The translations under genes were made by a program, and so were the position numbers. Shown one piece after another: positions 1 to 64,000 of a stretch of 64,000 bases of DNA (positions within the stretch are counted from its first letter, which is position 1; the number at the start of each line of letters is the position of its first letter). This DNA is from an uncultured Gammaproteobacteria bacterium (lineage in GTDB: Bacteria > Pseudomonadota > Gammaproteobacteria > Pseudomonadales > Azotimanducaceae). The DNA lies in assembly GCA_913050215.1 (NCBI GenBank), contig CAJXBG010000001.1:1-64000 (forward strand). The letters are read 5' to 3'. The notes below the pieces were generated by a model. It did not search any database. It had not been told where the DNA came from and saw only the letters and a list, made by a program, of their open reading frames with translations.

Positions 1-21
1 AACGAGCTATGAACGAGCTAT
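1..21. repeat. short direct repeat at window edge
   Basis: The ten-base word AACGAGCTAT occurs twice, at 1-10 and 12-21, separated by one G. It lies upstream of the MoaA-like gene. It may continue to the left of the window, so the true copy number cannot be seen. No function is assigned. Confidence 0.5.
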
Positions 22-78
22 TTATCTCCTATGATCCATGTCATAATTCTTTGAACTAACCAGATATTATTCCCGTAC

Positions 79-1041
79 ATGATCGTAGACAGACTCGGCC
101 GCAGATTCCGAAATTTAAGAGTCAGCCTCACCGCTGCCTGTAACTACGCCTGTAACTATTGTGTCCCTGACGGCAAACGCCTGATGAAGGCAAAATACGA
201 ACTTCCCGCGACGGAAATGTTAAAAGCAGTGACTTTGCTACAACAAGCCGCTGGGATCGATAAAATTAGAATTACCGGCGGCGAGCCGCTTGTGACACCT
301 AAGTTCGATGATTTCCTGCTTGGGGTTATGCAACTGCCGCTTAAAGACGTTAGTTTGACAACAAACGGGCAATTGCTTTTGAAAAAGCAGGATGTCATAA
401 AGGCATCGGGTATCTCCCGTATCAATGTCAGTTTGGACACACTGAACCCCGTTAAATTTAAACAAATAGCGCGAAGTGGCGACCTTGAAACAGTGCTCGC
501 CGGTATCGATGCCATGCTGGACATGGGGCTTCGGGTCAAGATCAACATGGTTCCGTTACGGAACCAAAATATGGCTGAAGTGCTACCGTTGCTTGATTAT
601 TGCCTTGAAAGAGATATAGAACTGCGGTTTATCGAACTTATGCGCATGGGTCACTTGCTAACAGGCAATGGCTTCCAAACAGACTTCCTGTCAATGGAAG
701 GGCTGCTTGATATTATTTCTGAAAAATACGAGTTTGCCAGGACCGATGCGCCGCATGATTCAACGGCAGTCAGATTCAGAATTCCCGATAAGGGCGTTTT
801 TGGTATCATCGCGAACGAAAGTGAGCCATTCTGTCGAGCTTGCACGCGACTCAGACTGTCTTCCGACGGTAACCTCTATGGGTGTCTAAGTAATAGTAAT
901 CATCGGTATATTGGCGACCTGCTTGATCTGCCGCCTCATGTTGCTTTGCCTCGAATTCAGAACATTCTGGTCGACGCGTTGGCGGACAAGAAACTTGCAT
1001 TTCAGGGTGAAGTGACAGTGATGAAACTGATTGGTGGCTAG
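79..1041 (+). CDS. moaA: MoaA-like radical SAM enzyme (GTP 3',8-cyclase)
   Basis: A 320-residue radical SAM protein, close to the usual MoaA length. The SAM-binding [4Fe-4S] motif CxxxCxxC is at C21, C25 and C28, followed by a GGEP motif at 67-70. A second cluster motif C-x2-C-x13-C is at C252, C255 and C269, with the TRLRL arginine pattern between. RFIELM (183-188) and the terminal Gly-Gly, both typical of MoaA, are present. In the family this enzyme starts molybdenum cofactor synthesis by rearranging GTP to 3',8-cyclo-7,8-dihydro-GTP in the cytoplasm. No other moa, moe or mob gene lies nearby, so the gene stands alone here. A paralogous function cannot be excluded, but both clusters and the C-terminus argue for genuine MoaA. 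Confidence 0.82.
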   Translation: MIVDRLGRRFRNLRVSLTAACNYACNYCVPDGKRLMKAKYELPATEMLKAVTLLQQAAGIDKIRITGGEPLVTPKFDDFLLGVMQLPLKDVSLTTNGQLLLKKQDVIKASGISRINVSLDTLNPVKFKQIARSGDLETVLAGIDAMLDMGLRVKINMVPLRNQNMAEVLPLLDYCLERDIELRFIELMRMGHLLTGNGFQTDFLSMEGLLDIISEKYEFARTDAPHDSTAVRFRIPDKGVFGIIANESEPFCRACTRLRLSSDGNLYGCLSNSNHRYIGDLLDLPPHVALPRIQNILVDALADKKLAFQGEVTVMKLIGG

Positions 1042-1355
1042 TCGCTATTGAGAATCACTATTCTTCTTGCATGATTTTTATGACGGCAAATTAGCAACAT
1101 AGTACTGGTTCCCACGATGGCAGATGTCAATTGGCAAGGGGGATCAACGTGATCAGATTTGCTCTTTCCCCCAGTATTCGGCTTTGAATATGATCTGCAG
1201 CACAGACGATTGTAATGACTGGCATCGTCTTCAGTGATCTGTTGGATGGCGAAACAAAGCGTGTGACGCTACCAACGCAAGACAATCGCATTCAGAAACT
1301 CCAGACTGAGTGCGCCCCGACAACAGCAACGCTCTTAATCCGGAATGATAATCGA
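1042..1355. other. intergenic region, moaA to DUF1285 gene
   Basis: About 310 bases between the MoaA-like gene and the preferred start of the DUF1285 gene. The frame of the downstream gene is open from 1215, but the first 47 codons of that extension resemble no known part of the family and are probably leader sequence. I see no convincing terminator, promoter or RNA gene. Confidence 0.4.
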
Positions 1356-1961
1356 ATGAAAGACAACACCTCCGACGCTGATCCCGCACGCTATAACCGC
1401 CTTGCAGCGTTATCCCGTTTTGAAGGACAGTCAGCACCGCCAATACATCTATGGCACCCGGAACATATCTGCGATATCGATATGAAAATTGATCGAAACG
1501 GCGACTGGCACCATGAAGGAACACAGATTAAACGTGCGAGCCTAACCCGACTTTTTTCGTCTGTCATGCGGCTAGAGGACGACGGTGATTATTTTTTGGT
1601 CACCCCCGTAGAGAAATGCAGAATTCAGGTTGAGGATGTGCCGTTTCAGGCGATTTTGATGCGGGTTGACGGAGGTGGCAACAGCCAGCGGCTTGTGTTC
1701 ACCTCAAATATGGCGGAAGAGGCCATTGCGGGAGCGGACCATCCACTGTCTTTCATTGAGGAAACCGATTCGAAGAACGGCAGTAGCTTTATACCTTATA
1801 TAGAGATTAGAGATGGGCTGAAAGCAAGAGTTTCGAGAAATGTGTATTACCAACTCATGGATTTGTTGGAAGAAGGCGAGGGTGATAATAAAGGGTGTTT
1901 GGGTGTATGGAGTGACGACTGCTTTTTCGGCATCAGCGAATCAGCGTTCGAGTCACGCTGA
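1356..1961 (+). CDS. DUF1285 family protein
   Basis: A 201-residue protein recognised as DUF1285 by the segment running from PPIHLWHPEHICDIDMKI through HHEGTQIKR and TRLFSSVMR to YFLVTPVEK. This matches the family's PPxxLWxP...CGDIDMxI...G.PI.R..L..LFS.vL pattern. Members are small soluble cytoplasmic proteins without an established biochemical role. The frame is open from 1215, giving 248 residues, but homology begins only after the ATG at 1356, so that start is preferred; its ribosome binding site is weak. The gene converges on etfD, and the last codons lie inside a perfect inverted repeat. Confidence 0.75.
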   Translation: MKDNTSDADPARYNRLAALSRFEGQSAPPIHLWHPEHICDIDMKIDRNGDWHHEGTQIKRASLTRLFSSVMRLEDDGDYFLVTPVEKCRIQVEDVPFQAILMRVDGGGNSQRLVFTSNMAEEAIAGADHPLSFIEETDSKNGSSFIPYIEIRDGLKARVSRNVYYQLMDLLEEGEGDNKGCLGVWSDDCFFGISESAFESR

Positions 1962-1966
1962 TTCGC
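1936..1966. terminator. 11-bp perfect hairpin between convergent genes
   Basis: GCGAATCAGCG at 1936-1946 pairs perfectly with CGCTGATTCGC at 1956-1966 around a nine-base loop. The hairpin overlaps the stop codon of the DUF1285 gene (1959-1961) and lies 28 bases from the end of etfD on the other strand. The T-run behind it is short (ATTT), so it is a plausible but not textbook bidirectional terminator. Confidence 0.55.
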
Positions 1967-1994
1967 ATTTGCCAGACATCGAAGCCCGGGTTTT

Positions 1995-3641
1995 CTACAT
2001 ATTACCGTAGTTAGGCCCGCCAGTACCCTCTGGCACCACCCAGGTGATGTTCTGAGCTGGGTCTTTGATATCACAGGTTTTACAGTGTACGCAATTTTGC
2101 GCGTTGATCTGGAAACGTTTGTTGCCATCCTCTTCTTCAACAATTTCGTAAACCCCCGCAGGGCAGTAGCGCTGCGCTGGCTCATCATAGAGCGGCAAAT
2201 TGGAGTGTATGGGGATGTTCGGATCTTTTAGCTGCAGGTGACACGGTTGATCTTCTTCATGTGAGGTATTACTAATGAAGACCGAAGAAAGACGATCAAA
2301 AGTGAGCACGCCATCTGGCTTAGGATAGTCAGGTTTTGCACATTTACTCGCCAGTTTGAGATTTGCGTGATCAGGATTATCGTCCTGAAGTGTAAATGGC
2401 AACCGACCTCGGAAGATGTATTGGTCGATCAGAGTTAATGGTGACGAAAGGAATAGACCAAGCTTGTGCATCAGTGGCATGGCATTTCTTGCCGTGTATA
2501 ACTCCTCATGGAGCCATGAGTTTTCAAATGCGACCGGATAACTTTCCAGTTCATCACCGCCGGTTTTGCCTTCCATTAGTGCTGCAACAATTGATTCCGC
2601 CGCCAACATGCCTGATTTCATGGCCGTGTGAGTGCCTTTTTGCTTCAAGTTGTTTAGAAAGCCTGCATCATCACCTACCATCAAGCCGCCGGGCATAATG
2701 AGCTTGGGCAGGGATTGAAGACCACCTTTAACGACTGCACGTGCGCCGTAAGCAACCCGTTTACCGCCCTCGAGAAACTGACGAATGACTTTGTGTTGCT
2801 TGAACCGCTGAAATTCCTCAAAGGGACTGATGTGAGGATTGCTATAACCTAGGTCCACAATGAGGCCAACCGCGACCTGATTGTTTTCCAGATGATAGAG
2901 GTAAGAGCCTCCTAGTGTTTGACCCGGGAAATGCCCTAGCGGCCAGCCGACGGTATGCATGACTTTGCCGGGAACGTGTTTCTCTGGATCAATATCCCAA
3001 ACTTCTTTGAAACCTATACCATAATGTTGGGCATTGCTGTCGGCATTCAGGTTGAACTTTTCCATCACCTGCTTGCCTAGGTGTCCGCGACAACCTTCAG
3101 CAAATACTGTGTACTTGGCATGGAGTTCATAACCGGGCTCGAAGGTGCCTTTATGTTCACCGTTCGAATCGACGCCCATATCTCCGGTTGCGATGCCCTT
3201 AACTGCACCGTTCTCGTCGTAAAGCACTTCTGTTGCAGCAAACCCTGGGAAAATGTTTACCCCGAGTTCTTCAGCCTGCTCGGCCAACCAGCGACAGAGA
3301 TTAGCGAGACTAACGGCGTGGTTGCCAGGATTATGCAGGGCGCCTGGAATAAGCCAGCTCGGTAGTTTCATCCCTTGATGGTCGTCAATCAGATAATAAA
3401 TATCGTCATCGGTGACCGGGTTGTTGAGCGGTGCTCCCATCTCCTGCCAGTCTGGGAACAGTTCGTTCAGCGCTCGTGGTTCAACCACTGCACCCGATAA
3501 AATGTGCGCACCAATTTCCGATCCTTTCTCAACGAGGCAAACCGTAATTTCCTGCTCGTTTTCCAGCGCCAATTGCGCAAACCTTATTGCTGTGGCTAGG
3601 CCGGCGGGCCCACCCCCAACAACAACAAGATCAAATTCCAT
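1995..3641 (-). CDS. etfD: electron transfer flavoprotein-ubiquinone oxidoreductase
   Basis: A 548-residue membrane-associated flavoprotein that passes electrons from reduced ETF to the quinone pool. The FAD-binding motif VVVGGGPAG is near the N-terminus, followed by KGSEIGAHILSGAVVEP, which is characteristic of ETF-QO. The C-terminus carries the ferredoxin-like [4Fe-4S] segment with CPAGVYE and NCVHCKTCDIKDP and ends in GGPNYGNM, as in orthologues. The ATG at 3641 follows a GGAAAGAG ribosome binding site and is preferred to a GTG five codons upstream. It is divergent from etfBA, which encode its electron donor, so the region holds the full route from acyl-CoA dehydrogenases to ubiquinone. 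Confidence 0.95.
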   Translation of the reverse strand: MEFDLVVVGGGPAGLATAIRFAQLALENEQEITVCLVEKGSEIGAHILSGAVVEPRALNELFPDWQEMGAPLNNPVTDDDIYYLIDDHQGMKLPSWLIPGALHNPGNHAVSLANLCRWLAEQAEELGVNIFPGFAATEVLYDENGAVKGIATGDMGVDSNGEHKGTFEPGYELHAKYTVFAEGCRGHLGKQVMEKFNLNADSNAQHYGIGFKEVWDIDPEKHVPGKVMHTVGWPLGHFPGQTLGGSYLYHLENNQVAVGLIVDLGYSNPHISPFEEFQRFKQHKVIRQFLEGGKRVAYGARAVVKGGLQSLPKLIMPGGLMVGDDAGFLNNLKQKGTHTAMKSGMLAAESIVAALMEGKTGGDELESYPVAFENSWLHEELYTARNAMPLMHKLGLFLSSPLTLIDQYIFRGRLPFTLQDDNPDHANLKLASKCAKPDYPKPDGVLTFDRLSSVFISNTSHEEDQPCHLQLKDPNIPIHSNLPLYDEPAQRYCPAGVYEIVEEEDGNKRFQINAQNCVHCKTCDIKDPAQNITWVVPEGTGGPNYGNM

Positions 3642-3844
3642 GGATTCTCTTTCCACGTGTACGACTCCTCAAATGTATGTAATTCTGCGACCCCGCGGCG
3701 GTGTGCAGCAACGGTCGTTCGATGGAGCCGCTATTGTATGAAAAGTTGTGAGTGAAAGGAAATCATTCAAATCAATGGTTTTGGATAAACCACTGTTGGC
3801 TGTATATCAAATAAACCAACTAAATTAATAACTTAGATCATTTT

Positions 3845-3858
3845 TGTGCATGTGCACA
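3845..3858. promoter_or_regulatory. palindrome upstream of etfBA promoter
   Basis: TGTGCA-TG-TGCACA is a perfect inverted repeat located just upstream of the putative -35 element of etfBA, in the region shared with divergent etfD. Its half-site spacing does not fit CRP (TGTGA-N6-TCACA). It is a candidate operator for an unidentified regulator of electron transfer flavoprotein expression. Confidence 0.4.
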
Positions 3859-3862
3859 CCTA

Positions 3863-3891
3863 TTGACGCTTTGGTAAGAAAACGGCAGAAT
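3863..3891 (+). promoter_or_regulatory. candidate sigma-70 promoter of etfBA
   Basis: A TTGACG hexamer at 3863-3868 is followed after 17 bases by CAGAAT at 3886-3891. It lies about 55 bases before the etfB start codon. The match is good at -35 and moderate at -10. Confidence 0.45.
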
Positions 3892-3945
3892 ACGCGCTCT
3901 AATTTCTAGTCCAAACTTATTTTTCATTACCAGCAGAGGAAGTCC

Positions 3946-4698
3946 ATGAAAGTTCTTGTGACTGTCAAACGTGTGGTTGATTACAACGTGAATGTGCGTG
4001 TACTCAGCGACAACACCGGCGTAGACCTAAATAACGTCAAAATGTCGATTAATCCCTTCGATGAAATCGCTATCGAAGAAGCTGTTCGACTCAAGGAAGC
4101 AGGCAAAGTAGAAGAGGTGGTTGTTGTTTCTGTAGGCGCAAGTAATTGCCAGGAACAAATTCGTACAGCCCTCGCATTGGGTGCGGATCGTGGCATTCTC
4201 GTTGAATCCGATGCTGAAATGCAGCCGCTGGCCATTGCCAAGTGTTTGAAGGCGGTTGTTGATAACGAAGCTCCCGGGCTCGTAATCACAGGTAAACAGG
4301 CCATAGATGGTGATAATAGCCAAACCGGTCAAATGCTTGCTGCCTTGGCTGGACTCGGACAGGCAACTTTTGCTTCAGAGGTCGAGTTGGGAGATGACAC
4401 CGTCACGGTTACTCGAGAGGTTGATGGTGGACTCGAAACGATAGCAGTGAAATTGCCTGCGATCATCACAACTGACCTTCGGTTGAACGAACCAAGATAT
4501 GCTTCTCTGCCTAACATCATGAAAGCCAAGAAGAAGCCGATCGACATAACAACCCCGGCAGATCTCGGCGTTGATGTTGCCCCAAGAATTACAACACTGA
4601 AAGTTACGCCGCCAGCAGAACGTCAAGCAGGTGTCATTGTAGAATCGGTAGAAGAATTGTTTGATAAATTAAAGAACGAAGCGAAGGTGATCTCATGA
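3946..4698 (+). CDS. etfB: electron transfer flavoprotein, beta subunit
   Basis: A 250-residue protein beginning [19 protein letters not shown], the standard EtfB N-terminus, with the AMP-binding region around [10 protein letters not shown] and [12 protein letters not shown]. It forms the ETF heterodimer with EtfA and takes electrons from acyl-CoA dehydrogenases and related flavoenzymes. The ribosome binding site GAGGAAG lies a few bases before the ATG. Its stop codon overlaps the etfA start by four bases (ATGA), indicating translational coupling. The operon is divergent from etfD. Confidence 0.96.
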
Positions 4699-5624
4699 GT
4701 AATTTAGTTATTGCAGACCACAACAATACTGCGATTAGTGCTTCAACACTTGTTGCTATCGCTGCAGCCAAAGCCATCGGGGGTGATATTGACTTACTAG
4801 TCGCTGGCGCCGGATGTGCAGCTGCCGGAGAAGCGGCCGGTAAAATTGATGGTGTCAGTAAAGTGCTTGTGGCCGATAATGAAGTTTACGGACATCAGCT
4901 GGCTGAAAACTTGGCAGAACTTGTTGTAGAAGTTGCCGGCAGTTATTCACATATTGTGAGTTCTACTTCAACTTCGGGCAAAAATTTTATGCCTAGAGTC
5001 GCAGCGCTTCTGGATGTTGCCCAAATTTCAGATATTAGCGGTGTGGTGAGTGAAGATACATTTGAACGACCTATCTATGCGGGTAATGCGATAGCAACCG
5101 TGCAGAGCAGTGACGCAACCAAAGTCATTACCGTTCGGGGTACAGCCTTTGACCCAGTGGCCGCAGAGGGCGGAAGCGCTTCTGTTGAAAATATTGATAC
5201 AGTGAAAGATGCAGGCGTATCTACCTGGGAGAAAGAAGAAATTGTTAAGCTCGATCGACCTGAGCTGACAGCCGCGAGTATCATTGTCTCAGGCGGTCGT
5301 GGTATGCAGAACGGTGAGAACTTCAAGCTTCTTGAATCTGTTGCTGACAAGCTCGGTGCGGCAATGGGTGCATCACGTGCGGCGGTTGATGCCGGATTTG
5401 TTCCTAATGATATGCAGGTAGGGCAAACAGGTAAGATTGTTGCACCGGATCTTTATATTGCAGTGGGTATCAGTGGTGCTATTCAGCATTTAGCGGGTAT
5501 GAAAGACAGCAAAGTTATCGTTGCGATCAATAAAGACGAAGATGCACCTATTTTTCAGGTTGCTGACTATGGTTTGGTTGCTGATCTGTTCAAAGCTGTG
5601 CCAGAACTGGACGGCCTTTTGTAG
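4695..5624 (+). CDS. etfA: electron transfer flavoprotein, alpha subunit
   Basis: A 309-residue FAD-binding ETF subunit. The C-terminal FAD domain shows [15 protein letters not shown], the [21 protein letters not shown] segment in two parts, and [17 protein letters not shown], all diagnostic of EtfA. It is co-translated with etfB through a 4-base overlap. Together they accept electrons from dehydrogenases, including the two acyl-CoA-dehydrogenase-fold proteins in this window if those act as dehydrogenases. A double hairpin terminator follows. Confidence 0.96.
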
Positions 5625-5643
5625 CTGCTGCAAGTGCACTAAC

Positions 5644-5699
5644 GACAGGTTTATTACCTGTCACAAGAAAAGGCGATGCGTTAGCGTTGCCTTTTTTTT
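5644..5699 (+). terminator. rho-independent terminator after etfBA
   Basis: Two hairpins follow etfA. GACAGGT-TTATT-ACCTGTC (5644-5662) is perfect. An AAAGGC...GCCTTT stem at about 5668-5691 with some G-U pairing is followed by a run of eight T. The second is a textbook intrinsic terminator. Confidence 0.8.
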
Positions 5700-5727
5700 G
5701 GTTAAAATTTGTGATCGCAAGGTAGAA

Positions 5728-6636
5728 CTATCTGCGGTTTAGGAGGGCTTTCGACGCATTAGAGTCGATGTGGAGTTGCAGGGTGTCCCGAACAAAACAG
5801 GCGACGTCTACCAACTTGTCTAAATTGATACCCGTCTCGATACCAAGCCCTTCAAGCATATACAGCACATCTTCTGTCGCCACGTTTCCGGTCGCGCCCT
5901 TTGCATAGGGACAGCCGCCCAAACCCGCAACGGAACTATCGATCACACTTACGCCGCTCGCCAGTGCCGCGTAGATGTTGGCTAGTGCCTGGCCGTAGGT
6001 ATTGTGAAAGTGAGCGGCTAGCTGACTTACATCAGCCTGTTTGCTTATTTCATTGATTAGGCGGGTAACTTTACCGGGTGTGCCGCGCCCGATTGTGTCC
6101 CCGAGACTGATTTCGAAACATCCCATATCAAGCAGTAGTGCCGTGAGATCTGCGATGCGAGATGGATCTATATCGTCACCTTCCCAAGGGCAACCAAGGA
6201 CACAGGAGATATACCCACGTACTCTGATGCCGTTTTCCTTGGCTAAAGCCACAACAGGTTCTGCGCGAACCAACGCTTCCGCTATGCTGCAGTTTGTGTT
6301 TTTCTGAGAGAAAGACTCTGTTGCAGAGATGAACACAGCAATTTCATTTGCGTTTGCTTGTATCGCGGCTTCCATGCCTTTGACGTTCGGCGTAAGCGTT
6401 GAGTAGATCACATCATCTCGGCGTTTGATGAGCGCCATAACCTCGGCTGAATCCGCCATCATTGGCACCCACTTAGGTGATACAAAAGCACCAGCCTCAA
6501 CATGTTTTATCCCTGCGTCACATAGACGTTCGATCAACGCAACCTTGTGCAGGGTAGATACATCAGACGATTGGTTTTGTAATCCGTCTCGTGCACCGAC
6601 CTCGACGATACGGACTGAAGCGGGGAATGAGCTCAT
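5728..6636 (-). CDS. mvaB: hydroxymethylglutaryl-CoA lyase
   Basis: A 302-residue TIM-barrel enzyme of the HMG-CoA lyase family, which cleaves HMG-CoA to acetoacetate and acetyl-CoA in leucine degradation. The N-terminal VEVGARDGLQNQ contains the conserved R-D pair. HFHNTYGQALAN gives the metal-binding histidines, and GLGGCPYAKGATGNVATED is the family signature with the catalytic cysteine. The ATG at 6636 follows a GAGGT site located in the end of the upstream dioxygenase gene; the genes are five bases apart and presumably co-transcribed. No methylcrotonyl-CoA carboxylase genes are visible here. Confidence 0.93.
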   Translation of the reverse strand: MSSFPASVRIVEVGARDGLQNQSSDVSTLHKVALIERLCDAGIKHVEAGAFVSPKWVPMMADSAEVMALIKRRDDVIYSTLTPNVKGMEAAIQANANEIAVFISATESFSQKNTNCSIAEALVRAEPVVALAKENGIRVRGYISCVLGCPWEGDDIDPSRIADLTALLLDMGCFEISLGDTIGRGTPGKVTRLINEISKQADVSQLAAHFHNTYGQALANIYAALASGVSVIDSSVAGLGGCPYAKGATGNVATEDVLYMLEGLGIETGINLDKLVDVACFVRDTLQLHIDSNASKALLNRR

Positions 6637-6641
6637 ATCTA

Positions 6642-7448
6642 TTACCTCGGTCTGTCACCTTTCACTGTGACCCTCACGCCGGATCTTGTTTCCGGAAAGT
6701 AGTCCCACACCGCCATATGTTGTGTACAGCGGTTATCCCAAATTGCAATCGTATTGGGTTTCCATTGGAAGCGGCAGTGGAAATTCGGATTTTTAACATG
6801 TTCAAACAGCAATCGTAGCAGCGCATCGCTCTCAGCTTTGGTCACACCCTTAATACGTCTAGTAAAACCACTGTTGACGAACAGGCACTTTTGATGAGTC
6901 ACAGGATGAGTACGGATGACCGGATGCTCCGCGGATGGATTTTCCCGTTGTGACGGGTGGTCGCCATAGTAGCCACTATAGTCTGCGGCGTGCACCGCCG
7001 TTAATGTGGATAGAAAGCCTTTCATCGGTTTGCTTAGTGCCTCATAGGCATCGTACATATTGGCCCAGAGTGTGTCGCCGCCCTGAGTGGGGGTTACCTT
7101 AAGATAGAGAATGCTCGCCATTGGCGGCTCAAGATCAGCGGAAACATCTGAGTGCCAACCCTCTCCATTGTTTCTATGCGAATTTTCATCGGCATGAATT
7201 TCCATGAGTGCCTGATTTCCCCCAACATAAGGCGCTGCGGGATGAATGTGAAGCGGACCAAACCTTTCTCCGAGCGCTAAATGTTGCTCATGGCTCAATG
7301 ATTGGTCAGGGAAGAATAATACAAGATGGTCCATCCAGGCCTTGTGCAATTGCTCAAAGGTTTCTTCCGACATTTCACGAGATAAGTCCAGCCCTTTAAT
7401 CGTTGCACCAATTCTCGGCGTTAATGATTCAATTTCGAAAGGTTTCAA
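6642..7448 (-). CDS. TauD/TfdA family Fe(II)/2-oxoglutarate dioxygenase
   Basis: A 268-residue protein with the TauD/TfdA fold. The Fe-binding HxD is at H99 and D101 (GWHSD), the distal histidine is H244 in WDNRCTQHMAVWDY, and downstream arginines (R255, R259) fit 2-oxoglutarate binding. GGDTLWANM is the usual family segment. Such enzymes hydroxylate substrates such as taurine, phenoxyacetates or alkyl sulfates using O2 and 2-oxoglutarate; the substrate here cannot be told. It heads an operon with HMG-CoA lyase. A second, diverged family member is encoded at 36324-37226. Confidence 0.85.
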   Translation of the reverse strand: MKPFEIESLTPRIGATIKGLDLSREMSEETFEQLHKAWMDHLVLFFPDQSLSHEQHLALGERFGPLHIHPAAPYVGGNQALMEIHADENSHRNNGEGWHSDVSADLEPPMASILYLKVTPTQGGDTLWANMYDAYEALSKPMKGFLSTLTAVHAADYSGYYGDHPSQRENPSAEHPVIRTHPVTHQKCLFVNSGFTRRIKGVTKAESDALLRLLFEHVKNPNFHCRFQWKPNTIAIWDNRCTQHMAVWDYFPETRSGVRVTVKGDRPR

Positions 7449-7613
7449 TTTCGTTGTCTCCGTCCGTCATTTACGGGACGAGTTTACGTTGTTTTCTCCC
7501 AGATTTCCCACCAGGCGCCAATATTCTCCCTGTGGTGCGAGGGTACCTCTGTGATACGGTTGATGTGAAACGTTCCTCGGTCTTATAACTTTTATAAAAG
7601 GTACCGGAAAAAG

Positions 7614-9107
7614 ATGCAGAAAATGAATGAAGAAAATACAGGATTGGTTATGCCGGAGGTCAGGTTTTTCCATCAGTTGTTGCCGATGATTTTCCTCTTT
7701 ATGCTGATTGGTTATGGTCTGATTTTGCGTCCCAACTTTTTGCAGGTTGACCCCTTACCACTTGAGTTAGTCTTTCTGTTGGCGAGTTGTTTTTCGATCG
7801 CGCAGCTTATGATGATGGGTTTTAACTGGGAGGACATTCAGACAGCCGTGCTCGGGAAAATTACACGAGGATTCCCCGCCATTATGATCCTGTTTGCCAT
7901 TGGCGTTATCATTGGCTCCTGGATTATCAGTGGCACCATGCCAATGTTGGTGTACTGGGGTGTGAAAATTATCGACCCTTCGTACATTTATATTATTGCG
8001 TTTATTGTTCCCATTGTGTTTTCTTTGATGACAGGAACCTCCTGGGGGTCAGTTGGCACCGTGGGCGTGGTTATCATTGGTGTGGCGACAACTGTTCAGG
8101 CCGATTTGGGTATTACCGCAGGGGCAGTTATCGGTGGTGCTTATTTTGGTGACAAGATGTCTCCGTTATCAGATACCACAAATATTGCAGCTATCGCGAC
8201 GGAGGTTGACCTTTACGACCATATTCGTTCGATGGCCAATACGACATTGCCCTCAGCACTGGTGGCGGGGATTGGTTTCACCCTTATGGGGTTTGTCAGC
8301 CCTCCGGAGATAAATGCCGAGGCAACTGAGTCCGCAAGTCAGGTCACCGCACAGATTAGTCAGCTGTTCAACTTCCACATTCTATTGTTACTGCCGCCGC
8401 TAATTGTACTGTTTGGGTCACTGACTCGAAAACCGCCCTTACCGGTACTAATGTTTTCTTCATTATCCGCCATTTTACTGGCACTGGTGTTTCAGGACTT
8501 TCGTTTTGGGGACGTGCTGATGTGTTTAATTTCCGGCTTCGACGTCAACATGTCTGTGAATGCTGGAGACGTTGCGCCATCGATGGGCACCCTGTTTAAT
8601 CGAGGAGGGCTCTACGAACTGAATGGACCCATAATATTTACGATCATGGTATTTATATTTATCGGCTCTCTCGATCTGATGAATGCGATGCCGTCCATTG
8701 TGCGTAAAGTTTTTGGTTTTGTAACCACAAAAGCAGGTTTGATACTCGCGTCCTTGGCTGCGTCCGTCTTTACTAATGCATCGACTTCAAATCAAAGCGC
8801 GACCAGTTTTATCGTCGGTGATGCGTTTAAGTCGAAGTTTGATAGCCTCGGCGTGCCACGGAAAGTGTTGTCTCGATCAATCGAAGATTACGGCACGATG
8901 GTAGAGAATATTATTCCATGGACTTCAACTGCGATTTTCGTTTCTGCAGCAACCGGTGTCGCTTATGCGGACTATTGGCACTGGCAGTTGTTAGCGCTTG
9001 CTAATATTGTTGTGGCGCCAATGCTGGCAATTCTAGGCATTGGCTGTTTTTACGATGAATCAACGGGTGATGAATCAACGGGTGATGCTGAAGAGGCAGG
9101 AAATTGA
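7614..9107 (+). CDS. NhaC family Na+/H+ antiporter
   Basis: A 497-residue polytopic inner-membrane protein. The segment SLMTGTSWGSVGTVG followed by GGAYFGDKMSPLSDTTNIAA is the NhaC-type signature, and hydrophobic helices span residues about 14-475. Members exchange Na+ for H+, and some relatives exchange organic acids such as malate for lactate, so the substrate is not certain. The start follows a GGAAAAAG site. The hydrophilic C-terminus contains a duplicated DESTG peptide produced by a 15-base tandem repeat. A strong bidirectional terminator follows. The gene is divergent from the dioxygenase-mvaB operon. Confidence 0.85.
   Translation: MQKMNEENTGLVMPEVRFFHQLLPMIFLFMLIGYGLILRPNFLQVDPLPLELVFLLASCFSIAQLMMMGFNWEDIQTAVLGKITRGFPAIMILFAIGVIIGSWIISGTMPMLVYWGVKIIDPSYIYIIAFIVPIVFSLMTGTSWGSVGTVGVVIIGVATTVQADLGITAGAVIGGAYFGDKMSPLSDTTNIAAIATEVDLYDHIRSMANTTLPSALVAGIGFTLMGFVSPPEINAEATESASQVTAQISQLFNFHILLLLPPLIVLFGSLTRKPPLPVLMFSSLSAILLALVFQDFRFGDVLMCLISGFDVNMSVNAGDVAPSMGTLFNRGGLYELNGPIIFTIMVFIFIGSLDLMNAMPSIVRKVFGFVTTKAGLILASLAASVFTNASTSNQSATSFIVGDAFKSKFDSLGVPRKVLSRSIEDYGTMVENIIPWTSTAIFVSAATGVAYADYWHWQLLALANIVVAPMLAILGIGCFYDESTGDESTGDAEEAGN
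9054..9083. repeat. 15-bp in-frame tandem duplication in nhaC 3' end
   Basis: GATGAATCAACGGGT is present twice in tandem (9054-9068 and 9069-9083) and duplicates five residues in the hydrophilic tail of the antiporter. The copies are identical, which suggests a recent slippage event. Confidence 0.85.
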
Positions 9108-9112
9108 ATAAA

Positions 9113-9147
9113 AAAACCCGCGGAGTAACAAATACTCAGCGGGTTTT
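9113..9147. terminator. bidirectional rho-independent terminator
   Basis: AAAACCCGC at 9113-9121 pairs with GCGGGTTTT at 9139-9147. The inner stem GAGTA/TACTC continues it after one mismatch. A-rich sequence on the left and T-rich on the right give U-runs on both strands. It serves the convergent antiporter and TPR lipoprotein genes. Confidence 0.85.
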
Positions 9148-9175
9148 AGGTGTGTTAAGTTGGGTGAACCCTAGT

Positions 9176-10903
9176 TTAACGCTCAGTGAGTTCCATCTTT
9201 GGAGCACTCTCTGCGAAAGGAATACCGCCCGATGTAGGCATCGGTACATCCGCGTTGACCCAGGCCTGGTTTAATCGTTCTTGGACTTTATTCGCTTCTT
9301 CAGCTTCGCCCTGAGCCATATAAGCCTCTTTTAAACCTGCTAATGCCCAGCCATTTTCCGGCCACTTTTTGAGGTCTGTAACATAGGTTGATTCGGCGGC
9401 GCTGGCATCGCCAACTGCGAGTTGAGCTTCTCCAAGTGAGTGGCGAACAGGGTGAAACCAATCCGGCGGCTCGGTATAAATCAGAGAATCCTCTATCGCG
9501 ACACCTTTCATCAGCAGCGGTATTGCCTCCTCGTAACGCGCTTCGCTCGATAAAATTTCCCCATTGAGGGTAAGAGAGGCGATTTCTAGTACAGCGTCGA
9601 TGCTGTTTCGGCCAACGCTCTTCATCGCGCGCGTTTCGTCACTTAATCTGAGGGTATCTAATTTTGCGAGCTCATCCTTCGCTTGTGCCAAATCGCCCTT
9701 ACCCTCGAATGCTCGCCCTCGTGCGTAGTGCCAAATTGATCTTAGAAATAGTAGATCCATCGCGGGCTCAGGCTCTGCAAGAATGTCGTCCCAGGCGTTG
9801 AAGCGGACGTCGACAAATAGCGGCTGCGCGACAAATTGCTGTGCGTTGCCGGTGAAACCCGCCATCGAGAGCATCTGAGGTGTAATGGCATTCTTTGTGC
9901 CATCAGCGAGTAAATTAGCTTGTGCCTGCCAGCCTTCGATTGCAGCAGTCGTTGCCCCAAAATGCCAGTTGTGAGGGATATAACCGCCAAGATAAATAAA
10001 GCTGTTCGAACGACACACCGCAGTGAACCAACTGTCAGCATCCGTTGCCTTCATATTGTTCAGGGTTGAGTCGTGGTAGCGACCCACTCTGAGGTAGATA
10101 TGTGCCGGCATATGGACCAGATGCCCAGCGTTAGGCGAGAGATCGGCAAGTTTGTCTGCATAGGGTTCGGCGCGTTCCGGTGTTGTCGAGGCCTCGACTG
10201 CGTGGATGTAAAGATGTATGGCGCCAATATTATCCGGATCTATTTTCAGTGCCGCTTCAATCAAGTCGGTGATCTCGGTTGTCCAAGGTTGTGAGGTACC
10301 ATCAGCTAGCCAAAAGTCCCAGGGATGCAGATTCATCAAGGAGTCAGCACCGAGCGCTAAAATATGCGGGTCATTTGGAAACTGAGCGACAACATCTCTC
10401 ATTGCATTAGCCCATGCCTGATCAAGTGGCGTGGGGTCTGCGGGTGCTGTAGATTGATATCTTTGTGATAATGCGTCGATCAGTGCTTTCTCTTTAGGTG
10501 TCACACCTTTCGCGGGATTATTGGCAATTTCTTGCGCCATCTCAATCAGTTTTGTCGCTCGGGGTGCATTGGCAGGCACCATTTTTTGATTGAGATTTGC
10601 ACCCAATACAAATGCGCTACCCCAATAACACATGGCGCAGTCCGGGTCATTGATGGCGCCCTCGTTAAACGCAAGGTCAGCCGCTGCGTGATTGAAGCCC
10701 CACGCCAGCATCATGCCTTGGTTGAAATATTTTTGAGCCGTTGGACTGGTGGTCGTGATATCCATTTGGAGCGGACCAAGTCCATCGAATAGTGGTTGGT
10801 TATCGGATGTTTCATTGACGGAAGTTTCATTGACGGAAGGTTCGCTACATCCGAACAGAAATAAGACTGTAAGGATAATCACAGATAAGTTTTTAATGAA
10901 CAT
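9176..10903 (-). CDS. TPR-repeat lipoprotein, uncharacterised
   Basis: A 575-residue predicted lipoprotein. From the ATG at 10903 the sequence MFIKNLSVIILTVLFLFGC forms a signal peptide with lipobox FLFGC; an upstream in-frame start would put 24 extra residues before it and is less likely. The mature part shows several helical TPR-like stretches (for example around AQKYFNQGMMLAWGFNHAAA, GRYHDSTLNNMKA and ENGWALAGLKEAYMAQGEA). A DPDCAMCYWG motif with CxxC recurs in environmental TPR proteins of unknown role. It may act as a periplasmic scaffold, but no partner is suggested by the neighbours. The linker after the lipid-attached cysteine carries a VNETS duplication. Confidence 0.7.
   Translation of the reverse strand: MFIKNLSVIILTVLFLFGCSEPSVNETSVNETSDNQPLFDGLGPLQMDITTTSPTAQKYFNQGMMLAWGFNHAAADLAFNEGAINDPDCAMCYWGSAFVLGANLNQKMVPANAPRATKLIEMAQEIANNPAKGVTPKEKALIDALSQRYQSTAPADPTPLDQAWANAMRDVVAQFPNDPHILALGADSLMNLHPWDFWLADGTSQPWTTEITDLIEAALKIDPDNIGAIHLYIHAVEASTTPERAEPYADKLADLSPNAGHLVHMPAHIYLRVGRYHDSTLNNMKATDADSWFTAVCRSNSFIYLGGYIPHNWHFGATTAAIEGWQAQANLLADGTKNAITPQMLSMAGFTGNAQQFVAQPLFVDVRFNAWDDILAEPEPAMDLLFLRSIWHYARGRAFEGKGDLAQAKDELAKLDTLRLSDETRAMKSVGRNSIDAVLEIASLTLNGEILSSEARYEEAIPLLMKGVAIEDSLIYTEPPDWFHPVRHSLGEAQLAVGDASAAESTYVTDLKKWPENGWALAGLKEAYMAQGEAEEANKVQERLNQAWVNADVPMPTSGGIPFAESAPKMELTER
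10810..10839. repeat. 15-bp in-frame tandem duplication in lipoprotein linker
   Basis: TTTCATTGACGGAAG occurs twice in tandem (10810-10824 and 10825-10839), duplicating the peptide VNETS just after the lipidated cysteine. It resembles the duplication at the 3' end of the neighbouring antiporter gene. Confidence 0.85.
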
Positions 10904-11028
10904 AGACCTTAGTATCCAAATGACTAGAGTCGTTTGAGTGTAACGATGCTCAATGGTCATCACAACCGAAAACATTTGATGCTGAAACGGAATTATGCGA
11001 AAGAAATTGAAGTGAAGCGACGTTCGAG

Positions 11029-11820
11029 TTAATTCAGAATCAGACCCAATTGCCTACTTTGGGCGACCAGAGAGCCAGAAGAATCCCAAAGTGCGCCACT
11101 TTCGATCATCCTGCCACCTGCGAGATGGTCCGTTTTGAACTCGCCTAGTATCCACCCGGGCGCGGGACGTTGTCGGATGTGCACCGTTAATTCCACCGTT
11201 GGTGCCCAACCGACATTACCCAGAAGGCCAAATGGAGAGGGCGGGAAGGCGTCGCAAAAAAGTAAAAGTGCTCTGGCATCCGGTGCTCGGTCGTTTTTAA
11301 ATCCTATCCAGCCTGATATGACCGGCGCACCGGTTCGACCCGGACTGATCTGGTCGGGATGAAGTCGAACATTCAGTCTGTTCATTATCGGCAGTTTAAT
11401 GCCTTGCAAGTCGCCGCTGCGATCGACGCATTGTGCTTCAGATGGAATAATTGGCGGCCGCATGTGAATCGAATTTTCCACACCGACGGATTCAGATAAA
11501 TCGCCGTATACCGCGGTGACCTCAAGCCTTGATTTGCCTTCTTGAAATAACGTTGCGCGGGCATTAGTTAAGGTTCGCCCTACACGGAGGACGTCAACTT
11601 TAATTTGAAATTCGGTGTCGGGAATCCCGGGTCTGAGATAGTGTGTTGTAATAGAAATAGGATCTGGATGTGAAACTTCATGTGAGAAGGCGCTCGTAAT
11701 AAGTGACAGTAAGTATCCACCATTTGGATTGTCACCAATGTTCCACTCAGGGCTGACAGTTCCTTGCCAAAGGCCATCAGGGGATTGGGCTACTATGGTT
11801 TCTTCATCAAAGAAATGCAT
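11029..11820 (-). CDS. thioesterase-superfamily (double hotdog) protein
   Basis: A 263-residue protein resembling the acyl-CoA thioesterase-like double-hotdog family: N-terminal GDNPNGGYLLSLI, then ISITTHYLRPG and VLRVGRTLTNARATLFQEG, and a C-terminal half with HIRQRPAPGWILGEF. Such proteins hydrolyse or bind acyl-CoA esters in the cytoplasm. The ATG at 11820 is preferred to a TTG 16 codons upstream that lacks a ribosome binding site. It is followed at a distance by the TPR lipoprotein gene on the same strand. Substrate unknown. Confidence 0.7.
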   Translation of the reverse strand: MHFFDEETIVAQSPDGLWQGTVSPEWNIGDNPNGGYLLSLITSAFSHEVSHPDPISITTHYLRPGIPDTEFQIKVDVLRVGRTLTNARATLFQEGKSRLEVTAVYGDLSESVGVENSIHMRPPIIPSEAQCVDRSGDLQGIKLPIMNRLNVRLHPDQISPGRTGAPVISGWIGFKNDRAPDARALLLFCDAFPPSPFGLLGNVGWAPTVELTVHIRQRPAPGWILGEFKTDHLAGGRMIESGALWDSSGSLVAQSRQLGLILN

Positions 11821-11907
11821 CTGGAGAAATCCCGTCCGTGTGTTGTTATCTTGAGGAGCGACCGCCAAAGTTTACGGAAAAAGACCGTGCTGACGAAATG
11901 CCGATTA

Positions 11908-12453
11908 TCAGAGGAAGATAAGCACCAGCAGTATAACGCCGCCGGCGAGAGTCGTCGCAAGCGATTTTGTTCGTAAACGAGTTGCGGAAATTCCTAACCA
12001 CAATCCACTAATAACGATCAGAAAGAGTCCTACTGCGAGCACTTTCTGGAACGTTTTGAATGCGCCGGGACCATGCCCCTTATGTAACTCAATGATCGCA
12101 GCCTGAAAATTAGGCTGTGCCAATTCGACGCTCAGCGATCCCTCATCTTTGAGTCTGATAATGTAGTGATCTCTGGATGTGGGGCGAGTATAAAAAGTAT
12201 TTCCACCAGCTTTTACATATTCAAAGTCGTAGTCGCTAACCCCGGCAGTCGTAAGCAGCGCGCTAACATCAGCTTTGATTGTCGGCGAGCTTGCCACCAG
12301 TTCCGGATGTAACCCCTCATATATTTTTTCTTTTACAACGGTTCCTTTTTCGCCGATCAGGTAGAGGCCACCGGAGATGGCGACGAGAATAATAGCGGGG
12401 GCGAAAAATGCAGCCAAATATAGGTGAAGTGAGATGAGTAATTTTCGATCCAT
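11908..12453 (-). CDS. PepSY-associated membrane protein
   Basis: A 181-residue inner-membrane protein. An N-terminal helix with KLLISLHLYLAAFFAPAII and the following VAISGGLYL resembles the first segment of PepSY_TM proteins. A periplasmic domain of about 100 residues follows, then HKGHGPGAFKTFQKVLAVG leads into two C-terminal helices. It is much shorter than typical PepSY_TM ferric reductase-like proteins and may be a half-length variant. It stands 87 bases upstream of the thioesterase-like gene on the same strand. Function unknown. Confidence 0.6.
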   Translation of the reverse strand: MDRKLLISLHLYLAAFFAPAIILVAISGGLYLIGEKGTVVKEKIYEGLHPELVASSPTIKADVSALLTTAGVSDYDFEYVKAGGNTFYTRPTSRDHYIIRLKDEGSLSVELAQPNFQAAIIELHKGHGPGAFKTFQKVLAVGLFLIVISGLWLGISATRLRTKSLATTLAGGVILLVLIFL

Positions 12454-12757
12454 GATTTACGTTAGTCTATTTCTAGGTTGCTTTAAAGCCGCGAGCGTAG
12501 CACGAATTTTGCACGATTAGGAACCTTTGTCGGTAGGCTTAATTTTACAAGCTCCAACGGATTCAATTGGGCAGCAGCTATCTGAATAGCCCATCCTGAT
12601 TTTCTAGGAAACGCTGGTTGCTGGGATATGAGGTTGTGCATCAGGCGGATGTTAAGGAGGTCGCCTTCGGTAATTTAGACTGAGATGAGGCTAACGCTCG
12701 TGTTTGGCGAAGTGACTGCGCTGAACGCGGCTATAGTTGGGCTATAGACTCAATTAT
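12454..12757. other. intergenic region between pyrB end and PepSY gene
   Basis: About 300 bases downstream of pyrB and upstream of the PepSY-type gene, both on the minus strand. A GGCTATAG word is repeated close together near 12730-12747. I see no open frame with coding character, no RNA gene and no clear terminator. Confidence 0.4.
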
Positions 12758-13771
12758 CTAAAAGCGCTTTGCAGTATACCAGTTAACCGGTTTGGCATGG
12801 GCGTCGACTTGATCAACCACATCTAAAATGAGCGCAAATAGCGCCATTCTTATGGTTACGCCATTATCTGTTTGCCTGAAAATCGCGAGGTTCGGGTTTT
12901 CATTTAAGTCGTTGTCCAGTTCATTTGCTGCTTCTCTAGAATCGCGCGGCAACGGATGCATGATGACTGTGTTCGGCTCGCAAAACTGGGTATAGACAGC
13001 CTGGTTGAGTCTGAAAAGCCCTTTGTATTTATTTGCTTCTTCTTGGTTTGGAAAACGTTCTTCCTGTGTGCGCGTGACATAGAGAATGTCGGCGCTACTT
13101 ATGTTTGGTTGAAGCTCGGTGGACTGGTTAACATTATGGCCAGCGTCTCTCATCGCGGCGATATATTCGTCTGGCAGGCTAAGTTCGGGGGGTGAGATGA
13201 GGTTAAATTGAATATGCTTAAACAGACTGAGCAATTTACAAAGAGAGTGAACGGCGCGGCCAAACCGCAGATCTCCGATGAGCGAGATACTTAGGCCATC
13301 GATTGACTTATTTTTTGCGGCAAGTTCTTTGCGAATTGTGTAGAGATCAAGCAATGCTTGGCTGGGATGCTCATTAGCGCCGTCTCCACCATTGATTACC
13401 GGCACGCGACTGGCTTCTGAGAACTCTGCGACGGAGCCTTCAATCTGATGTCGCATCACAATCACGTCACTATAGCCAGACAACACCCTTGCAGTGTCGT
13501 AAAAGGATTCACCCTTGGCGATCGATGTGGCTTTAAGCTCGGTGGTTTCACGAACCTCTCCACCAAGTAAGTTAAAGGCGCAGCCAAAACTGACTCTTGT
13601 TCGTGTACTCGGCTCAAAAAACATGCTGCCTAAAATCGCTCCCTCAAGCACACGGGTTGCTTTTTTACGCTGAGCGTAGGGTTCCATTTGATCGGCAACC
13701 GCAAAAACCCGCTCTATTGCCGCTCGGTCAAATTCGGAAACCGAGAGAATATGCTTACCTACAAATTTCAT
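12758..13771 (-). CDS. pyrB: aspartate carbamoyltransferase, catalytic chain
   Basis: A 337-residue protein with the ATCase carbamoyl-phosphate motif FEPSTRTRVSF (53-63), HEHPSQ-type segment NEHPSQALLDLYTIR and the HPLPR motif near the C-terminus. It condenses carbamoyl phosphate and aspartate to N-carbamoylaspartate, the committed step of pyrimidine synthesis. It is longer than the E. coli catalytic chain (about 310 residues), and no pyrI regulatory chain gene follows. It begins six bases after a LysR regulator gene, an unusual neighbour. The start codon is followed by MKFVGKHILSVSEFDR, typical for the family. Confidence 0.94.
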   Translation of the reverse strand: MKFVGKHILSVSEFDRAAIERVFAVADQMEPYAQRKKATRVLEGAILGSMFFEPSTRTRVSFGCAFNLLGGEVRETTELKATSIAKGESFYDTARVLSGYSDVIVMRHQIEGSVAEFSEASRVPVINGGDGANEHPSQALLDLYTIRKELAAKNKSIDGLSISLIGDLRFGRAVHSLCKLLSLFKHIQFNLISPPELSLPDEYIAAMRDAGHNVNQSTELQPNISSADILYVTRTQEERFPNQEEANKYKGLFRLNQAVYTQFCEPNTVIMHPLPRDSREAANELDNDLNENPNLAIFRQTDNGVTIRMALFALILDVVDQVDAHAKPVNWYTAKRF

Positions 13772-13777
13772 TTCGGA

Positions 13778-14692
13778 TTATTTCCAGGGAAGTTTTTCAT
13801 GTAGTTCGAGTATCACTTCTCTTAACCAGCGATTTGCCTGATCTTGGTCAGTGCTCTCATGCCAATAGAGATGTGTTTCAAGGTTAGGCACTGAGAAAGG
13901 TAGCTGCAAGTAGCGCACCGGCAATTGGCTAGCAAGGAAGTCAGCAAAGATTTGAGGCACAGTGAGGGATAAATCTGTGCGTGATACCAGTTCAGATACG
14001 GCAAGATAATGTTGGGTTCGCAGCGAAATCTGCCGCCGTTTACCCATTTTACCGAGGGCCAGATCAACATGACCAAGACCGCCACGTCGGCTTGATATCT
14101 GTATATGGTGGAGGTTCAGGTAGGCTTCAAGATCAAGCTCTTCTCCAATCTCCGGATGGTTGCTGCGCACAAGGCAAACCTGCGGGTGAGAAAACAAAGG
14201 TGCCTGTTTGATGCGCGGATCAGGCGTTAAAGGAATATCTATCGCAAGGTCTAAATTACCTGACGCTAGCTCGATATTCATGTCTCTACGCCGAACATGG
14301 TAACAATCGATTTCAACCGAGGGTGCGTCCTTCTTCAAGCGTTTAAAAATATACGGTAATAGAATTGATTGGCTGAGATCTGTCATTGAGACGCGGAATC
14401 GTTTGTCTGAGCTGCGAGGGTCGAAAGATTCACTTTCCTGAACGCTCGCTCTCATTAACCCGAGTGCTTGCCGTACAGATCCAATAATATTTTGTGCCAC
14501 TGGCGTAGGTACCATGCCGTCTGCGGTGCGAACAAATAGTGGATCGTCAAACATGTTGCGTAGACGAGAAAGTGAATTGGATACGGCGGGCTGCGTGATA
14601 CCAATAATATCTCCGGCGCGCGTCAGGTTACCCTCGGTATAAATTGCGTCAAAAACGACGAACAAATTTAGGTCAATGTCTGAAAGTTTCAT
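13778..14692 (-). CDS. LysR family transcriptional regulator
   Basis: A 304-residue LysR-type regulator. The N-terminal winged helix includes LNLFVVFDAIYTEGNLTRAG and ITQPAVSNSLSRLRNMFDDP, then PLFVRT and the effector domain. The DLNLFVVFDAI start and FDDPLFVRT place it near the NodD/LeuO/SyrM-like branch. It is transcribed directly into pyrB with a six-base gap, so the two are almost certainly co-transcribed. It might control its own operon or the divergent gsp genes 360 bases away; neither is shown. Effector unknown. Confidence 0.9.
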   Translation of the reverse strand: MKLSDIDLNLFVVFDAIYTEGNLTRAGDIIGITQPAVSNSLSRLRNMFDDPLFVRTADGMVPTPVAQNIIGSVRQALGLMRASVQESESFDPRSSDKRFRVSMTDLSQSILLPYIFKRLKKDAPSVEIDCYHVRRRDMNIELASGNLDLAIDIPLTPDPRIKQAPLFSHPQVCLVRSNHPEIGEELDLEAYLNLHHIQISSRRGGLGHVDLALGKMGKRRQISLRTQHYLAVSELVSRTDLSLTVPQIFADFLASQLPVRYLQLPFSVPNLETHLYWHESTDQDQANRWLREVILELHEKLPWK

Positions 14693-15055
14693 AATGATTA
14701 ATAAAAGCCGTCTGTATGGGCTGGCGCAGAATTCATGCTAAAGCGCGAATCAATACGCCAAATAATTTTTGTAACCCTCATAATTGATGCTTATGGTAAG
14801 CCGGATTGCGCAAATAGAGAAGACTTATCTGTTATTCTGGAGACCCTCGGTCCATTTGCCGGCCGTAGCCCTTTTTGCCTCGAGTTTTGTTTGCTGATAG
14901 GAAAGTAGCGACGCAAGTGCCTGAAGATACCCAACACGATCAGATATTCAGGGATAAAGCCGTTGCGTTGTCGATACAATGCTATCTATTTGATAAACTG
15001 ACGAGGTAAAAAGTAAATAAAAAACAATGTGATACACCAGATATAGAGAAATTTT
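14693..15055. other. divergent intergenic region, lysR / gspE
   Basis: About 360 bases between the lysR-pyrB operon and the gsp operon, so it should hold promoters for both. An open minus-strand frame at 14791-14979 has no coding character. A candidate gsp promoter is listed separately; otherwise no structured element was found. Confidence 0.4.
14990..15019 (+). promoter_or_regulatory. candidate promoter of the gsp operon
   Basis: TTGATA at 14990-14995 and TAAATA at 15014-15019 are separated by 18 bases and lie about 40 bases before the gspE start codon. Both hexamers match the sigma-70 consensus at four or five positions. Confidence 0.35.
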
Positions 15056-16537
15056 ATGAGTGAGCAGACGCGTCAGGCTCGGTTGCCGTTTTCCTTCGCT
15101 AAGCGCCATGGCGTTATCCTGTTGGCAGCAACAGGTGAAGGTCAGTCCGATGTGATTTACAAATCAGGATTTGATATCGGTGCGCTGGCGGAAGTCCGGC
15201 GGTTTGTCGCCGGGGAAATCGCGCTGAAGGAGGTCGATGGGCCTTCATTCGATCGGCAGCTGACCTTGACCTATCAGAATGATTCGGGCGAAGCGATGCA
15301 GATGATAGAGGGGCTCGGGGAAGAGATGGACTTGAGCAGTCTTGCTGATCTGATTCCCGAAACCGGTGATCTGCTGGAACAGGAAGACGATGCCCCGATT
15401 ATCAAGTTAATTAACAGTCTATTAACCGAAGCAGTGAAGGTCGATGCCTCGGATATACATATTGAAACTTATGAAACGAGACTTGTCGTCCGGTTCCGGG
15501 TTGATGGCGTGCTACGAGAGGTTGTCAGCCCCCGGAGAGGGCTTGCACCGTTATTAGTATCTCGAATCAAAGTGATGGCAAAACTGGATATCGCCGAGAA
15601 ACGCTTACCCCAAGACGGGCGAATTTCGGTCAGGGTGGCGGGTAAGGAAGTGGACGTGCGAGTTTCGACGATACCGGCGAGCAATGGTGAGCGAGTCGTT
15701 ATGCGCCTACTCGATAAACAAGAGGGTAGAAGAGATTTGACGCATATGGGGATGAATGCGTTCAATCTTGCTTCCATGAAAACGTTGGTTCAAAAACCCC
15801 ACGGTATCATTCTGGTCACGGGTCCCACGGGCTCGGGAAAATCTACAACGCTCTATGCTTGCCTTGATCAATTAAATGATCGTTCCAGAAATATTCTGAC
15901 AGTTGAAGACCCCATCGAGTACGACGTCGAGGGTATTGGCCAAACCCAAGTTAATGTTAAAGCCGATATGACTTTTGCTAAAGGGCTAAGGGCGATTCTA
16001 CGTCAAGACCCCGATGTCGTAATGGTAGGGGAGATCCGCGATTTTGAAACCGCGGATATCTCTGTTCAATCTAGTCTGACGGGCCACCTTGTACTTTCAA
16101 CTATCCATACAAACACCGCTTTAGGCGCGTTGACACGGCTAGAAAACATGGGCGTCCAACCTTATCTGCTCAGCAATAGTATTGTCGGATTGGTGGCACA
16201 GCGTTTGATTAGATTACTGTGTCCGCATTGTCGTCAAGCATACGAAGCAGATGCATATGAGTGTGAATTTCTAAAATTAGACGAGCCACCAACGCTTTAC
16301 CGGGCGGTAGGCTGTGAGAAGTGTGCCCATGAGGGTTACAAAGGCCGACAAGGTATTTACGAGGTCATTGTTATTGATGATGAGCTTCGGCGTATGATCC
16401 ACAACGGTGCTTCAGAGCTCGACCTTGAGCAACACGCAAGAACTAAAACAGGTGGTATTCGTGACGATGGCAGGGAGAAAATTCTGGACGGCAGTACTTC
16501 AGTTGATGAAGTTATGCGCGTAACGATGGAAGACTAG
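15056..16537 (+). CDS. gspE: type II secretion system ATPase GspE
   Basis: A 493-residue secretion ATPase. The N-terminal N1E/N2E region precedes the ATPase core with Walker A GPTGSGKST at about 256-264, ILTVEDPIEY (Asp box), RQDPDVVMVGEIRD (Walker B) and the tetracysteine zinc domain with LCPHC (about 388-392) and GCEKC. It powers pseudopilus assembly from the cytoplasmic side of the inner membrane, docking on GspL and GspF. It leads a nine-gene operon with short gaps or overlaps. Confidence 0.95.
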   Translation: MSEQTRQARLPFSFAKRHGVILLAATGEGQSDVIYKSGFDIGALAEVRRFVAGEIALKEVDGPSFDRQLTLTYQNDSGEAMQMIEGLGEEMDLSSLADLIPETGDLLEQEDDAPIIKLINSLLTEAVKVDASDIHIETYETRLVVRFRVDGVLREVVSPRRGLAPLLVSRIKVMAKLDIAEKRLPQDGRISVRVAGKEVDVRVSTIPASNGERVVMRLLDKQEGRRDLTHMGMNAFNLASMKTLVQKPHGIILVTGPTGSGKSTTLYACLDQLNDRSRNILTVEDPIEYDVEGIGQTQVNVKADMTFAKGLRAILRQDPDVVMVGEIRDFETADISVQSSLTGHLVLSTIHTNTALGALTRLENMGVQPYLLSNSIVGLVAQRLIRLLCPHCRQAYEADAYECEFLKLDEPPTLYRAVGCEKCAHEGYKGRQGIYEVIVIDDELRRMIHNGASELDLEQHARTKTGGIRDDGREKILDGSTSVDEVMRVTMED

Positions 16538-16553
16538 GGTGGAGCGCTAGGTC

Positions 16554-17771
16554 ATGGCAGCGTTTCAATATATCGCGCTTAACGACAAAGGTCGTGAAGA
16601 AAAAGGTACGCTCGAGGCTGATAGTTCGAGACAGGCGCGGCAAATTCTGCGCGATAAAGGCTTGTCTCCTTTAACGGTAGATGTGACTCGGGAAGAGAAG
16701 GCATCCAACAACTTTTTAACCAATCTTCTGAAGCCGTCTTTGTCTGTGCGAGAATTAGCATTGGTAACCCGCCAACTGGCAACGCTTATTGCCGCTGGGC
16801 TCCCGGTTGAAGAGGCTATTCTTGCTGTATCGAAACAGAGTGAAAACCCTAAGACGCAGGCGATGCTGGCTGCGCTGCGCTCCAAGGTCATGGAGGGTTA
16901 TTCTCTTGCAAATAGTCTGGCGGAATATCCTAGGGCATTTCCGAACCTGTATCGTGCTACTGTAGCAGCCGGAGAGTCTGCGGGGCATCTTGATTTGGTC
17001 TTGAACCGACTTGCTGATTTTACCGAGTCGCAGCATGAGTCTAGACAACGAATTCAGCAGGCAATGGTGTATCCCATTATATTGTTTGTGCTGACTCTTG
17101 CGATTCTTGCCGGTTTGTTGGGCTATGTTGTACCTGACATCGTTAAAGTTTTTGCAGATACCGGGCAGGAATTGCCAGGCTTAACTATTTTTATCATCTC
17201 TCTTAGCGATTTTGTTGTGAACTGGGGTGCTGCAATTGTTGTCTTAGTGATCATGCTGATAGTCGGAGCGCAACGCGCGTTACAGGTTCCATCGATCAGA
17301 TTGGTGTGGGATCGACGACTGCTTCACATATGGCTGGTCGGCAAACTCAGTAGAGGTATGAATACGGCGCAGTTTTCCAGCACGCTGGCAATATTGTCCG
17401 CCAGTGGGGTGCCTTTGGTTGACGCCATGAAAATATCAGGGCAAGTACTCTCAAATACATGGCTACAGCAAAAAGTCTCCGAAGCCACGATAAAGGTAAG
17501 TGAAGGTACCAGTCTACACGTGGCATTAGAGCAAAGCGGTTATTTCCCGCCAATGATGTTGCACATGATTGCCAGCGGTGAGTCCAGTGGTGAGCTCGAT
17601 GAGATGCTCGTTCGCGTATCACATCATATGCAGCAGGATGTGGAAATGATCATGGGTGTACTGTTGAGTTTGTTTGGCCCGTTTATGCTTTTGATGATGG
17701 GCGGTGGCGTTTTTGTCATTGTGATGGCCATACTTTTACCCATCATCAACCTCAATCAGCTCGTTGGATAG
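16554..17771 (+). CDS. gspF: type II secretion system inner-membrane protein GspF
   Basis: A 405-residue platform protein of the T2SS/type IV pilin family. It has the two repeated cytoplasmic GspF domains: the first with LALVTRQLATLIAAGLPVEE and YRATVAAGESAGHLDLVL, the second with AQFSSTLAILSASGVPLVDA and HMIASGESSGELDEML. Three membrane helices are visible at about 170-195, 220-240 and 375-400. The start has a GGAG site. It recruits the ATPase and supports pseudopilus growth. Confidence 0.95.
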   Translation: MAAFQYIALNDKGREEKGTLEADSSRQARQILRDKGLSPLTVDVTREEKASNNFLTNLLKPSLSVRELALVTRQLATLIAAGLPVEEAILAVSKQSENPKTQAMLAALRSKVMEGYSLANSLAEYPRAFPNLYRATVAAGESAGHLDLVLNRLADFTESQHESRQRIQQAMVYPIILFVLTLAILAGLLGYVVPDIVKVFADTGQELPGLTIFIISLSDFVVNWGAAIVVLVIMLIVGAQRALQVPSIRLVWDRRLLHIWLVGKLSRGMNTAQFSSTLAILSASGVPLVDAMKISGQVLSNTWLQQKVSEATIKVSEGTSLHVALEQSGYFPPMMLHMIASGESSGELDEMLVRVSHHMQQDVEMIMGVLLSLFGPFMLLMMGGGVFVIVMAILLPIINLNQLVG

Positions 17772-17820
17772 AAAATCACAAGACCATTTGTAATGGTTAT
17801 ATTTCAAAAACAGGAACGCT

Positions 17821-18279
17821 ATGAAACAGAAAGTTAAAACAGCATTGAACGGTCAATCCGATATGGTCAAGGAAAGAGGTTTTACCCTTATCGAGATTAT
17901 GGTGGTAGTTGTTATTCTAGGCATCCTTGGAGCGCTAATTGTACCTAATTTTATTGGTCGTCCTGATGAAGCTAGGGTTGAAGCTGCTAAATCAGATATC
18001 AACGCGATAGCGAATGCGCTTGAGTTATATCGATTGGATAATAGCAATTACCCGAGTACTGACCAGAATCTAGATGCGCTGGTTTCGGAGCCTTCCGGTT
18101 ATCCCGAACCTCGAAACTGGAGCCCAGACGGGTATCTCAAAAAGCTACCCCGAGACCCTTGGGGTGAACCCTATGGTTACTTTAATGAAGAGCGAACTTT
18201 TGACCTTTACTCTTATGGTGCCGATCGTAAGGAGGGTGGCGAGGGCGTCGATTCAGATATTCGTTACTCAGAACTCTAA
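17821..18279 (+). CDS. gspG: major pseudopilin GspG
   Basis: A 152-residue prepilin. A 19-residue leader ends in ERG before FTLIEIMVVVVILGILGALI, with prepilin peptidase cleavage expected after the glycine and E5 present. The C-terminal part has the GspG signatures LPRDPWGEPYGY and DLYSYGADRKEGGEG, including calcium-binding residues. It forms the shaft of the pseudopilus. An AGGAA site precedes the start. No prepilin peptidase gene (gspO/pilD) is in the window, so processing depends on one elsewhere. Confidence 0.95.
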   Translation: MKQKVKTALNGQSDMVKERGFTLIEIMVVVVILGILGALIVPNFIGRPDEARVEAAKSDINAIANALELYRLDNSNYPSTDQNLDALVSEPSGYPEPRNWSPDGYLKKLPRDPWGEPYGYFNEERTFDLYSYGADRKEGGEGVDSDIRYSEL

Positions 18280-18284
18280 TTAGC

Positions 18285-18860
18285 ATGTTGGATAGCTGGT
18301 CGCCATCGAGGTTTAACCAGGCGTCGGGATTTACTCTGGTTGAGATTTTAGTTGTCCTGATAATTGTGTCGGTGATGTCAGGTATTGTTGTGACTAGCTT
18401 GCCTAGCTCTTTTCAGAATAGTGATTTTGATGAAGAGAGTTTGCGATTAAAAACGGTGATCGAGCTTATCCGTGAGGAATCTCTTACCCGGGCCTCTGAA
18501 TATGGTCTGAATACGGATAAAGACAACTATTCATTCTTTGTCTACAACGAAATTGAACAAAACTGGACACAACTGAATACCAAGCCCTATGCCGAGCATA
18601 AGTTAGGGTATGGCATTCTGCTTAAAACCACTATCGAGGATAACGAACTTATTTTGACTGATGAGGAAGACGAAGAATCCTCAGTCCCGAACGCGCCTCG
18701 TATACTATTGTTGTCCAGCGGGGAAATGACGCCGTTTGAAATTACGATTGCCCTGGGTCGCGATAAAACCAGAACGTTGGTGTCAGACGGCTATAGTGAG
18801 TTGGCTTGGCAAGATGAGTTAGATGAAAAGAAGGGTCGAAAGTCGGCCTCGCGGCGATAA
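18285..18860 (+). CDS. gspH: minor pseudopilin GspH
   Basis: A 191-residue prepilin-like protein with the class III leader ending at QASG before FTLVEILVVLIIVSVMSGIV. The rest is a low-similarity globular domain, acidic around residues 115-135 (IEDNELILTDEEDEESS), which fits GspH, the least conserved pseudopilin. It starts five bases after gspG. It belongs to the pseudopilus beneath the GspI-J-K tip. Confidence 0.85.
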   Translation: MLDSWSPSRFNQASGFTLVEILVVLIIVSVMSGIVVTSLPSSFQNSDFDEESLRLKTVIELIREESLTRASEYGLNTDKDNYSFFVYNEIEQNWTQLNTKPYAEHKLGYGILLKTTIEDNELILTDEEDEESSVPNAPRILLLSSGEMTPFEITIALGRDKTRTLVSDGYSELAWQDELDEKKGRKSASRR

Positions 18861-18886
18861 AGAGAAGGGCTTGAGTTGAGGGATTC

Positions 18887-19264
18887 ATGAGAAAACAGAC
18901 CGGCTTTACACTTCTTGAAATTGTTATTACCGTGGCAATTTTTGCTGTAGCCTCGACTGCGCTCATTCGCAACGCATCAAATTCTGTTATTCAGACCCTG
19001 AGTATTCAAGATCGCACCATTGGATATTGGTTGGCTGAGAACGAACTCGAGGAGCTGCGAAGTGCGCCTCGAACTGAAGAGTTTTTCCCTTCAGTCGGTA
19101 CGGATAGAGAAAGTGTCACCATGGCCAATAGAGACTGGGAGCTGAAGATACGGGTCGAATCAACAGAGAATCCGGATATGCGCAGGGTAGAGGTGACTGT
19201 ATTCGACGAACAGGACCTAGATGTAGAAGTAGCGAGACTGGCTGGCTTCATAGGTAAATATTGA
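18887..19264 (+). CDS. gspI: minor pseudopilin GspI
   Basis: A 125-residue pseudopilin with a very short leader (RKQTG) before FTLLEIVITVAIFAVASTAL, followed by WLAENELEELR, a recognisable GspI segment. A GAGGG ribosome binding site precedes the ATG. Its stop codon shares one base with the ATG of gspJ, indicating coupling. It forms the pseudopilus tip with GspJ and GspK. Confidence 0.92.
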   Translation: MRKQTGFTLLEIVITVAIFAVASTALIRNASNSVIQTLSIQDRTIGYWLAENELEELRSAPRTEEFFPSVGTDRESVTMANRDWELKIRVESTENPDMRRVEVTVFDEQDLDVEVARLAGFIGKY

Positions 19265-20013
19265 TGTCGCGATTCGCCTGGAAATCAGATTCAAGCCCGA
19301 TAAGGCAATCCGGCTTTACGCTCCTCGAGGTAGTGGTAGCGTTTTCAATATTTGCTGTCATTGGGTTAAGTGCTCATCAGTTTCTGCGAACAATTATTAA
19401 TACAAGAGAAGTCACCAATCAAAGCAACGCTGTCATGAGTAGTGCCTCCCGGGCATTTAGCGTGATGCAAAGAGATTTCTCACATTTGGCTGATCGACAG
19501 GTGCGGGATGCTTATGGCGAGCCTTTACCGCCCCTTATTGTTGGTACAGGCGACTATGATGTCGAGTTTTCAAGATCTGGATGGAACAATCCCGCACGAC
19601 TGCCCAGAAGTAATATGCAGCGTGTCGCTTATGGGCTTAATGATGATGATGAACTCGAGCGATATTTTTGGTTAGTGCTGGACCGGGCAGAGGATTCTGA
19701 ACCCATCACACAGCGCCTGTTGACGGATGTGGAAGATTTTCGGATTAATCTGATGAGCAGCGACGGTGGTTTTGTCGATACTTGGCCTGATTTTGATAAC
19801 GATGCTCGATTGCCAAGGGCCGTTGAAATACTCATCACTCATAAAAAATTGGGTGAACTCCGCAAGCTTTACTCAGTCGTGATGACTGCTGATGCGAACA
19901 CGTCAGAATCTCAGGGTAACGCTGCAACCAATCCAGATGACCAGAACGGCAATAGTGAAGATGCTGAAACTGACAGACGGGGTAACAGGGGAGACTCGAA
20001 TGTCCGCCGCTAA
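19264..20013 (+). CDS. gspJ: minor pseudopilin GspJ
   Basis: A 249-residue pseudopilin with leader ending RQSG before FTLLEVVVAFSIFAVIGLSA and the GspJ segment SASRAFSVMQRDFSHLADR. RVAYGLNDDDELERYFWLVL is also typical. The C-terminal 40 residues are polar and low in complexity (rich in N, D, G and R). The ATG at 19264 overlaps the gspI stop by one base; an in-frame TTG one codon earlier is less likely. Its end overlaps gspK by 14 bases. Confidence 0.92.
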   Translation: MSRFAWKSDSSPIRQSGFTLLEVVVAFSIFAVIGLSAHQFLRTIINTREVTNQSNAVMSSASRAFSVMQRDFSHLADRQVRDAYGEPLPPLIVGTGDYDVEFSRSGWNNPARLPRSNMQRVAYGLNDDDELERYFWLVLDRAEDSEPITQRLLTDVEDFRINLMSSDGGFVDTWPDFDNDARLPRAVEILITHKKLGELRKLYSVVMTADANTSESQGNAATNPDDQNGNSEDAETDRRGNRGDSNVRR

Positions 20014-21124
20014 AACCCGATTCATCGCACAGCCGCACAAGGCACGTGGCGTTGCTTTGATTTCGATTTTACTGGTTGTGGTTATTGCGACGGTGTTAGG
20101 GGTCAAGATGACCACAGAGCAGCATTTTTCCATTAATCGTGCGCGCAATTATTTTGATCAGGGCAAAGTTCATCAGTACGCGTTAGGCGGTGAGGAACTT
20201 GCTCGACAAATTCTTTATAAAGATTTTACCGATAATCCTCAAAAAGATGTCCTGACTGAAGAATGGGCAAGTCCCGATTTAAAATTTGAATTTGAAGACG
20301 GTGAGATTGAAATGTCGATTGAAGACCTTCAGGGTAAATTTAACCTGAATTCTCTCATTGATGCGCCCTCGGCCCAATTTAGCCGTCGCGTAAATGGCAA
20401 TAGACGTGACACAGAGAACGATCAGACTGCAGACAACGCTAGAAGGAATTCGACCGAAAGCAGAAGCGGTGTTGTCAAGGCAGCTTCAGCAGCGTTGGCC
20501 ATGAAAAGGTTTCGATCATTGCTGAATCAGCAGGGTATCGATCCGGTATTTGCAGATCGTATCAGGGACTGGATAGATAATAATCAGGATGTCACTCAGT
20601 TAGGCGCAGAAGATTTCGATTATCTGGGCCTCGAACGACCTTATCGAACCGGTGATACGCCAATGTTCGATTTAACTGAACTTTTTCTGGTGCTGGATAT
20701 TGATGCTCGCACATTTTCAATGCTGGCACCTTTGGTGACAGCCCTGCCCGCGGGTGTCAGTCTGATAAACGTGAATACTGCACCAAGCGGTGTGATTCAG
20801 GCGATAGCGGGTAGCGCGCTCTCGCCCGAGCTCGCAGAGAACTTTACGGTCAATAGAAACGAGCGAGAGGGTTTCGACTCGGTTGAGTCTTTTCTTCAGG
20901 ATGATAGTCTGGCTGGTCAGGGGATATCTCCAGATGGACTTAGTGTACAATCAGGTTTTTTCAAGGTGAGCGTGAGGGCAAGAGTTGATGACAGGTTTGG
21001 TTACTTGACGAGTATTATTCAACGAAATCCTATAGATGGCAGTATGCGCGTTATCTATCGAGACGCCAGTAAGAAAATCTACCCAGTAGTATCAGCGATC
21101 GACACCGAGGCAACTTCCTCTTAA
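20000..21124 (+). CDS. gspK: minor pseudopilin GspK
   Basis: A 374-residue tip pseudopilin. The ATG at 20000 follows an AGGGGAG site; the frame is open upstream but would only duplicate gspJ coding sequence. The hydrophobic segment GVALISILLVVVIATVLGVK lacks Glu5, as usual for GspK. DRIRDWIDNNQDV, INVNTAPSGVIQAI and the ESFLQDDSLAG segment are family features. A polar insertion at about 130-155 (RRDTENDQTADNARRNSTES) lies between conserved parts. It caps the pseudopilus. Confidence 0.92.
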   Translation: MSAAKTRFIAQPHKARGVALISILLVVVIATVLGVKMTTEQHFSINRARNYFDQGKVHQYALGGEELARQILYKDFTDNPQKDVLTEEWASPDLKFEFEDGEIEMSIEDLQGKFNLNSLIDAPSAQFSRRVNGNRRDTENDQTADNARRNSTESRSGVVKAASAALAMKRFRSLLNQQGIDPVFADRIRDWIDNNQDVTQLGAEDFDYLGLERPYRTGDTPMFDLTELFLVLDIDARTFSMLAPLVTALPAGVSLINVNTAPSGVIQAIAGSALSPELAENFTVNRNEREGFDSVESFLQDDSLAGQGISPDGLSVQSGFFKVSVRARVDDRFGYLTSIIQRNPIDGSMRVIYRDASKKIYPVVSAIDTEATSS

Positions 21125-21164
21125 TGTTCATATTTCCACGCACATTATTGGCAATGCAATAAAC

Positions 21165-22406
21165 ATGCTAGAAAACCTATATTTAAGATTGTCAGAGTCA
21201 GGCGTTGAGTGGTCTTTATTCGATCCGGAAGGCGGGGAGGTCAGCGCCCGGGGTTCCGGTGATTTTGATTCACTAGCGGAACTTGTCGAAGCACGGCAAT
21301 GGGAAGGAGAGGTGATTGTGTTAATCAGTGCCTCATGCGTCACGCTGCACCAAGTTAATATTCCATCAAAACAGCCTAGGCAGATACAGCAAGCCGTTCC
21401 CTATGCAATTGAGGAAAGTCTTGCGGTTGACACTGAGGATTGTCATTTCGCACTGGGGCAAAGAGCAAGTAACGGTGACATTGCCGTCGCGGTTGTCTCA
21501 AGGGTCCTGTTTGAAAGTTGGTTAGACAAGCTTGTCGATATGGGTATACCGGCGTCCTTCGTAGCGATAGACGCGCTTCAAGTCCCCTTGTTTTCAGATC
21601 GTTCGCAATCGCAAACCACGGCTTTAATCGAGCGGAACGGGGTGCTGATGCGTACGGATGACGAGAAAGGGTATTTTCTCGATCGCGGGCAATTAGCGAG
21701 TGGCATTAGTTTTCTCCCAGAGGATAAACGAGCAAGCTTAGATCTTTGGCTGCTACCTGAGATGCAATCAGAGATAGATCTGGCGGTAAATCAGATGGCC
21801 GCGGAATTTGATACTGAGATACAAATTGAACCGATCGACCTTTCTGCGTTTGAGTTTCTTTGCCGCAATGTTAATGAGCAAACAATTAATTTGCTGCAGG
21901 GCAAATATCAAGTTGAGAGAAAGACCTCAAAAAACTCTAGCGTCTGGCGTTCCGCCGCTATGTTATTCGGTTGTGCGCTACTTTTGCACCTGATTATGGT
22001 AACGGGACAGGCGATATATCTCGATATGACAGCGACGCGCTATGAAGCTGAAGCGCGTGCGCTTTATGCTGATGTGTTCCCACGAGATCGCAATGTCACC
22101 GATATTAGGCGTCGCTGGCAGTCGCATTTGCGAGGGGGAAAATCGGACGAGGGAGATAAGTTTGTCGGCCTCTTTAGTACTGCAGCTGGCAGTCTCGCGG
22201 GTTCAAGTCTTATTCTGAATAACGTAAATTTTAATGAAAATCGAGGGGATCTGATTCTGCAACTTGAGGCACCCAGGAGCGAGCAGCTCGTACTTTACTC
22301 CCAGACGCTAAGCAAGCTCGGTCTCGATGCAGAGATTGGCACTATCAGTCAGGAAAACAACGCGGTGCGTGGCAGCATTAAAGTGAAGTCTTTGGGTGGT
22401 GACTAG
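21165..22406 (+). CDS. gspL: type II secretion system protein GspL
   Basis: A 413-residue bitopic inner-membrane protein. The cytoplasmic actin-like N-terminal domain contains LHQVNIPSKQPRQIQQAVPY and the VDTEDCHFALG region, typical of GspL. NLLQGKYQVERK precedes the single membrane helix at about 265-285, and a periplasmic ferredoxin-like domain follows. It links the GspE ATPase to the pseudopilus and pairs with GspM, encoded next. Confidence 0.92.
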   Translation: MLENLYLRLSESGVEWSLFDPEGGEVSARGSGDFDSLAELVEARQWEGEVIVLISASCVTLHQVNIPSKQPRQIQQAVPYAIEESLAVDTEDCHFALGQRASNGDIAVAVVSRVLFESWLDKLVDMGIPASFVAIDALQVPLFSDRSQSQTTALIERNGVLMRTDDEKGYFLDRGQLASGISFLPEDKRASLDLWLLPEMQSEIDLAVNQMAAEFDTEIQIEPIDLSAFEFLCRNVNEQTINLLQGKYQVERKTSKNSSVWRSAAMLFGCALLLHLIMVTGQAIYLDMTATRYEAEARALYADVFPRDRNVTDIRRRWQSHLRGGKSDEGDKFVGLFSTAAGSLAGSSLILNNVNFNENRGDLILQLEAPRSEQLVLYSQTLSKLGLDAEIGTISQENNAVRGSIKVKSLGGD

Positions 22407-22459
22407 AAGCATGTCGGTTGAAAGAGTTCTGATAGATAACATGGAAATAGGGTGCTGTT

Positions 22460-22951
22460 GTGAGTAACCCAATGATAGAAAACTTACGTAGCCAGTATTT
22501 GTCTCTCGGGTCACGGGATCGTCTAGCGGTGGGTGCGTTGTTGGTATTTTTTGGGATATTGACCTTCTATTTTGCTATTTGGCAACCTCTGCATGATTTT
22601 AAGGTATCGAGTCAGGACGAGCTAAACCGGCAGTCGGAGATGTTGCAGGGCATGCGCGAGACGGAAAAAGACGCACGGGCTTCATCAGGTAATGCCACAA
22701 CGGCACCAACAGGGCAATCATTGTTATCTCAGGTTTCTCGTACAGCCCAGCAATTTGGTATTAAACCCAATCGATTGCAGCCAGAAGGCAATGATGCTGT
22801 TAGTGTCTGGTTCGATGAGGTCAGCTTTAATGACCTGATTAAATGGCTCGATTCCCAATCCCAATCAGGTATGTCGGTACGCCAGATTTCTATCGATAGG
22901 GAAGAACTTCCAGGCAGAGTCAACGCGCGTATTGTACTCCGTAGCAATTGA
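22460..22951 (+). CDS. gspM: type II secretion system protein GspM
   Basis: A 163-residue inner-membrane protein: a short cytoplasmic tail, one helix at about 26-45 (AVGALLVFFGILTFYFAIW) and a periplasmic domain with the GspM-like ending VSFNDLIKWLDSQ...VRQISIDREE...GRVNARIVL. The start is a GTG at 22460; an ATG four codons on is possible. It is the last gene of the operon. No gspN, gspC or gspD follows; the next gene is dnaE2 on the other strand. Confidence 0.88.
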   Translation: MSNPMIENLRSQYLSLGSRDRLAVGALLVFFGILTFYFAIWQPLHDFKVSSQDELNRQSEMLQGMRETEKDARASSGNATTAPTGQSLLSQVSRTAQQFGIKPNRLQPEGNDAVSVWFDEVSFNDLIKWLDSQSQSGMSVRQISIDREELPGRVNARIVLRSN

Positions 22952-23001
22952 TCTCAAAGCTGACGCCTTTTTACCCAGCAGCCAGCCTTGTACTTTTATC
23001 A

Positions 23002-26000
23002 TTAGCGAAAGTCTCTAGACTTCAACGAAAAATGTTCGAGATACGAACTCAGATCTTCAACATGCCCAGCGACCACGTGGAGTACTGATTTTTCTCGTTC
23101 CAGTACACCTTTAATCTTTAATAACCTGCCTTGGACGACAGCGGCTCTGTATTGCTCAAATATACGTGACCAGACAACAACATTAATATTGTTAGTTTCA
23201 TCTTCTAGAGTCAGAAACAAAACGCCTGTTGCTGTCGAGGGGCGCTGCCTGCCCGTTACAATACCTGCAACCTGAACAAAGCGGCCATGATTAAGCGGTT
23301 CGAGATCACAGGCTCGCTTTAATTTACTGAAAGGTTCACCGGCCTCCCTTAGCAGGGCCATAGGGTGACGACCGAGTGTGAGTCGAAGACTCTGGTAATC
23401 TGCCCGTAAATCATCTGATTCTGAGGGTGCCGGTAGATAGATATCTTCCTGCTCGGCGACCATTTCCATTGGTGTATTTGTCGGCAACAATCCTTTCGCC
23501 TCCCAATGGGTTTGATACCGATGTCCAGTTAATTGCTTAAAGGCGCCACCTTCTGTCAGTCGAGCGAGATCTCCCCTGTCGAGGTGTACAGCACGGGCAA
23601 TGCTTTCGAGGCTGTTAAATGCTTTGGTATTCTGATTTTCGCTGGCTTTTCTTGCCTGAATGATACGTAACGCAGTTTCTTGCCGCAGACCTTTTATACG
23701 TTGAAATCCAAGTCTGATAGCGGGTTGGCTTGCACCAAAAATAGCGGTGCCAGTGTCGTGGCTGTCGGCACGGGTGCTGGTGCTTCCCTCGAGAGTCGAT
23801 TCCCAGTCACTCGTCAGTATATCAACCGGTAGAATGATGATGTTGTGTCTACCCGCGTCCTGAACCAGCTGCGACGGGGTATAAAAACCCATAGGTTGGC
23901 TATTTAATAAACCACAATAAAATGCGGCTGGTTCATGTCGTTTTAACCAGGCAGAGAAATACACTAGTAACGCAAAACTTGCTGCATGTGATTCAGGAAA
24001 GCCATAGTCACCAAAACCTTTAATCTGCTCAAAAATTCTTTCGGCAAAGTCTTTGTCGTGGCCGCGCTCGAGCATGCCGTTTATCAGTTTTTGTCGAAAT
24101 ACATCCAGACCTTCTTTGCGTTTCCAAGCCGCCATGGCGCGCCTTAACTGATCTGCCTCGCCTGGGGAGAAGCCAGCGGCGACCACGGCTAGTTTGATAA
24201 CCTGTTCCTGAAAGATTGGTACCCCAAGAGTTCGACCTAGCACCGCTTTAACAGCATCGTTGGCGTAGGTTACTTCCTCTTCGCCATTTCTGCGTTTGAG
24301 AAAAGGATGGACCATATTGCCCTGTATAGGTCCTGGCCGGACTATAGCGACCTCTATGACGAGATCATAAAAACTCTTAGGTTTGAGTCTCGGTAACATC
24401 GAGATCTGTGCTCTTGATTCAACCTGAAAAACCCCAACGCTATCGCCGCGTTGTAACATCTGATAAGTCAGTGGGTCTTCCGGTGGAATAGTTGCGATTG
24501 TCATGTTGGTATCGCGGTACTGATTAACCATGTCGAGGCTTTTACGTATTGCCGTTAACATGCCTAATGCCAGCACATCTATTTTTAGCAGTCCCAGCGA
24601 CTCTAGGTCATTTTTATCCCACTGAATGATCGTCCTGTCATCCATTGCGGCATTTTCAACGGGCACCAGATGAGAGAGTGGACCTCTTGAGATAATAAAC
24701 CCTCCAACATGTTGTGAAAGGTGTCTGGGAAAGCCAAGTATCTCGTATACCAAGGTCATAAACTGACTGATAACAGGGCTGCGAGGGTTAATACCTGCTT
24801 CCTCAAATCGAGCCAGCAACACCTCGCGCTTGTCCCACCAGGATAGTGATTTTGCGAGTTGATCAACCAGTTGCAGGTCCATTCCGAGCGCCTTACCAAC
24901 GTCACGTACCGAGCTTTTAGGTCTGTAAGTGACCACGGTAGCGGCAAGCGCTGCTCTGTGTCTGCCATATTTCTTGTAGATATACTGAATGACTTCTTCG
25001 CGTCGTTCATGCTCAAAGTCGACATCAATATCCGGCGGTTCATCTCGTTCTACTGAAATAAATCGCTCGAATAGCAGATCTATCTTGGCCGGATTGACTT
25101 CGGTGATTTCCAAGCAAAAACAAACAGCGCTATTCGCCGCTGAGCCTCTGCCCTGACATAGTATGTGCTGGCTACGGGCAAAATGAACGACATCGAATAC
25201 CGTGAGAAAGTAATACTCGTATTGAAGCTCTTCGATAATGCTGAGTTCTTTTTCTATGATTTTCCTGACATCGGGTGTTGTACCTTCAGGCCAACGTTTT
25301 TTTGCCCCAGCTTCAACCAGTTGGCGAAGATAGGCGGGTGGTGTCAGCCCTGGCGGTACTAATTCTTCGGGGTATTCATATCGGAGCTGGTCGAGGGAAA
25401 AATCACATAAATCTGCAATTTTTACACTTTCTTTAAGTAGCCCTTCTGGATAAGTTTTAGCCAGCACAGCCAACGGACGTAAATATTTTTCCCTATTAGA
25501 AAATAGTAATTTACCGGCGAGACGGATAGATTGGCCCATTCGAATAGCCGAGATGACATCCAACAATGCTTTTCGATCTTTGCGATGCATGTGTACATCA
25601 CCGCAGGCAACCACAGGTATGTTAAGTTTTTTCGAGAGCGTGAAAACGCGGCTGTATAATTCAGTTTCCTGCCCATCGGGGAATATTTCAGCCCCGAGCC
25701 ATAGTCGGTCTTTAAAATATTCACTGAGTTTTTCAGCGATTCTTTTGTCCGGAGAATCATGATTGCGGGAACTGGGTAACCATATGGCGAGGCATTGATC
25801 TTGGGCAATAGCGAGATCATCAAGATCAAGTTGGTATTCACCCTTGTTGGCCCGTCTGCGGCCAATGGTGATCAGGTTGCATATTTGTCCATAGGCAGTT
25901 CTGTTAGGTGCGAGAAGTATCAGATGGACACTCTCCTGCGTGGTGCCGAGCTGATTCTTGATGGCCTGCCGAGAGCTTTGCCCTCGAGGCATGTATCGCG

Positions 26001-26298
26001 TAGCAGCGTTATTGATGCGTGGTAGACTTGAGTCGAAGTGAAATTCGCTACCGACGATGAGCTTGAGGTTGCAGTCCTTGGCCGCCACATGCGCCTTGAC
26101 TACACCAGCCATGGAACATTCATCAGTAATTGCTATCGCGCTGTAACCCAGTTTCGCAGCTTGCTCGACAAGTTCTTCCGGGTGCGATGCACCCCTGAGA
26201 AACGAGTAATTGGTAATACAATGTAACTCCGCATAATCTGTACTGTTTCTCAGCCGTTTTTGCGTAAGCGTTGTGATTGAAGAAGCGTAGGGTGACAT
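23002..26298 (-). CDS. dnaE2: error-prone DNA polymerase DnaE2
   Basis: A 1098-residue C-family polymerase of the DnaE2/ImuC type. The N-terminal PHP domain begins AELHCITNYSFLRGASHPEE, the catalytic palm contains PPDIDVDFEHERREEVIQY, and the C-terminal OB fold includes VAGIVTGRQRPSTATGVLF. It is shorter than replicative DnaE. With ImuA and ImuB it forms the mutasome for damage-induced mutagenesis. Here imuA-imuB lies about 12 kb away (38652-41061). Tandem LexA-like boxes at 26309-26347 indicate SOS control. Confidence 0.95.
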   Translation of the reverse strand: MSPYASSITTLTQKRLRNSTDYAELHCITNYSFLRGASHPEELVEQAAKLGYSAIAITDECSMAGVVKAHVAAKDCNLKLIVGSEFHFDSSLPRINNAATRYMPRGQSSRQAIKNQLGTTQESVHLILLAPNRTAYGQICNLITIGRRRANKGEYQLDLDDLAIAQDQCLAIWLPSSRNHDSPDKRIAEKLSEYFKDRLWLGAEIFPDGQETELYSRVFTLSKKLNIPVVACGDVHMHRKDRKALLDVISAIRMGQSIRLAGKLLFSNREKYLRPLAVLAKTYPEGLLKESVKIADLCDFSLDQLRYEYPEELVPPGLTPPAYLRQLVEAGAKKRWPEGTTPDVRKIIEKELSIIEELQYEYYFLTVFDVVHFARSQHILCQGRGSAANSAVCFCLEITEVNPAKIDLLFERFISVERDEPPDIDVDFEHERREEVIQYIYKKYGRHRAALAATVVTYRPKSSVRDVGKALGMDLQLVDQLAKSLSWWDKREVLLARFEEAGINPRSPVISQFMTLVYEILGFPRHLSQHVGGFIISRGPLSHLVPVENAAMDDRTIIQWDKNDLESLGLLKIDVLALGMLTAIRKSLDMVNQYRDTNMTIATIPPEDPLTYQMLQRGDSVGVFQVESRAQISMLPRLKPKSFYDLVIEVAIVRPGPIQGNMVHPFLKRRNGEEEVTYANDAVKAVLGRTLGVPIFQEQVIKLAVVAAGFSPGEADQLRRAMAAWKRKEGLDVFRQKLINGMLERGHDKDFAERIFEQIKGFGDYGFPESHAASFALLVYFSAWLKRHEPAAFYCGLLNSQPMGFYTPSQLVQDAGRHNIIILPVDILTSDWESTLEGSTSTRADSHDTGTAIFGASQPAIRLGFQRIKGLRQETALRIIQARKASENQNTKAFNSLESIARAVHLDRGDLARLTEGGAFKQLTGHRYQTHWEAKGLLPTNTPMEMVAEQEDIYLPAPSESDDLRADYQSLRLTLGRHPMALLREAGEPFSKLKRACDLEPLNHGRFVQVAGIVTGRQRPSTATGVLFLTLEDETNNINVVVWSRIFEQYRAAVVQGRLLKIKGVLEREKSVLHVVAGHVEDLSSYLEHFSLKSRDFR

Positions 26299-26308
26299 GT
26301 GTCGATAA

Positions 26309-26328
26309 TACTGTTTATATATACATAT
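26309..26328. promoter_or_regulatory. second, weaker LexA-like site of dnaE2
   Basis: TACTGTTTATATATACATAT matches the 20-base consensus TACTGTATATATATACAGTA at 16 positions. The left half-site is perfect and the right half degenerate. It lies 11 bases upstream of the dnaE2 start codon and abuts a stronger box. Confidence 0.5.
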
Positions 26329-26347
26329 ACTGTAAATATAACCAGTA
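26328..26347. promoter_or_regulatory. LexA box of dnaE2
   Basis: TACTGTAAATATAACCAGTA matches the E. coli-type LexA consensus at 17 of 20 positions, including both outer TACTG/CAGTA half-sites. It sits 30 bases upstream of the dnaE2 ATG, where binding would block transcription. Confidence 0.8.
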
Positions 26348-26513
26348 TTTTAGATGAGGGCAATATTATCTTGGTTAAGCACTCGAAACAGTATTAAGGT
26401 TTCGACCAACCTGAAAGACATTAGATTTTGGAAATTAGACATTTCCTAAGCAATCGGGTGCTGATACTCTTTCAGTTAGGTCAACTCTTCATCAAATACT
26501 CGCAGGGCAAGTC

Positions 26514-27422
26514 ATGATTGAAACAATTCCATTCGGTTCCACAGGCCATAACAGTAGCAGAATTCTGTTTGGGGCCGCAGCTTTGGGAGGTATGAAACAA
26601 TCCAAGGCTGACTCCGTTATCGAATTGGTTAGGCGTTACGGTGTTAACCATTTTGATGTTGCAGCGAGTTACGGTGATGCAGAGTTGAGGCTCGCCGATT
26701 TTCTGCAAGATTCTCGCGATGATGTGTTTCTTGCTAGTAAAACGGGCGATCGAACTGCGGATGCGGCGAGAGCAAGTATTGAGCGCTCGCTAAATCGAAT
26801 GCAAGTCTCACAACTCGATCTGATTCAATTTCACAACCTTGCTCAGGTTGAAGACTGGGATACGGTCATGGCCAAGGGTGGTGCGCTGGAAGCTGCGATT
26901 AAGGCAAAAGAAGAAGGTTTAGTAAGGTTTATTGGCGTCACTGGACATGGCACGAAGATCGCAGAAATGCATCTTAAAAGTCTGTCTCATTTCGATTTTG
27001 CCTCGGTATTGTTACCTTATAGCCACGCGTCGATGCAGGACCAACAATATGCAAACGAGTTCGAAGCGTTGTACCGTCTGTGTGAGCAAAAGGGCGTTGC
27101 GATGCAAACGATTAAGGCCATAGCCCATCGAAGGTGGGATGATGACGATGATGCGAAGCGATTTAGCTGGTACAAACCCATTCGCGAGGTTGATGCATTA
27201 ACTCGGGCGGTTCACTGGGTACTAAGACGTCCGAAGCTGTTTCTGAATAGTAGTAGTGACGCGACCTTATTAAAGATGGTGCTCGAAGCGGGCGCATCGT
27301 TCAATGCCGCATCGATGAACGAATCTGGCGCCCGGGATCTCGAGGCAGCGGTGGCAACGGATGCTGCCAACCTAAAGGTACAACCACTATTTGAACGTGG
27401 TGTTCAGGATGGCGTTATTTAG
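26514..27422 (+). CDS. aldo/keto reductase family protein
   Basis: A 302-residue TIM-barrel protein of the aldo/keto reductase superfamily. HFDVAASYGDAELRLADFL gives the catalytic Asp and Tyr, LASKTGDR the Lys, and LDLIQFHNL the His position. GLVRFIGVTGHG is the usual later strand. It probably reduces or oxidises a small carbonyl compound with NADP(H). Unlike the aldo/keto reductase at 30254-31486 it has no Tat signal or Fe-S motifs. It ends 18 bases from larB and converges on the lar operon, so a link to that pathway is possible but unproven. Confidence 0.8.
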   Translation: MIETIPFGSTGHNSSRILFGAAALGGMKQSKADSVIELVRRYGVNHFDVAASYGDAELRLADFLQDSRDDVFLASKTGDRTADAARASIERSLNRMQVSQLDLIQFHNLAQVEDWDTVMAKGGALEAAIKAKEEGLVRFIGVTGHGTKIAEMHLKSLSHFDFASVLLPYSHASMQDQQYANEFEALYRLCEQKGVAMQTIKAIAHRRWDDDDDAKRFSWYKPIREVDALTRAVHWVLRRPKLFLNSSSDATLLKMVLEAGASFNAASMNESGARDLEAAVATDAANLKVQPLFERGVQDGVI

Positions 27423-27440
27423 GGAGATTGCGGATCAGTG

Positions 27441-28127
27441 CTACGAAATCTGGTTAAGAATTCGGATCGCAGCACAAGCAGCACCGTAACCGTTATCAAT
27501 ATTAACCACGCTGATGCCAGGGGCACAGCTGACAAGTAATGAGCGAAGTGCCGTTTCGCCACCCTCAGCCATTCCGTATCCGACAGAAGTGGGCACAGCA
27601 ATGAGTGCAGAAGAGATTAAGCCTCCCAGCACAGTGGGTAACGCAGCATCCATTCCTGCGATGCAAATGACGACTTTATGATTTTGAATATCTTGAAGTC
27701 TCTCTGTCAGCCGCCAAAGCCCAGCCACGCCAACATCGCTGATCATCAAAGAATTCACACCATAATATTCGAGTGTTTTTTTCGCTTCGCTGGCGATGGG
27801 GACATCTGATGAGCCGCCACTTACGATAGCCACAGTTGCGGGTGAACCATTGGGCGCGTTATTGCGGCTTGATCTTTCAGCGTTGGCTGTTCGCAAACTG
27901 CTAGCGGTGCGAGAAACGGGGTCGTAACTCAGGAAGCCGGGGTGAGCCTCTTCAATCAGGTTAAATTGTGCTGGGGTTAGCCGGGTGAAAAGCATGTCCT
28001 TGTTGTGAGTTTTGAGGGCATCACAAATATCCAGCAACTGGGTGTCGCTTTTTCCCTCGCTAAAGACAGCTTCCGAGAGACCTGTTCGGCTTTCTCGTTC
28101 AATATCCAGATTTACTTCGTCAGTCAT
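27441..28127 (-). CDS. larB: LarB, nickel-pincer cofactor synthesis (P2CMN synthase)
   Basis: A 228-residue protein with a C-terminal AIR-carboxylase-like domain: VAIVSGGSSDVPIASEA, YYGVNSLMISDVGVAGLWRL, IAGMDAALPTVLGGLI and PTSVGYGMAEGGETAL. In characterised organisms LarB carboxylates and hydrolyses nicotinic acid adenine dinucleotide to pyridinium-3,5-biscarboxylate mononucleotide, the first step towards the nickel-pincer nucleotide. It is the last gene of the operon aldo/keto reductase-larC-larE-larB, 48 bases after larE. Confidence 0.92.
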   Translation of the reverse strand: MTDEVNLDIERESRTGLSEAVFSEGKSDTQLLDICDALKTHNKDMLFTRLTPAQFNLIEEAHPGFLSYDPVSRTASSLRTANAERSSRNNAPNGSPATVAIVSGGSSDVPIASEAKKTLEYYGVNSLMISDVGVAGLWRLTERLQDIQNHKVVICIAGMDAALPTVLGGLISSALIAVPTSVGYGMAEGGETALRSLLVSCAPGISVVNIDNGYGAACAAIRILNQIS

Positions 28128-28175
28128 TCGATCTGTCGCCCTGCGTTCATGGATTTGATGTCAAACACCTCGTGA

Positions 28176-29018
28176 TTATGTTTTGACTTCAAGCGTGTCG
28201 ATTATAAAGGCACTGCCACGCTGATAAGGTTCAAGTGTGATACTGGTCACCTGTTCATGGTATTCATGTGTAACAAAGATCTCCGAGACAAGCTTTTGCG
28301 CCTGAACGCCCAACACAGAATTTGCGTCTACCTCTTGTTCTGATTCGATCTCAATGGCAACCGAGGAAGGACGTATTCTGCAGCGCACACCCTTCAGCGG
28401 AATACGCGTTGACAGTAGATCCCAGAGTTGCTCTTCAGCCTCGGCAATTAGCGGCAATAGTACAGCGTCGATTGCCAGGCCGGTAGTGACTCTGGACGAG
28501 AGACAAGGCGCTGCCGGTAGTTCATATAGATCATGTAAATCTAAATCTTTAGCTATGCCACGAAGCGTTGTCTTATCGATGCCCACATCAACAAAGGGGT
28601 GAACAACGTCCCGTTCTTGAGCGGCCACCAAACCGGGACGGTAATCTGAAAGATCATCAAGGTTGGTACCTGAAGCGATGGTTAAGCCGGTAAGGCGTTG
28701 GATTGTCGAGTAAAGATTTCGCTTACAGAAATAACAACGGTTGGCAGGATTTGCGACGTACTCAGGATCGTCTATTTCTCGCGCGTCAATGATCTCAAGG
28801 TCCCAGTTCTCGTTTTCTGCATATCGCTTCACACGCGCCGTTGCGGATGTCGGAACAGCTGGAGAAATGGCATGGAATATCTTGCAACCCGGCCGTACGC
28901 GATTGGCAACGACCGCTAGCGTCATGCTGTCTACGCCGCCACTAACCGCGATAGAAATACGACCCAGCGACAGGAGATGTGCTGACAATTTGTCTAGAGA
29001 CTTATTTTTTCTTTTCAT
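28176..29018 (-). CDS. larE: LarE, sulfur transferase of nickel-pincer cofactor
   Basis: A 280-residue PP-loop ATPase (AVSGGVDSMT at about 24-33). It activates the carboxylates of the LarB product and inserts sulfur. The sacrificial cysteine of the Lactobacillus enzyme corresponds to C172 in APCLSSR. Two further cysteines, C95 and C98 in NRCYFCKRN, form a CxxC. LarE homologues with three such cysteines have been described as binding a [4Fe-4S] cluster and acting catalytically rather than sacrificially, so that mechanism is inferred here. It lies 51 bases after larC. Confidence 0.92.
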   Translation of the reverse strand: MKRKNKSLDKLSAHLLSLGRISIAVSGGVDSMTLAVVANRVRPGCKIFHAISPAVPTSATARVKRYAENENWDLEIIDAREIDDPEYVANPANRCYFCKRNLYSTIQRLTGLTIASGTNLDDLSDYRPGLVAAQERDVVHPFVDVGIDKTTLRGIAKDLDLHDLYELPAAPCLSSRVTTGLAIDAVLLPLIAEAEEQLWDLLSTRIPLKGVRCRIRPSSVAIEIESEQEVDANSVLGVQAQKLVSEIFVTHEYHEQVTSITLEPYQRGSAFIIDTLEVKT

Positions 29019-29069
29019 AGGGTTCTGATTACTCAGCGGTTGACCTTCAGTTGTTGCGTTCGCAACCTG

Positions 29070-30245
29070 TCATTCTTCCGACGTTTGATTTTCGATGTCT
29101 ACTTTGGTTGACCGTCGTTTGATACCGGGTAGGTGTGCAATGTCATCAATTTCTACCTTAGTGGTCATGTCGCCAGGCCTTGATGCGCGCTTTGTTCTGA
29201 ACTTCTCTGTGCCCACATTTACAATATGTTCACTACGATTAAGTATTGCCCGGTCAAGTTCGATTTTTCGTATTCCAAGCGTGGTGGTCTCTTCAAAACA
29301 CTGTGCAATGACGTCTGATTCCGCTTGCGAGACAACCAATATCTGCACCGCAAACATCATCCGACTTTTCTTGCCGTACGCCAATGATTGATTAACATCT
29401 AAAACACCGGGTAATTCACGAATATGCTCAAGGGCAACTGAAAGGTCTTCCGGTGTCTGATCATCAATTTCAAAATTCAGCTGGACCACACGGTCCTCTT
29501 GCCAGGATAGGGTCGTAGACGTTTTGTTCACGTCAAAAAAAGACACGCGCGTCACATTCGAGATCCCTGGAAAGGTTTTTGAGCCGAAGCCATAACCCGA
29601 TCCCAGCAGCATCGAGGAAGCTGGTTTCTCACCGGGTTTAAGAAACTTGAGTATCGCTGCGCCGGTGGGTGTGATTCGTTCTCCACTAATCCCGTCGTCA
29701 ATAAACTCAAAGCCTCTTAGCAAGCGTTCGGTTGCTGGTGCCGGAACGGGTAGCAATCCATGCGCTGTTTTCACACGTCCTCCACCCATGGGTAGAGAAG
29801 ATACCGAGGTACTTGTGACCCCAGCCTGTTCAATTAACCATGCGGCACTAATAATATCGGCAATAGAGTCCCAGGCCCCGACTTCGTGGAATGCAACGTC
29901 TTCTATAGCCTTGCCGTGCACAGTGGCTTCAGCCTCGGCGAGCAACCGGAATATATCTAAACTGATCTGTTTTGTCTGTTCACTCAGCAACGAACCTTCG
30001 ACCTTCTGTTTGATATCACGATAATGTCTGTGATGATGGGCTTCAAACTCTGCCGAGACGTTAAAGTAGGTGCCGGTCAAGACACCATCATTTTTGCTAG
30101 TCGCGGTTAATTCGACAAGATCAGCAAATCCGGCACGTTCAATTTGCAGCAATAACGCCGGGATAGGGGTCTTGAGATGATCAAGCATCGCGCCGACGAA
30201 CATATTGCCGGACAGTCCGCCGATAAGGTCAAGGTGTATATGCAT
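29070..30245 (-). CDS. larC: LarC, nickel insertase of nickel-pincer cofactor
   Basis: A 391-residue protein with the LarC N-terminus MHIHLDLIGGLSGNMFVGAML, a histidine cluster at H70, H71, H72 and H74, and VAFHEVGAWDSIADIISAA, all typical. It transfers Ni(II) to the dithiolated pyridinium nucleotide using CTP. In Lactobacillus plantarum the gene is split into two frames joined by ribosomal frameshifting; here it is one continuous frame. It starts eight bases after the Fe-S aldo/keto reductase gene, so the two are probably translationally linked. Confidence 0.92.
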   Translation of the reverse strand: MHIHLDLIGGLSGNMFVGAMLDHLKTPIPALLLQIERAGFADLVELTATSKNDGVLTGTYFNVSAEFEAHHHRHYRDIKQKVEGSLLSEQTKQISLDIFRLLAEAEATVHGKAIEDVAFHEVGAWDSIADIISAAWLIEQAGVTSTSVSSLPMGGGRVKTAHGLLPVPAPATERLLRGFEFIDDGISGERITPTGAAILKFLKPGEKPASSMLLGSGYGFGSKTFPGISNVTRVSFFDVNKTSTTLSWQEDRVVQLNFEIDDQTPEDLSVALEHIRELPGVLDVNQSLAYGKKSRMMFAVQILVVSQAESDVIAQCFEETTTLGIRKIELDRAILNRSEHIVNVGTEKFRTKRASRPGDMTTKVEIDDIAHLPGIKRRSTKVDIENQTSEE

Positions 30246-30253
30246 TCGTTAAA

Positions 30254-31486
30254 CTAACTCAACATGACGTGGGTAGGTCCACAGTAACTAGAAATGGAAA
30301 TACCATGGGAGCACGCATCCTGACATGGTTTACCGTCGCAAGACAAACAGGGATTTGCGTTCGTTGTAATTTGCTCATATTCGGTTTTTGCGAATGATAA
30401 ATTTCCATAGTCTACGGCGTACATCCGCGTGCGTAATACATCAGCAATGTCGACGCCGTACGGGCAACTCCCTTCACAGTCGTTGCAGGCATGACGGCAA
30501 TAAGTCAGATCGGTCATCCGTGCGTACTGTTCCAACAATTTAAAGTCTGTCTCGGTCACCTCGCGCTGTCCTGAGGCACCCAGAAACTCGTCTATTTTCT
30601 CAGTAGAGGTCATCGATATAACGGCAGCATCGACGTAGGGTTGAGAGAGTGTCCACTTGAATGCCGCCTGAGCGTAGGTTGCGCCACCCTGTTCAAAAGG
30701 CCGCATATCATTGAGTCTGGCACCACGGAGCACCTTCATACCTATGATGCCAATGTTTTTTGCTTTCGCTTTCTCCATGGCTCTCGGCAGCATCGGTTGA
30801 TTCGCGACCCAATCGAACGATCGCATGAACCGTTCATAGAATACGGGATCCTGGCCAAAATTCTGTGCCAGCAACAACACATCAAAAAGATCATTGTCGA
30901 CTGCGTAATCCACGCACTTGGCGAGATTACCAGCGTGCCCGGACATACCTGAAAAACGAATTTTGCCCTGCTGCTTGGATTTCTCAATAAACTCAAACCA
31001 CTCAGGGTTCTGTAGTCGATCCAGGGAGTTGATCGCATGGTTGAAGTAAATGTCGATGTAGTCTGTTTGGAGTCTGGTCAGGCTGGTCTCCAGGGAACGC
31101 ATGAGATCACTGGCTCGCGTCGAGGCATAGGCTTTGGTTTTTGTACCAATGACTACTTTGTCACGTTCTCCTTTTAAAGCGCGGCCAAGCACCGGTTCTG
31201 ATATGCCTCTAGCGTAGTCCTCCGCTGTGTCGAAATAGTTGACGCCCTTGGCTAGAGCATGACGAACAAGACTTTCTTCACCAGCTTTTATCTGACTCGA
31301 GCCAAACGAGATATCCGATATGCGCAGTCCGGTCTTGCCCAGTTCAACGTATTGCCGAACGCCCGGGTCCTTATCACCAGAGATTTTTGTTTCCGCGAGA
31401 GAAGCAGCGGGAATGCCCTGAGCGAGGCCGGTTGCTCCGACTGCGCCAATTTTAAGGAATGATCTTCTGTCCATATCTGAAGCCAT
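30254..31486 (-). CDS. Tat-exported Fe-S aldo/keto reductase
   Basis: A 410-residue protein. The ATG at 31486 has a GGAG site and gives a short N-terminus with the twin-arginine motif DRRSFLK followed by a hydrophobic stretch, so Tat export to the periplasm is likely. The aldo/keto reductase barrel follows (YFDTAEDYARG, VIGTKTK, GKIRFSGMSGHAG). The C-terminus has a cysteine-rich ferredoxin-like part with CRHACNDCEGSCPYG and CLSCDGKPCQDAC, which should bind [4Fe-4S] clusters. It is the first gene of the larCEB operon. Its substrate and redox partner are unknown; a role linked to a nickel-pincer enzyme is an inference from context. Confidence 0.85.
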   Translation of the reverse strand: MASDMDRRSFLKIGAVGATGLAQGIPAASLAETKISGDKDPGVRQYVELGKTGLRISDISFGSSQIKAGEESLVRHALAKGVNYFDTAEDYARGISEPVLGRALKGERDKVVIGTKTKAYASTRASDLMRSLETSLTRLQTDYIDIYFNHAINSLDRLQNPEWFEFIEKSKQQGKIRFSGMSGHAGNLAKCVDYAVDNDLFDVLLLAQNFGQDPVFYERFMRSFDWVANQPMLPRAMEKAKAKNIGIIGMKVLRGARLNDMRPFEQGGATYAQAAFKWTLSQPYVDAAVISMTSTEKIDEFLGASGQREVTETDFKLLEQYARMTDLTYCRHACNDCEGSCPYGVDIADVLRTRMYAVDYGNLSFAKTEYEQITTNANPCLSCDGKPCQDACSHGISISSYCGPTHVMLS

Positions 31487-31930
31487 GGGAAAGTCTCCGT
31501 AGGGTTTAATTCGCACGCGAGCGTGATGATTAAAATTCTACCTCCATGCGGTGGAAATAAATACACCCCGTATTTTGGAACAGAGATAATGTTTCTGCTT
31601 GTTACGTCATCGGCGTTAACAAATTAGAGGGGCAATTTACTGTCGCCCGCAGAGAAGCTTCTTCGCTGGTGCGTGCTGGAATTAAGGTCAGGTGTCGCAT
31701 TTTATGATGGTACGCCGGACCTAGCGCTGGTGAGCAAGTTTAAGGCAGACATCCAGACCCTCCCTGTTAAAAAAGACGTGCAGCATGGCTTTCATAATAA
31801 TACGACGCCGCGCTACCATGAGGCTGTGACTTACTTGCCAGTTAAAGATTCTGCCGGTTCCTGAGAACTTGGCTCGCAAGCAAATCGAGTGAACAACAAA
31901 AAGATCAAAAACGAACATGCGGGAGACAAC
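31487..31930. other. divergent intergenic region, lar operon / AbgT gene
   Basis: About 440 bases holding the promoters of both the lar operon and the AbgT carrier gene. A plus-strand open frame at 31673-31864 codes for nothing recognisable and has no clear ribosome binding site. No riboswitch-like or terminator structure was identified. Confidence 0.4.
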
Positions 31931-33469
31931 GTGACCACAATAACCTCGACAAGGCATCAAGGCTGGCTGGACAGAATAGAAACCATGGGTAATAAGCTAC
32001 CCGATCCTGCGCTATTGTTTTTCATTTTGCTGTTGATGGTTTGGATTTGCTCCGCGATCTTCGCGCAGTTGACCTATTCCCATATAGACCCACGATCCGG
32101 TGAAGCGATAGTGATCAAAAACCTATTAACTGGCGATTCCATGACTTGGTTTACCTCCAACATGGTAAAAACCTTCGTGGGTTTTCACCCGCTTGGGGTG
32201 GTACTGGTTGCGATGCTGGGTATTGGGGTTGCTGATCATACCGGTTTCATCCGCGCTGGTTTAAAAGCGCTGCTCAATGTAACGTCACCCAAAATTCTGA
32301 CACCCATGCTGCTATTGATAGCGATAGTGAGTCACAGCGGTGGAGATGCGGGTTACGTGCTGGTCATACCGTTAGGGGCTGTCATTTTTCAGGCTGCTGG
32401 TCGTCATCCTTTGGCGGGTATTGCCTGCGCCTTTGCGGGTGTGTCTGGTGGATTTAGCGCAAATTTTGTCCCGTCAATGATTGATCCTTTGCTACAGGGT
32501 ATTAGCCAAGCTGCGGCCCAAATTATTAACCCTGAGCTGACGCTCAATCCATTGAACAATTGGTTTTTTACATCAGCTTCATGCTTGTTAGTGGTTGGTG
32601 TTGGTTGGTATCTGACCGACAAGGTGATCGAACCCAGACTAGCAGCTACAGAGGTTGATGGTGACCTCGCTGATGCGCCTGCACTTGAATCTTTAACAGA
32701 CGTTGAAAGAAAGGGTTTGTATATGGCCTTGCTGTCGATGATTGTGACGGCGGTAATTCTTGTTGTTACTTCATTACCTGACGATTCTAGTTGGCGTGCG
32801 GCAAGCGGGGGCCTAGCGGCGGCCGGTTCGCCCCTCATGGCGAGTATCGTAACGCTTATTTTTATCTTCTTTCTGATACCTGGCATCGTCTATGGCTATG
32901 TCGCAGGTACCGTGAATTCCCACCATGACATCGTTGCAGGCATGAGTGAATCCATGCGCGGCATGTCTTACTATCTTGTCATGGCATTTTTTGCCTCATT
33001 GTTTATCAGCGAATTCGCCCGATCGAATCTAGGTGCGTTGCTTGCATTGCAGGGTGCGAGTGTACTCCAGAGTCTCGCAATGCCATCTGGTATTACCATC
33101 GTCGGTGTGATTTTTATTAGTGGCTTCGTCAATTTATTTATTGGGTCGGCGTCGGCTAAGTGGGCGCTATTAGCGCCGATATTAATTCCGATGCTGATGC
33201 AGTTAGGCATTTCACCAGACATTACTCAGGCCGCGTATCGGATCGGAGATTCCTCAACAAACATCATCACGCCTCTTATGCCTTACTTCCCATTGGTTGT
33301 CGTATTTTCGCAGCGTTATGTGAAAAACACTGGCATTGGCACGGTGGTTGCCATGATGTTGCCTTACTCGTTAAGTTTCCTGTTGGTTTGGACGTTGTTC
33401 TTGCTGGGCTACTGGTTTATTGGTTTCCCTTTGGGTTTACAATCCAGTTATGTTTATCCAGCACCGTAG
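31931..33469 (+). CDS. AbgT family transporter
   Basis: A 512-residue polytopic inner-membrane protein. The GTG at 31931 follows a GGGAG site and gives an N-terminus like relatives; a GTG 14 codons upstream lacks one. GWLDRIETMGNKLPDPALLF, SHSGGDAGYVLVIPLGAVIF and FIGSASAKWALLAPILIPML are AbgT-family signatures. Family members import p-aminobenzoyl-glutamate or export sulfonamides; the substrate here is not known. It is divergent from the lar operon. Confidence 0.88.
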   Translation: MTTITSTRHQGWLDRIETMGNKLPDPALLFFILLLMVWICSAIFAQLTYSHIDPRSGEAIVIKNLLTGDSMTWFTSNMVKTFVGFHPLGVVLVAMLGIGVADHTGFIRAGLKALLNVTSPKILTPMLLLIAIVSHSGGDAGYVLVIPLGAVIFQAAGRHPLAGIACAFAGVSGGFSANFVPSMIDPLLQGISQAAAQIINPELTLNPLNNWFFTSASCLLVVGVGWYLTDKVIEPRLAATEVDGDLADAPALESLTDVERKGLYMALLSMIVTAVILVVTSLPDDSSWRAASGGLAAAGSPLMASIVTLIFIFFLIPGIVYGYVAGTVNSHHDIVAGMSESMRGMSYYLVMAFFASLFISEFARSNLGALLALQGASVLQSLAMPSGITIVGVIFISGFVNLFIGSASAKWALLAPILIPMLMQLGISPDITQAAYRIGDSSTNIITPLMPYFPLVVVFSQRYVKNTGIGTVVAMMLPYSLSFLLVWTLFLLGYWFIGFPLGLQSSYVYPAP

Positions 33470-33559
33470 ACCCGATTGGGATGTAATAAGACTAGAATGT
33501 GATCAGGGTTTCGGATTCTGGTCTCGAGTGTGTATTAAAAACTTTAGGAAAATTTGAAG

Positions 33560-34342
33560 ATGCAAATAAGTATGGCGGGAAGAATTGCTCTTATTACCGG
33601 GGGCAGCAAAGGGCTTGGTTATGCAATGGGTATGAAATTCGCAGAATGCGGGGCTGAGGTTGCTCTGGTCTCTCGCAATAAAGAAGAAGTAGCAAGGGCC
33701 GCAAAAGAAATTTCAACCATAAGTTCACAAAGATGTCTGGGCTACGTCGGTGACGTGAGTAACGCTGCTGATATTGAGACTATTTTCAAGCAGGTCACCG
33801 ATGATTTCGGCAGGGTCGATGTGCTTGTTAACAATGCTGGCTTTGCTCAGGCGGGGGAGTTTACCTCAATCACTGATGAGCAATGGCAATACGATATTGA
33901 TCTAAAGCTAATGGCAGCTGTAAGAATGAGTCGACTTGTATTCCCAGGTATGAAGGAAAGAAAATGGGGGCGTATTATTAATATGCTTAATACTTTCGCC
34001 AAGTCGCCAACTGCCAATTCAGCGCCGACTTCAGTCACTCGTGCTGCGGGTATGGCTTTGACCAAAGTGCTGGCAAGTGAAGGTGCAGCTCACAATGTGC
34101 TTGTGAATGGGTTGAATATAGGGCGCATATTTTCTGATCAGGTTGTCAGAGCGTATGAGCATTCAGACAGCGATCGCAGTCTGGAAGAATTTACCGCATC
34201 GATAGGCAAGGGATTACCCATGGGGCGTATTGGCGAGACTGACGAGTGCGCCGGTTTGGCGTGTTTACTTTGCTCTGATGCCGGTGGTTACATTAGCGGT
34301 ACGTCTATCAATGTTGATGGCAATCTTTGCCCCGTCCTTTAA
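33560..34342 (+). CDS. atypical short-chain dehydrogenase-like protein
   Basis: A 260-residue Rossmann-fold protein with the SDR cofactor motif TGGSKGLG and VDVLVNNAGF. The catalytic positions are altered: where SDRs have Ser, Tyr and Lys (YxxxK), this sequence reads NMLNT and then TSVTR, so Ser, Tyr and Lys are replaced by Asn or Thr, Thr and Arg. Families lacking the normal tetrad are known among ketoacyl-ACP-reductase-like SDRs. It may bind a dinucleotide but use different chemistry, or be non-catalytic. The ATG at 33560 with an AGGAA site is preferred to a TTG two codons earlier. A hairpin overlaps its stop codon. Confidence 0.8.
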   Translation: MQISMAGRIALITGGSKGLGYAMGMKFAECGAEVALVSRNKEEVARAAKEISTISSQRCLGYVGDVSNAADIETIFKQVTDDFGRVDVLVNNAGFAQAGEFTSITDEQWQYDIDLKLMAAVRMSRLVFPGMKERKWGRIINMLNTFAKSPTANSAPTSVTRAAGMALTKVLASEGAAHNVLVNGLNIGRIFSDQVVRAYEHSDSDRSLEEFTASIGKGLPMGRIGETDECAGLACLLCSDAGGYISGTSINVDGNLCPVL

Positions 34343-34349
34343 ACGGGGC
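34329..34349. terminator. hairpin between convergent SDR and CoA-transferase genes
   Basis: GCCCCGT at 34329-34335 pairs with ACGGGGC at 34343-34349 around a seven-base loop containing the SDR stop codon. There is no T-run on either side, so termination by it alone is uncertain. Confidence 0.45.
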
Positions 34350-34357
34350 TCGTAGCA

Positions 34358-35566
34358 TCAGGCTATCACTTGATTTGCCAGCATCGATTCAATTTCGTTG
34401 TTGGTTAGTCCTAGTTCTTCGAGTGTTGCTCGGGTGTGCTCGCCCGTCGCGGGCGCACTGCGCTTGGGACCAACCTCAGCATTGTGAAATCTCATCGGTA
34501 TACTGACCGAGCGATACTCGCCAATCTCATCATTGTGCATGAGCGGAAACAAGTTAATTGACTGCGCCTGTTGGTCGGAAGGTACTTCGTGAAGCCCAAG
34601 TACCGGTCCCCAGATGAGCCCTGCTTCGTCAAATATCTTGCCCCATTCATCACGCCCTTTGGTCGCAAGTACTTCGTCAATTTCAGGCACAAGCACATGC
34701 ATATGTCGATATCGCCCCTTGGGGTCAACGAAACGTTCATCCTCCAGCCATTCGGGTTTGCCTATGCCGTGGCAGAATTTTGGCCATCCCGAGGCCTCAG
34801 GCATGTTGAATACAATCCATTTTCCATCGCCGCAAGGGTATCTGTTTGCCGTGGGTAACAGCATCTGGTCTCGCGCGCGCTTCCGAACCGGCGCTTCATC
34901 GACGGCGGTTGTGCAGTAGTCACTGGCCTGAGTCCATACTGCCGTTTCAAATAACGAGGTTTCGACTGCCTGTCCTGTGCCGGTTTTCTCCGCCACTCTG
35001 AGGCCTCCGAGAATAGCTCCCACCAGAGCAAGCCCAGCGGTATGGTCCCCTTGAGCTGGACGGGCCATAGGTACAGTACCTGTGTCTCCCTCTCGCATCG
35101 CGTCGTAAAGTCCTGATCTGCCGAAAAAAGCAGTGACATCGTAACCAGGGCGCCAGGCATCAGGACCCGAGGTGCCGTATCCCGTGAGGGTCGCATGTAC
35201 AATCGAGGGATTTGACTTCATGACCGTTGCAGGATCAAGTTGATACTTTTGCTGGCGCTCAAGTAATAAGTTACAGAGAAAAATCTCTGCTTTTTCGCAA
35301 AGCTTTAGGACCAGTTTTTGCGCCTCAGGGTTTGTTAGGTCCATACAGACAGATTCTTTGCCCCGGTTGTCGACATCGAATTGAAAGTCATAATCTGACA
35401 AACCGTCAACCTTGGCAGGTCGGCCGTTGTTGCGCATTGGGTCACCCCGTAGCGGTTCAATTTTGATGACCCTCGCACCCATATCCGCGAGTATCGCTCC
35501 TGCACTTGGTGCAGCCATCCAGTTATCAATTTCTATTACTGTTATATCTTCTAGCGGCGCTGGCAC
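34358..35566 (-). CDS. CaiB/BaiF-type CoA-transferase (class III)
   Basis: A 402-residue family III CoA-transferase. PLEDITVIEIDNWMAAPSAG and GARVIKIEPLRGDPMR are the N-terminal signatures, and the aspartate nucleophile region is in the segment DAMREGDTGTVPMARPAQGDH. Such enzymes move CoA between carboxylic acids without a free intermediate. The GTG at 35566 has an AGGAGA site and removes 18 non-homologous residues compared with the longest frame. Neighbours (SDR, TauD-type dioxygenase, GNAT) suggest a catabolic setting, with no substrate visible. Confidence 0.88.
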   Translation of the reverse strand: MPAPLEDITVIEIDNWMAAPSAGAILADMGARVIKIEPLRGDPMRNNGRPAKVDGLSDYDFQFDVDNRGKESVCMDLTNPEAQKLVLKLCEKAEIFLCNLLLERQQKYQLDPATVMKSNPSIVHATLTGYGTSGPDAWRPGYDVTAFFGRSGLYDAMREGDTGTVPMARPAQGDHTAGLALVGAILGGLRVAEKTGTGQAVETSLFETAVWTQASDYCTTAVDEAPVRKRARDQMLLPTANRYPCGDGKWIVFNMPEASGWPKFCHGIGKPEWLEDERFVDPKGRYRHMHVLVPEIDEVLATKGRDEWGKIFDEAGLIWGPVLGLHEVPSDQQAQSINLFPLMHNDEIGEYRSVSIPMRFHNAEVGPKRSAPATGEHTRATLEELGLTNNEIESMLANQVIA

Positions 35567-35672
35567 TATATCTCCTGAAACTGTTAATTTAGTCGGTAAG
35601 GCTAATACTACTTGGTGCAACTGCCTGAATACAGAAAACCTGGCTGGAAATAGTCACAAACAGGGCATTCCA

Positions 35673-36269
35673 ATGAAAGCTTTTGACATTCGTGTTTTTC
35701 ATCCGGCTGACATGCCGATGCTTTATCAAATCTGTCTTGAAACTGGGGCAAGCGGTTCTGATGCGACCGGCAGCCTTGACAGAGACATATTGGGTCATAT
35801 CTATGCGGCTCCCTACGTGATATTTGAGCCTGATCTGTGTTTTGTGCTCACCCTGAATGGCAGGGTCTGCGGATACATTCTAGGCACAAGTGACTCTCAG
35901 CGGTTCGCCGCATGGTGTGAAACAAAGTGGTGGCCAACACTGCGGCAGGCTTATCCAGCGCGCGGCAAAGCGGATCAATCTCGTGAGGCGAGCCTAATCA
36001 GAATGATTCACATGGGTTATCCAACGTCTGTTGCTGAAGATGAGTATCCCGCGCACTTACACATCGATATTTTACCGCAAGGTCAGGGGCAGAAATTAGG
36101 GGCCAGGCTCATTGAAACGTTTTTAGAACGTTTACAGATGCTGGGCGTTGCTGGAGTTCATCTTGGCGTGGGCAAGGATAATCAGCGGGCGGCAGCGTGG
36201 TACCCCAGGCTGGGTTTCCACGCCGTTGAAGAGAGCGATACGGACATCACCTATGCCATGCGCTTATAG
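35673..36269 (+). CDS. GNAT family acetyltransferase-like protein
   Basis: A 198-residue GNAT-fold protein from the ATG at 35673; the frame is open further upstream but overlaps the divergent CoA-transferase gene. The N-terminal half contains YAAPYVIFEPDLCFVLTLNG and VCGYILGTSDS, the second half HLHIDILPQGQGQKLGARLI (acetyl-CoA loop) and GVHLGVGKDNQRAAAWYPRLG. This arrangement resembles the acetyltransferase-like domain attached to O-GlcNAcase and its free-standing bacterial relatives. Substrate unknown. Confidence 0.75.
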   Translation: MKAFDIRVFHPADMPMLYQICLETGASGSDATGSLDRDILGHIYAAPYVIFEPDLCFVLTLNGRVCGYILGTSDSQRFAAWCETKWWPTLRQAYPARGKADQSREASLIRMIHMGYPTSVAEDEYPAHLHIDILPQGQGQKLGARLIETFLERLQMLGVAGVHLGVGKDNQRAAAWYPRLGFHAVEESDTDITYAMRL

Positions 36270-36323
36270 CCTTCTGACTTACTTTTCCAAGGCAAGGCAA
36301 GGGAAGGGGTAAAGGGTAAGCGG

Positions 36324-37226
36324 TCAGGCAAAAGTGCCTTGATTCGTTTTCTTCTGAAATTGATGAAGTTGCCTGTCGTGTCGGCTCATTGCTGAAAGTC
36401 GGCCGTCTCTTACGTAGGGTTGCCACTGCGAAGATTCGGCGGCTTCAGGTTTGTCCCCCATAATAGTCACACGCTGGATGATTCTTTCGCCCACAAAGTC
36501 ATTCAAGACCATGTGTTGCGTGCATCGGTTATCCCACATCGCGATAGTGCCTGCCGACCATTGATAACGAACAGTAAATCTCGGTTGTTTCACCCAGTTG
36601 GTTAGATAACGTAACATGGCTTCACTCTCGGTTGAGTTCAATTCCACGATTCTTCGTGTGAAGTGCTCGTTAACATAAAGTGCTTTTCGGCCAGTAATCG
36701 GGTGCCTTCTGACGACAGGGTGGACAGCCATTTGTTCCGGATGATTATGGGGGTGCGCATCGTGCAGGGCTGTTAAACCATCGCACATGGCCTGCATGGG
36801 TGGTGACAGTTCGTCATAAGCGGCGTACAGGCTCGACCAGAGTGTATCGCCACCAACGTCAGGACATTTCACCATATGAAGAATCGACATCAGGGCCGGC
36901 TCAGGCCTGAAGGTAATGTCTGTATGCCACTCGTCAGCGACGCCGCCTTGAGTTGCTACCAGTTCAAATAATTCCGGATACTCCGCGTTGTTTGACAGAT
37001 TTGGATGTCCTTCAAGCTCACCAAAGTTACGCCCAAAGGCAATATGGTCATCTTTGCTCGGCGATTGACCTGGGAAAAAAAGCACCAGATGTTCCGTTAG
37101 CAGTGTTTTAATTGCATCCAGATCCTGTTCACTGACATGACTGATATTGGGTCCTGTTACGCTTGCGCCGAGCGAGCCTGATAAGCGTTTTATCTGCCAA
37201 TCAGCCGGAATGATTGTCTGTGCCAT
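36324..37226 (-). CDS. TauD/TfdA family Fe(II)/2-oxoglutarate dioxygenase
   Basis: A 300-residue dioxygenase with the iron-binding HxD at H101 and D103 (EWHTDITF), distal H238 in WDNRCTQHMVLNDF, and R252 for 2-oxoglutarate. GGDTLWSSLYAAYDEL is the usual family segment. It shares the WDNRCTQHM block with the paralogue at 6642-7448 but is longer at the C-terminus. It resembles taurine and alkylsulfate dioxygenases in general pattern; the substrate is undetermined. Confidence 0.85.
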   Translation of the reverse strand: MAQTIIPADWQIKRLSGSLGASVTGPNISHVSEQDLDAIKTLLTEHLVLFFPGQSPSKDDHIAFGRNFGELEGHPNLSNNAEYPELFELVATQGGVADEWHTDITFRPEPALMSILHMVKCPDVGGDTLWSSLYAAYDELSPPMQAMCDGLTALHDAHPHNHPEQMAVHPVVRRHPITGRKALYVNEHFTRRIVELNSTESEAMLRYLTNWVKQPRFTVRYQWSAGTIAMWDNRCTQHMVLNDFVGERIIQRVTIMGDKPEAAESSQWQPYVRDGRLSAMSRHDRQLHQFQKKTNQGTFA

Positions 37227-37307
37227 TGATCTGCCCCTGTTTCTTGGTTTGATTAAAGAATAAACCAGAGTCTTGCTCAGTGATAGGGGGTACTATCGAA
37301 GGCGTTG

Positions 37308-38090
37308 TTAACTGACTGTGCGAAATGAAACGATACTGGCGGCAACGCTGACATTAAGGGATTCAATGGCATTGGCCAGTGGAATGCTGACGATGTCATC
37401 ACAAGCGTGACGCACTGAGTCTGAAATACCACTCGTTTCGTTGCCCAGTACAAAAACATGTCGTCCGGTTTGCGAAACATCGGATAGGGCAAGCGTGCCA
37501 TTTGCCGCTAATCCCAAGACTTCAAAGCCGGTCGCTTTCAGATATTCAATACCTGAGTCAATTGTGTCGCAATGATAGATCTGGGCCCGGAATAAGGTGC
37601 CGGCACTTGCCTTTATCACGAGAGGGTCGAGGCGTGCGCAGCCATTTCGGGGAATGAGCAATCCTCGGCAGGGTGATGCCGCAACGCTTCTTATAATCAT
37701 GCCAAGGTTTTGGGGATTGGTGATTCTGTCAAGTGCGATAATTTCTGTCAGTGTGTCCTGTTCAGCATCATCAGCAGGTTTTGTAAGGGTTTCTAGTGCC
37801 TGATATCGCGGTACCTCGATATCCACGGCAATTCCCTGATCTTGTTTTCCATTTTTAGATATTCGTGAGAGCGCTTTTTTACTGTGGTAGTGGATTTCTG
37901 TATTTTTCCTGTTCGCGAGCGCTAGTATTTCTTTCAGGATGCCACTGATTTGATTGCTGTCGGCAAGGTGGAGGCGTTTTGGCTGAATATCAGTAGCTTG
38001 AAACACCTCCAGCACAGGCTTTCGACCGTAAATCGTAATTAAATTGTCAAAATACGATTTACGATCGATATAGGACTGACTATCTGTCAT
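37308..38090 (-). CDS. TrmH/SpoU family RNA methyltransferase
   Basis: A 260-residue SAM-dependent 2'-O-methyltransferase of the SPOUT class. The N-terminal substrate-binding domain includes YGRKPVLEVF. The knotted C-terminal domain has motif 1 DRITNPQNLGMIIRSV, motif 2 FVLGNETSGIS and motif 3 IESLNVSVAASI. It probably methylates a ribose in rRNA or tRNA; the target cannot be assigned. It begins 16 bases after the glutathione peroxidase gene and is probably the last gene of the imuA-imuB-gpx-trmH unit. Confidence 0.88.
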   Translation of the reverse strand: MTDSQSYIDRKSYFDNLITIYGRKPVLEVFQATDIQPKRLHLADSNQISGILKEILALANRKNTEIHYHSKKALSRISKNGKQDQGIAVDIEVPRYQALETLTKPADDAEQDTLTEIIALDRITNPQNLGMIIRSVAASPCRGLLIPRNGCARLDPLVIKASAGTLFRAQIYHCDTIDSGIEYLKATGFEVLGLAANGTLALSDVSQTGRHVFVLGNETSGISDSVRHACDDIVSIPLANAIESLNVSVAASIVSFRTVS

Positions 38091-38106
38091 TTCTATAACC
38101 GCTGTT

Positions 38107-38574
38107 TTACAACAGGGAGCTTAAGGTAGCGGAAATCTCTTCCGGTGTGACTTTAGGATGAAAACGTTTCACCACCTCACCATTTTTGTTGACCAGAAAT
38201 TTTGCAAAATTCCAAGGGATATCGACCGTGCCATCCTCCTCTGTTTGCTCCGTCTTTAACCATTGATAGAGCGGGGCAGCGCCGTCTCCGTTGACCTCTA
38301 TTTTGGCAAACATTGGAAAGTTCACGTCATATTTTGACTGTGCAAATGCCATTATTTCTTCATTAGTGCCGGGTTCCTGAGCACCAAACTGATTGCATGG
38401 AAAACCCAATACTTTCACATCACCTTGTTCTTGTAGGGCACGCAGACCTGCGTACTGAGGGGTGAGTCCTCATTGACTGGCAAGATTAACAATCAGTAAT
38501 GCCTGGTCTTTAAATTCTGAAAAGGAGATTTGCTCTCCGGTAATAGATTCCATTTCGAGTTCTGCGAGGTTCAT
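38107..38574 (-). CDS. glutathione peroxidase, predicted selenoprotein (UGA = Sec)
   Basis: Read from the ATG at 38574 (site AAGGAA), the frame encodes 155 residues if the in-frame UGA at 38470-38472 is read through as selenocysteine at residue 35. The UGA falls exactly at the peroxidatic position: LIVNLASQ-U-GLTPQYAGL, where cysteine homologues have NVASxCGFTPQY. After it the frame continues with VLGFPCNQFGAQEPG and IPWNFAKFLV, giving a normal-length enzyme with the Gln, Trp and Asn of the active site. A 7-bp stem with a GGUC loop follows the UGA at a distance suited to a bacterial SECIS. The enzyme would reduce peroxides using thiols. A simple nonsense mutation is possible but less likely. 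It follows imuB and precedes trmH. Confidence 0.82.
38438..38472 (-). promoter_or_regulatory. candidate bacterial SECIS element in gpx mRNA
   Basis: On the minus strand the UGA (38472-38470) is followed after 14 bases by the stem GUACGCA (38455-38449) pairing with UGCGUGC (38444-38438), six Watson-Crick pairs and one G-U, with loop GGUC. The loop starts 21 bases after the UGA and has G in its first two positions, as described for bacterial SECIS elements recognised by SelB. A competing UGAGG/CCUCA pairing that includes the UGA is also possible. Confidence 0.65.
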
Positions 38575-38651
38575 TCGTTTTTCCTTTTGGTGTTGTGATA
38601 CGTCTGGTTGTCATTTATTTGACTGTAATTGCTTTATCAGGCAAAGCTATT

Positions 38652-40289
38652 CTATGAGAAGATGCCATGTAAATACCATCGTTTGTCATTGCTGTACTGA
38701 AATATCCATAGTAGCGAACCCTGATTGTCTATCGTTGCAACGTAGTAATCACGGGTAATAACCTTGCTAAGATCATCCTCGTCCCACCAGCCGAAATCGA
38801 TTCTTTCAGGCCCTTTTAACAGGGTCAATTGGTGCTTAGCCTTTCGGGAAGACGAGTGTAAAGAAGACAGTTGAAAAGGTGTCTTAACTGACGCCCCTCC
38901 AGTTACATTACCAGCACTACTGAAGCTGCATGTTCCGGGTAGTGGCTTTGGTTGACTCAACAACATCATCGGTCTGGCGGGCTGAGGTGCCGATGTCATA
39001 CCTATTTGATCGGGTTGCCAGTAATCTTTTTGGTCAAGTCGAACTGGTTTCCATGCTTTTTCAGGGCGGTGATCATTAGCGGCGGAAAGTCCATAACAGG
39101 AACCAGGCCCCAGACGCGTACGTAATTTGTTAAGCAACATGTCTGTCTGCTGTTGTTGCCCTTTAACACTATTGTTTTGTTGAAACGGTGTGCCATGAAA
39201 TAAATCTCCGGAAATGTTAACCGCTGGAAAAAGATTATTGACGGCTAAAGAGAGGTTATCGATTTCTTTTACATCGTTTATCTGCTCAAGTTTAAGCAGG
39301 GTCAATGACATGAACATGTCATGCTCGTTAACAGGGTTAGCTAATAATATATTGAAGTTGCGATCGCCATGACTTCGATGCGACAAGGACCAAGATAGAT
39401 GGTTGGTGGCCAATTGTCTGGCAGTCAGAAATTCAGCCAGTTCGGAAATAAGTCGATTGATAGGAAAACGAAGTGATGCGGTATTATTAATATCTGCTAG
39501 AAAAGTCACATCATTCACGAATTTTGGTTCGGGATTGATGAACTTTTGCGGATCAGGTTTTTCACCGAGTAGGCGTTGCAGATAATCCACAAAATAAATG
39601 CCGAATCGACGATTTAGACCACTTTGGGGAAGTGCAAATAGTGCTTTGCAATCCGCGATACCCATTTGCTGCAGGGATTCGATGATTTTTTTATCTACCT
39701 GTAAACAATCCACTGGCAGGGACTCAAGCGACTTGGTGACATACGCTACACATGATCCATTTTCATCAGTTCCAGTGTTATCTTTTTCTACTTGCTGCTT
39801 CCTGTTGCTTGTAGCTAGACAAAGTGCGGCCATTGGGGTCATGTTTGTCGTTAATACGGATTCATATCCTTGCTTTGTTAATCCTTGCTGTATCCTTGAT
39901 TTCAGGTTTTCCAGTCCGCCAAATAGCTTCAGACAACCGCTGATATCAAGTAGCAGGCAATCAGGGGCTCTAATTGAGACATTAGGGGTGAATTGATAGG
40001 TCCATTGGGCTAAGTGGGATAGCGTAGAAAATTCTTTTTGCTCGTTTCTTTCAAAGCTAACTACTTGGCTACTTAGGGTGAAAGCTGTATCCAGACTGCT
40101 GCCAATGTTTATGCCCCGTGCGTGTGCCGCCGGGTTCAGAAACCTAACTTTCCGTTGCGCGAGGATTACTATCGGTCTACTGGTATCTTCGGGTTTTAAG
40201 CCTCTCGTAAAAACCTCCACCGGCAGCATAGGCAGATAAATAGATAGCCATAGTGTTTGTTGAGCAGTGTTATCGTAGTGGGTAACCAT
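38652..40289 (-). CDS. imuB: ImuB, Y-family polymerase-like mutasome subunit
   Basis: A 545-residue ImuB. It has the Y-family fold but starts LWLSIYLPMLPVEVF, without the catalytic acid of active Y polymerases, as usual for ImuB. The helix-hairpin-helix part contains MGIADCKALFALPQSGLNRR, and the protein ends in RWYLHGIFS, typical for the family. ImuB bridges DnaE2, ImuA and the beta clamp. The ATG at 40289 has an AGGA site and overlaps imuA by 20 bases; a TTG nine codons upstream is less likely. A clear clamp-binding motif was not pinned down. Confidence 0.92.
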   Translation of the reverse strand: MVTHYDNTAQQTLWLSIYLPMLPVEVFTRGLKPEDTSRPIVILAQRKVRFLNPAAHARGINIGSSLDTAFTLSSQVVSFERNEQKEFSTLSHLAQWTYQFTPNVSIRAPDCLLLDISGCLKLFGGLENLKSRIQQGLTKQGYESVLTTNMTPMAALCLATSNRKQQVEKDNTGTDENGSCVAYVTKSLESLPVDCLQVDKKIIESLQQMGIADCKALFALPQSGLNRRFGIYFVDYLQRLLGEKPDPQKFINPEPKFVNDVTFLADINNTASLRFPINRLISELAEFLTARQLATNHLSWSLSHRSHGDRNFNILLANPVNEHDMFMSLTLLKLEQINDVKEIDNLSLAVNNLFPAVNISGDLFHGTPFQQNNSVKGQQQQTDMLLNKLRTRLGPGSCYGLSAANDHRPEKAWKPVRLDQKDYWQPDQIGMTSAPQPARPMMLLSQPKPLPGTCSFSSAGNVTGGASVKTPFQLSSLHSSSRKAKHQLTLLKGPERIDFGWWDEDDLSKVITRDYYVATIDNQGSLLWIFQYSNDKRWYLHGIFS

Positions 40290-41061
40290 ATCGATCCTGG
40301 CTGCTTTGTCGATCAACGAAAACGAGATCAGGGGCAGGTTTGTGCGGGTTTCTGAAAGCCATTTCAGAAAAGTCAGGGGTTATCTGATGTAGCTTGTCAT
40401 CAAAATCGATGGTGAATTTTTCCGTTGGCCAGCCGCCACGACGCTTTACGATTTTCATGTCCAGAGAAGAATGCTCCACAAGGGGAGAATAACTGTTTCC
40501 CGTGAGTTCAATTCTGAGCTCAGCAGGCGAAGCCTGCTTTACAGATTGTATTGCCCTGAACAGTATGCCTAGTGATTTACCTGATTTGCTGGCTACTTGT
40601 AAACGCCGCACCTGTTTGTCGTTAATATTTTTTGGCCATGCGAGCACAGCGCAGCAACTTGTTGATGCGAGGGCTTGTTCCATGGCCCATAGACTATCTG
40701 TTTGATTTTTAGGATTGATGACAAGAATTGATGTTAGATCGATACCTGCCGCTATTAGCGCCGGCGCGTAGGGGATATAAGGAGGTGAAATCCACAGGAT
40801 CCAACCGGCTTTCTGCTGGCTGAGATTTGCCAGGGCTGGTGCTAGTAGTCTGATCTCTCCGATGCCTGCATGCTCATAAAGTAACTCTGTAATGCCATCT
40901 GTCGGCCACCCGGAGCCTGAAAGTTGCTCATCAAGTATGCTAAATCCGGTTGGTGTACCCTGTTTTTGCTCGGCCTGAAACCCTTCATGCATATGCGATG
41001 CTCGCCACATCCCTGCTTTTTGCAGGGTTTTGTCGAGGTCGTATGGTTGCTTTTGTGCCAT
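40270..41061 (-). CDS. imuA: ImuA, RecA-like mutasome subunit
   Basis: A 263-residue protein of the ImuA/SulA-like RecA-fold family: TGFSILDEQLSGSGWPTDGITELL, split here as TGFSILDEQL and GWPTDGITELLYEHAGIGE, then QQKAGWILWISPPYIPYAPA and LEQALA-like MEQALASTSCCAVLAWP. It is required with ImuB and DnaE2 for damage-induced mutagenesis in characterised bacteria. It is the first gene of the operon and has a LexA-like box 91-110 bases upstream. Confidence 0.9.
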   Translation of the reverse strand: MAQKQPYDLDKTLQKAGMWRASHMHEGFQAEQKQGTPTGFSILDEQLSGSGWPTDGITELLYEHAGIGEIRLLAPALANLSQQKAGWILWISPPYIPYAPALIAAGIDLTSILVINPKNQTDSLWAMEQALASTSCCAVLAWPKNINDKQVRRLQVASKSGKSLGILFRAIQSVKQASPAELRIELTGNSYSPLVEHSSLDMKIVKRRGGWPTEKFTIDFDDKLHQITPDFSEMAFRNPHKPAPDLVFVDRQSSQDRYGYPLR

Positions 41062-41151
41062 TTAGCTTATGTCCTGTTGCAGACATGCCTCAATTCAAAC
41101 ATCTATCGTTTAAAAATGAGTCATGTGAATCATGTTTTGTAAAAATATTAA

Positions 41152-41171
41152 TACTGGATGTATATACAGTA
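41152..41171. promoter_or_regulatory. LexA box of imuA operon
   Basis: TACTGGATGTATATACAGTA matches the LexA consensus at 18 of 20 positions, with only the sixth and ninth positions different. It lies about 90 bases upstream of imuA and 85 bases upstream of the divergent acyl-CoA-dehydrogenase-like gene, so it could affect both. Confidence 0.82.
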
Positions 41172-41255
41172 ACCGATAAAAGGGGCCGGCGCAAAAGATG
41201 TCATGTAGAGGTAATCAGTGATAGCCTTCCAACGAAATTGAACTAAAGCCATACG

Positions 41256-42437
41256 ATGAACAGAACCAGTACAGCTCAGCTAGAAATTGAGAGGGATGTC
41301 ATAGAATCAGCCAGCGAGTGGGCTGCCCGATTGCCTGAATATGCTGAGGTATTCGAACAACAAAACAGACTAACCCCTGATATCGCCAAACAGTTCGCTG
41401 AGGCAGGCTTCTTTCACATGAATGTGCCACAGGAATATGGTGGTCTCGAGGTCCATCCTCGCACGATGGTAGAAGTGATCAAAACAGTCGCAAGGGGAGA
41501 CGCTTCTGCCGCATGGAACGTGATGATTGGCGCCACAACTGGGTTGTTGGCAGCAGGATTGCCTGACGAATTTGCAAGTGAAATATACGGTGAGAAACCA
41601 GGCGTGTTAAGTGTTGGTACAACAGCACCCCTGGGTAAGGCAAGTATTGTTGAGGGTGGCTACGAAGTTACGGGTCGTTGGCCCTTTGGTAGTGGCTGCC
41701 AGAATGCCGATTGGATAAGCGGGGGCTGTTTTATTTTTGAAAATGGGCAGCAGCGAAAAAACCACAAAGGTGCCCCTGAGATCCAACTCATGATGTTTGA
41801 TGCTGCCAGTGTTGAGATCGAAGATACCTGGCGCGTATCAGGTCTCAAAGGAACGGGGAGCCACCATTTCAATGTGGTTCAAGTTTTTGTTCCGGAGGGC
41901 AGGTCAGTCGTACTGGGAGGAAGAAGTAGAATTCAACGACCTTTGTATCAATTCCCAATGCTGGGCTTACTTGCGCTTGGTGTTTCCAGCGTGAGTCTTG
42001 GTATTGCGTATCATGCGCTGGATGCGTTTATTGCGTTGGCTGGGTCAAAGACACCTACTGGCTCGTTAAGACGCACAGCCGAGAGAGAAATGGTGCAGGG
42101 TGACGTTGGCAGATGTTTTGCAGATTTAAGATCTGCTGAAGCTTATATTCATGAGGCGATAGACGAAGCCTGGGAGGTTGCGCTTCAAGGTAAACGCCTG
42201 AGTAATGAAATAAAAGCTAATCTCAGACTCGCAGCTGTAAATGCTACTCATAGATCTGTTGCCACGGTTGACCGCCTGTTTCAAGCGGGGGGCGGTAGTT
42301 CAATTTATCTTGATAGTCCCTTACAACAATGCTCACGCGATATTCATGTGACGACTCAACATATTATGGTGGGCAACCCAATTTATGAGGTGGTTGGCAG
42401 AGTAGAACTTGGCTTGCCGCCGGGGTCACTGCTTTAA
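41256..42437 (+). CDS. acyl-CoA dehydrogenase-fold flavoprotein (HsaA/HpaB-like oxygenase type)
   Basis: A 393-residue protein of the acyl-CoA dehydrogenase fold with the type-2 C-terminal domain seen in flavin-dependent aromatic or sterol monooxygenases and related enzymes. FFHMNVPQEYGGLEVHPRTM, GDASAAWNVMIGA, RWPFGSGCQNADWISGGC and WRVSGLKGTGSHHF mark the fold. Whether it dehydrogenates or oxygenates is not decided by sequence alone. It is followed by an LLM flavin oxidoreductase gene in the same direction, which fits a degradative operon. A paralogue lies at 62106-63263. Confidence 0.8.
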   Translation: MNRTSTAQLEIERDVIESASEWAARLPEYAEVFEQQNRLTPDIAKQFAEAGFFHMNVPQEYGGLEVHPRTMVEVIKTVARGDASAAWNVMIGATTGLLAAGLPDEFASEIYGEKPGVLSVGTTAPLGKASIVEGGYEVTGRWPFGSGCQNADWISGGCFIFENGQQRKNHKGAPEIQLMMFDAASVEIEDTWRVSGLKGTGSHHFNVVQVFVPEGRSVVLGGRSRIQRPLYQFPMLGLLALGVSSVSLGIAYHALDAFIALAGSKTPTGSLRRTAEREMVQGDVGRCFADLRSAEAYIHEAIDEAWEVALQGKRLSNEIKANLRLAAVNATHRSVATVDRLFQAGGGSSIYLDSPLQQCSRDIHVTTQHIMVGNPIYEVVGRVELGLPPGSLL

Positions 42438-42518
42438 TGCCAGCGCCGTATTTGTCATCGCCAGACAAAACATTTAACCCCAAAAAGTCATATCAAAACT
42501 AAAAGGACCCTGAAGTTA

Positions 42519-43457
42519 ATGAGTCAAGAAATAAGTAAGCTGAGTATTGGAACGGTTGGTTCTAACGCACTTTTGATGGGAGATTTTCAAGAGCGTGCAG
42601 ACGTGATGGCACAAATAAAGGAATCAGCAATTGACCATCTGTTCATTGCCGATCATGTCAGCTTTCACGACGGTTTTGGCATGGATGGTCTGATCAATGC
42701 AGCAACCTTAGCCGCAATGAATCCTGATATCACTGTGTTTCTAGGGGTCTATTTGCTTGCATTAAGACATCCAGTGCCTGTGGCGAGGCAGTTATCTACG
42801 TTGAGTTTGTCTGCTCCGGGGCGGATCATTTTTGGTGTGGGTATTGGCGGGGAAGATCGCCACGAGATGGAAGTTTGTGGCGTTGACCCATCAACTCGTG
42901 GAAGGAGAACAAATGATTGCCTTCAAGTCGTCCGATCACTGCTTTCCGGGAATAGTTGCACCTTTGAATCCGAATTTTTTTCAATCCAAGACGCCATCAT
43001 TAAGCCGGCACCGAAACCACAAATTCCAATTATGATTGGTGGCCGGTCCACGGCAGCGCTGAAGCGAACCGCGGCGTATGGTGATGGCTGGTTAGGTGTA
43101 TGGTGCTCAGCAAAACGATTCAAGCAAGCGACGGAGGAAATTGAATTATTAGCGGTGGAGCATGTCCGCGAAGACCTCGCATGGAAGCATGGGCTTCAGA
43201 TCTGGGTAGGCCTTGATGAGGATAAGCATAAAGCCCGAGCAATATTAGCGAAGGAAATGGAGGCAATGTACAAAATCCCATTCGATGCCTTTGAAAAGTA
43301 TTCCCCTTACGGGTCTGCCGAAGAGGTGGCCGAATTTCTACTGCCCTATGTTGAAAACGGTGCAAAGGTGATTAACATTAAAGCCTGCGCGAGTAACCCA
43401 GCGTACGAGGTCGAGAAGGTTTCTAAAATCTGCGAGTTGCTTAAATCAGCACTTTGA
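42519..43457 (+). CDS. LLM class flavin-dependent oxidoreductase
   Basis: A 312-residue luciferase-like monooxygenase TIM barrel. FIADHVSFHDGFGMDGLINA, VFLGVYLLALRHPVPVARQL, GRIIFGVGIGGEDRHEMEVC and PQIPIMIGGRSTAALKRTA form the usual order of LLM motifs. Such enzymes use F420 or FMNH2; the cofactor here is not clear. An AAAGGA site precedes the start. It lies between an acyl-CoA-dehydrogenase-like gene and a sulfatase gene, all in the same direction. Confidence 0.85.
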   Translation: MSQEISKLSIGTVGSNALLMGDFQERADVMAQIKESAIDHLFIADHVSFHDGFGMDGLINAATLAAMNPDITVFLGVYLLALRHPVPVARQLSTLSLSAPGRIIFGVGIGGEDRHEMEVCGVDPSTRGRRTNDCLQVVRSLLSGNSCTFESEFFSIQDAIIKPAPKPQIPIMIGGRSTAALKRTAAYGDGWLGVWCSAKRFKQATEEIELLAVEHVREDLAWKHGLQIWVGLDEDKHKARAILAKEMEAMYKIPFDAFEKYSPYGSAEEVAEFLLPYVENGAKVINIKACASNPAYEVEKVSKICELLKSAL

Positions 43458-43523
43458 ATCATTTTTTACTAAACAAAAACTATCATTAGATGTCTCGCAA
43501 GCGCGGGTTATGAGGAAATTGTC

Positions 43524-45065
43524 ATGAAACCCAAAAAAGCTGTTGTTGTATTGTTGGATTCGCTGAACAGGCATATGTTGGGGTGTTATGGCGGTGAAGA
43601 ATTTGAAACTCCGAATATCGACCGGTTTAGTAAAAAAGCAAAGAAATTCACGAACCACTATACGGGCTCGCTACCCTGTATGCCCGCAAGGCACGATATT
43701 CTTGTTGGTTCGATGGATTTTCTCTGGCGCCCCTGGGGTTCGATCGAATTATGGGAACGCCCAATCACCCATCAGCTCAGAAAAGACGGTGTGATGACCC
43801 AGTTGTTTACTGACCACCCCCATTTGTTTGAAACAGGCGGCGAAAACTACCACACCGATTTTTTCGCCTGGGACTATTTGAGAGGTCATGAGGGCGACCC
43901 ATGGAAGACCCGAGAAGATCCAAGTTGGATTGGCGCTCCCGCATTACCTGCACAAAAACGTAAGCACAAGGCCGAGAAAATTCCGGGATACGATTTGTCA
44001 CGTTCATGGTTTAAGGAAGAGCTGGATTTCCCCGGACCAAAAACAATGAAAGCGACGGCGGATTGGCTGACGACAGAAGGTAATGTTCACGACAGTTTTC
44101 TGCTGTTTGTTGACGAGTTCGACCCCCATGAGCCATTTGACACGCCTGAGCCTTGGGCAAACAAGTATGACCCTGACTGGCAGGATGAATTAATGATCTG
44201 GCCGCCATACACTGATGCGGGTATTAAAAATGGTGTGTTGACCGAGCGTGAAGCGACACATTTGCGAGCGAATTATGGCTCAAAACTCAGCATGATAGAT
44301 CACTGGTTTGGTAAGATCCTTGATGCGATGGATGCGCAAAACCTCTGGGATGATACGGTTTTTATTCTCTGTACCGATCATGGCCACTATTTGGGCGAAA
44401 AGGACATGTTTGGCAAACCCAGAAGTATTCAGTACGAAACGCTGGGTCACACGCCGCTGATGATTTATCACCCGGACTATGAAGCGGGTGAAATTGACGC
44501 GCTGACCACTAATGTTGATATACACGCGACGCTTGAGGACCTGTTTGATATTCAATCCGAGCATGTCACCCACGGTAAGTCGACACTTCCCTTGATCTCT
44601 GGTGAAGCGTCCAGTATCAGGGATTGGGCAATCGGTGGTGTCTATGGTAACTGGGTTCAGATTCAGGACGGCGCTAACAAATATGCGCGAGCGCCGGTGA
44701 CTGATAATTTCCCGCTTTCTATGTGGTCTAATCGATGGTCAACGATGCCGGTGTCTGTCTTTCCTGGTTTCCGCCTGCCAGATCCCGACAACCGGGCTTA
44801 CATTGATTTTATGCCTGGCACTGACATACCGGTTTTAAGACAACCTTTCGCCGACGGTGATTTGTTGCCCTACTGGTCAATGGCGGTAAAGGTCAATGAC
44901 CACCACTTATATGCTTTGAAGGAAGATCCCGGAGAAGATCGTAATCTTGCCGCTGGTGGTGCAGGCGACAAGGTGCTTGAGACTCAAATGATTGAGTTGC
45001 TAAGAACGGCTCTGGAAGAAATGGAAGCCCCTGAGGACCAATTTGAGCGGTTGGGCTTAAAGTAG
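43524..45065 (+). CDS. sulfatase (type I, formylglycine-dependent)
   Basis: A 513-residue sulfatase. The metal-binding N-terminus VVVLLDSLNRHMLGCYGG and the formylglycine motif C-x-P-x-R at C52-R56 (LPCMPARHD) are present, with the second metal site CTDHGHYLGEKDMFGK. No signal peptide is visible, so it is probably cytoplasmic, unlike most polysaccharide sulfatases. The C52 needs conversion by a sulfatase maturase, whose gene is not in the window. It hydrolyses an unknown sulfate ester. It is the third gene in a row on the plus strand with two flavin enzymes. Confidence 0.88.
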   Translation: MKPKKAVVVLLDSLNRHMLGCYGGEEFETPNIDRFSKKAKKFTNHYTGSLPCMPARHDILVGSMDFLWRPWGSIELWERPITHQLRKDGVMTQLFTDHPHLFETGGENYHTDFFAWDYLRGHEGDPWKTREDPSWIGAPALPAQKRKHKAEKIPGYDLSRSWFKEELDFPGPKTMKATADWLTTEGNVHDSFLLFVDEFDPHEPFDTPEPWANKYDPDWQDELMIWPPYTDAGIKNGVLTEREATHLRANYGSKLSMIDHWFGKILDAMDAQNLWDDTVFILCTDHGHYLGEKDMFGKPRSIQYETLGHTPLMIYHPDYEAGEIDALTTNVDIHATLEDLFDIQSEHVTHGKSTLPLISGEASSIRDWAIGGVYGNWVQIQDGANKYARAPVTDNFPLSMWSNRWSTMPVSVFPGFRLPDPDNRAYIDFMPGTDIPVLRQPFADGDLLPYWSMAVKVNDHHLYALKEDPGEDRNLAAGGAGDKVLETQMIELLRTALEEMEAPEDQFERLGLK

Positions 45066-45080
45066 CTTTATCGCGAGGCG

Positions 45081-45098
45081 CCCGCAATAAGCGGGTTT
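45081..45098 (+). terminator. candidate terminator after sulfatase gene
   Basis: CCCGC-AATAA-GCGGG is a 5-bp hairpin followed by TTTGT, 15 bases after the sulfatase stop and next to the end of the convergent Lrp gene. The stem is short. Confidence 0.45.
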
Positions 45099-45099
45099 G

Positions 45100-45576
45100 T
45101 CATATCGGTAGCACCTGTGTTTCTTTTACCTCTTCCATGACCACATAAGTGCGAGAATCGCTAACACCTGGCAGGGTGAGCAAAGTTTCACCCAGTAGTT
45201 TTCTGTAGGCGGTCATATCGGCAACCCTTGCCTTTATCAGATAGTCAAAATTCCCTGACACAAGATGACACTCAAGTAACTGAGGGAGTTTGATGACGGC
45301 CCGTCGGAAGTCGTCAAAAACATCCGGTGATGTTCTTATCAGAGAAATTTCGACGAAAACCAATAGCCCAAGTGAAAGTTGTGAGGGATTAAGCTCAGCT
45401 CTATAGCCCTTGATGTGTCCTCGTTGCTCGAGTGACTTCATTCTCTCGGTACACGGCGTCGCACTCAGGTTTACCTGCTTCGAGAGATCCGCGATTGTCA
45501 TACGACCATCTCGCTGCAAAGCGTTGAGTATCGCATAGTCTACTTTATCTAGTGATTTACTCTGTTTAACAGGCAT
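45100..45576 (-). CDS. Lrp/AsnC family transcriptional regulator
   Basis: A 158-residue Lrp/AsnC regulator: helix-turn-helix LDKVDYAILNALQRDGRMTI and ADLSKQVNLSATPCTERMKS, then the RAM ligand domain with CHLVSGNFDYLIKARV. It is divergent from alanine dehydrogenase, an arrangement typical of AldR/BkdR-like regulators that respond to amino acids and activate or repress ald. Binding sites are too degenerate to place by eye in the 171-base intergenic region. Confidence 0.92.
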   Translation of the reverse strand: MPVKQSKSLDKVDYAILNALQRDGRMTIADLSKQVNLSATPCTERMKSLEQRGHIKGYRAELNPSQLSLGLLVFVEISLIRTSPDVFDDFRRAVIKLPQLLECHLVSGNFDYLIKARVADMTAYRKLLGETLLTLPGVSDSRTYVVMEEVKETQVLPI

Positions 45577-45747
45577 TTGTATCCATAGAAGTCTTTATAT
45601 TCGCAATTTACCGAGATAATACACTTAAATTAGGCCGAAAATAAGTGAGATTCCGGTATTTGGCACGAATATAATACGTCTGTTTAGGAAATTGCGTCGC
45701 GTAAACCTGACTCCTTTTAAGGTAAATCCACAACTGAGACTTTAAAA

Positions 45748-46866
45748 ATGAAAATTGGCGTACCAAAAGAAATAAAAAATCACGAATATCGCGTTGGTCT
45801 TATCCCCTCTGGTGTCAAAGAGCTGGTGCTTCATGGTCATGAAGTGTCGGTTGAGACGAATGCCGGCGCTGGCATAGGGTACTCCGATTCGGAATATCTC
45901 GCGGCCGGAGCACAGATTATGGAAAGTGCGGCAGACATCTTTAACTACGGTGAGATGATCATAAAGGTTAAGGAGCCTCAGGCGATTGAGAGGGCGCGAT
46001 TAAGGAAAGGGCAAGTGCTATTTACTTACTTACACCTCGCGCCGGACCTTGCTCAAACTGAAGAACTGATTAAATCTGAAGCAACCTGTATTGCCTACGA
46101 AACCGTAACTGATGCGATGGGCCGATTACCCTTGCTTGCGCCAATGTCCGAGGTCGCGGGTCGGATGTCTATTCAGGCCGGTGCCCTCTGCATGGAGAAA
46201 TCGCAAGGGGGCAGAGGCATTTTGCTCGGCGGCGTTCCAGGGGTTGCTCAAGGTGAGGTATTAATTCTCGGCGGCGGTGTGGTTGGTCAAAACGCGGCGC
46301 AAATGGCCGTTGGCATGGGTGCTCACGTCACGATCGTGGATCGATCACTCGACGTGTTGAGAAGATTGGACAATCAGTTTGGTAACCGTATTCAGACACT
46401 CTATTCAACTCAGGATGCGGTTGAAGAGATGGCAATGAAGGCCGATTTGATCATCGGTGCAGTACTCATTCCCGGTGCTTCAGCACCGAAGCTGATTACT
46501 CGAGACGCCGTTAAGTCTATGTCGTCGGGTACTGCCATGGTCGATGTTGCAATTGATCAGGGGGGATGCTTCGAGACATCTCATGCGACAACGCACGATG
46601 AGCCAACTTATATCGTCGACGATGTTGTCCATTATTGTGTTGCAAATATGCCCGGGGCTGTTGCCCGAACTTCAGCCGCAGCCTTGAACAATGCCACGCT
46701 ACCCTATGTACTGGCACTCGCGAATCACGGTATCTTCTGTGCGCTCAGAAATGATCCTCATTTGATGAACGGGCTGAATGTGCATGAGGGTAAAATTACT
46801 AACAAGTTTGTCGCAGCAGCACATGAACTTGAGTATGTATCACCGGCACAGGCGGATTTGATATAA
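45748..46866 (+). CDS. ald: alanine dehydrogenase
   Basis: A 372-residue L-alanine dehydrogenase. MKIGVPKEIKNHEYRVGLIP contains R15, and K75 and H96 of the active site are in KVKEPQ and YLHLAPD. The Rossmann motif is VLILGGGVVGQNAAQMAVGM. It interconverts alanine with pyruvate and ammonia using NAD+, in the cytoplasm. The divergent Lrp-type gene is its likely regulator. Length and residue numbering match the family exactly. Confidence 0.96.
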   Translation: MKIGVPKEIKNHEYRVGLIPSGVKELVLHGHEVSVETNAGAGIGYSDSEYLAAGAQIMESAADIFNYGEMIIKVKEPQAIERARLRKGQVLFTYLHLAPDLAQTEELIKSEATCIAYETVTDAMGRLPLLAPMSEVAGRMSIQAGALCMEKSQGGRGILLGGVPGVAQGEVLILGGGVVGQNAAQMAVGMGAHVTIVDRSLDVLRRLDNQFGNRIQTLYSTQDAVEEMAMKADLIIGAVLIPGASAPKLITRDAVKSMSSGTAMVDVAIDQGGCFETSHATTHDEPTYIVDDVVHYCVANMPGAVARTSAAALNNATLPYVLALANHGIFCALRNDPHLMNGLNVHEGKITNKFVAAAHELEYVSPAQADLI

Positions 46867-47288
46867 AAGCTTAGGGTTGCTCTAGGTCTCCACCAGAGAA
46901 GGTTGTCTATACATCCATTGAAATCTGTCATCTATGTGTCCCGTAGCGACATCTCAGACTCCTTCGACATAGATTAAATGGACGCTGATTCGCTCGGATT
47001 GGTATAGGTCAGTAATATCCATTCGAAAGATGATAGGATGCTGCGGACGATTCAGGCCAAAGTTTAGTGCCTTGATCAGCCCGTCGTTCTGCGGTAAAAC
47101 GTGGTCAGAAAAACATGGTCAGAAAAACATGGTCATAAAGCGTCTCGTCAAGATTCTGTTATTCGACTATCAATTCGGATGGTGCATCATCAGCGGCGCA
47201 ATGCGTCCCGCATAGCAAGTTCGCTCATTCTTTTTTTTGGATAAACGATGATCATCCTAACCAACCCACTACGGAGCGTTCAACTACC
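46867..47288. other. intergenic region, ald to oligopeptidase B gene
   Basis: About 420 bases without a recognisable gene. A 14-base tandem repeat lies at 47102-47135. Short open frames on either strand show no similarity I can recognise. It may hold the promoter for the oligopeptidase gene. Confidence 0.4.
47102..47135. repeat. 14-bp tandem repeat, 2.4 copies
   Basis: TGGTCAGAAAAACA is repeated exactly at 47102-47115 and 47116-47129, followed by a partial third copy TGGTCA. It lies in the ald to oligopeptidase intergenic region. No function assigned. Confidence 0.85.
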
Positions 47289-49535
47289 GTGATTTTTCCC
47301 GAGGCTCTTCTTGCCCTGTCCGCTCGTAACGCAAGTTTGATAAAACACCGCGGCCATTTTTTGGCCTGCAAACTGCTGATACTTGTGTGTCTCGCAATCG
47401 CCAGCTGTGAAGATTCACAGCAGCAAGTATCGACTGAAAGCGCTGCGCCTGAAGCGCCGGCGAAACCGACCATACTTTCTTTGCACGGCGTAGATCGGGT
47501 AGATGATTATTACTGGATCCGTGACGATACGCGTTCAGACCCAGAAATGCTTGATCTTCTGCGTAAGGAAAATGCTTATACCAGCGTCATGATGCAACAC
47601 ACCGCGGCGTTGCAGGACCGTTTGTTTAACGAAATTGCACAACGACTCGCCGACAACAAAAAGACTGTTCCGGTGAAAAAAGGTAACTTCGAATACCATC
47701 AGGAGTACAGAGAAGGAACGCAGTACCCGATCTATTTACGCCGACAGCTACCGCCAGGGCATCAACAAGAGGCTGAAGTTATTCTCGATGTTAATAAGCT
47801 GGCAAAAGGTCATGAATACTTCAGTGTTGACAACTGGAGTGTCAGCCCGGACGAGAAGAAAATGGCTTATGTCGAAGATAGCGTGAGCCGCAGGCAATAT
47901 ACGTTACGGATAAAAAATCTGGAAACGGGTGATCTTCTTGAAGACAGTATTCAAAACGTTTCAACGAGCATCGCATGGTCCGGTGACAGCAAATACCTGT
48001 TCTACGTCTCAAAGCACCCACAAACCTTGTTACCCAACAAGGTGTTTCGCCATACCCTCGGGACTAGCGCGTCCGAAGACGTACTTGTCTATGAGGAAGC
48101 AGACCCGGAATTTTATACATCGGTTTATCAGACTCGATCGGAAGACTACGTCGCGATCTCTGTGTCGAGTACAGACTCTTCGGAAATCAGACTTATTCCT
48201 GTATCAACTCCGATGGAGGCGCCCATTATATTCCTTGCTCGGGAAGCTGATCATGAATACAGGATTCGTCATATAGGTAACATGTTTTATATCTTGACGA
48301 ATTGGCAGGCTAAAAATTTCAGGCTCATGAAAGTCCGCGAGGATCTCATTGGTGACAAACAGCACTGGGTCGATGTGATGGCTCACAGAGCATCAACTCT
48401 CATTCAGGATGTCGAAGTATTCGATCATTTTCTAGTCACTCAGGAAAGCGCTAAAGGGCTATCAACGTTGCGGGTTCAGTCACGCGGCGGCAGCGTGGAC
48501 TTCAATTTTACACCGAACGCGCTCGGCGAAAGTTTAGATACAACCATCGAGTTTCCGGATCCAACATACACGATTTTCCTTGCATCCAATCCCGATCCGG
48601 CCAGCACAAAACTTCGATACTTCTACTCGAGTCTGACGACGCCTGTGTCGGTTTATGAGTATGACATGGCAGAAAGTAGCAGCAAGCTGCTCAAACAGGA
48701 TGAGGTGCTTGGTACTTTTGACACCGCAAATTATGTCTCAAAGCGCGTATTTATTGACGCTAGGGATGGCAAACGCGTGCCGGTATCGCTCGTCTACCGC
48801 AAAGATATGTGGAAACCGGGTGAGAACCCACTTTACCTCAACGCATACGGCTCCTATGGTTATTCTTTTGATGCCAGTTTCCAGTCACTTCGATTGTCTC
48901 TTCTGAACAGGGGGGTCGTTTACGGCATTGTGCATGTTAGAGGTGGAGAAGAGCTTGGGCGGCAGTGGTACGAAGACGGCAAGTTGCTTCGAAAGAAAAA
49001 TACTTTTCAAGACTTCATCGATGCAACCGATGCGCTGGTTGAGGCAGGTTATGGCGCAAAAGACAAAGTCATTGCCATGGGAGGGTCAGCCGGTGGTCTT
49101 TTAATGGGAGTCATAGCAAATGAAGCCCCAGAAAAATATCTAGCAATCATTGCGCATGTGCCTTTTGTGGATGTGATCACGACGATGAACGATCCAACGA
49201 TACCGCTGACGACTGGAGAATATACTGAGTGGGGCGATCCCGCGGAAAAAACCTATTTTGACTACATGTTGTCTTATTCGCCTTACGACCAGGTCAAGGC
49301 ACAAGATTACCCTCACATGTTTGTGACAACCGGGCTCCATGACTCACAGGTACAGTATTTTGAGCCTGTAAAATGGGTTAGCAAACTTCGAAAAATGAAA
49401 ACAGACAATAATAAATTGCTGCTGGATATCGACATGGGGAGTGGACACAGTGGTGCATCTGGTCGTTATGAACGATACAAAACCGATGCACTGGAGTACG
49501 CTTTTCTTTTTGATATTCTGGGGCTTGGCAGCTAG
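47289..49535 (+). CDS. ptrB: oligopeptidase B-like S9 peptidase, predicted lipoprotein
   Basis: A 748-residue S9A peptidase. The propeller domain starts HGVDRVDDYYWIRDDTRSDP and includes YHQEYREGTQYPIYLRR, as in oligopeptidase B. The catalytic Ser is in GGSAGGLLMG, the Asp in HDSQVQYFEP and the His in GSGHSGASGRYE. The N-terminus has a hydrophobic stretch ending in the lipobox IASC, so the enzyme is probably a membrane-anchored periplasmic form, unlike the cytoplasmic E. coli PtrB. The listed start is a GTG; a TTG at 47337 would leave a more usual 24-residue signal sequence. It would cut peptides after basic residues. Confidence 0.88.
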   Translation: MIFPEALLALSARNASLIKHRGHFLACKLLILVCLAIASCEDSQQQVSTESAAPEAPAKPTILSLHGVDRVDDYYWIRDDTRSDPEMLDLLRKENAYTSVMMQHTAALQDRLFNEIAQRLADNKKTVPVKKGNFEYHQEYREGTQYPIYLRRQLPPGHQQEAEVILDVNKLAKGHEYFSVDNWSVSPDEKKMAYVEDSVSRRQYTLRIKNLETGDLLEDSIQNVSTSIAWSGDSKYLFYVSKHPQTLLPNKVFRHTLGTSASEDVLVYEEADPEFYTSVYQTRSEDYVAISVSSTDSSEIRLIPVSTPMEAPIIFLAREADHEYRIRHIGNMFYILTNWQAKNFRLMKVREDLIGDKQHWVDVMAHRASTLIQDVEVFDHFLVTQESAKGLSTLRVQSRGGSVDFNFTPNALGESLDTTIEFPDPTYTIFLASNPDPASTKLRYFYSSLTTPVSVYEYDMAESSSKLLKQDEVLGTFDTANYVSKRVFIDARDGKRVPVSLVYRKDMWKPGENPLYLNAYGSYGYSFDASFQSLRLSLLNRGVVYGIVHVRGGEELGRQWYEDGKLLRKKNTFQDFIDATDALVEAGYGAKDKVIAMGGSAGGLLMGVIANEAPEKYLAIIAHVPFVDVITTMNDPTIPLTTGEYTEWGDPAEKTYFDYMLSYSPYDQVKAQDYPHMFVTTGLHDSQVQYFEPVKWVSKLRKMKTDNNKLLLDIDMGSGHSGASGRYERYKTDALEYAFLFDILGLGS

Positions 49536-49552
49536 CACCCAATAAAGCGTCC

Positions 49553-50728
49553 TTAACCTGTTTCCCGCCGAATGTCGCTGGAGGATTGATCGACTCGAAA
49601 GTCCGCTTCAGGAATGCCGACGCTCATCGCGCGCAACTCCGCTGGAATTTCAAGTTCACGTAGCGTTGTAAACACGTTTTTGATCTCCCGTCCGAACACT
49701 AAGAATTCATGCTTCCTTTCTTCCAGCAGACGAAGTGCAGCATTCCGCGATTCGATGCTGTTGTCGTAAAATGCGGGATCAGCAATCCGAATGAGGGTGT
49801 CTGTTCCAACGACAAACTTACAACCCGGAAATAAACTAGACTTTTCCAAAAAAGTGGGCGCGTTCGTTAGAACATAGGTCCGTGGGGCAATGTCATGACA
49901 CCTACGATCAATCTCAATAAAATTTAACGGATGTTTTTCAACGTTGGTGACTGATATTTCTAAGACCACATCGCATCCATAGTGCTTCTTCGCACTGTCG
50001 ATAATTTGCTGATGTCCCTCATGAATTGGGTTAAAAGCACCTGGAAAAATGACTTCGGGTGGCTCGTTACTTTGCCAGGTTGATGATAGACGCTCCGTGT
50101 GGAGATCAGCCCAAAGCGGTTCAGCCCGCTGGTAATGTTTGCTGAGAACATCGTTGTCTGTCACATTCTTCAAGGTAACCTGTAGGCCAGAAGCCTCGGA
50201 CATGAGCATCAGAATCAGATCGCGACACAGTTGCTCTTCTTCTTGTCTCGATCTGTCTTCCTGAAATTCTAGCGAAACGGATGTGGTGCTGTTGTAAGAC
50301 TGAACGCTAACGTGACAGCGATTGGTACCCCGCCTGGTTCTGTCTGTTGCGATTGCAGCAGAGCAGCCTAAGCCAAACAGCGACTCTACCGGTGCTTCGG
50401 GCAGTAGCTTTTGACATCGGATGAATGAGGCCATCGCCATTGCCTGTGCTGTTTGTGCGCTACATGCTTGATCAACTGTCCCGCCTAAATACTGATGAAG
50501 AGAATTTGTGTCGTAAGGCACGATGGCTTCAACTAGCGTCTTTGAAGCGCCCGGCACGGCGAGAATCGAAGAGATTGCACTACTACCTCCTCCCGTAACC
50601 GCCAGCACCCAGTGTCCTGGAGAATGGTGGAGTTCCTCAACAATCTTTGTCTGCATTTCGGTGGCCCAGCGGTTGACAATCTGAATAAAACATCGTGATT
50701 TCGAGTTTAGCAAACAGCAAAGAGACAT
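49553..50728 (-). CDS. CinA-like domain fused to nucleotidylyltransferase
   Basis: A 391-residue two-domain protein. Residues about 25-185 resemble the CinA C-terminal domain (WVLAVTGGGSSAISSIL, TAQAMAMASFIRCQ, GLGCSAAIATDR), a fold that includes nicotinamide-nucleotide amidase. Residues about 225-391 are a nucleotidylyltransferase: FPGAFNPIHEGHQQI carries the HxGH motif and SSSDIRRE near the end matches the (S/T)xxxR-type motif of NMN and pantetheine-phosphate adenylyltransferases. A function in NAD precursor recycling is an inference. The ATG at 50728 has an AAGG site; a second ATG at 50656 is possible. It converges on the oligopeptidase gene. Confidence 0.75.
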   Translation of the reverse strand: MSLCCLLNSKSRCFIQIVNRWATEMQTKIVEELHHSPGHWVLAVTGGGSSAISSILAVPGASKTLVEAIVPYDTNSLHQYLGGTVDQACSAQTAQAMAMASFIRCQKLLPEAPVESLFGLGCSAAIATDRTRRGTNRCHVSVQSYNSTTSVSLEFQEDRSRQEEEQLCRDLILMLMSEASGLQVTLKNVTDNDVLSKHYQRAEPLWADLHTERLSSTWQSNEPPEVIFPGAFNPIHEGHQQIIDSAKKHYGCDVVLEISVTNVEKHPLNFIEIDRRCHDIAPRTYVLTNAPTFLEKSSLFPGCKFVVGTDTLIRIADPAFYDNSIESRNAALRLLEERKHEFLVFGREIKNVFTTLRELEIPAELRAMSVGIPEADFRVDQSSSDIRRETG

Positions 50729-51008
50729 GCCTTATCGAATGAGTTCTGTTTTGCCATACGGAACCAGAAACATATATGCTTGATGTAACTGACTTAGACG
50801 GGCCTGTACTTCACGACTCAACATGTCACCGTATTCTTACAGCATCGGCTTGCCGCTGTCTCGCATCATGGGGATAAGAAACGGGTTTACATCACTGTGC
50901 TGTTATTTGGTCTGCCGCCACGAGTAAAAATCGGTACAATAAACTCAATTTGATCGGTGCCTCGTTTTGATAGAATCAATTCGACTTTCAAGCCAAGAAA
51001 CTTCCATT

Positions 51009-51599
51009 ATGAACAAGACTTTTAAACTGTACCTGGTGCTCACAATACTTAGCTGTCTAAGTGGCAAAGTTTTTGGTGCCAGTGAGCCTCCGGTCCAAAC
51101 CCTTACACCCGAGGAGCTTGAGAACTACCAGTTTGCCTCTCCACCAGCTGATGATAAGGAAGTTATTAAGCCGTTAAATGTTGGTCAAATGGAAATTATG
51201 AATGCCCAACGTCGTTCTGTGCGTGAACTGTTTATTCGCAAATTGGGTATTTTGTCGCTCAAGGGTGATAAGCGGGACCTGCCGATGCTTCAACAATTGG
51301 TCGACAGACGTTTAATTCATGCACGTGAAGTCAAAGAATGGCAGGCGATTGGCGTATATTTCGGCGATATTCTTGTCAGAGAATTTGGGTTACATTGGGT
51401 TGTATACGAAGATAAACTTGGTAGTAGTAAGGCATTGCAGTGGCGTTCGACTGAAAACTATGTGTTTCCCGTCACCTTGTTTTCCAAAAGGAACTACTTT
51501 AACGAAAAAATTATAATGGAAGACATCTATCGCAAACTTGAAGGTGAAGTTGAGAGGTTCAAGCGTGCCGCCATGCTTTCACCGGTTAGGAACAAGTAA
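51009..51599 (+). CDS. exported protein of unknown function
   Basis: A 196-residue protein from the ATG at 51009, which gives a clean signal peptide (MNKTFKLYLVLTILSCLSG then KVFGA); the frame is open 14 codons upstream. The mature part is hydrophilic with no recognisable family; ENYQFASPPADDKEV and RRSVRELFIRKLGILSLKGD are its most distinctive parts. It lies 56 bases upstream of an NSS transporter gene in the same direction. Confidence 0.65.
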   Translation: MNKTFKLYLVLTILSCLSGKVFGASEPPVQTLTPEELENYQFASPPADDKEVIKPLNVGQMEIMNAQRRSVRELFIRKLGILSLKGDKRDLPMLQQLVDRRLIHAREVKEWQAIGVYFGDILVREFGLHWVVYEDKLGSSKALQWRSTENYVFPVTLFSKRNYFNEKIIMEDIYRKLEGEVERFKRAAMLSPVRNK

Positions 51600-51655
51600 A
51601 GAAAGTGTTGGAAAAGTAAAACAAATTCACTCAATAAAAGAAATTTGGAGTTGCC

Positions 51656-53026
51656 TTGCAAACTGAATCAGTAGGGGTCGGTTGGTCGTCAAGACTTGTG
51701 TTTTTAATGGCGGCGGTTGGCGCGTCGGTAGGGCTTGGAAACATTTGGAAGTTTCCCTATGTGACTGGCGCAAATGGCGGTGGTGCATTTGTCACTGTAT
51801 ATTTTTTGGCTGCTATTCTTGTGGCGATTCCGATTCTAATAGCCGAATTAATGATTGGTCGCAGAGGGCGTTTAAGTCCGCCCACGGCGATGGCTAAACT
51901 AGCGGCTGCAACTGGTAGCAGTCAGAGTTGGACGATTGTTGCTTGGTTTGGCGTGATTGCGGGATTTCTGATTCTTTCGTACTACAGCGTGATCGGTGGG
52001 TGGATGTTAGCTTACATACCGAAGGCTGTATCAGGCGATTTTGCTGGGCTACTGCCGTCGCAGGCTGAAGCGACATTTGCCGCGCTGCTAGCTGATCCGG
52101 TCACCCTGACGCTTTGGCATACCGGTTTTATTGGGGGCACGACGCTTATTATCGCCCGTGGTGTTGAGGGCGGCATTGAAGCGGCGGTTAAGGTCCTGAT
52201 GCCGCTCCTATTTCTCATGCTGATAGGTATGATCGTTTATGCACTATTGCGCGGCGATATGGCTGCTGCGATTAATTTTATGTTTAGTTCCGATTTCAGT
52301 GTGATCACGCCACAGGTGTTGCTGATAGCGGTGGGTCAAGCCTTCTTTTCTCTTGGCGTGGGTATGGCCATTATGATGACCTATGGCGCTTACCTGTCGA
52401 ATGATATCTCTCTGCCCCGTTCGGCAATTCTGATCGCCCTGGCCGACACTGGCGTTGCTATTCTCGCCGGACTTGCAATTTTTCCGCTGGTTTTCGTCAA
52501 CAATCTTGATCCCACCGATGGTGCAGGTTTGCTGCTTGTGACGCTGCCGATCGCATTTGGGCAAATGGAAGGAGGGGCGATCCTCGGCACGGTTTTCTTT
52601 TCCCTCGTGGTTTTTGCAGCGGTCACTTCAGCGATCGCGATACTTGAACCTATCGTTTCATTCAGCATTGACAGGTTAAAGATGAGCCGAGTAAAGGCTG
52701 CAATGTGCTGGGGTGGTTTCGCATGGCTAGTCGGACTGGCCAGCGTTTTCTCTTTCAACAGTTTAAGCGAATTCTATCCACTTGCATTTGTGAGTGCATG
52801 GGAAACCAAAACCATGTTCGATCTTATCGACCATTTTACCGCTAACCTCATGTTGCCGCTGGCCGGGGCGGGGGCAGCGCTTTTCGTTGGGTGGTGCATT
52901 CCTTATGATTCGATTAGGGAAGAGCTTGCTGGTACGCCCACAGTGTTGCTGAAAACATGGATATTTCTCCTGCGTTTTGTCGTGCCAATTAGTCTGTTGT
53001 TTCTGGTAGGTGCGGGCATTGTTTGA
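51656..53026 (+). CDS. sodium-dependent transporter, NSS (SNF) family
   Basis: A 456-residue LeuT-fold transporter with 11 or 12 membrane helices. WSSRLVFLMAAVGASVGLGN and IWKFPYVTGANGGGAF are the NSS signature around the sodium site. FFSLGVGMAIMMTYGAYL covers the helix 6-7 region. It imports an amino acid or amine with Na+. The start is a TTG at 51656 with a GGAG site six bases before, since no ATG precedes the conserved helix 1. The ornithine-cyclodeaminase-like gene converges on it. Confidence 0.9.
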   Translation: MQTESVGVGWSSRLVFLMAAVGASVGLGNIWKFPYVTGANGGGAFVTVYFLAAILVAIPILIAELMIGRRGRLSPPTAMAKLAAATGSSQSWTIVAWFGVIAGFLILSYYSVIGGWMLAYIPKAVSGDFAGLLPSQAEATFAALLADPVTLTLWHTGFIGGTTLIIARGVEGGIEAAVKVLMPLLFLMLIGMIVYALLRGDMAAAINFMFSSDFSVITPQVLLIAVGQAFFSLGVGMAIMMTYGAYLSNDISLPRSAILIALADTGVAILAGLAIFPLVFVNNLDPTDGAGLLLVTLPIAFGQMEGGAILGTVFFSLVVFAAVTSAIAILEPIVSFSIDRLKMSRVKAAMCWGGFAWLVGLASVFSFNSLSEFYPLAFVSAWETKTMFDLIDHFTANLMLPLAGAGAALFVGWCIPYDSIREELAGTPTVLLKTWIFLLRFVVPISLLFLVGAGIV

Positions 53027-53167
53027 TGGGTTCCTGTTGATAAGAACTCCGAATTATGAGGCGCCTCGACAAAGCTCACGCGTCGTCCACTGCTTTGATC
53101 GAAACCGCAAACATCGCGCGCTGGTGAGGCAACTGTTCTGTCGACAATATCGATAGTAACCAATGAG

Positions 53168-54142
53168 CTAAGTGACGGACTTATATAGCGCGTGCGCTGC
53201 AGTGATATCCTGAATGGCATTACCCAAAGATTTGTACAGGGTAATCTCTGAGCGCGAGGATCTTCCAATCTTGTTGCCAAGATAAACCTCTGCAATATCA
53301 CCTTTGATCTGGTCAAGCTTGAGTTCACCCTCAGCGATGGGTATCGCGATGTCACCTGCTTCCTTGAGCGCCATTTCAGTATCCTCTAAAAAAACTGAAG
53401 CACGCTGTATGGTCGCTGTATCAACTTCCCGCATATCAGGACTGTGTGCACCGACGAGATTGAGATGGCACCCCGGTGCGAGCCACTCGGCATAAATGAC
53501 AGGGTCGCGGCTGCTAGTCACGGTACAAATAATTTCGGCGCCCGCAGCAGCGTTTTGTGGTGAGGTTTCAACATCGCATTCAATGCCAAATAGCGCTCGG
53601 GTTTCCTTTGCGAGTTGCGAAGCGCTGTTTGAGTTGCGAGAGTAAATCCTGACGGTCTCGATTGCCCGAACCTGCATCATGGCTTCAATGTGTGATTTTG
53701 CCTGTACGCCGGAGCCAATAATGGCCAGGGATTTTGCGTTCTGCTGCGCAAGGGCCTCGGTAGCGGCAGCACTTGCTGCTGCGGTCCTGATAGCCGTCAC
53801 CGATGCAGCATCGATAGTTGCCAGTGGTGACCCAGTGTTTCTATCAAACAATACAATGACGCCCTGTATCACCGGGATATCACTAGAGGTATTTGTCGGG
53901 AATAGCGTCAAGATTTTGGTGCCGACAATCTCGGTACTCGCTGCCGGCATAATAAGTAATTGGTTGTCATTCGCAACTTGAACAAAATTGCGGGCTGGGC
54001 AATGTGCGGTTTGTGAATACTGATCAATTTGAGCTTGCCTCATGATGGCAATACACGCTTCCATGCCCAGCTTCGCATTGACGGTTTCACGATCTATGTT
54101 CAGGATACTTCTGTCGCTGGAAATTCCGGAATTAATGGCCAT
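53168..54142 (-). CDS. ornithine cyclodeaminase/mu-crystallin family protein
   Basis: A 324-residue NAD(P)-binding protein. DAASVTAIRTAAASAAATEA, SLAIIGSGVQAKSHIEAM and CHLNLVGAHSPDMREVDT are the family signatures in order. Members include ornithine cyclodeaminase, alanine dehydrogenase of the archaeal type and ketimine reductases; the activity here is not resolved. The closeness of an amino-acid-type NSS transporter suggests amino-acid metabolism. Confidence 0.88.
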   Translation of the reverse strand: MAINSGISSDRSILNIDRETVNAKLGMEACIAIMRQAQIDQYSQTAHCPARNFVQVANDNQLLIMPAASTEIVGTKILTLFPTNTSSDIPVIQGVIVLFDRNTGSPLATIDAASVTAIRTAAASAAATEALAQQNAKSLAIIGSGVQAKSHIEAMMQVRAIETVRIYSRNSNSASQLAKETRALFGIECDVETSPQNAAAGAEIICTVTSSRDPVIYAEWLAPGCHLNLVGAHSPDMREVDTATIQRASVFLEDTEMALKEAGDIAIPIAEGELKLDQIKGDIAEVYLGNKIGRSSRSEITLYKSLGNAIQDITAAHALYKSVT

Positions 54143-54309
54143 GTCTACACCTTTAAAAATCGTGAAGCGCTAGTAATGCTCTCCGCGCCGTTTAATTTGA
54201 AATAAATCAGGGGCTTGGCGAAAACATTTGTTATTTAGATTCCCATATTATGCCGATACACGCTAGAATGCCGCCGGCGCTGCATGCAATGACGCAGCTT
54301 GGTATTTTC

Positions 54310-54325
54310 ACAAGTTATCACTTGT
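54310..54325. promoter_or_regulatory. short palindrome upstream of small membrane protein gene
   Basis: ACAAGT-TATC-ACTTGT is a perfect 6-bp inverted repeat, 32 bases upstream of the 57-residue gene. It could be an operator or a small leader hairpin. Confidence 0.3.
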
Positions 54326-54356
54326 ATTTATAAGTCATGAGAAGGGCACAATCAAA

Positions 54357-54530
54357 ATGATTTCGAAAGCGATCTTGGGCACATTAAAGTTTGTATTCGT
54401 TGATTCTACGGTCAACATCCTCGGTGATCTGTTTGAGCAGCCTCTAATCATGTGGGCTTTCATTGGTTGGGGTTGGTTATCAATGTTGGCAATGATCACA
54501 GGTTTATTGACGCAAATCCCAAACTTGTAA
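54357..54530 (+). CDS. small membrane protein, 57 residues
   Basis: A short frame beginning MISKAILGTLKFVFVDSTVN with a hydrophobic, tryptophan-rich C-terminal half (IMWAFIGWGWLSMLAMITGL), consistent with a single membrane helix. An AAGGG site lies about nine bases before the ATG. It stands alone between the cyclodeaminase-like gene (divergent) and leuB (convergent), whose terminator follows. No family recognised; conservation would be needed to confirm it. Confidence 0.5.
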   Translation: MISKAILGTLKFVFVDSTVNILGDLFEQPLIMWAFIGWGWLSMLAMITGLLTQIPNL

Positions 54531-54552
54531 ATTGTCCAAACTCAGACACAAA

Positions 54553-54570
54553 AGCCCTATCTATAGGGCT
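54553..54570 (-). terminator. rho-independent terminator of leuB
   Basis: AGCCCTA-TCTA-TAGGGCT is a perfect 7-bp hairpin that overlaps the leuB stop codon. Read on the minus strand it is followed by TTTTGTG. It also lies just behind the small plus-strand gene. Confidence 0.65.
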
Positions 54571-55667
54571 AATAACGCGTCTAACTTCTCCATCACTTTG
54601 TCTCCAAATTCCGCAGTTGAAAGCAATTGCGTTTCTCCCGTGCCTTTTAGGTCCGCAGTTGTATATCCTGCTTCGAAGACTGACTTCATAGCCTCCCATA
54701 CAAGTTTCGCCTCGGCACCCATGTTAAAGCTGGTCTCCAGCATCATCGCGACTGAGCCAATCATGGAATAGGGATTAGCGATGTTCTTACCGGCAATATC
54801 GGGGGCGCTACCGTGAGACGGCTCATAATAGGCCTTGTCGGGTCCAATACAGGCTGAGGGCATCAACCCAAGACTGCCCAGTATGCCACCGCCTTGATCG
54901 CTGAGAATATCACCAAACATATTTTCCATAACCATGACATCAAATTGCCCTGGATTCAGGCAGAGGGCCGTTGCAGCAGCATCGACTAGCAGGTGTACGA
55001 CTTCTACATCGGGATAATCGACTCTAACTTCTTCAAGAATTTCATTCCAGAACACGCTGGATTTCAGAACGTTGCTCTTGTGAATATTATGAAGGACCTT
55101 TTTCCGTCCTTGAGCCGTTTCGAAACCAATTTTCAGAATCTGCCGTACTTGGTCTTCGTCATACTCCAGCACCTCTTTGACGTAACGCTTTCCTGCCTCG
55201 TTGACACCGCTTTCTTTCTCGCCGAAATACAGCCCACCAACAAGTTCCCGAATTAATATGATATCAATACCCTCGGGTATCACTTCCTTCTTCAGCGGAG
55301 AAAAATGAGCCATATCTGCACTAAGGTAAATAGGGCGTACATTTGCATACGTATTGAATCGAGCCCGCAGGGGTAATATGGCACCGCGTTCTGGCTGCTC
55401 GTCAACGGGTATCTTTTGTGATTCCTCATGACTCAGTCCCACTGGGCCTTTGAGAATGGCATCAGCTGAATCGCAAATGGCTTTGGTTTCTTCAGGGAAT
55501 GCCTTTCCAGTATCGAAGTAAGCGGCAGCACCAAAGGGCGCACGGATGAGTTCAAACTCAACGTCTCTGTGCCTTGTTACTGCGTCAAACACCCTGACTG
55601 CCTGCGCCATTATCTCGGGTCCAATGGCGTCACCTTCGAGTATGGCGACCTTATATGCGTTGCTCAT
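54561..55667 (-). CDS. leuB: 3-isopropylmalate dehydrogenase
   Basis: A 368-residue member of the isocitrate/isopropylmalate dehydrogenase family. KVAILEGDAIGPEIMAQAVR is the N-terminus, and NMFGDILSDQGGGILGSLGL with MPSA is the family signature. PSHGSAPDIAGKNIANPYSM binds NAD. It oxidises 3-isopropylmalate in leucine synthesis if the assignment is right; related tartrate or homoisocitrate dehydrogenases share the pattern. No leuC or leuD gene is in the window, so it is isolated from its pathway. Confidence 0.85.
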   Translation of the reverse strand: MSNAYKVAILEGDAIGPEIMAQAVRVFDAVTRHRDVEFELIRAPFGAAAYFDTGKAFPEETKAICDSADAILKGPVGLSHEESQKIPVDEQPERGAILPLRARFNTYANVRPIYLSADMAHFSPLKKEVIPEGIDIILIRELVGGLYFGEKESGVNEAGKRYVKEVLEYDEDQVRQILKIGFETAQGRKKVLHNIHKSNVLKSSVFWNEILEEVRVDYPDVEVVHLLVDAAATALCLNPGQFDVMVMENMFGDILSDQGGGILGSLGLMPSACIGPDKAYYEPSHGSAPDIAGKNIANPYSMIGSVAMMLETSFNMGAEAKLVWEAMKSVFEAGYTTADLKGTGETQLLSTAEFGDKVMEKLDALLAL

Positions 55668-55995
55668 AAGCTGTTTCCGTTAACTGGTAAAATTTAAAGC
55701 GCGAATTCTATCACGCTCAGGGTGGGTCTTTTCATTAAAGAATGTCTCGGTTGATATTTAGACAGTCCTGTAGTGACGATACCAATGCTGATCTGTCTTA
55801 AACAACGCCACATCTATTTCTCGCAGAAGTTTTTATCTGCTTTTCATCTGCGAACAGGGTACACAAAACAGTGAAATAATGCCTAAAGCTATTCGCACAC
55901 TGTGCCATTTTTATGGTGTAAATACTTATCGGTAATCGGTAATATGCTTCAGTTATTTCGACCAATCAGCTAACAACAACCTCGAGGCAAAATCG
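55668..55995. other. divergent intergenic region, leuB / DUF952 gene
   Basis: About 330 bases expected to contain promoters for leuB and the DUF952 lipoprotein gene. A short ATCGGTA direct repeat occurs near 55928-55941. No RNA gene, leader peptide or attenuator was recognised. Confidence 0.4.
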
Positions 55996-56511
55996 ATGCA
56001 TGCTCCAAAGCAACTTCTTATCCTGATCTTATTTTCCATGTTGCTGGGTTGTACCCCTGGGGATAGTGTACCGTCGAATATTAAGAATACAGATACCCAC
56101 CTGCAACACCCCTATTTATTCCATCTAGTACAGGCAGATCTATGGCAAACAGCGGTTGACAGTGGGGCGGCCTATTTTCCCCCAACGTATCAGCAGGATG
56201 GTTTCACCCATGCGACTGCGAACCCCGAGCTTTTGATGAATGTAGCGAACCATTTTTACTTGGATGTCCCGGGAAAATGGCTTTGTTTGCAAATGACAAC
56301 AGACAGCCTTGCGGCCGCTGGCACTGAAGTTGTGTTTGAAGGGACCGCCCCTGTCGGCGACAAACAGCCAAACTTCGAGGGTACAGATAATGAACTCTTC
56401 CCTCATATTCTGGGTGGCATTCATCCTAATGCGGTGCTTGAAGTTCACGAAGTGATCAGATCCTCTAACGGCGCATTCTTATCTGTTAATAATGTCACTC
56501 AAGGTGATTGA
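55996..56511 (+). CDS. DUF952 family lipoprotein
   Basis: A 171-residue protein with a lipoprotein signal (QLLILILFSMLLGC, lipobox MLLGC). The mature domain matches DUF952: YLFHLVQADLWQTAVDSGA, QDGFTHATANPELLMNVANH, and LFPHILGGIHPNAVLEV. DUF952 proteins are usually small cytoplasmic domains of unknown role, so a lipoprotein form is less common. A 7-bp hairpin follows the stop. Confidence 0.8.
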   Translation: MHAPKQLLILILFSMLLGCTPGDSVPSNIKNTDTHLQHPYLFHLVQADLWQTAVDSGAAYFPPTYQQDGFTHATANPELLMNVANHFYLDVPGKWLCLQMTTDSLAAAGTEVVFEGTAPVGDKQPNFEGTDNELFPHILGGIHPNAVLEVHEVIRSSNGAFLSVNNVTQGD

Positions 56512-56512
56512 A

Positions 56513-56534
56513 TACCTAAGCGTGATTTTAGGTA
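56513..56534 (+). terminator. hairpin after DUF952 gene
   Basis: TACCTAA at 56513-56519 pairs with TTAGGTA at 56528-56534 directly after the stop codon. There is no T-run, so the terminator role is tentative. Confidence 0.35.
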
Positions 56535-56608
56535 ATGCCTGACCACGGTGTGAATGAGGGGTGCGCCATACTCGTTTGCAGTTTGAGCGACATTACCTTT
56601 GTTGAATC

Positions 56609-56902
56609 TCAGTATTCCGCAAAAATATGATAGAAGTTGGCACTTGGGGTGTATGCCCGAATGGCAGGTAATGCAGGGTGATCTTTTGCCTTGAGCGCGA
56701 ACAACTTGAAATCATTCTCTGATTGCCAACTTGCGTAGTGCAACAAACCTGCGCCTGCTTGAAGCTCATGCAATCGACTCTCAATAAAGCCGGGTTGTTG
56801 GCTGAGAAAGTCTCTGATGTAATCATCTATTTGTGTTCTTGCGGCGGTGTGATTTTCTGAGTTTGTGTTGAAGGTTACAACGACAATAAAATTAGTGCTC
56901 AT
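56609..56902 (-). CDS. antibiotic biosynthesis monooxygenase (ABM) domain protein
   Basis: A 97-residue protein of the ABM ferredoxin-like fold: FIVVVTFNTNSENHTAARTQ, QQPGFIESRLHELQ and LLHYASWQSENDFKLF in order. Such proteins include small quinone-forming monooxygenases and proteins of unknown role. The ATG at 56902 stands ten bases after AGGAG and is preferred to the ATG three codons upstream, which directly abuts that site. It is divergent from the tartrate-dehydratase-like gene. Confidence 0.8.
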   Translation of the reverse strand: MSTNFIVVVTFNTNSENHTAARTQIDDYIRDFLSQQPGFIESRLHELQAGAGLLHYASWQSENDFKLFALKAKDHPALPAIRAYTPSANFYHIFAEY

Positions 56903-57098
56903 AGAAACCATCTCCTGAGTATTGGTTTTGATCCATTCAAATTACGCCTGAATTGTAAAAAACACGGTTGATTTAGGCCGGTCTCGCGAATGCTGTGTCT
57001 ACAGGATTGTAATTCAAATTGACGAACCGCTGTTTACGATTTACTTTAAGGGTAAAAGATGTGGCTTATCAATCTGATTCGGGTCAAATTTCATCGTC

Positions 57099-58262
57099 AT
57101 GCGTATCACTAACATTCGAGACATCACTGTTCCGCTGGAAGGAAATATTTCCAATGCGATCGTAAGCTTCAACGATCACACAGTTTCGCTGGTTGCTGTG
57201 GTCAGTGATCAGACAAGAAATGGCAAAGTGGTAGTTGGATTCGGTTTTAACTCCATTGGTCGTTACGCGCAATCTGGCATCCTAAGGGATCGCATAATTC
57301 CCCGTATATTAAATTGTCCGCCGGAATTGCTGTTAGCAACAAATGGTACTGAATTTGATGCCGCGGCTGTCGCCAGTATAGCAATGAAGAATGAAAAACC
57401 GGGCGGTCACGGTGACAGAGCTGGCGCCGTTGGTGCATTGGAACTTGCAATATGGGACTTGAATGCAAAGCTCGCTGATGAACCCGCGTGGATGACAATA
57501 GCTAAAAATTTCAGTCACAGCGTAGAAGCTGATTCAGCGAAGGTCTACGCAGCGGGCGGCTATTACTATGCTGAGGATTCTGCGAGTCGACTGCGAAAGG
57601 AACTTGAAGCTTATCAGGCGCAGGGTTACGGGGCTTTTAAGATGAAGATCGGCGGCGCGACCCTCACTGAAGATCTTGATCGTATTGATACAGCGCTAAT
57701 GATCGCTGGTTCAGGCAAAAATCTCGCTGTGGATGCGAACGGCAGATTTGATCTGGATTCTGCCCTTGAGTATGGCGAGGCGATAGCCCCGCTCGGCTTA
57801 CGTTGGTATGAAGAACCAGGTGATCCACTTGACTACAAATTAAACCGTGAATTAACACAGTATTACGAAGGTGCGATCGCAACAGGGGAAAACCTGTTCA
57901 GTCGAAGAGACATGATCAACCTCGTACAGTTTGGTGGTATGCGAAAAGAAAAAGATGTTTTCCAGATGGACGCAGGTTTGAGTTATGGGCTCACAGAATA
58001 TGTCAGGATGGTACAGGAGCTGGAAAAACTCGGTTTCGATCGCAAACAGTGCCACCCCCATGGCGGCCATCTGATTAACCTTCATATCGCAATAGGTCTG
58101 GGTCTTGGCGGCTGTGAAGCTTATCCAGGCGTGTTCCAGCCTTTTGGTGGCTACGCGCCTGAATGTGTACTTGAGGATGGACATGTCTCGCCAACGGATG
58201 CTCCGGGTTTTGGACTTGAACAAAAAACCGAGTTAAAAGATCATTTGTTGGTACTTTCGTAA
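57099..58262 (+). CDS. D-tartrate dehydratase-like enolase superfamily enzyme
   Basis: A 387-residue enolase-superfamily protein of the mandelate-racemase group. It resembles the characterised Bradyrhizobium D-tartrate dehydratase in remembered features: VVGFGFNSIGRYAQSG, KNEKPGGHGDRAGAVG, KMKIGGA with K181 and K183, metal ligands D212, E238 and E264, and the general acid H321 in CHPHGGHLINLHI. Residue numbers agree with that enzyme after shifting by one. It would dehydrate an acid sugar or tartrate-like diacid. A ketopantoate-reductase-like gene follows in the same direction 23 bases on. Confidence 0.82.
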   Translation: MRITNIRDITVPLEGNISNAIVSFNDHTVSLVAVVSDQTRNGKVVVGFGFNSIGRYAQSGILRDRIIPRILNCPPELLLATNGTEFDAAAVASIAMKNEKPGGHGDRAGAVGALELAIWDLNAKLADEPAWMTIAKNFSHSVEADSAKVYAAGGYYYAEDSASRLRKELEAYQAQGYGAFKMKIGGATLTEDLDRIDTALMIAGSGKNLAVDANGRFDLDSALEYGEAIAPLGLRWYEEPGDPLDYKLNRELTQYYEGAIATGENLFSRRDMINLVQFGGMRKEKDVFQMDAGLSYGLTEYVRMVQELEKLGFDRKQCHPHGGHLINLHIAIGLGLGGCEAYPGVFQPFGGYAPECVLEDGHVSPTDAPGFGLEQKTELKDHLLVLS

Positions 58263-58285
58263 AACATCAAAGATGTGGGTGAAAT

Positions 58286-59203
58286 ATGAAAATAGCCGTG
58301 CTGGGATGTGGTGCAATGGGTTCTATATATGCTGCATTGTTGGCTTCATCAGGAAACCAGGTTTTAGTCATTGATACTAATGATGCGCACATTGATGCAA
58401 TTAATAAGTTCGGCTTGAGGGTGTCCGGGGCAAGTGGTGACCGCACTGTGCAGATTCCAGCACACAAACGTGTTCCTGTTGATGAGGTCGAACTGTTAGT
58501 CGTTGCGGTAAAGGGGGCGCATGTGCAGGCTGCGATTTCAAGTGCACGTGGTGTCGTCAACGCGCAAACGCTGATACTCACAATTCAAAATGGGCTGGGC
58601 AGTTCCGATGCTGTTGCCAGCGTATTAGGCAAGGAAAGGCTGATCGTAGGCATAGCGCAGGGGTTTGGAGCTTCGCTGCTTAAGCCGGGTCATGCTTATC
58701 ATAATGATATGAAAGCGATACGTATGGGAGCGTACGGCGATCTGGATCTAGAGGATGTTAGCAAAGTCGCAACTTGTTTTACGCAGGCCGGGTTTGACGC
58801 TGAGTCGGTCGTCGATATTGAAGCAATGCAATGGGAAAAGCTCATTTGCAATGTGGCTTACAGTGCTTTGTCTGCACTCACAGGCTTTACCGTTGGAGAG
58901 ATTATGGATGACCCGCAAGTCGGACCGGTGAGCCAACAAGCGGCAATCGAGGCCTGGGAGATAGCAAAGGCAAAGGGCGTTAACCTTCAGGTCGACGATC
59001 CTGTTCAGATGGTCAGGAACTTCGCGGCCAGAATGCCCCACGCCAAACCATCGGTTTTACTGGATTTAGAAGCTGGGCGGTTAAGTGAGGTTGGCATGAT
59101 TAATGGCGCGATTCCAATAGAAGCGCAAAAACTTTCGCTGAGCGCCCCAGTCAATCAAACGCTCACTGCTTTGGTACATTCGCTTGAGCACAGCACGAGA
59201 TGA
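58286..59203 (+). CDS. ketopantoate reductase (PanE/ApbA) family protein
   Basis: A 305-residue NADP-dependent 2-hydroxyacid dehydrogenase-like protein. The N-terminal motif is AVLGCGAMGSIYAALLA, then LLVVAVKGAHVQAAI and LILTIQNGLGSSDAV, and the C-terminal domain includes WEKLICNVAYSALSALTG. The true panE acts in pantothenate synthesis. Its placement behind a tartrate-dehydratase-like gene and near a carrier suggests a catabolic paralogue acting on another 2-oxo or 2-hydroxy acid. Function beyond the family is inferred. Confidence 0.85.
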   Translation: MKIAVLGCGAMGSIYAALLASSGNQVLVIDTNDAHIDAINKFGLRVSGASGDRTVQIPAHKRVPVDEVELLVVAVKGAHVQAAISSARGVVNAQTLILTIQNGLGSSDAVASVLGKERLIVGIAQGFGASLLKPGHAYHNDMKAIRMGAYGDLDLEDVSKVATCFTQAGFDAESVVDIEAMQWEKLICNVAYSALSALTGFTVGEIMDDPQVGPVSQQAAIEAWEIAKAKGVNLQVDDPVQMVRNFAARMPHAKPSVLLDLEAGRLSEVGMINGAIPIEAQKLSLSAPVNQTLTALVHSLEHSTR

Positions 59204-59220
59204 CGAGCCCGTGCTGATTT
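59191..59220 (+). terminator. candidate terminator between convergent genes
   Basis: CAGCACG at 59191-59197 pairs with CGTGCTG at 59210-59216 around a 12-base loop that includes the stop codon of the ketopantoate-reductase-like gene, followed by ATTT. The MFS gene ends at 59227 on the other strand. Confidence 0.5.
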
Positions 59221-59226
59221 AGCCTG

Positions 59227-60549
59227 CTACCCTTGTTCAGTCAGTTGTTTTTGGATCGCAGGCATACTTCTCCAAAGAATAAATGCGCCCGTAGGGCAGA
59301 GCAATAGCGTACAAAGCGCGATAGATTTTCCGATTGCAGCTTCATCCATAAATATGTAATCGGTAACCATGGCAATCACCGTTGGCCCCAGTCCAAGGCC
59401 AATCAAGTTAGCGGCAAGTAAAAAAAGTGCAGTTACCTGACCACGCATTCTATTGGGTGTCATCAACTGCAGTGCGCCGCCAGAAATGCCTCCCTGAAAT
59501 GCAGAAAAATAAATAGCAAATGCCATCGCGACGATCGCTAACTTGTCGTTTTCGATAAAACCAAGGGCTATTGCGCAGGGCATAATAGCGAGCATGCTAA
59601 ATAGTATCATCCTGATATAAGCGTCGTGTATGCCACGGGCCATTAGCTTATCTGAAAGTAAGCCAGCGGTGAGTAAACCGAAGGTGCCGGCCGAGATCAT
59701 GACTAGTCCAAATACCCATCCTGCCTCCGGACGAGTGTATTCGAAGGTGCGAATAAAGTAGGTGGGGCCCCATAGGTTCAGTGCATACACGACCATAATG
59801 AAGATAGAAATGCCGAGTATGTGACCAAGATATGCCTGCTTGCGTTGCAAGAGATAAGAAAGAACATTTGTCAGTGGAATCTCGGCGAGATCCTGTCCTA
59901 CGCCCTTGCGAGCTGGTTCGCGAACCGTATAGTACATCAGCGCTGCTACGAAAAGTCCCGGTAAGCCAACGATAAAGAAAGTTAACTGCCAGCCCTCCAT
60001 CTCGCCGATAATCGGCACAATGATGCGGTCCATACCTTCAACATATCCAACGACTGCACCTCCCAACATGTATGCAAATCCCGAGCCGAGTGTCACGCCG
60101 ATCATATAGACAGAGAGTGCGCGTGCCAGAATGTTTTTTGGAAAGTAGTCGGCGATCATTGAATATGCAGCGGGTCCCAATGTGGCTTCACCGACCCCAA
60201 CCCCCATGCGCGCAAAGAAAAGCGTCCAGTAACCCTTGGCAAGTCCACAAAGCGCGGTCATGAAGCTCCATGCTGTGATACCAATCACAATGAGGTTGCG
60301 ACGGCTGCCACGGTCGGCGATACGCGCTAAGGGTAAGCCCATCAGTGCGTAAAACAGCGAAAAGGCAAACCCCGCGAGTAAGCTGTATTGCGTGTCGCTT
60401 ATATCAAAGCTGTTCTTTATCGGTCCTACCAGCAGACCCATTATCATCCTATCTAGGAATGAGAACGCTTGGGCTACTAAAAGTACGCAAACGACATACC
60501 AGGCATAGATTGTTGAGCTGTTCACTGATTCTTCTTTTTGGTTCGACAT
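59227..60549 (-). CDS. MFS transporter
   Basis: A 440-residue major facilitator with 12 predicted helices. SFLDRMIMGLLVGPIKNSFD and LPLARIADRGSRRNLIVIGI contain the motif-A loop between helices 2 and 3. GVGVGEATLGPAAYSMIADY is typical of Spinster/anion-type MFS carriers in catabolic clusters. It follows the alpha/beta hydrolase gene on the same strand with a 27-base gap, so it probably imports that enzyme's substrate or a related acid. Confidence 0.9.
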   Translation of the reverse strand: MSNQKEESVNSSTIYAWYVVCVLLVAQAFSFLDRMIMGLLVGPIKNSFDISDTQYSLLAGFAFSLFYALMGLPLARIADRGSRRNLIVIGITAWSFMTALCGLAKGYWTLFFARMGVGVGEATLGPAAYSMIADYFPKNILARALSVYMIGVTLGSGFAYMLGGAVVGYVEGMDRIIVPIIGEMEGWQLTFFIVGLPGLFVAALMYYTVREPARKGVGQDLAEIPLTNVLSYLLQRKQAYLGHILGISIFIMVVYALNLWGPTYFIRTFEYTRPEAGWVFGLVMISAGTFGLLTAGLLSDKLMARGIHDAYIRMILFSMLAIMPCAIALGFIENDKLAIVAMAFAIYFSAFQGGISGGALQLMTPNRMRGQVTALFLLAANLIGLGLGPTVIAMVTDYIFMDEAAIGKSIALCTLLLCPTGAFILWRSMPAIQKQLTEQG

Positions 60550-60576
60550 GTGTTGTTAGCTCTCTAGGTTTGCTTC

Positions 60577-61722
60577 TTAAACTGAATGCTTTTCCAACCA
60601 AGCGACAATGAGATCGGCAACATCATCCCGAGCAGTGTCGGGCGTCTCAAGATAGTGATCTCCTTTGATCAGATGCAGCTCCTTGTCGTCGGTACCGAGT
60701 GCATCGAATATGCCCTGTGCATCACTGGGAAATACACCGGTATCCGCAAGGCTTTGAATAACCAATGCTGGATTATCTATGCGATTAAGGTGAGGCGGGC
60801 CTTGGCAGTGCGACTCTTTCAGACTCCACATGGAAAGCCAGGTCCGTAAAGTATTGGTTAGACCTATACCTCTTGGCGAAAAGTTAGCTGATTTTGGGTC
60901 GCCCGCGTAACACCACTGCGGCTTGCGGTCTGAGGGGTCGATAGTCGGGTCCATTAACCTGAGGTCAGCCCAGGTTCTGTACATGTGGAATGCTCGATCG
61001 CTCATGCCTAGTGCTGATAATCGAGCGAGTTCTTCGTGACACCAGGCGGTGATACGGTGATTTCGTTCGACCTGAGCGGCTCTGTATTTGACCACAAATT
61101 CGGGCGAGTAGGGTGGCCCGTTTACCTCGTTGTACATGTTGAGCGCGGGGTCGATACTGGTTGGGTCTGTTTCGTCCACAATTGATGGGTCAAACCAGTC
61201 GGTTAAAACCTCAGGACGCCCGCCGTGGGCACAGAGGGAGATGTATAGGTCTGCGGGCAACAATTCTTGCAGCGCATTGGGTATTTTTAGTCCCGGTGTC
61301 GGTGTGATTGTCACACCCTTTGCCTGGGACTGATAGGCAGCCATCAGAGAGCCGCCACCGGAATTTCCCAGAATAACAACATTGGCGATACCCGCGGTTT
61401 CCTTGAGCCAGCGGACGCCCTGACCAATATCTATCAGCGCGTGCTCTAACAGAAAGAATCCTTCATTACCTCTGAAACGGGTGTTCCAGCCGAGAAAGCC
61501 ATATCCTCTGGCTGCCATGTAGTTCCCTAGATAGTGCTCACTAAAGTCCACATTGTAATGCGTTGCGATGAATGCAGTGACGGGCTTTTTGTTGAGAGGT
61601 TCATGGTAGAGTCCCTGGCATGGATGAAAGCCGGCGCCGTTTCGCGCACTCGTTGGGGATGTCATCGAGACAAAGGTTTTTTTTGATGTTGCGTTGGCAG
61701 CGTTGTTCGATGATGTTTTCAT
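60577..61722 (-). CDS. alpha/beta hydrolase
   Basis: A 381-residue alpha/beta hydrolase. The nucleophile elbow is GNSGGGS with S121, and ALIDIGQGVRWLKET precedes it. The acid and histidine are in the C-terminal part near QSLADTGVFPSDAQ and LIKGDHYLETPDTA. The N-terminal 25 residues are low in complexity. The ATG at 61722 has a GAGAGGA site. Its 5' end and upstream region have been duplicated 240 bases away in a decayed form. It is the first gene of an operon with the MFS carrier. Substrate unknown. Confidence 0.85.
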   Translation of the reverse strand: MKTSSNNAANATSKKTFVSMTSPTSARNGAGFHPCQGLYHEPLNKKPVTAFIATHYNVDFSEHYLGNYMAARGYGFLGWNTRFRGNEGFFLLEHALIDIGQGVRWLKETAGIANVVILGNSGGGSLMAAYQSQAKGVTITPTPGLKIPNALQELLPADLYISLCAHGGRPEVLTDWFDPSIVDETDPTSIDPALNMYNEVNGPPYSPEFVVKYRAAQVERNHRITAWCHEELARLSALGMSDRAFHMYRTWADLRLMDPTIDPSDRKPQWCYAGDPKSANFSPRGIGLTNTLRTWLSMWSLKESHCQGPPHLNRIDNPALVIQSLADTGVFPSDAQGIFDALGTDDKELHLIKGDHYLETPDTARDDVADLIVAWLEKHSV

Positions 61723-62100
61723 AGCCGTCCTCTCATTCTACACTCTTTGGTTATACAGATTTTGTTCCGGGAAAGTTGGTTTATTTTTTGCTCACAGCAG
61801 TCGATGGTATTTGGTGCAGGCATTAATATCAATTTATTTGACAAATAATGCCTCTCTGCCGACTTGGAAGCCGGTGTGGTTTAGTCCGCTTGTTGGGGAT
61901 GTTTTTGAGACGAGGGTTGATATAGATCTCGCGTTGGCCACACATAAATTGAATTTTGTGATGGTTTCTGTCCTTTTATACAGGGATTGTTCGTACGGAA
62001 TTTATGCTGGCAGTGTTGGTTTATTTTTTGCCCATTGCAGCCAATGCTATTTGGTGTCAGAATTAAATATCAATCAAATTGACAAAAAAGCACTTGGATA
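61621..62100. repeat. diverged 240-bp tandem duplication
   Basis: The segments from about 61621-61860 and 61861-62100 align over most of their length at an exact offset of 240 bases. Shared blocks include TTGGGGATGT, GCGTTGGC, GTTGGTTTATTTTTTGC and TATTTGGTG. The first unit contains the first 34 codons of the hydrolase gene and its upstream region; the second is a decayed copy, with the in-frame CAT at 61663 changed to TTT. The second unit ends at the acyl-CoA-dehydrogenase-like gene. A plus-strand frame open across both units (61694-62128) is repetitive only because 240 is a multiple of three. Confidence 0.8.
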
Positions 62101-62105
62101 CAGGT

Positions 62106-63263
62106 ATGGAAGAACAGGAACTGATTGAGAAAATCCGCTCATTAACCCCGATGGTGGAAGCGCACGCGTCCGAGGCAGAGCGTATTCGAAAGCCTGTTGA
62201 CAAGGTCATGCAGGCTATCGAGGAGACTCAGGTCTATCGTTACTTTGTGCCAAAGAAATACGGTGGATACGAGTTTAGCCTAGATGGGTTTATGGACCTT
62301 GGCATGATTTTGGGTGCTGCGGATATCTCAATCGCATGGGTGGTGACCTTTTGTATGGAACACAATTGGTTGTTGGGGTTGTACAACGAGGAAGCGCAGG
62401 AAGATATTTTTGGCAGATTTCCATACATCATTGCCCCGGGCGCCTTGGCTCCAAAAGGCACTGCGAAACCTGTTGATGGCGGTTACATACTCAATGGGCA
62501 TTGGGAATGGGGCACCGGGGTGATGCATTCGAACTGGATTATGGTTGGGGCGCTCACCGAGCATGATGGTGCGCCCGAGTTATGTATGTATATTCTGCCT
62601 AGGGACCAAGTTGATGTCGTCGACACATGGCAAATGTCCGGTATGGTTGCCACTGGTAGCAACGATATCGTGATTAAAGATGTTTTCGTACCAACGCATT
62701 TGCGTCAGAATTTAGCTGACATGAGGGCCGGGGATAGCGCAGGAGCAAAGCTTCATAACACCTCCACTTACCGAATGCCGATGTTACCCGTACTCGGTTT
62801 GACAGCAGCTTCTCCTGCAGTTGGTTGCGCGAGTCGAACCGTCGCTCTTTTTAAGGATCGATTGCAAGGAAGAACGATATACGGCACAGCTGATAAACAA
62901 TCGGAAAGGGCGCTCGGACAATCCCGGTTAGCGCATTTGACGATTAGGGCAAAAACCAATGAGAATACACTCAAAAAAGTCGCCAGAGATGTTATGGCGT
63001 GGGGAGAAAGCGGCGAGATTTGCCCCGACATAGAGCGTGCAGCCCTCAGGGTTCGCATTGGGCATATTGTTAGGGAGTCGCGGAATATTGTGCGCGATGT
63101 GGTGGAAGCGAGTGGCGCCAGTGCTCATGGTCTGACTAGCCCGATGCAGCGATCAATGAGAGATCTTGAGACTCTGAGTGGACACACCGTTTTTGATCTC
63201 GATATCTCAACAGAATCCTATGGAAGATTGCTACTCGGGTTACCTTCGAATACGCCGCTTTGA
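62106..63263 (+). CDS. acyl-CoA dehydrogenase-fold flavin monooxygenase-like protein
   Basis: A 385-residue acyl-CoA-dehydrogenase-fold protein with the type-2 C-terminal domain, as in two-component flavin monooxygenases (HsaA, HpaB-like). YRYFVPKKYGGYEFSLDGFM, NGHWEWGTGVMHSNWIMVGA and WQMSGMVATGSNDIVIKDVF mark the fold. It is a paralogue of 41256-42437. No separate flavin reductase gene is seen, which such oxygenases would need. The ATG at 62106 is used; a TTG nine codons upstream is possible. It is divergent from the hydrolase gene. Confidence 0.8.
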   Translation: MEEQELIEKIRSLTPMVEAHASEAERIRKPVDKVMQAIEETQVYRYFVPKKYGGYEFSLDGFMDLGMILGAADISIAWVVTFCMEHNWLLGLYNEEAQEDIFGRFPYIIAPGALAPKGTAKPVDGGYILNGHWEWGTGVMHSNWIMVGALTEHDGAPELCMYILPRDQVDVVDTWQMSGMVATGSNDIVIKDVFVPTHLRQNLADMRAGDSAGAKLHNTSTYRMPMLPVLGLTAASPAVGCASRTVALFKDRLQGRTIYGTADKQSERALGQSRLAHLTIRAKTNENTLKKVARDVMAWGESGEICPDIERAALRVRIGHIVRESRNIVRDVVEASGASAHGLTSPMQRSMRDLETLSGHTVFDLDISTESYGRLLLGLPSNTPL

Positions 63264-63312
63264 TGACTTCATGTTGGCGTAAACTCTGCAGACGTCGTCT
63301 ATTAGATTTATG

Positions 63313-63780
63313 TTATCGAATTCTTGCAGTGCCAGGCGGTATTTCTTTCACAGGCTCGCCCCAATCAGCACTTAATGCCCTGTTTAATTCCTGCATTGTG
63401 TCTTTGCCGATCCTGTCCGCTAGTTTTTTGTCGAGCTGAACGAGTACCTTCAGCACCGTATCCCTGAGCTCTTGAGAATCATCGGAGAAAGCATACTGCT
63501 TAGACCTGCGGTCGTTGGGATCAGAGATAAGCTTTACGATGTGGTTGTCGATGAGATGCTTAGCCATTGAATGAATATTCTGGCGGGTCGTACCCATTTC
63601 CCGAGCAATTTCAGATGGGCGGGTCACGCCATTTGAAATATGAATGAGAATCATGGATTGGGTTCGATTGACTGAGGTCATACCCAAGTTTTTCAGAATG
63701 CTTTGCAGGCTAACATCATACCAGTCAATGGCTTTAGCTAAACCCGCGAAAGTTTCGAGTGTTGTTCTTTTAAGAGGCAT
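63313..63780 (-). CDS. MarR family transcriptional regulator
   Basis: A 155-residue winged-helix protein. NRTQSMILIHISNGVTRPSE, IAREMGTTRQNIHSMAKHLI and LISDPNDRRSKQYAF form the helix-turn-helix and wing with the conserved D-x-R-R pattern. It converges on the monooxygenase-like gene and is the only regulator in the 57-64 kb island, so it probably controls it in response to an aromatic or acidic compound. The duplicated region 61621-62100 is a candidate target. Confidence 0.85.
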   Translation of the reverse strand: MPLKRTTLETFAGLAKAIDWYDVSLQSILKNLGMTSVNRTQSMILIHISNGVTRPSEIAREMGTTRQNIHSMAKHLIDNHIVKLISDPNDRRSKQYAFSDDSQELRDTVLKVLVQLDKKLADRIGKDTMQELNRALSADWGEPVKEIPPGTARIR

Positions 63781-63873
63781 ATTGATAACTACTAAATTAA
63801 CGCTGCGGCGAGTATATCAGTTTGGAAGCATAGATCCGGATTATTCTGAAATTGTTAGTTGTCGAGCATCGTT

Positions 63874-63919
63874 TTAACAAAGCTGGTTAAACGTCAAATT
63901 TAACGTCAGTTAAAATGAC
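63874..63919. promoter_or_regulatory. cluster of TTAAC/GTTAA inverted repeats
   Basis: TTAAC-N7-GTTAA at 63874-63890 is followed by TTAAC-GTCA-GTTAA at 63900-63913. The second lies in a larger imperfect palindrome running from GTCA (63893) to TGAC (63919). It is in the region between the MarR gene and the window's right end, a plausible operator for MarR or for a gene beyond the edge. Confidence 0.4.
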
Positions 63920-64000
63920 AAAGATCTAATCTTAACAATTCTTGGATGCTGTCAAAGCAGAACCCGAAGTCTCCAAAGCAGCAAGTTTATTGGCAACTTT

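Follow-up and report, generated by a model that had tools for sequence, protein, structure and literature searches.

We identified in the window, by which we mean the whole analysed stretch of 64,000 nucleotides, a gene that we read, with a probability of about 96%, as a GPx4-like glutathione peroxidase (GPx) with one catalytic selenol, in which selenocysteine (Sec) would be decoded through SelB and a SECIS element and reduced by an external thiol. The host is a gammaproteobacterium related to marine lineages. The observations behind this reading are an intact frame, a complete catalytic tetrad, a conserved UGA with its SECIS element, the Sec machinery in the same genome and the absence of the resolving cysteine (Cys) of two-Cys homologs.

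An intact peroxidase gene with UGA at codon 35

The gene begins with ATG and ends with TAA, and the TGA at codon 35 is the only other stop in its frame (Table 1). The readthrough product of 155 residues, with the site context LASQ-U-GLTPQY, matches PF00255 at 125.2 bits (E 1e-36; curated cut-off 27), and its solved relatives, including yeast Hyr1 and GPx4, are found at E values of 5e-38 to about 1e-33. The first-pass annotation, which had placed a UGA at the peroxidatic position of such a GPx, proved correct in its coordinates and description, to which we add the minus strand and the SECIS element. It had also anticipated that naive annotation would start at the internal GTG, and standard ORF calling on the locus indeed returns the 103-residue fragment and nothing else. 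This is a clean case in which standard annotation would cut a selenoprotein down to that fragment, with its active site lost.

Table 1. Features of the GPx locus, in window coordinates
Feature	Position	Strand	Basis
Predicted Sec-type GPx gene, 155 residues with UGA as Sec35	38107..38574	-	sequence, PF00255, relatives
In-frame UGA, predicted Sec codon 35, peroxidatic residue	38470..38472	-	frame; TGA in all same-genus homologs
Shine-Dalgarno-like AAGGAA 5' of the ATG	38581..38586	-	read directly off the sequence
103-residue fragment with GTG start at 38418, output of standard gene calling; not the real gene	38107..38418	-	ORF calling
Bacterial SECIS apical stem-loop: 7-bp stem, GGUC loop (38448-38445), loop 21 nt past the UGA	38438..38455	-	folding, Sec/Cys contrast, covariation, fdhF core
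ImuB-like DNA polymerase Y family gene, upstream; conserved GPx neighbor in relatives	38652..40316	-	PF00817, synteny
SpoU-family RNA methyltransferase gene, downstream; GPx neighbor in several relatives	37308..38090	-	PF00588, synteny

That gene calling yields the fragment alone is also what one could cite for a pseudogene, in which the UGA would be a nonsense mutation in a decaying gene. However, each of the other five genomes in the genus carries one GPx, with 66-73% identity to the window protein and one in-frame TGA; since the same codon is TGA in these five and in dozens more homologs, and since the frame continues on both sides, its presence at codon 35 is not due to chance. Moreover, purifying selection acts on either side of the UGA (downstream dN 0.16-0.27, dS above 1 or saturated) and the SECIS element is retained, so that decay is very improbable, in line with the first-pass view of an intact gene. 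The draft state of the assembly, in 258 contigs, might be held to favor a sequencing or assembly error for TGC or TGT. Yet the TGA recurs in independent assemblies, including all those of the genus as well as single-contig genomes, and because so many independent homologs keep it, we consider the likelihood of an error negligible. A further possibility is that UGA is decoded as something other than Sec, through readthrough or a change of code that would give Trp or Cys. Against this, UGA works as a stop in the host, since 14 of 50 tallied window ORFs end in TGA; a dedicated tRNA-Sec is present together with SelA, SelB, and SelD, and the SECIS element tracks the UGA, which leaves such decoding highly improbable as well. 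It was the conservation of the TGA, the selection on the gene, and the TGA stops in the window that ruled out decay, sequencing error, and a code change. The catalytic residue of the window GPx is thus very probably Sec, read from the in-frame UGA.

A SECIS element within the coding sequence

Directly 3' of the UGA lies a stem-loop that carries a G in its apical loop, as is characteristic of bacterial SECIS elements. If the U of the UGA is taken as base 1, the stem is formed by bases 18-24 and 29-35, and a ten-base core, GCAGGTCTGC, is that of Escherichia coli fdhF, as checked in an E. coli collection in which 5,368 genomes match. Of the 46 distinct Sec sequences, 39 form the complete seven-pair stem, whereas none of the 63 Cys sequences does so when read in that register; the remaining seven Sec sequences read GCCGGGTTGC and have a loop of six bases. 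This conservation of the stem-loop, confined to the TGA versions, supports the Sec reading that the first-pass annotation had proposed. Over 42 sequences, 98.0% of stem cells are paired, compared to 95.9% in shuffles, and the covariation score of the stem was reached by 0 of 500 shuffles, with two pairs changed on both sides and three others invariant and hence uninformative on covariation. Taken by itself, the folding energy of the stem is modest (when the window gene is recoded synonymously at random, 1.4% of the recodings give the full 7-bp stem and about 6% fold as stably), and the evidence for the element is therefore its conservation and the Sec/Cys contrast rather than folding energy. 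Because the SECIS element is coding sequence, compensatory changes in its stem alter the protein, as where GCA...CGT (Ala42, Arg45) is replaced by ACA...TGT (Thr42, Cys45). One homolog, L052, has TAT GCA...CAT, with His45.

Selenocysteine machinery and other UGA-containing genes

The first-pass annotation had named the Sec machinery as a check, and selA, selB, selD, and tRNA-Sec are all present in the host assembly (4.44 Mb, 98% complete). The tRNA-Sec, on contig 98, scores 69.3 bits, above the Rfam cut-off, and is called tRNA-SeC with anticodon UCA by ARAGORN. On contig 2, selA (582 bits) is adjoined by selB (404 bits summed over two stretches, in a 660-residue frame), while selD (256 bits summed) is found on contig 75 within an open frame of 754 residues (L018, G000:C75), whose long N-terminal part resembles an FAD/NAD(P)-dependent dehydrogenase. 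With the sequence MQCGGCGSK, SelD of this host seems to have Cys where Sec stands in many SelD proteins.

Beyond the window GPx, no further PF00255 member was found in the host genome, nor was there an above-cut-off match or an in-frame TGA for a formate dehydrogenase alpha chain of the FdnG/FdhA type. The genome was searched by families and by one pattern. It has three more thioredoxin-fold genes with in-frame UGA, which are likely to encode its second, third, and fourth selenoproteins. These are a peroxiredoxin/BCP-like gene (L149, G000:C32:20115-20483, minus strand; ...FFPKAFTGGUTIEC...), in which the stem-loop 3' of the TGA is weaker; an AhpC/TSA-like gene with a UxxC motif (L150, G000:C192:380-772, plus strand; ...NRSVDWUPFCIRQF...); and a thioredoxin-fold domain inside a longer protein (L155, G000:C184:715-1056, plus strand; ...TWSSWUGCFLDVPVW...). 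A pattern search of the genome for fdhF-like SECIS cores returned, apart from the GPx, a single site, C6:52312-52336, which has no evident UGA-interrupted gene and which we attribute to chance, a control pattern having given two sites. In the window, a scan for other genes interrupted by a single UGA led to none being taken up; frames with two TGAs were skipped, and the GPx frame, when extended upstream, has two.

Active site and proposed catalytic cycle

The catalytic tetrad of the window GPx consists of U35, Q62, W121, and N122, and since Gln62, Trp121, and Asn122 are invariant in all 115 sequences compared, the Sec-Gln-Trp-Asn site is complete. At position 78, 58 of the 64 Cys forms carry Cys, while Ala is found in 45 of the 51 Sec forms and Val in the other 6. 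Yeast Hyr1 has Cys at the aligned position (EIAQFCQ), which we take to be the resolving Cys of thioredoxin-dependent GPx. The window protein has Ala78 and so lacks the resolving Cys of a thioredoxin-dependent two-Cys GPx.

From these features we infer that Sec is inserted, that the protein acts as a peroxidase, and which reductant it uses. SelB carrying Sec-tRNA-Sec would bind the stem-loop just past the UGA, and recoding of UGA35 as Sec would yield the 155-residue enzyme with its Sec35-Gln62-Trp121-Asn122 site. The selenol of Sec35 may then reduce a hydroperoxide, being converted to a selenenic acid, and the oxidized selenium would be reduced by two external thiols, probably glutathione, with no intramolecular disulfide or thioredoxin route. 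An external thiol is the most likely reductant because position 78 is Ala and not a resolving Cys; as the absence goes back to a single evolutionary change, it supports, but does not prove, a GPx4-like cycle with one Sec.

The enzyme could also be a Sec peroxidase as proposed whose reductant or substrate is other than glutathione or hydroperoxides, with thioredoxin or glutaredoxin, for example, as reductant. Many non-animal GPx homologs are thioredoxin-dependent, which lends this alternative some weight; however, the resolving Cys of such enzymes is Ala in the window protein, and Cys60 is the sole Cys in its predicted sequence. We therefore regard a different reductant or substrate as unlikely, though far less remote than the rivals to Sec itself, and favor an external thiol, probably glutathione.

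Relatives and the exchange of selenocysteine and cysteine

Among 115 homologous genes, codon 35 is TGA in 51, the window gene counted, and TGC or TGT in 64, which answers the homolog comparison that the first-pass annotation had suggested. Its statement that Sec-type GPx is known in bacteria stands, while "uncommon" needs qualifying, as the type is common in the family of the host and its relatives. Across the order, most matches at or below about 55% identity have no internal stop, and those checked have Cys. One further match, G206:C117:13-303, lies at a contig end and covers residues 54-150 only, at 70% identity; it is probably a Sec-GPx truncated by the contig boundary.

In a maximum-likelihood tree, one branch (support 100/95) sets apart all 51 Sec forms together with six Cys forms. 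Members of the Sec side include OM182-type and other Gammaproteobacteria, metagenome-assembled genomes (MAGs) labeled as Alphaproteobacteria or as Actinomycetota (Acidimicrobiales and kin), and a single Myxococcota MAG. Four Sec/Cys label changes are needed on this tree and four are forced by starred branches. The simplest reading would be one gain of Sec and about three losses to Cys (L027 with L111, L119 with L121, and L115 with L041). The direction of these changes is inferred because the root was set by midpoint. A direction from Sec to Cys is supported by decayed yet recognizable SECIS remnants in the Cys forms L027 and L111 (TACGCAGGTCTTTGTAC and TACGAAGGTCTATGTAA, compared to TACGCAGGTCTGCGTGC in the window), and by the L111 gene sitting in the same imuB-GPx-spoU setting as the window gene. 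None of the six nested Cys forms has regained Cys78, and L119 and L121 carry Cys at position 75. The association of Sec with a missing Cys78 is not independent evidence, since a test of correlated change finds a single Cys78 change on the whole tree.

We found selA in every Sec-GPx genome checked, in the genus of the host, and in 20 of 20 tested genomes of its family outside that genus, among them G373, G139, G111, and G163, which have Cys-form GPx. For five of the nested Cys forms (L111, L027, L115, L119, and L121), selA is kept in 4 of 4 tested genomes. No selA match was obtained in G053, which belongs to another family and has Cys-GPx, whereas its genus mate G008 has both Sec-GPx and selA.

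At the window locus, the order imuA-imuB-GPx-spoU-tauD (36324-41061, minus strand) recurs in part in related genomes, with SulA/ImuA-like and polymerase Y-like genes adjoining the antioxidant enzyme.

We lean modestly toward a history in which a large Sec-GPx lineage spanning Gammaproteobacteria, Actinomycetota, and Myxococcota had a single origin without the resolving Cys and underwent about three exchanges of Sec for Cys in genomes that retained the Sec machinery, the resolving Cys never being regained. In the Sec forms, the SECIS element would dictate amino acids, with Ala42/Arg45 and Thr42/Cys45 exchanged jointly while the stem stays paired. Less known, perhaps, are how widely this clade extends and how repeatedly it has gone back to Cys, neither of which a limited literature search found described. 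The family offers natural Sec and Cys versions of GPx, in some cases at one shared locus, and the SECIS element decays once Sec has been replaced; with such versions one could test directly what advantage a bacterial peroxidase gains from Sec.

Comparison with known systems

Mammalian GPx4, the phospholipid hydroperoxide GPx, has Sec in the native enzyme. It matches the window GPx at an E value of about 1e-33 and shares its tetrad, and both lack a resolving Cys at the usual position; in GPx4, however, a eukaryotic SECIS in the 3' UTR and other insertion machinery are used, whereas the window SECIS lies inside the coding region. The apical core of the E. coli fdhF SECIS, GCAGGUCUGC, is identical to that of the window GPx, although fdhF encodes a different protein family and its loop starts 18 nt past the UGA rather than 21 nt.

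Sec-containing GPx has been known in bacteria since 2005-2006, and the window gene joins an existing selenoprotein family. The Sargasso Sea metagenome yielded bacterial Sec-GPx in 2005 (PMC1088965), in the form of five sequences; the present case, likened to it by description, adds the complete Sec machinery in one genome, conservation across the genus, and synteny. The Sec-GPx of Treponema denticola is likewise known (PMC1794560), and a 2026 review lists a Sec GPX-like family (reference WP_010957027.1) predicted with high confidence, with the motif UxxT (PMC13188914). Like these, the window protein is a GPx family member with predicted Sec in a UxxT motif, while T. denticola belongs to a different phylum from the host and is likened to it by description, outside our GPx tree.
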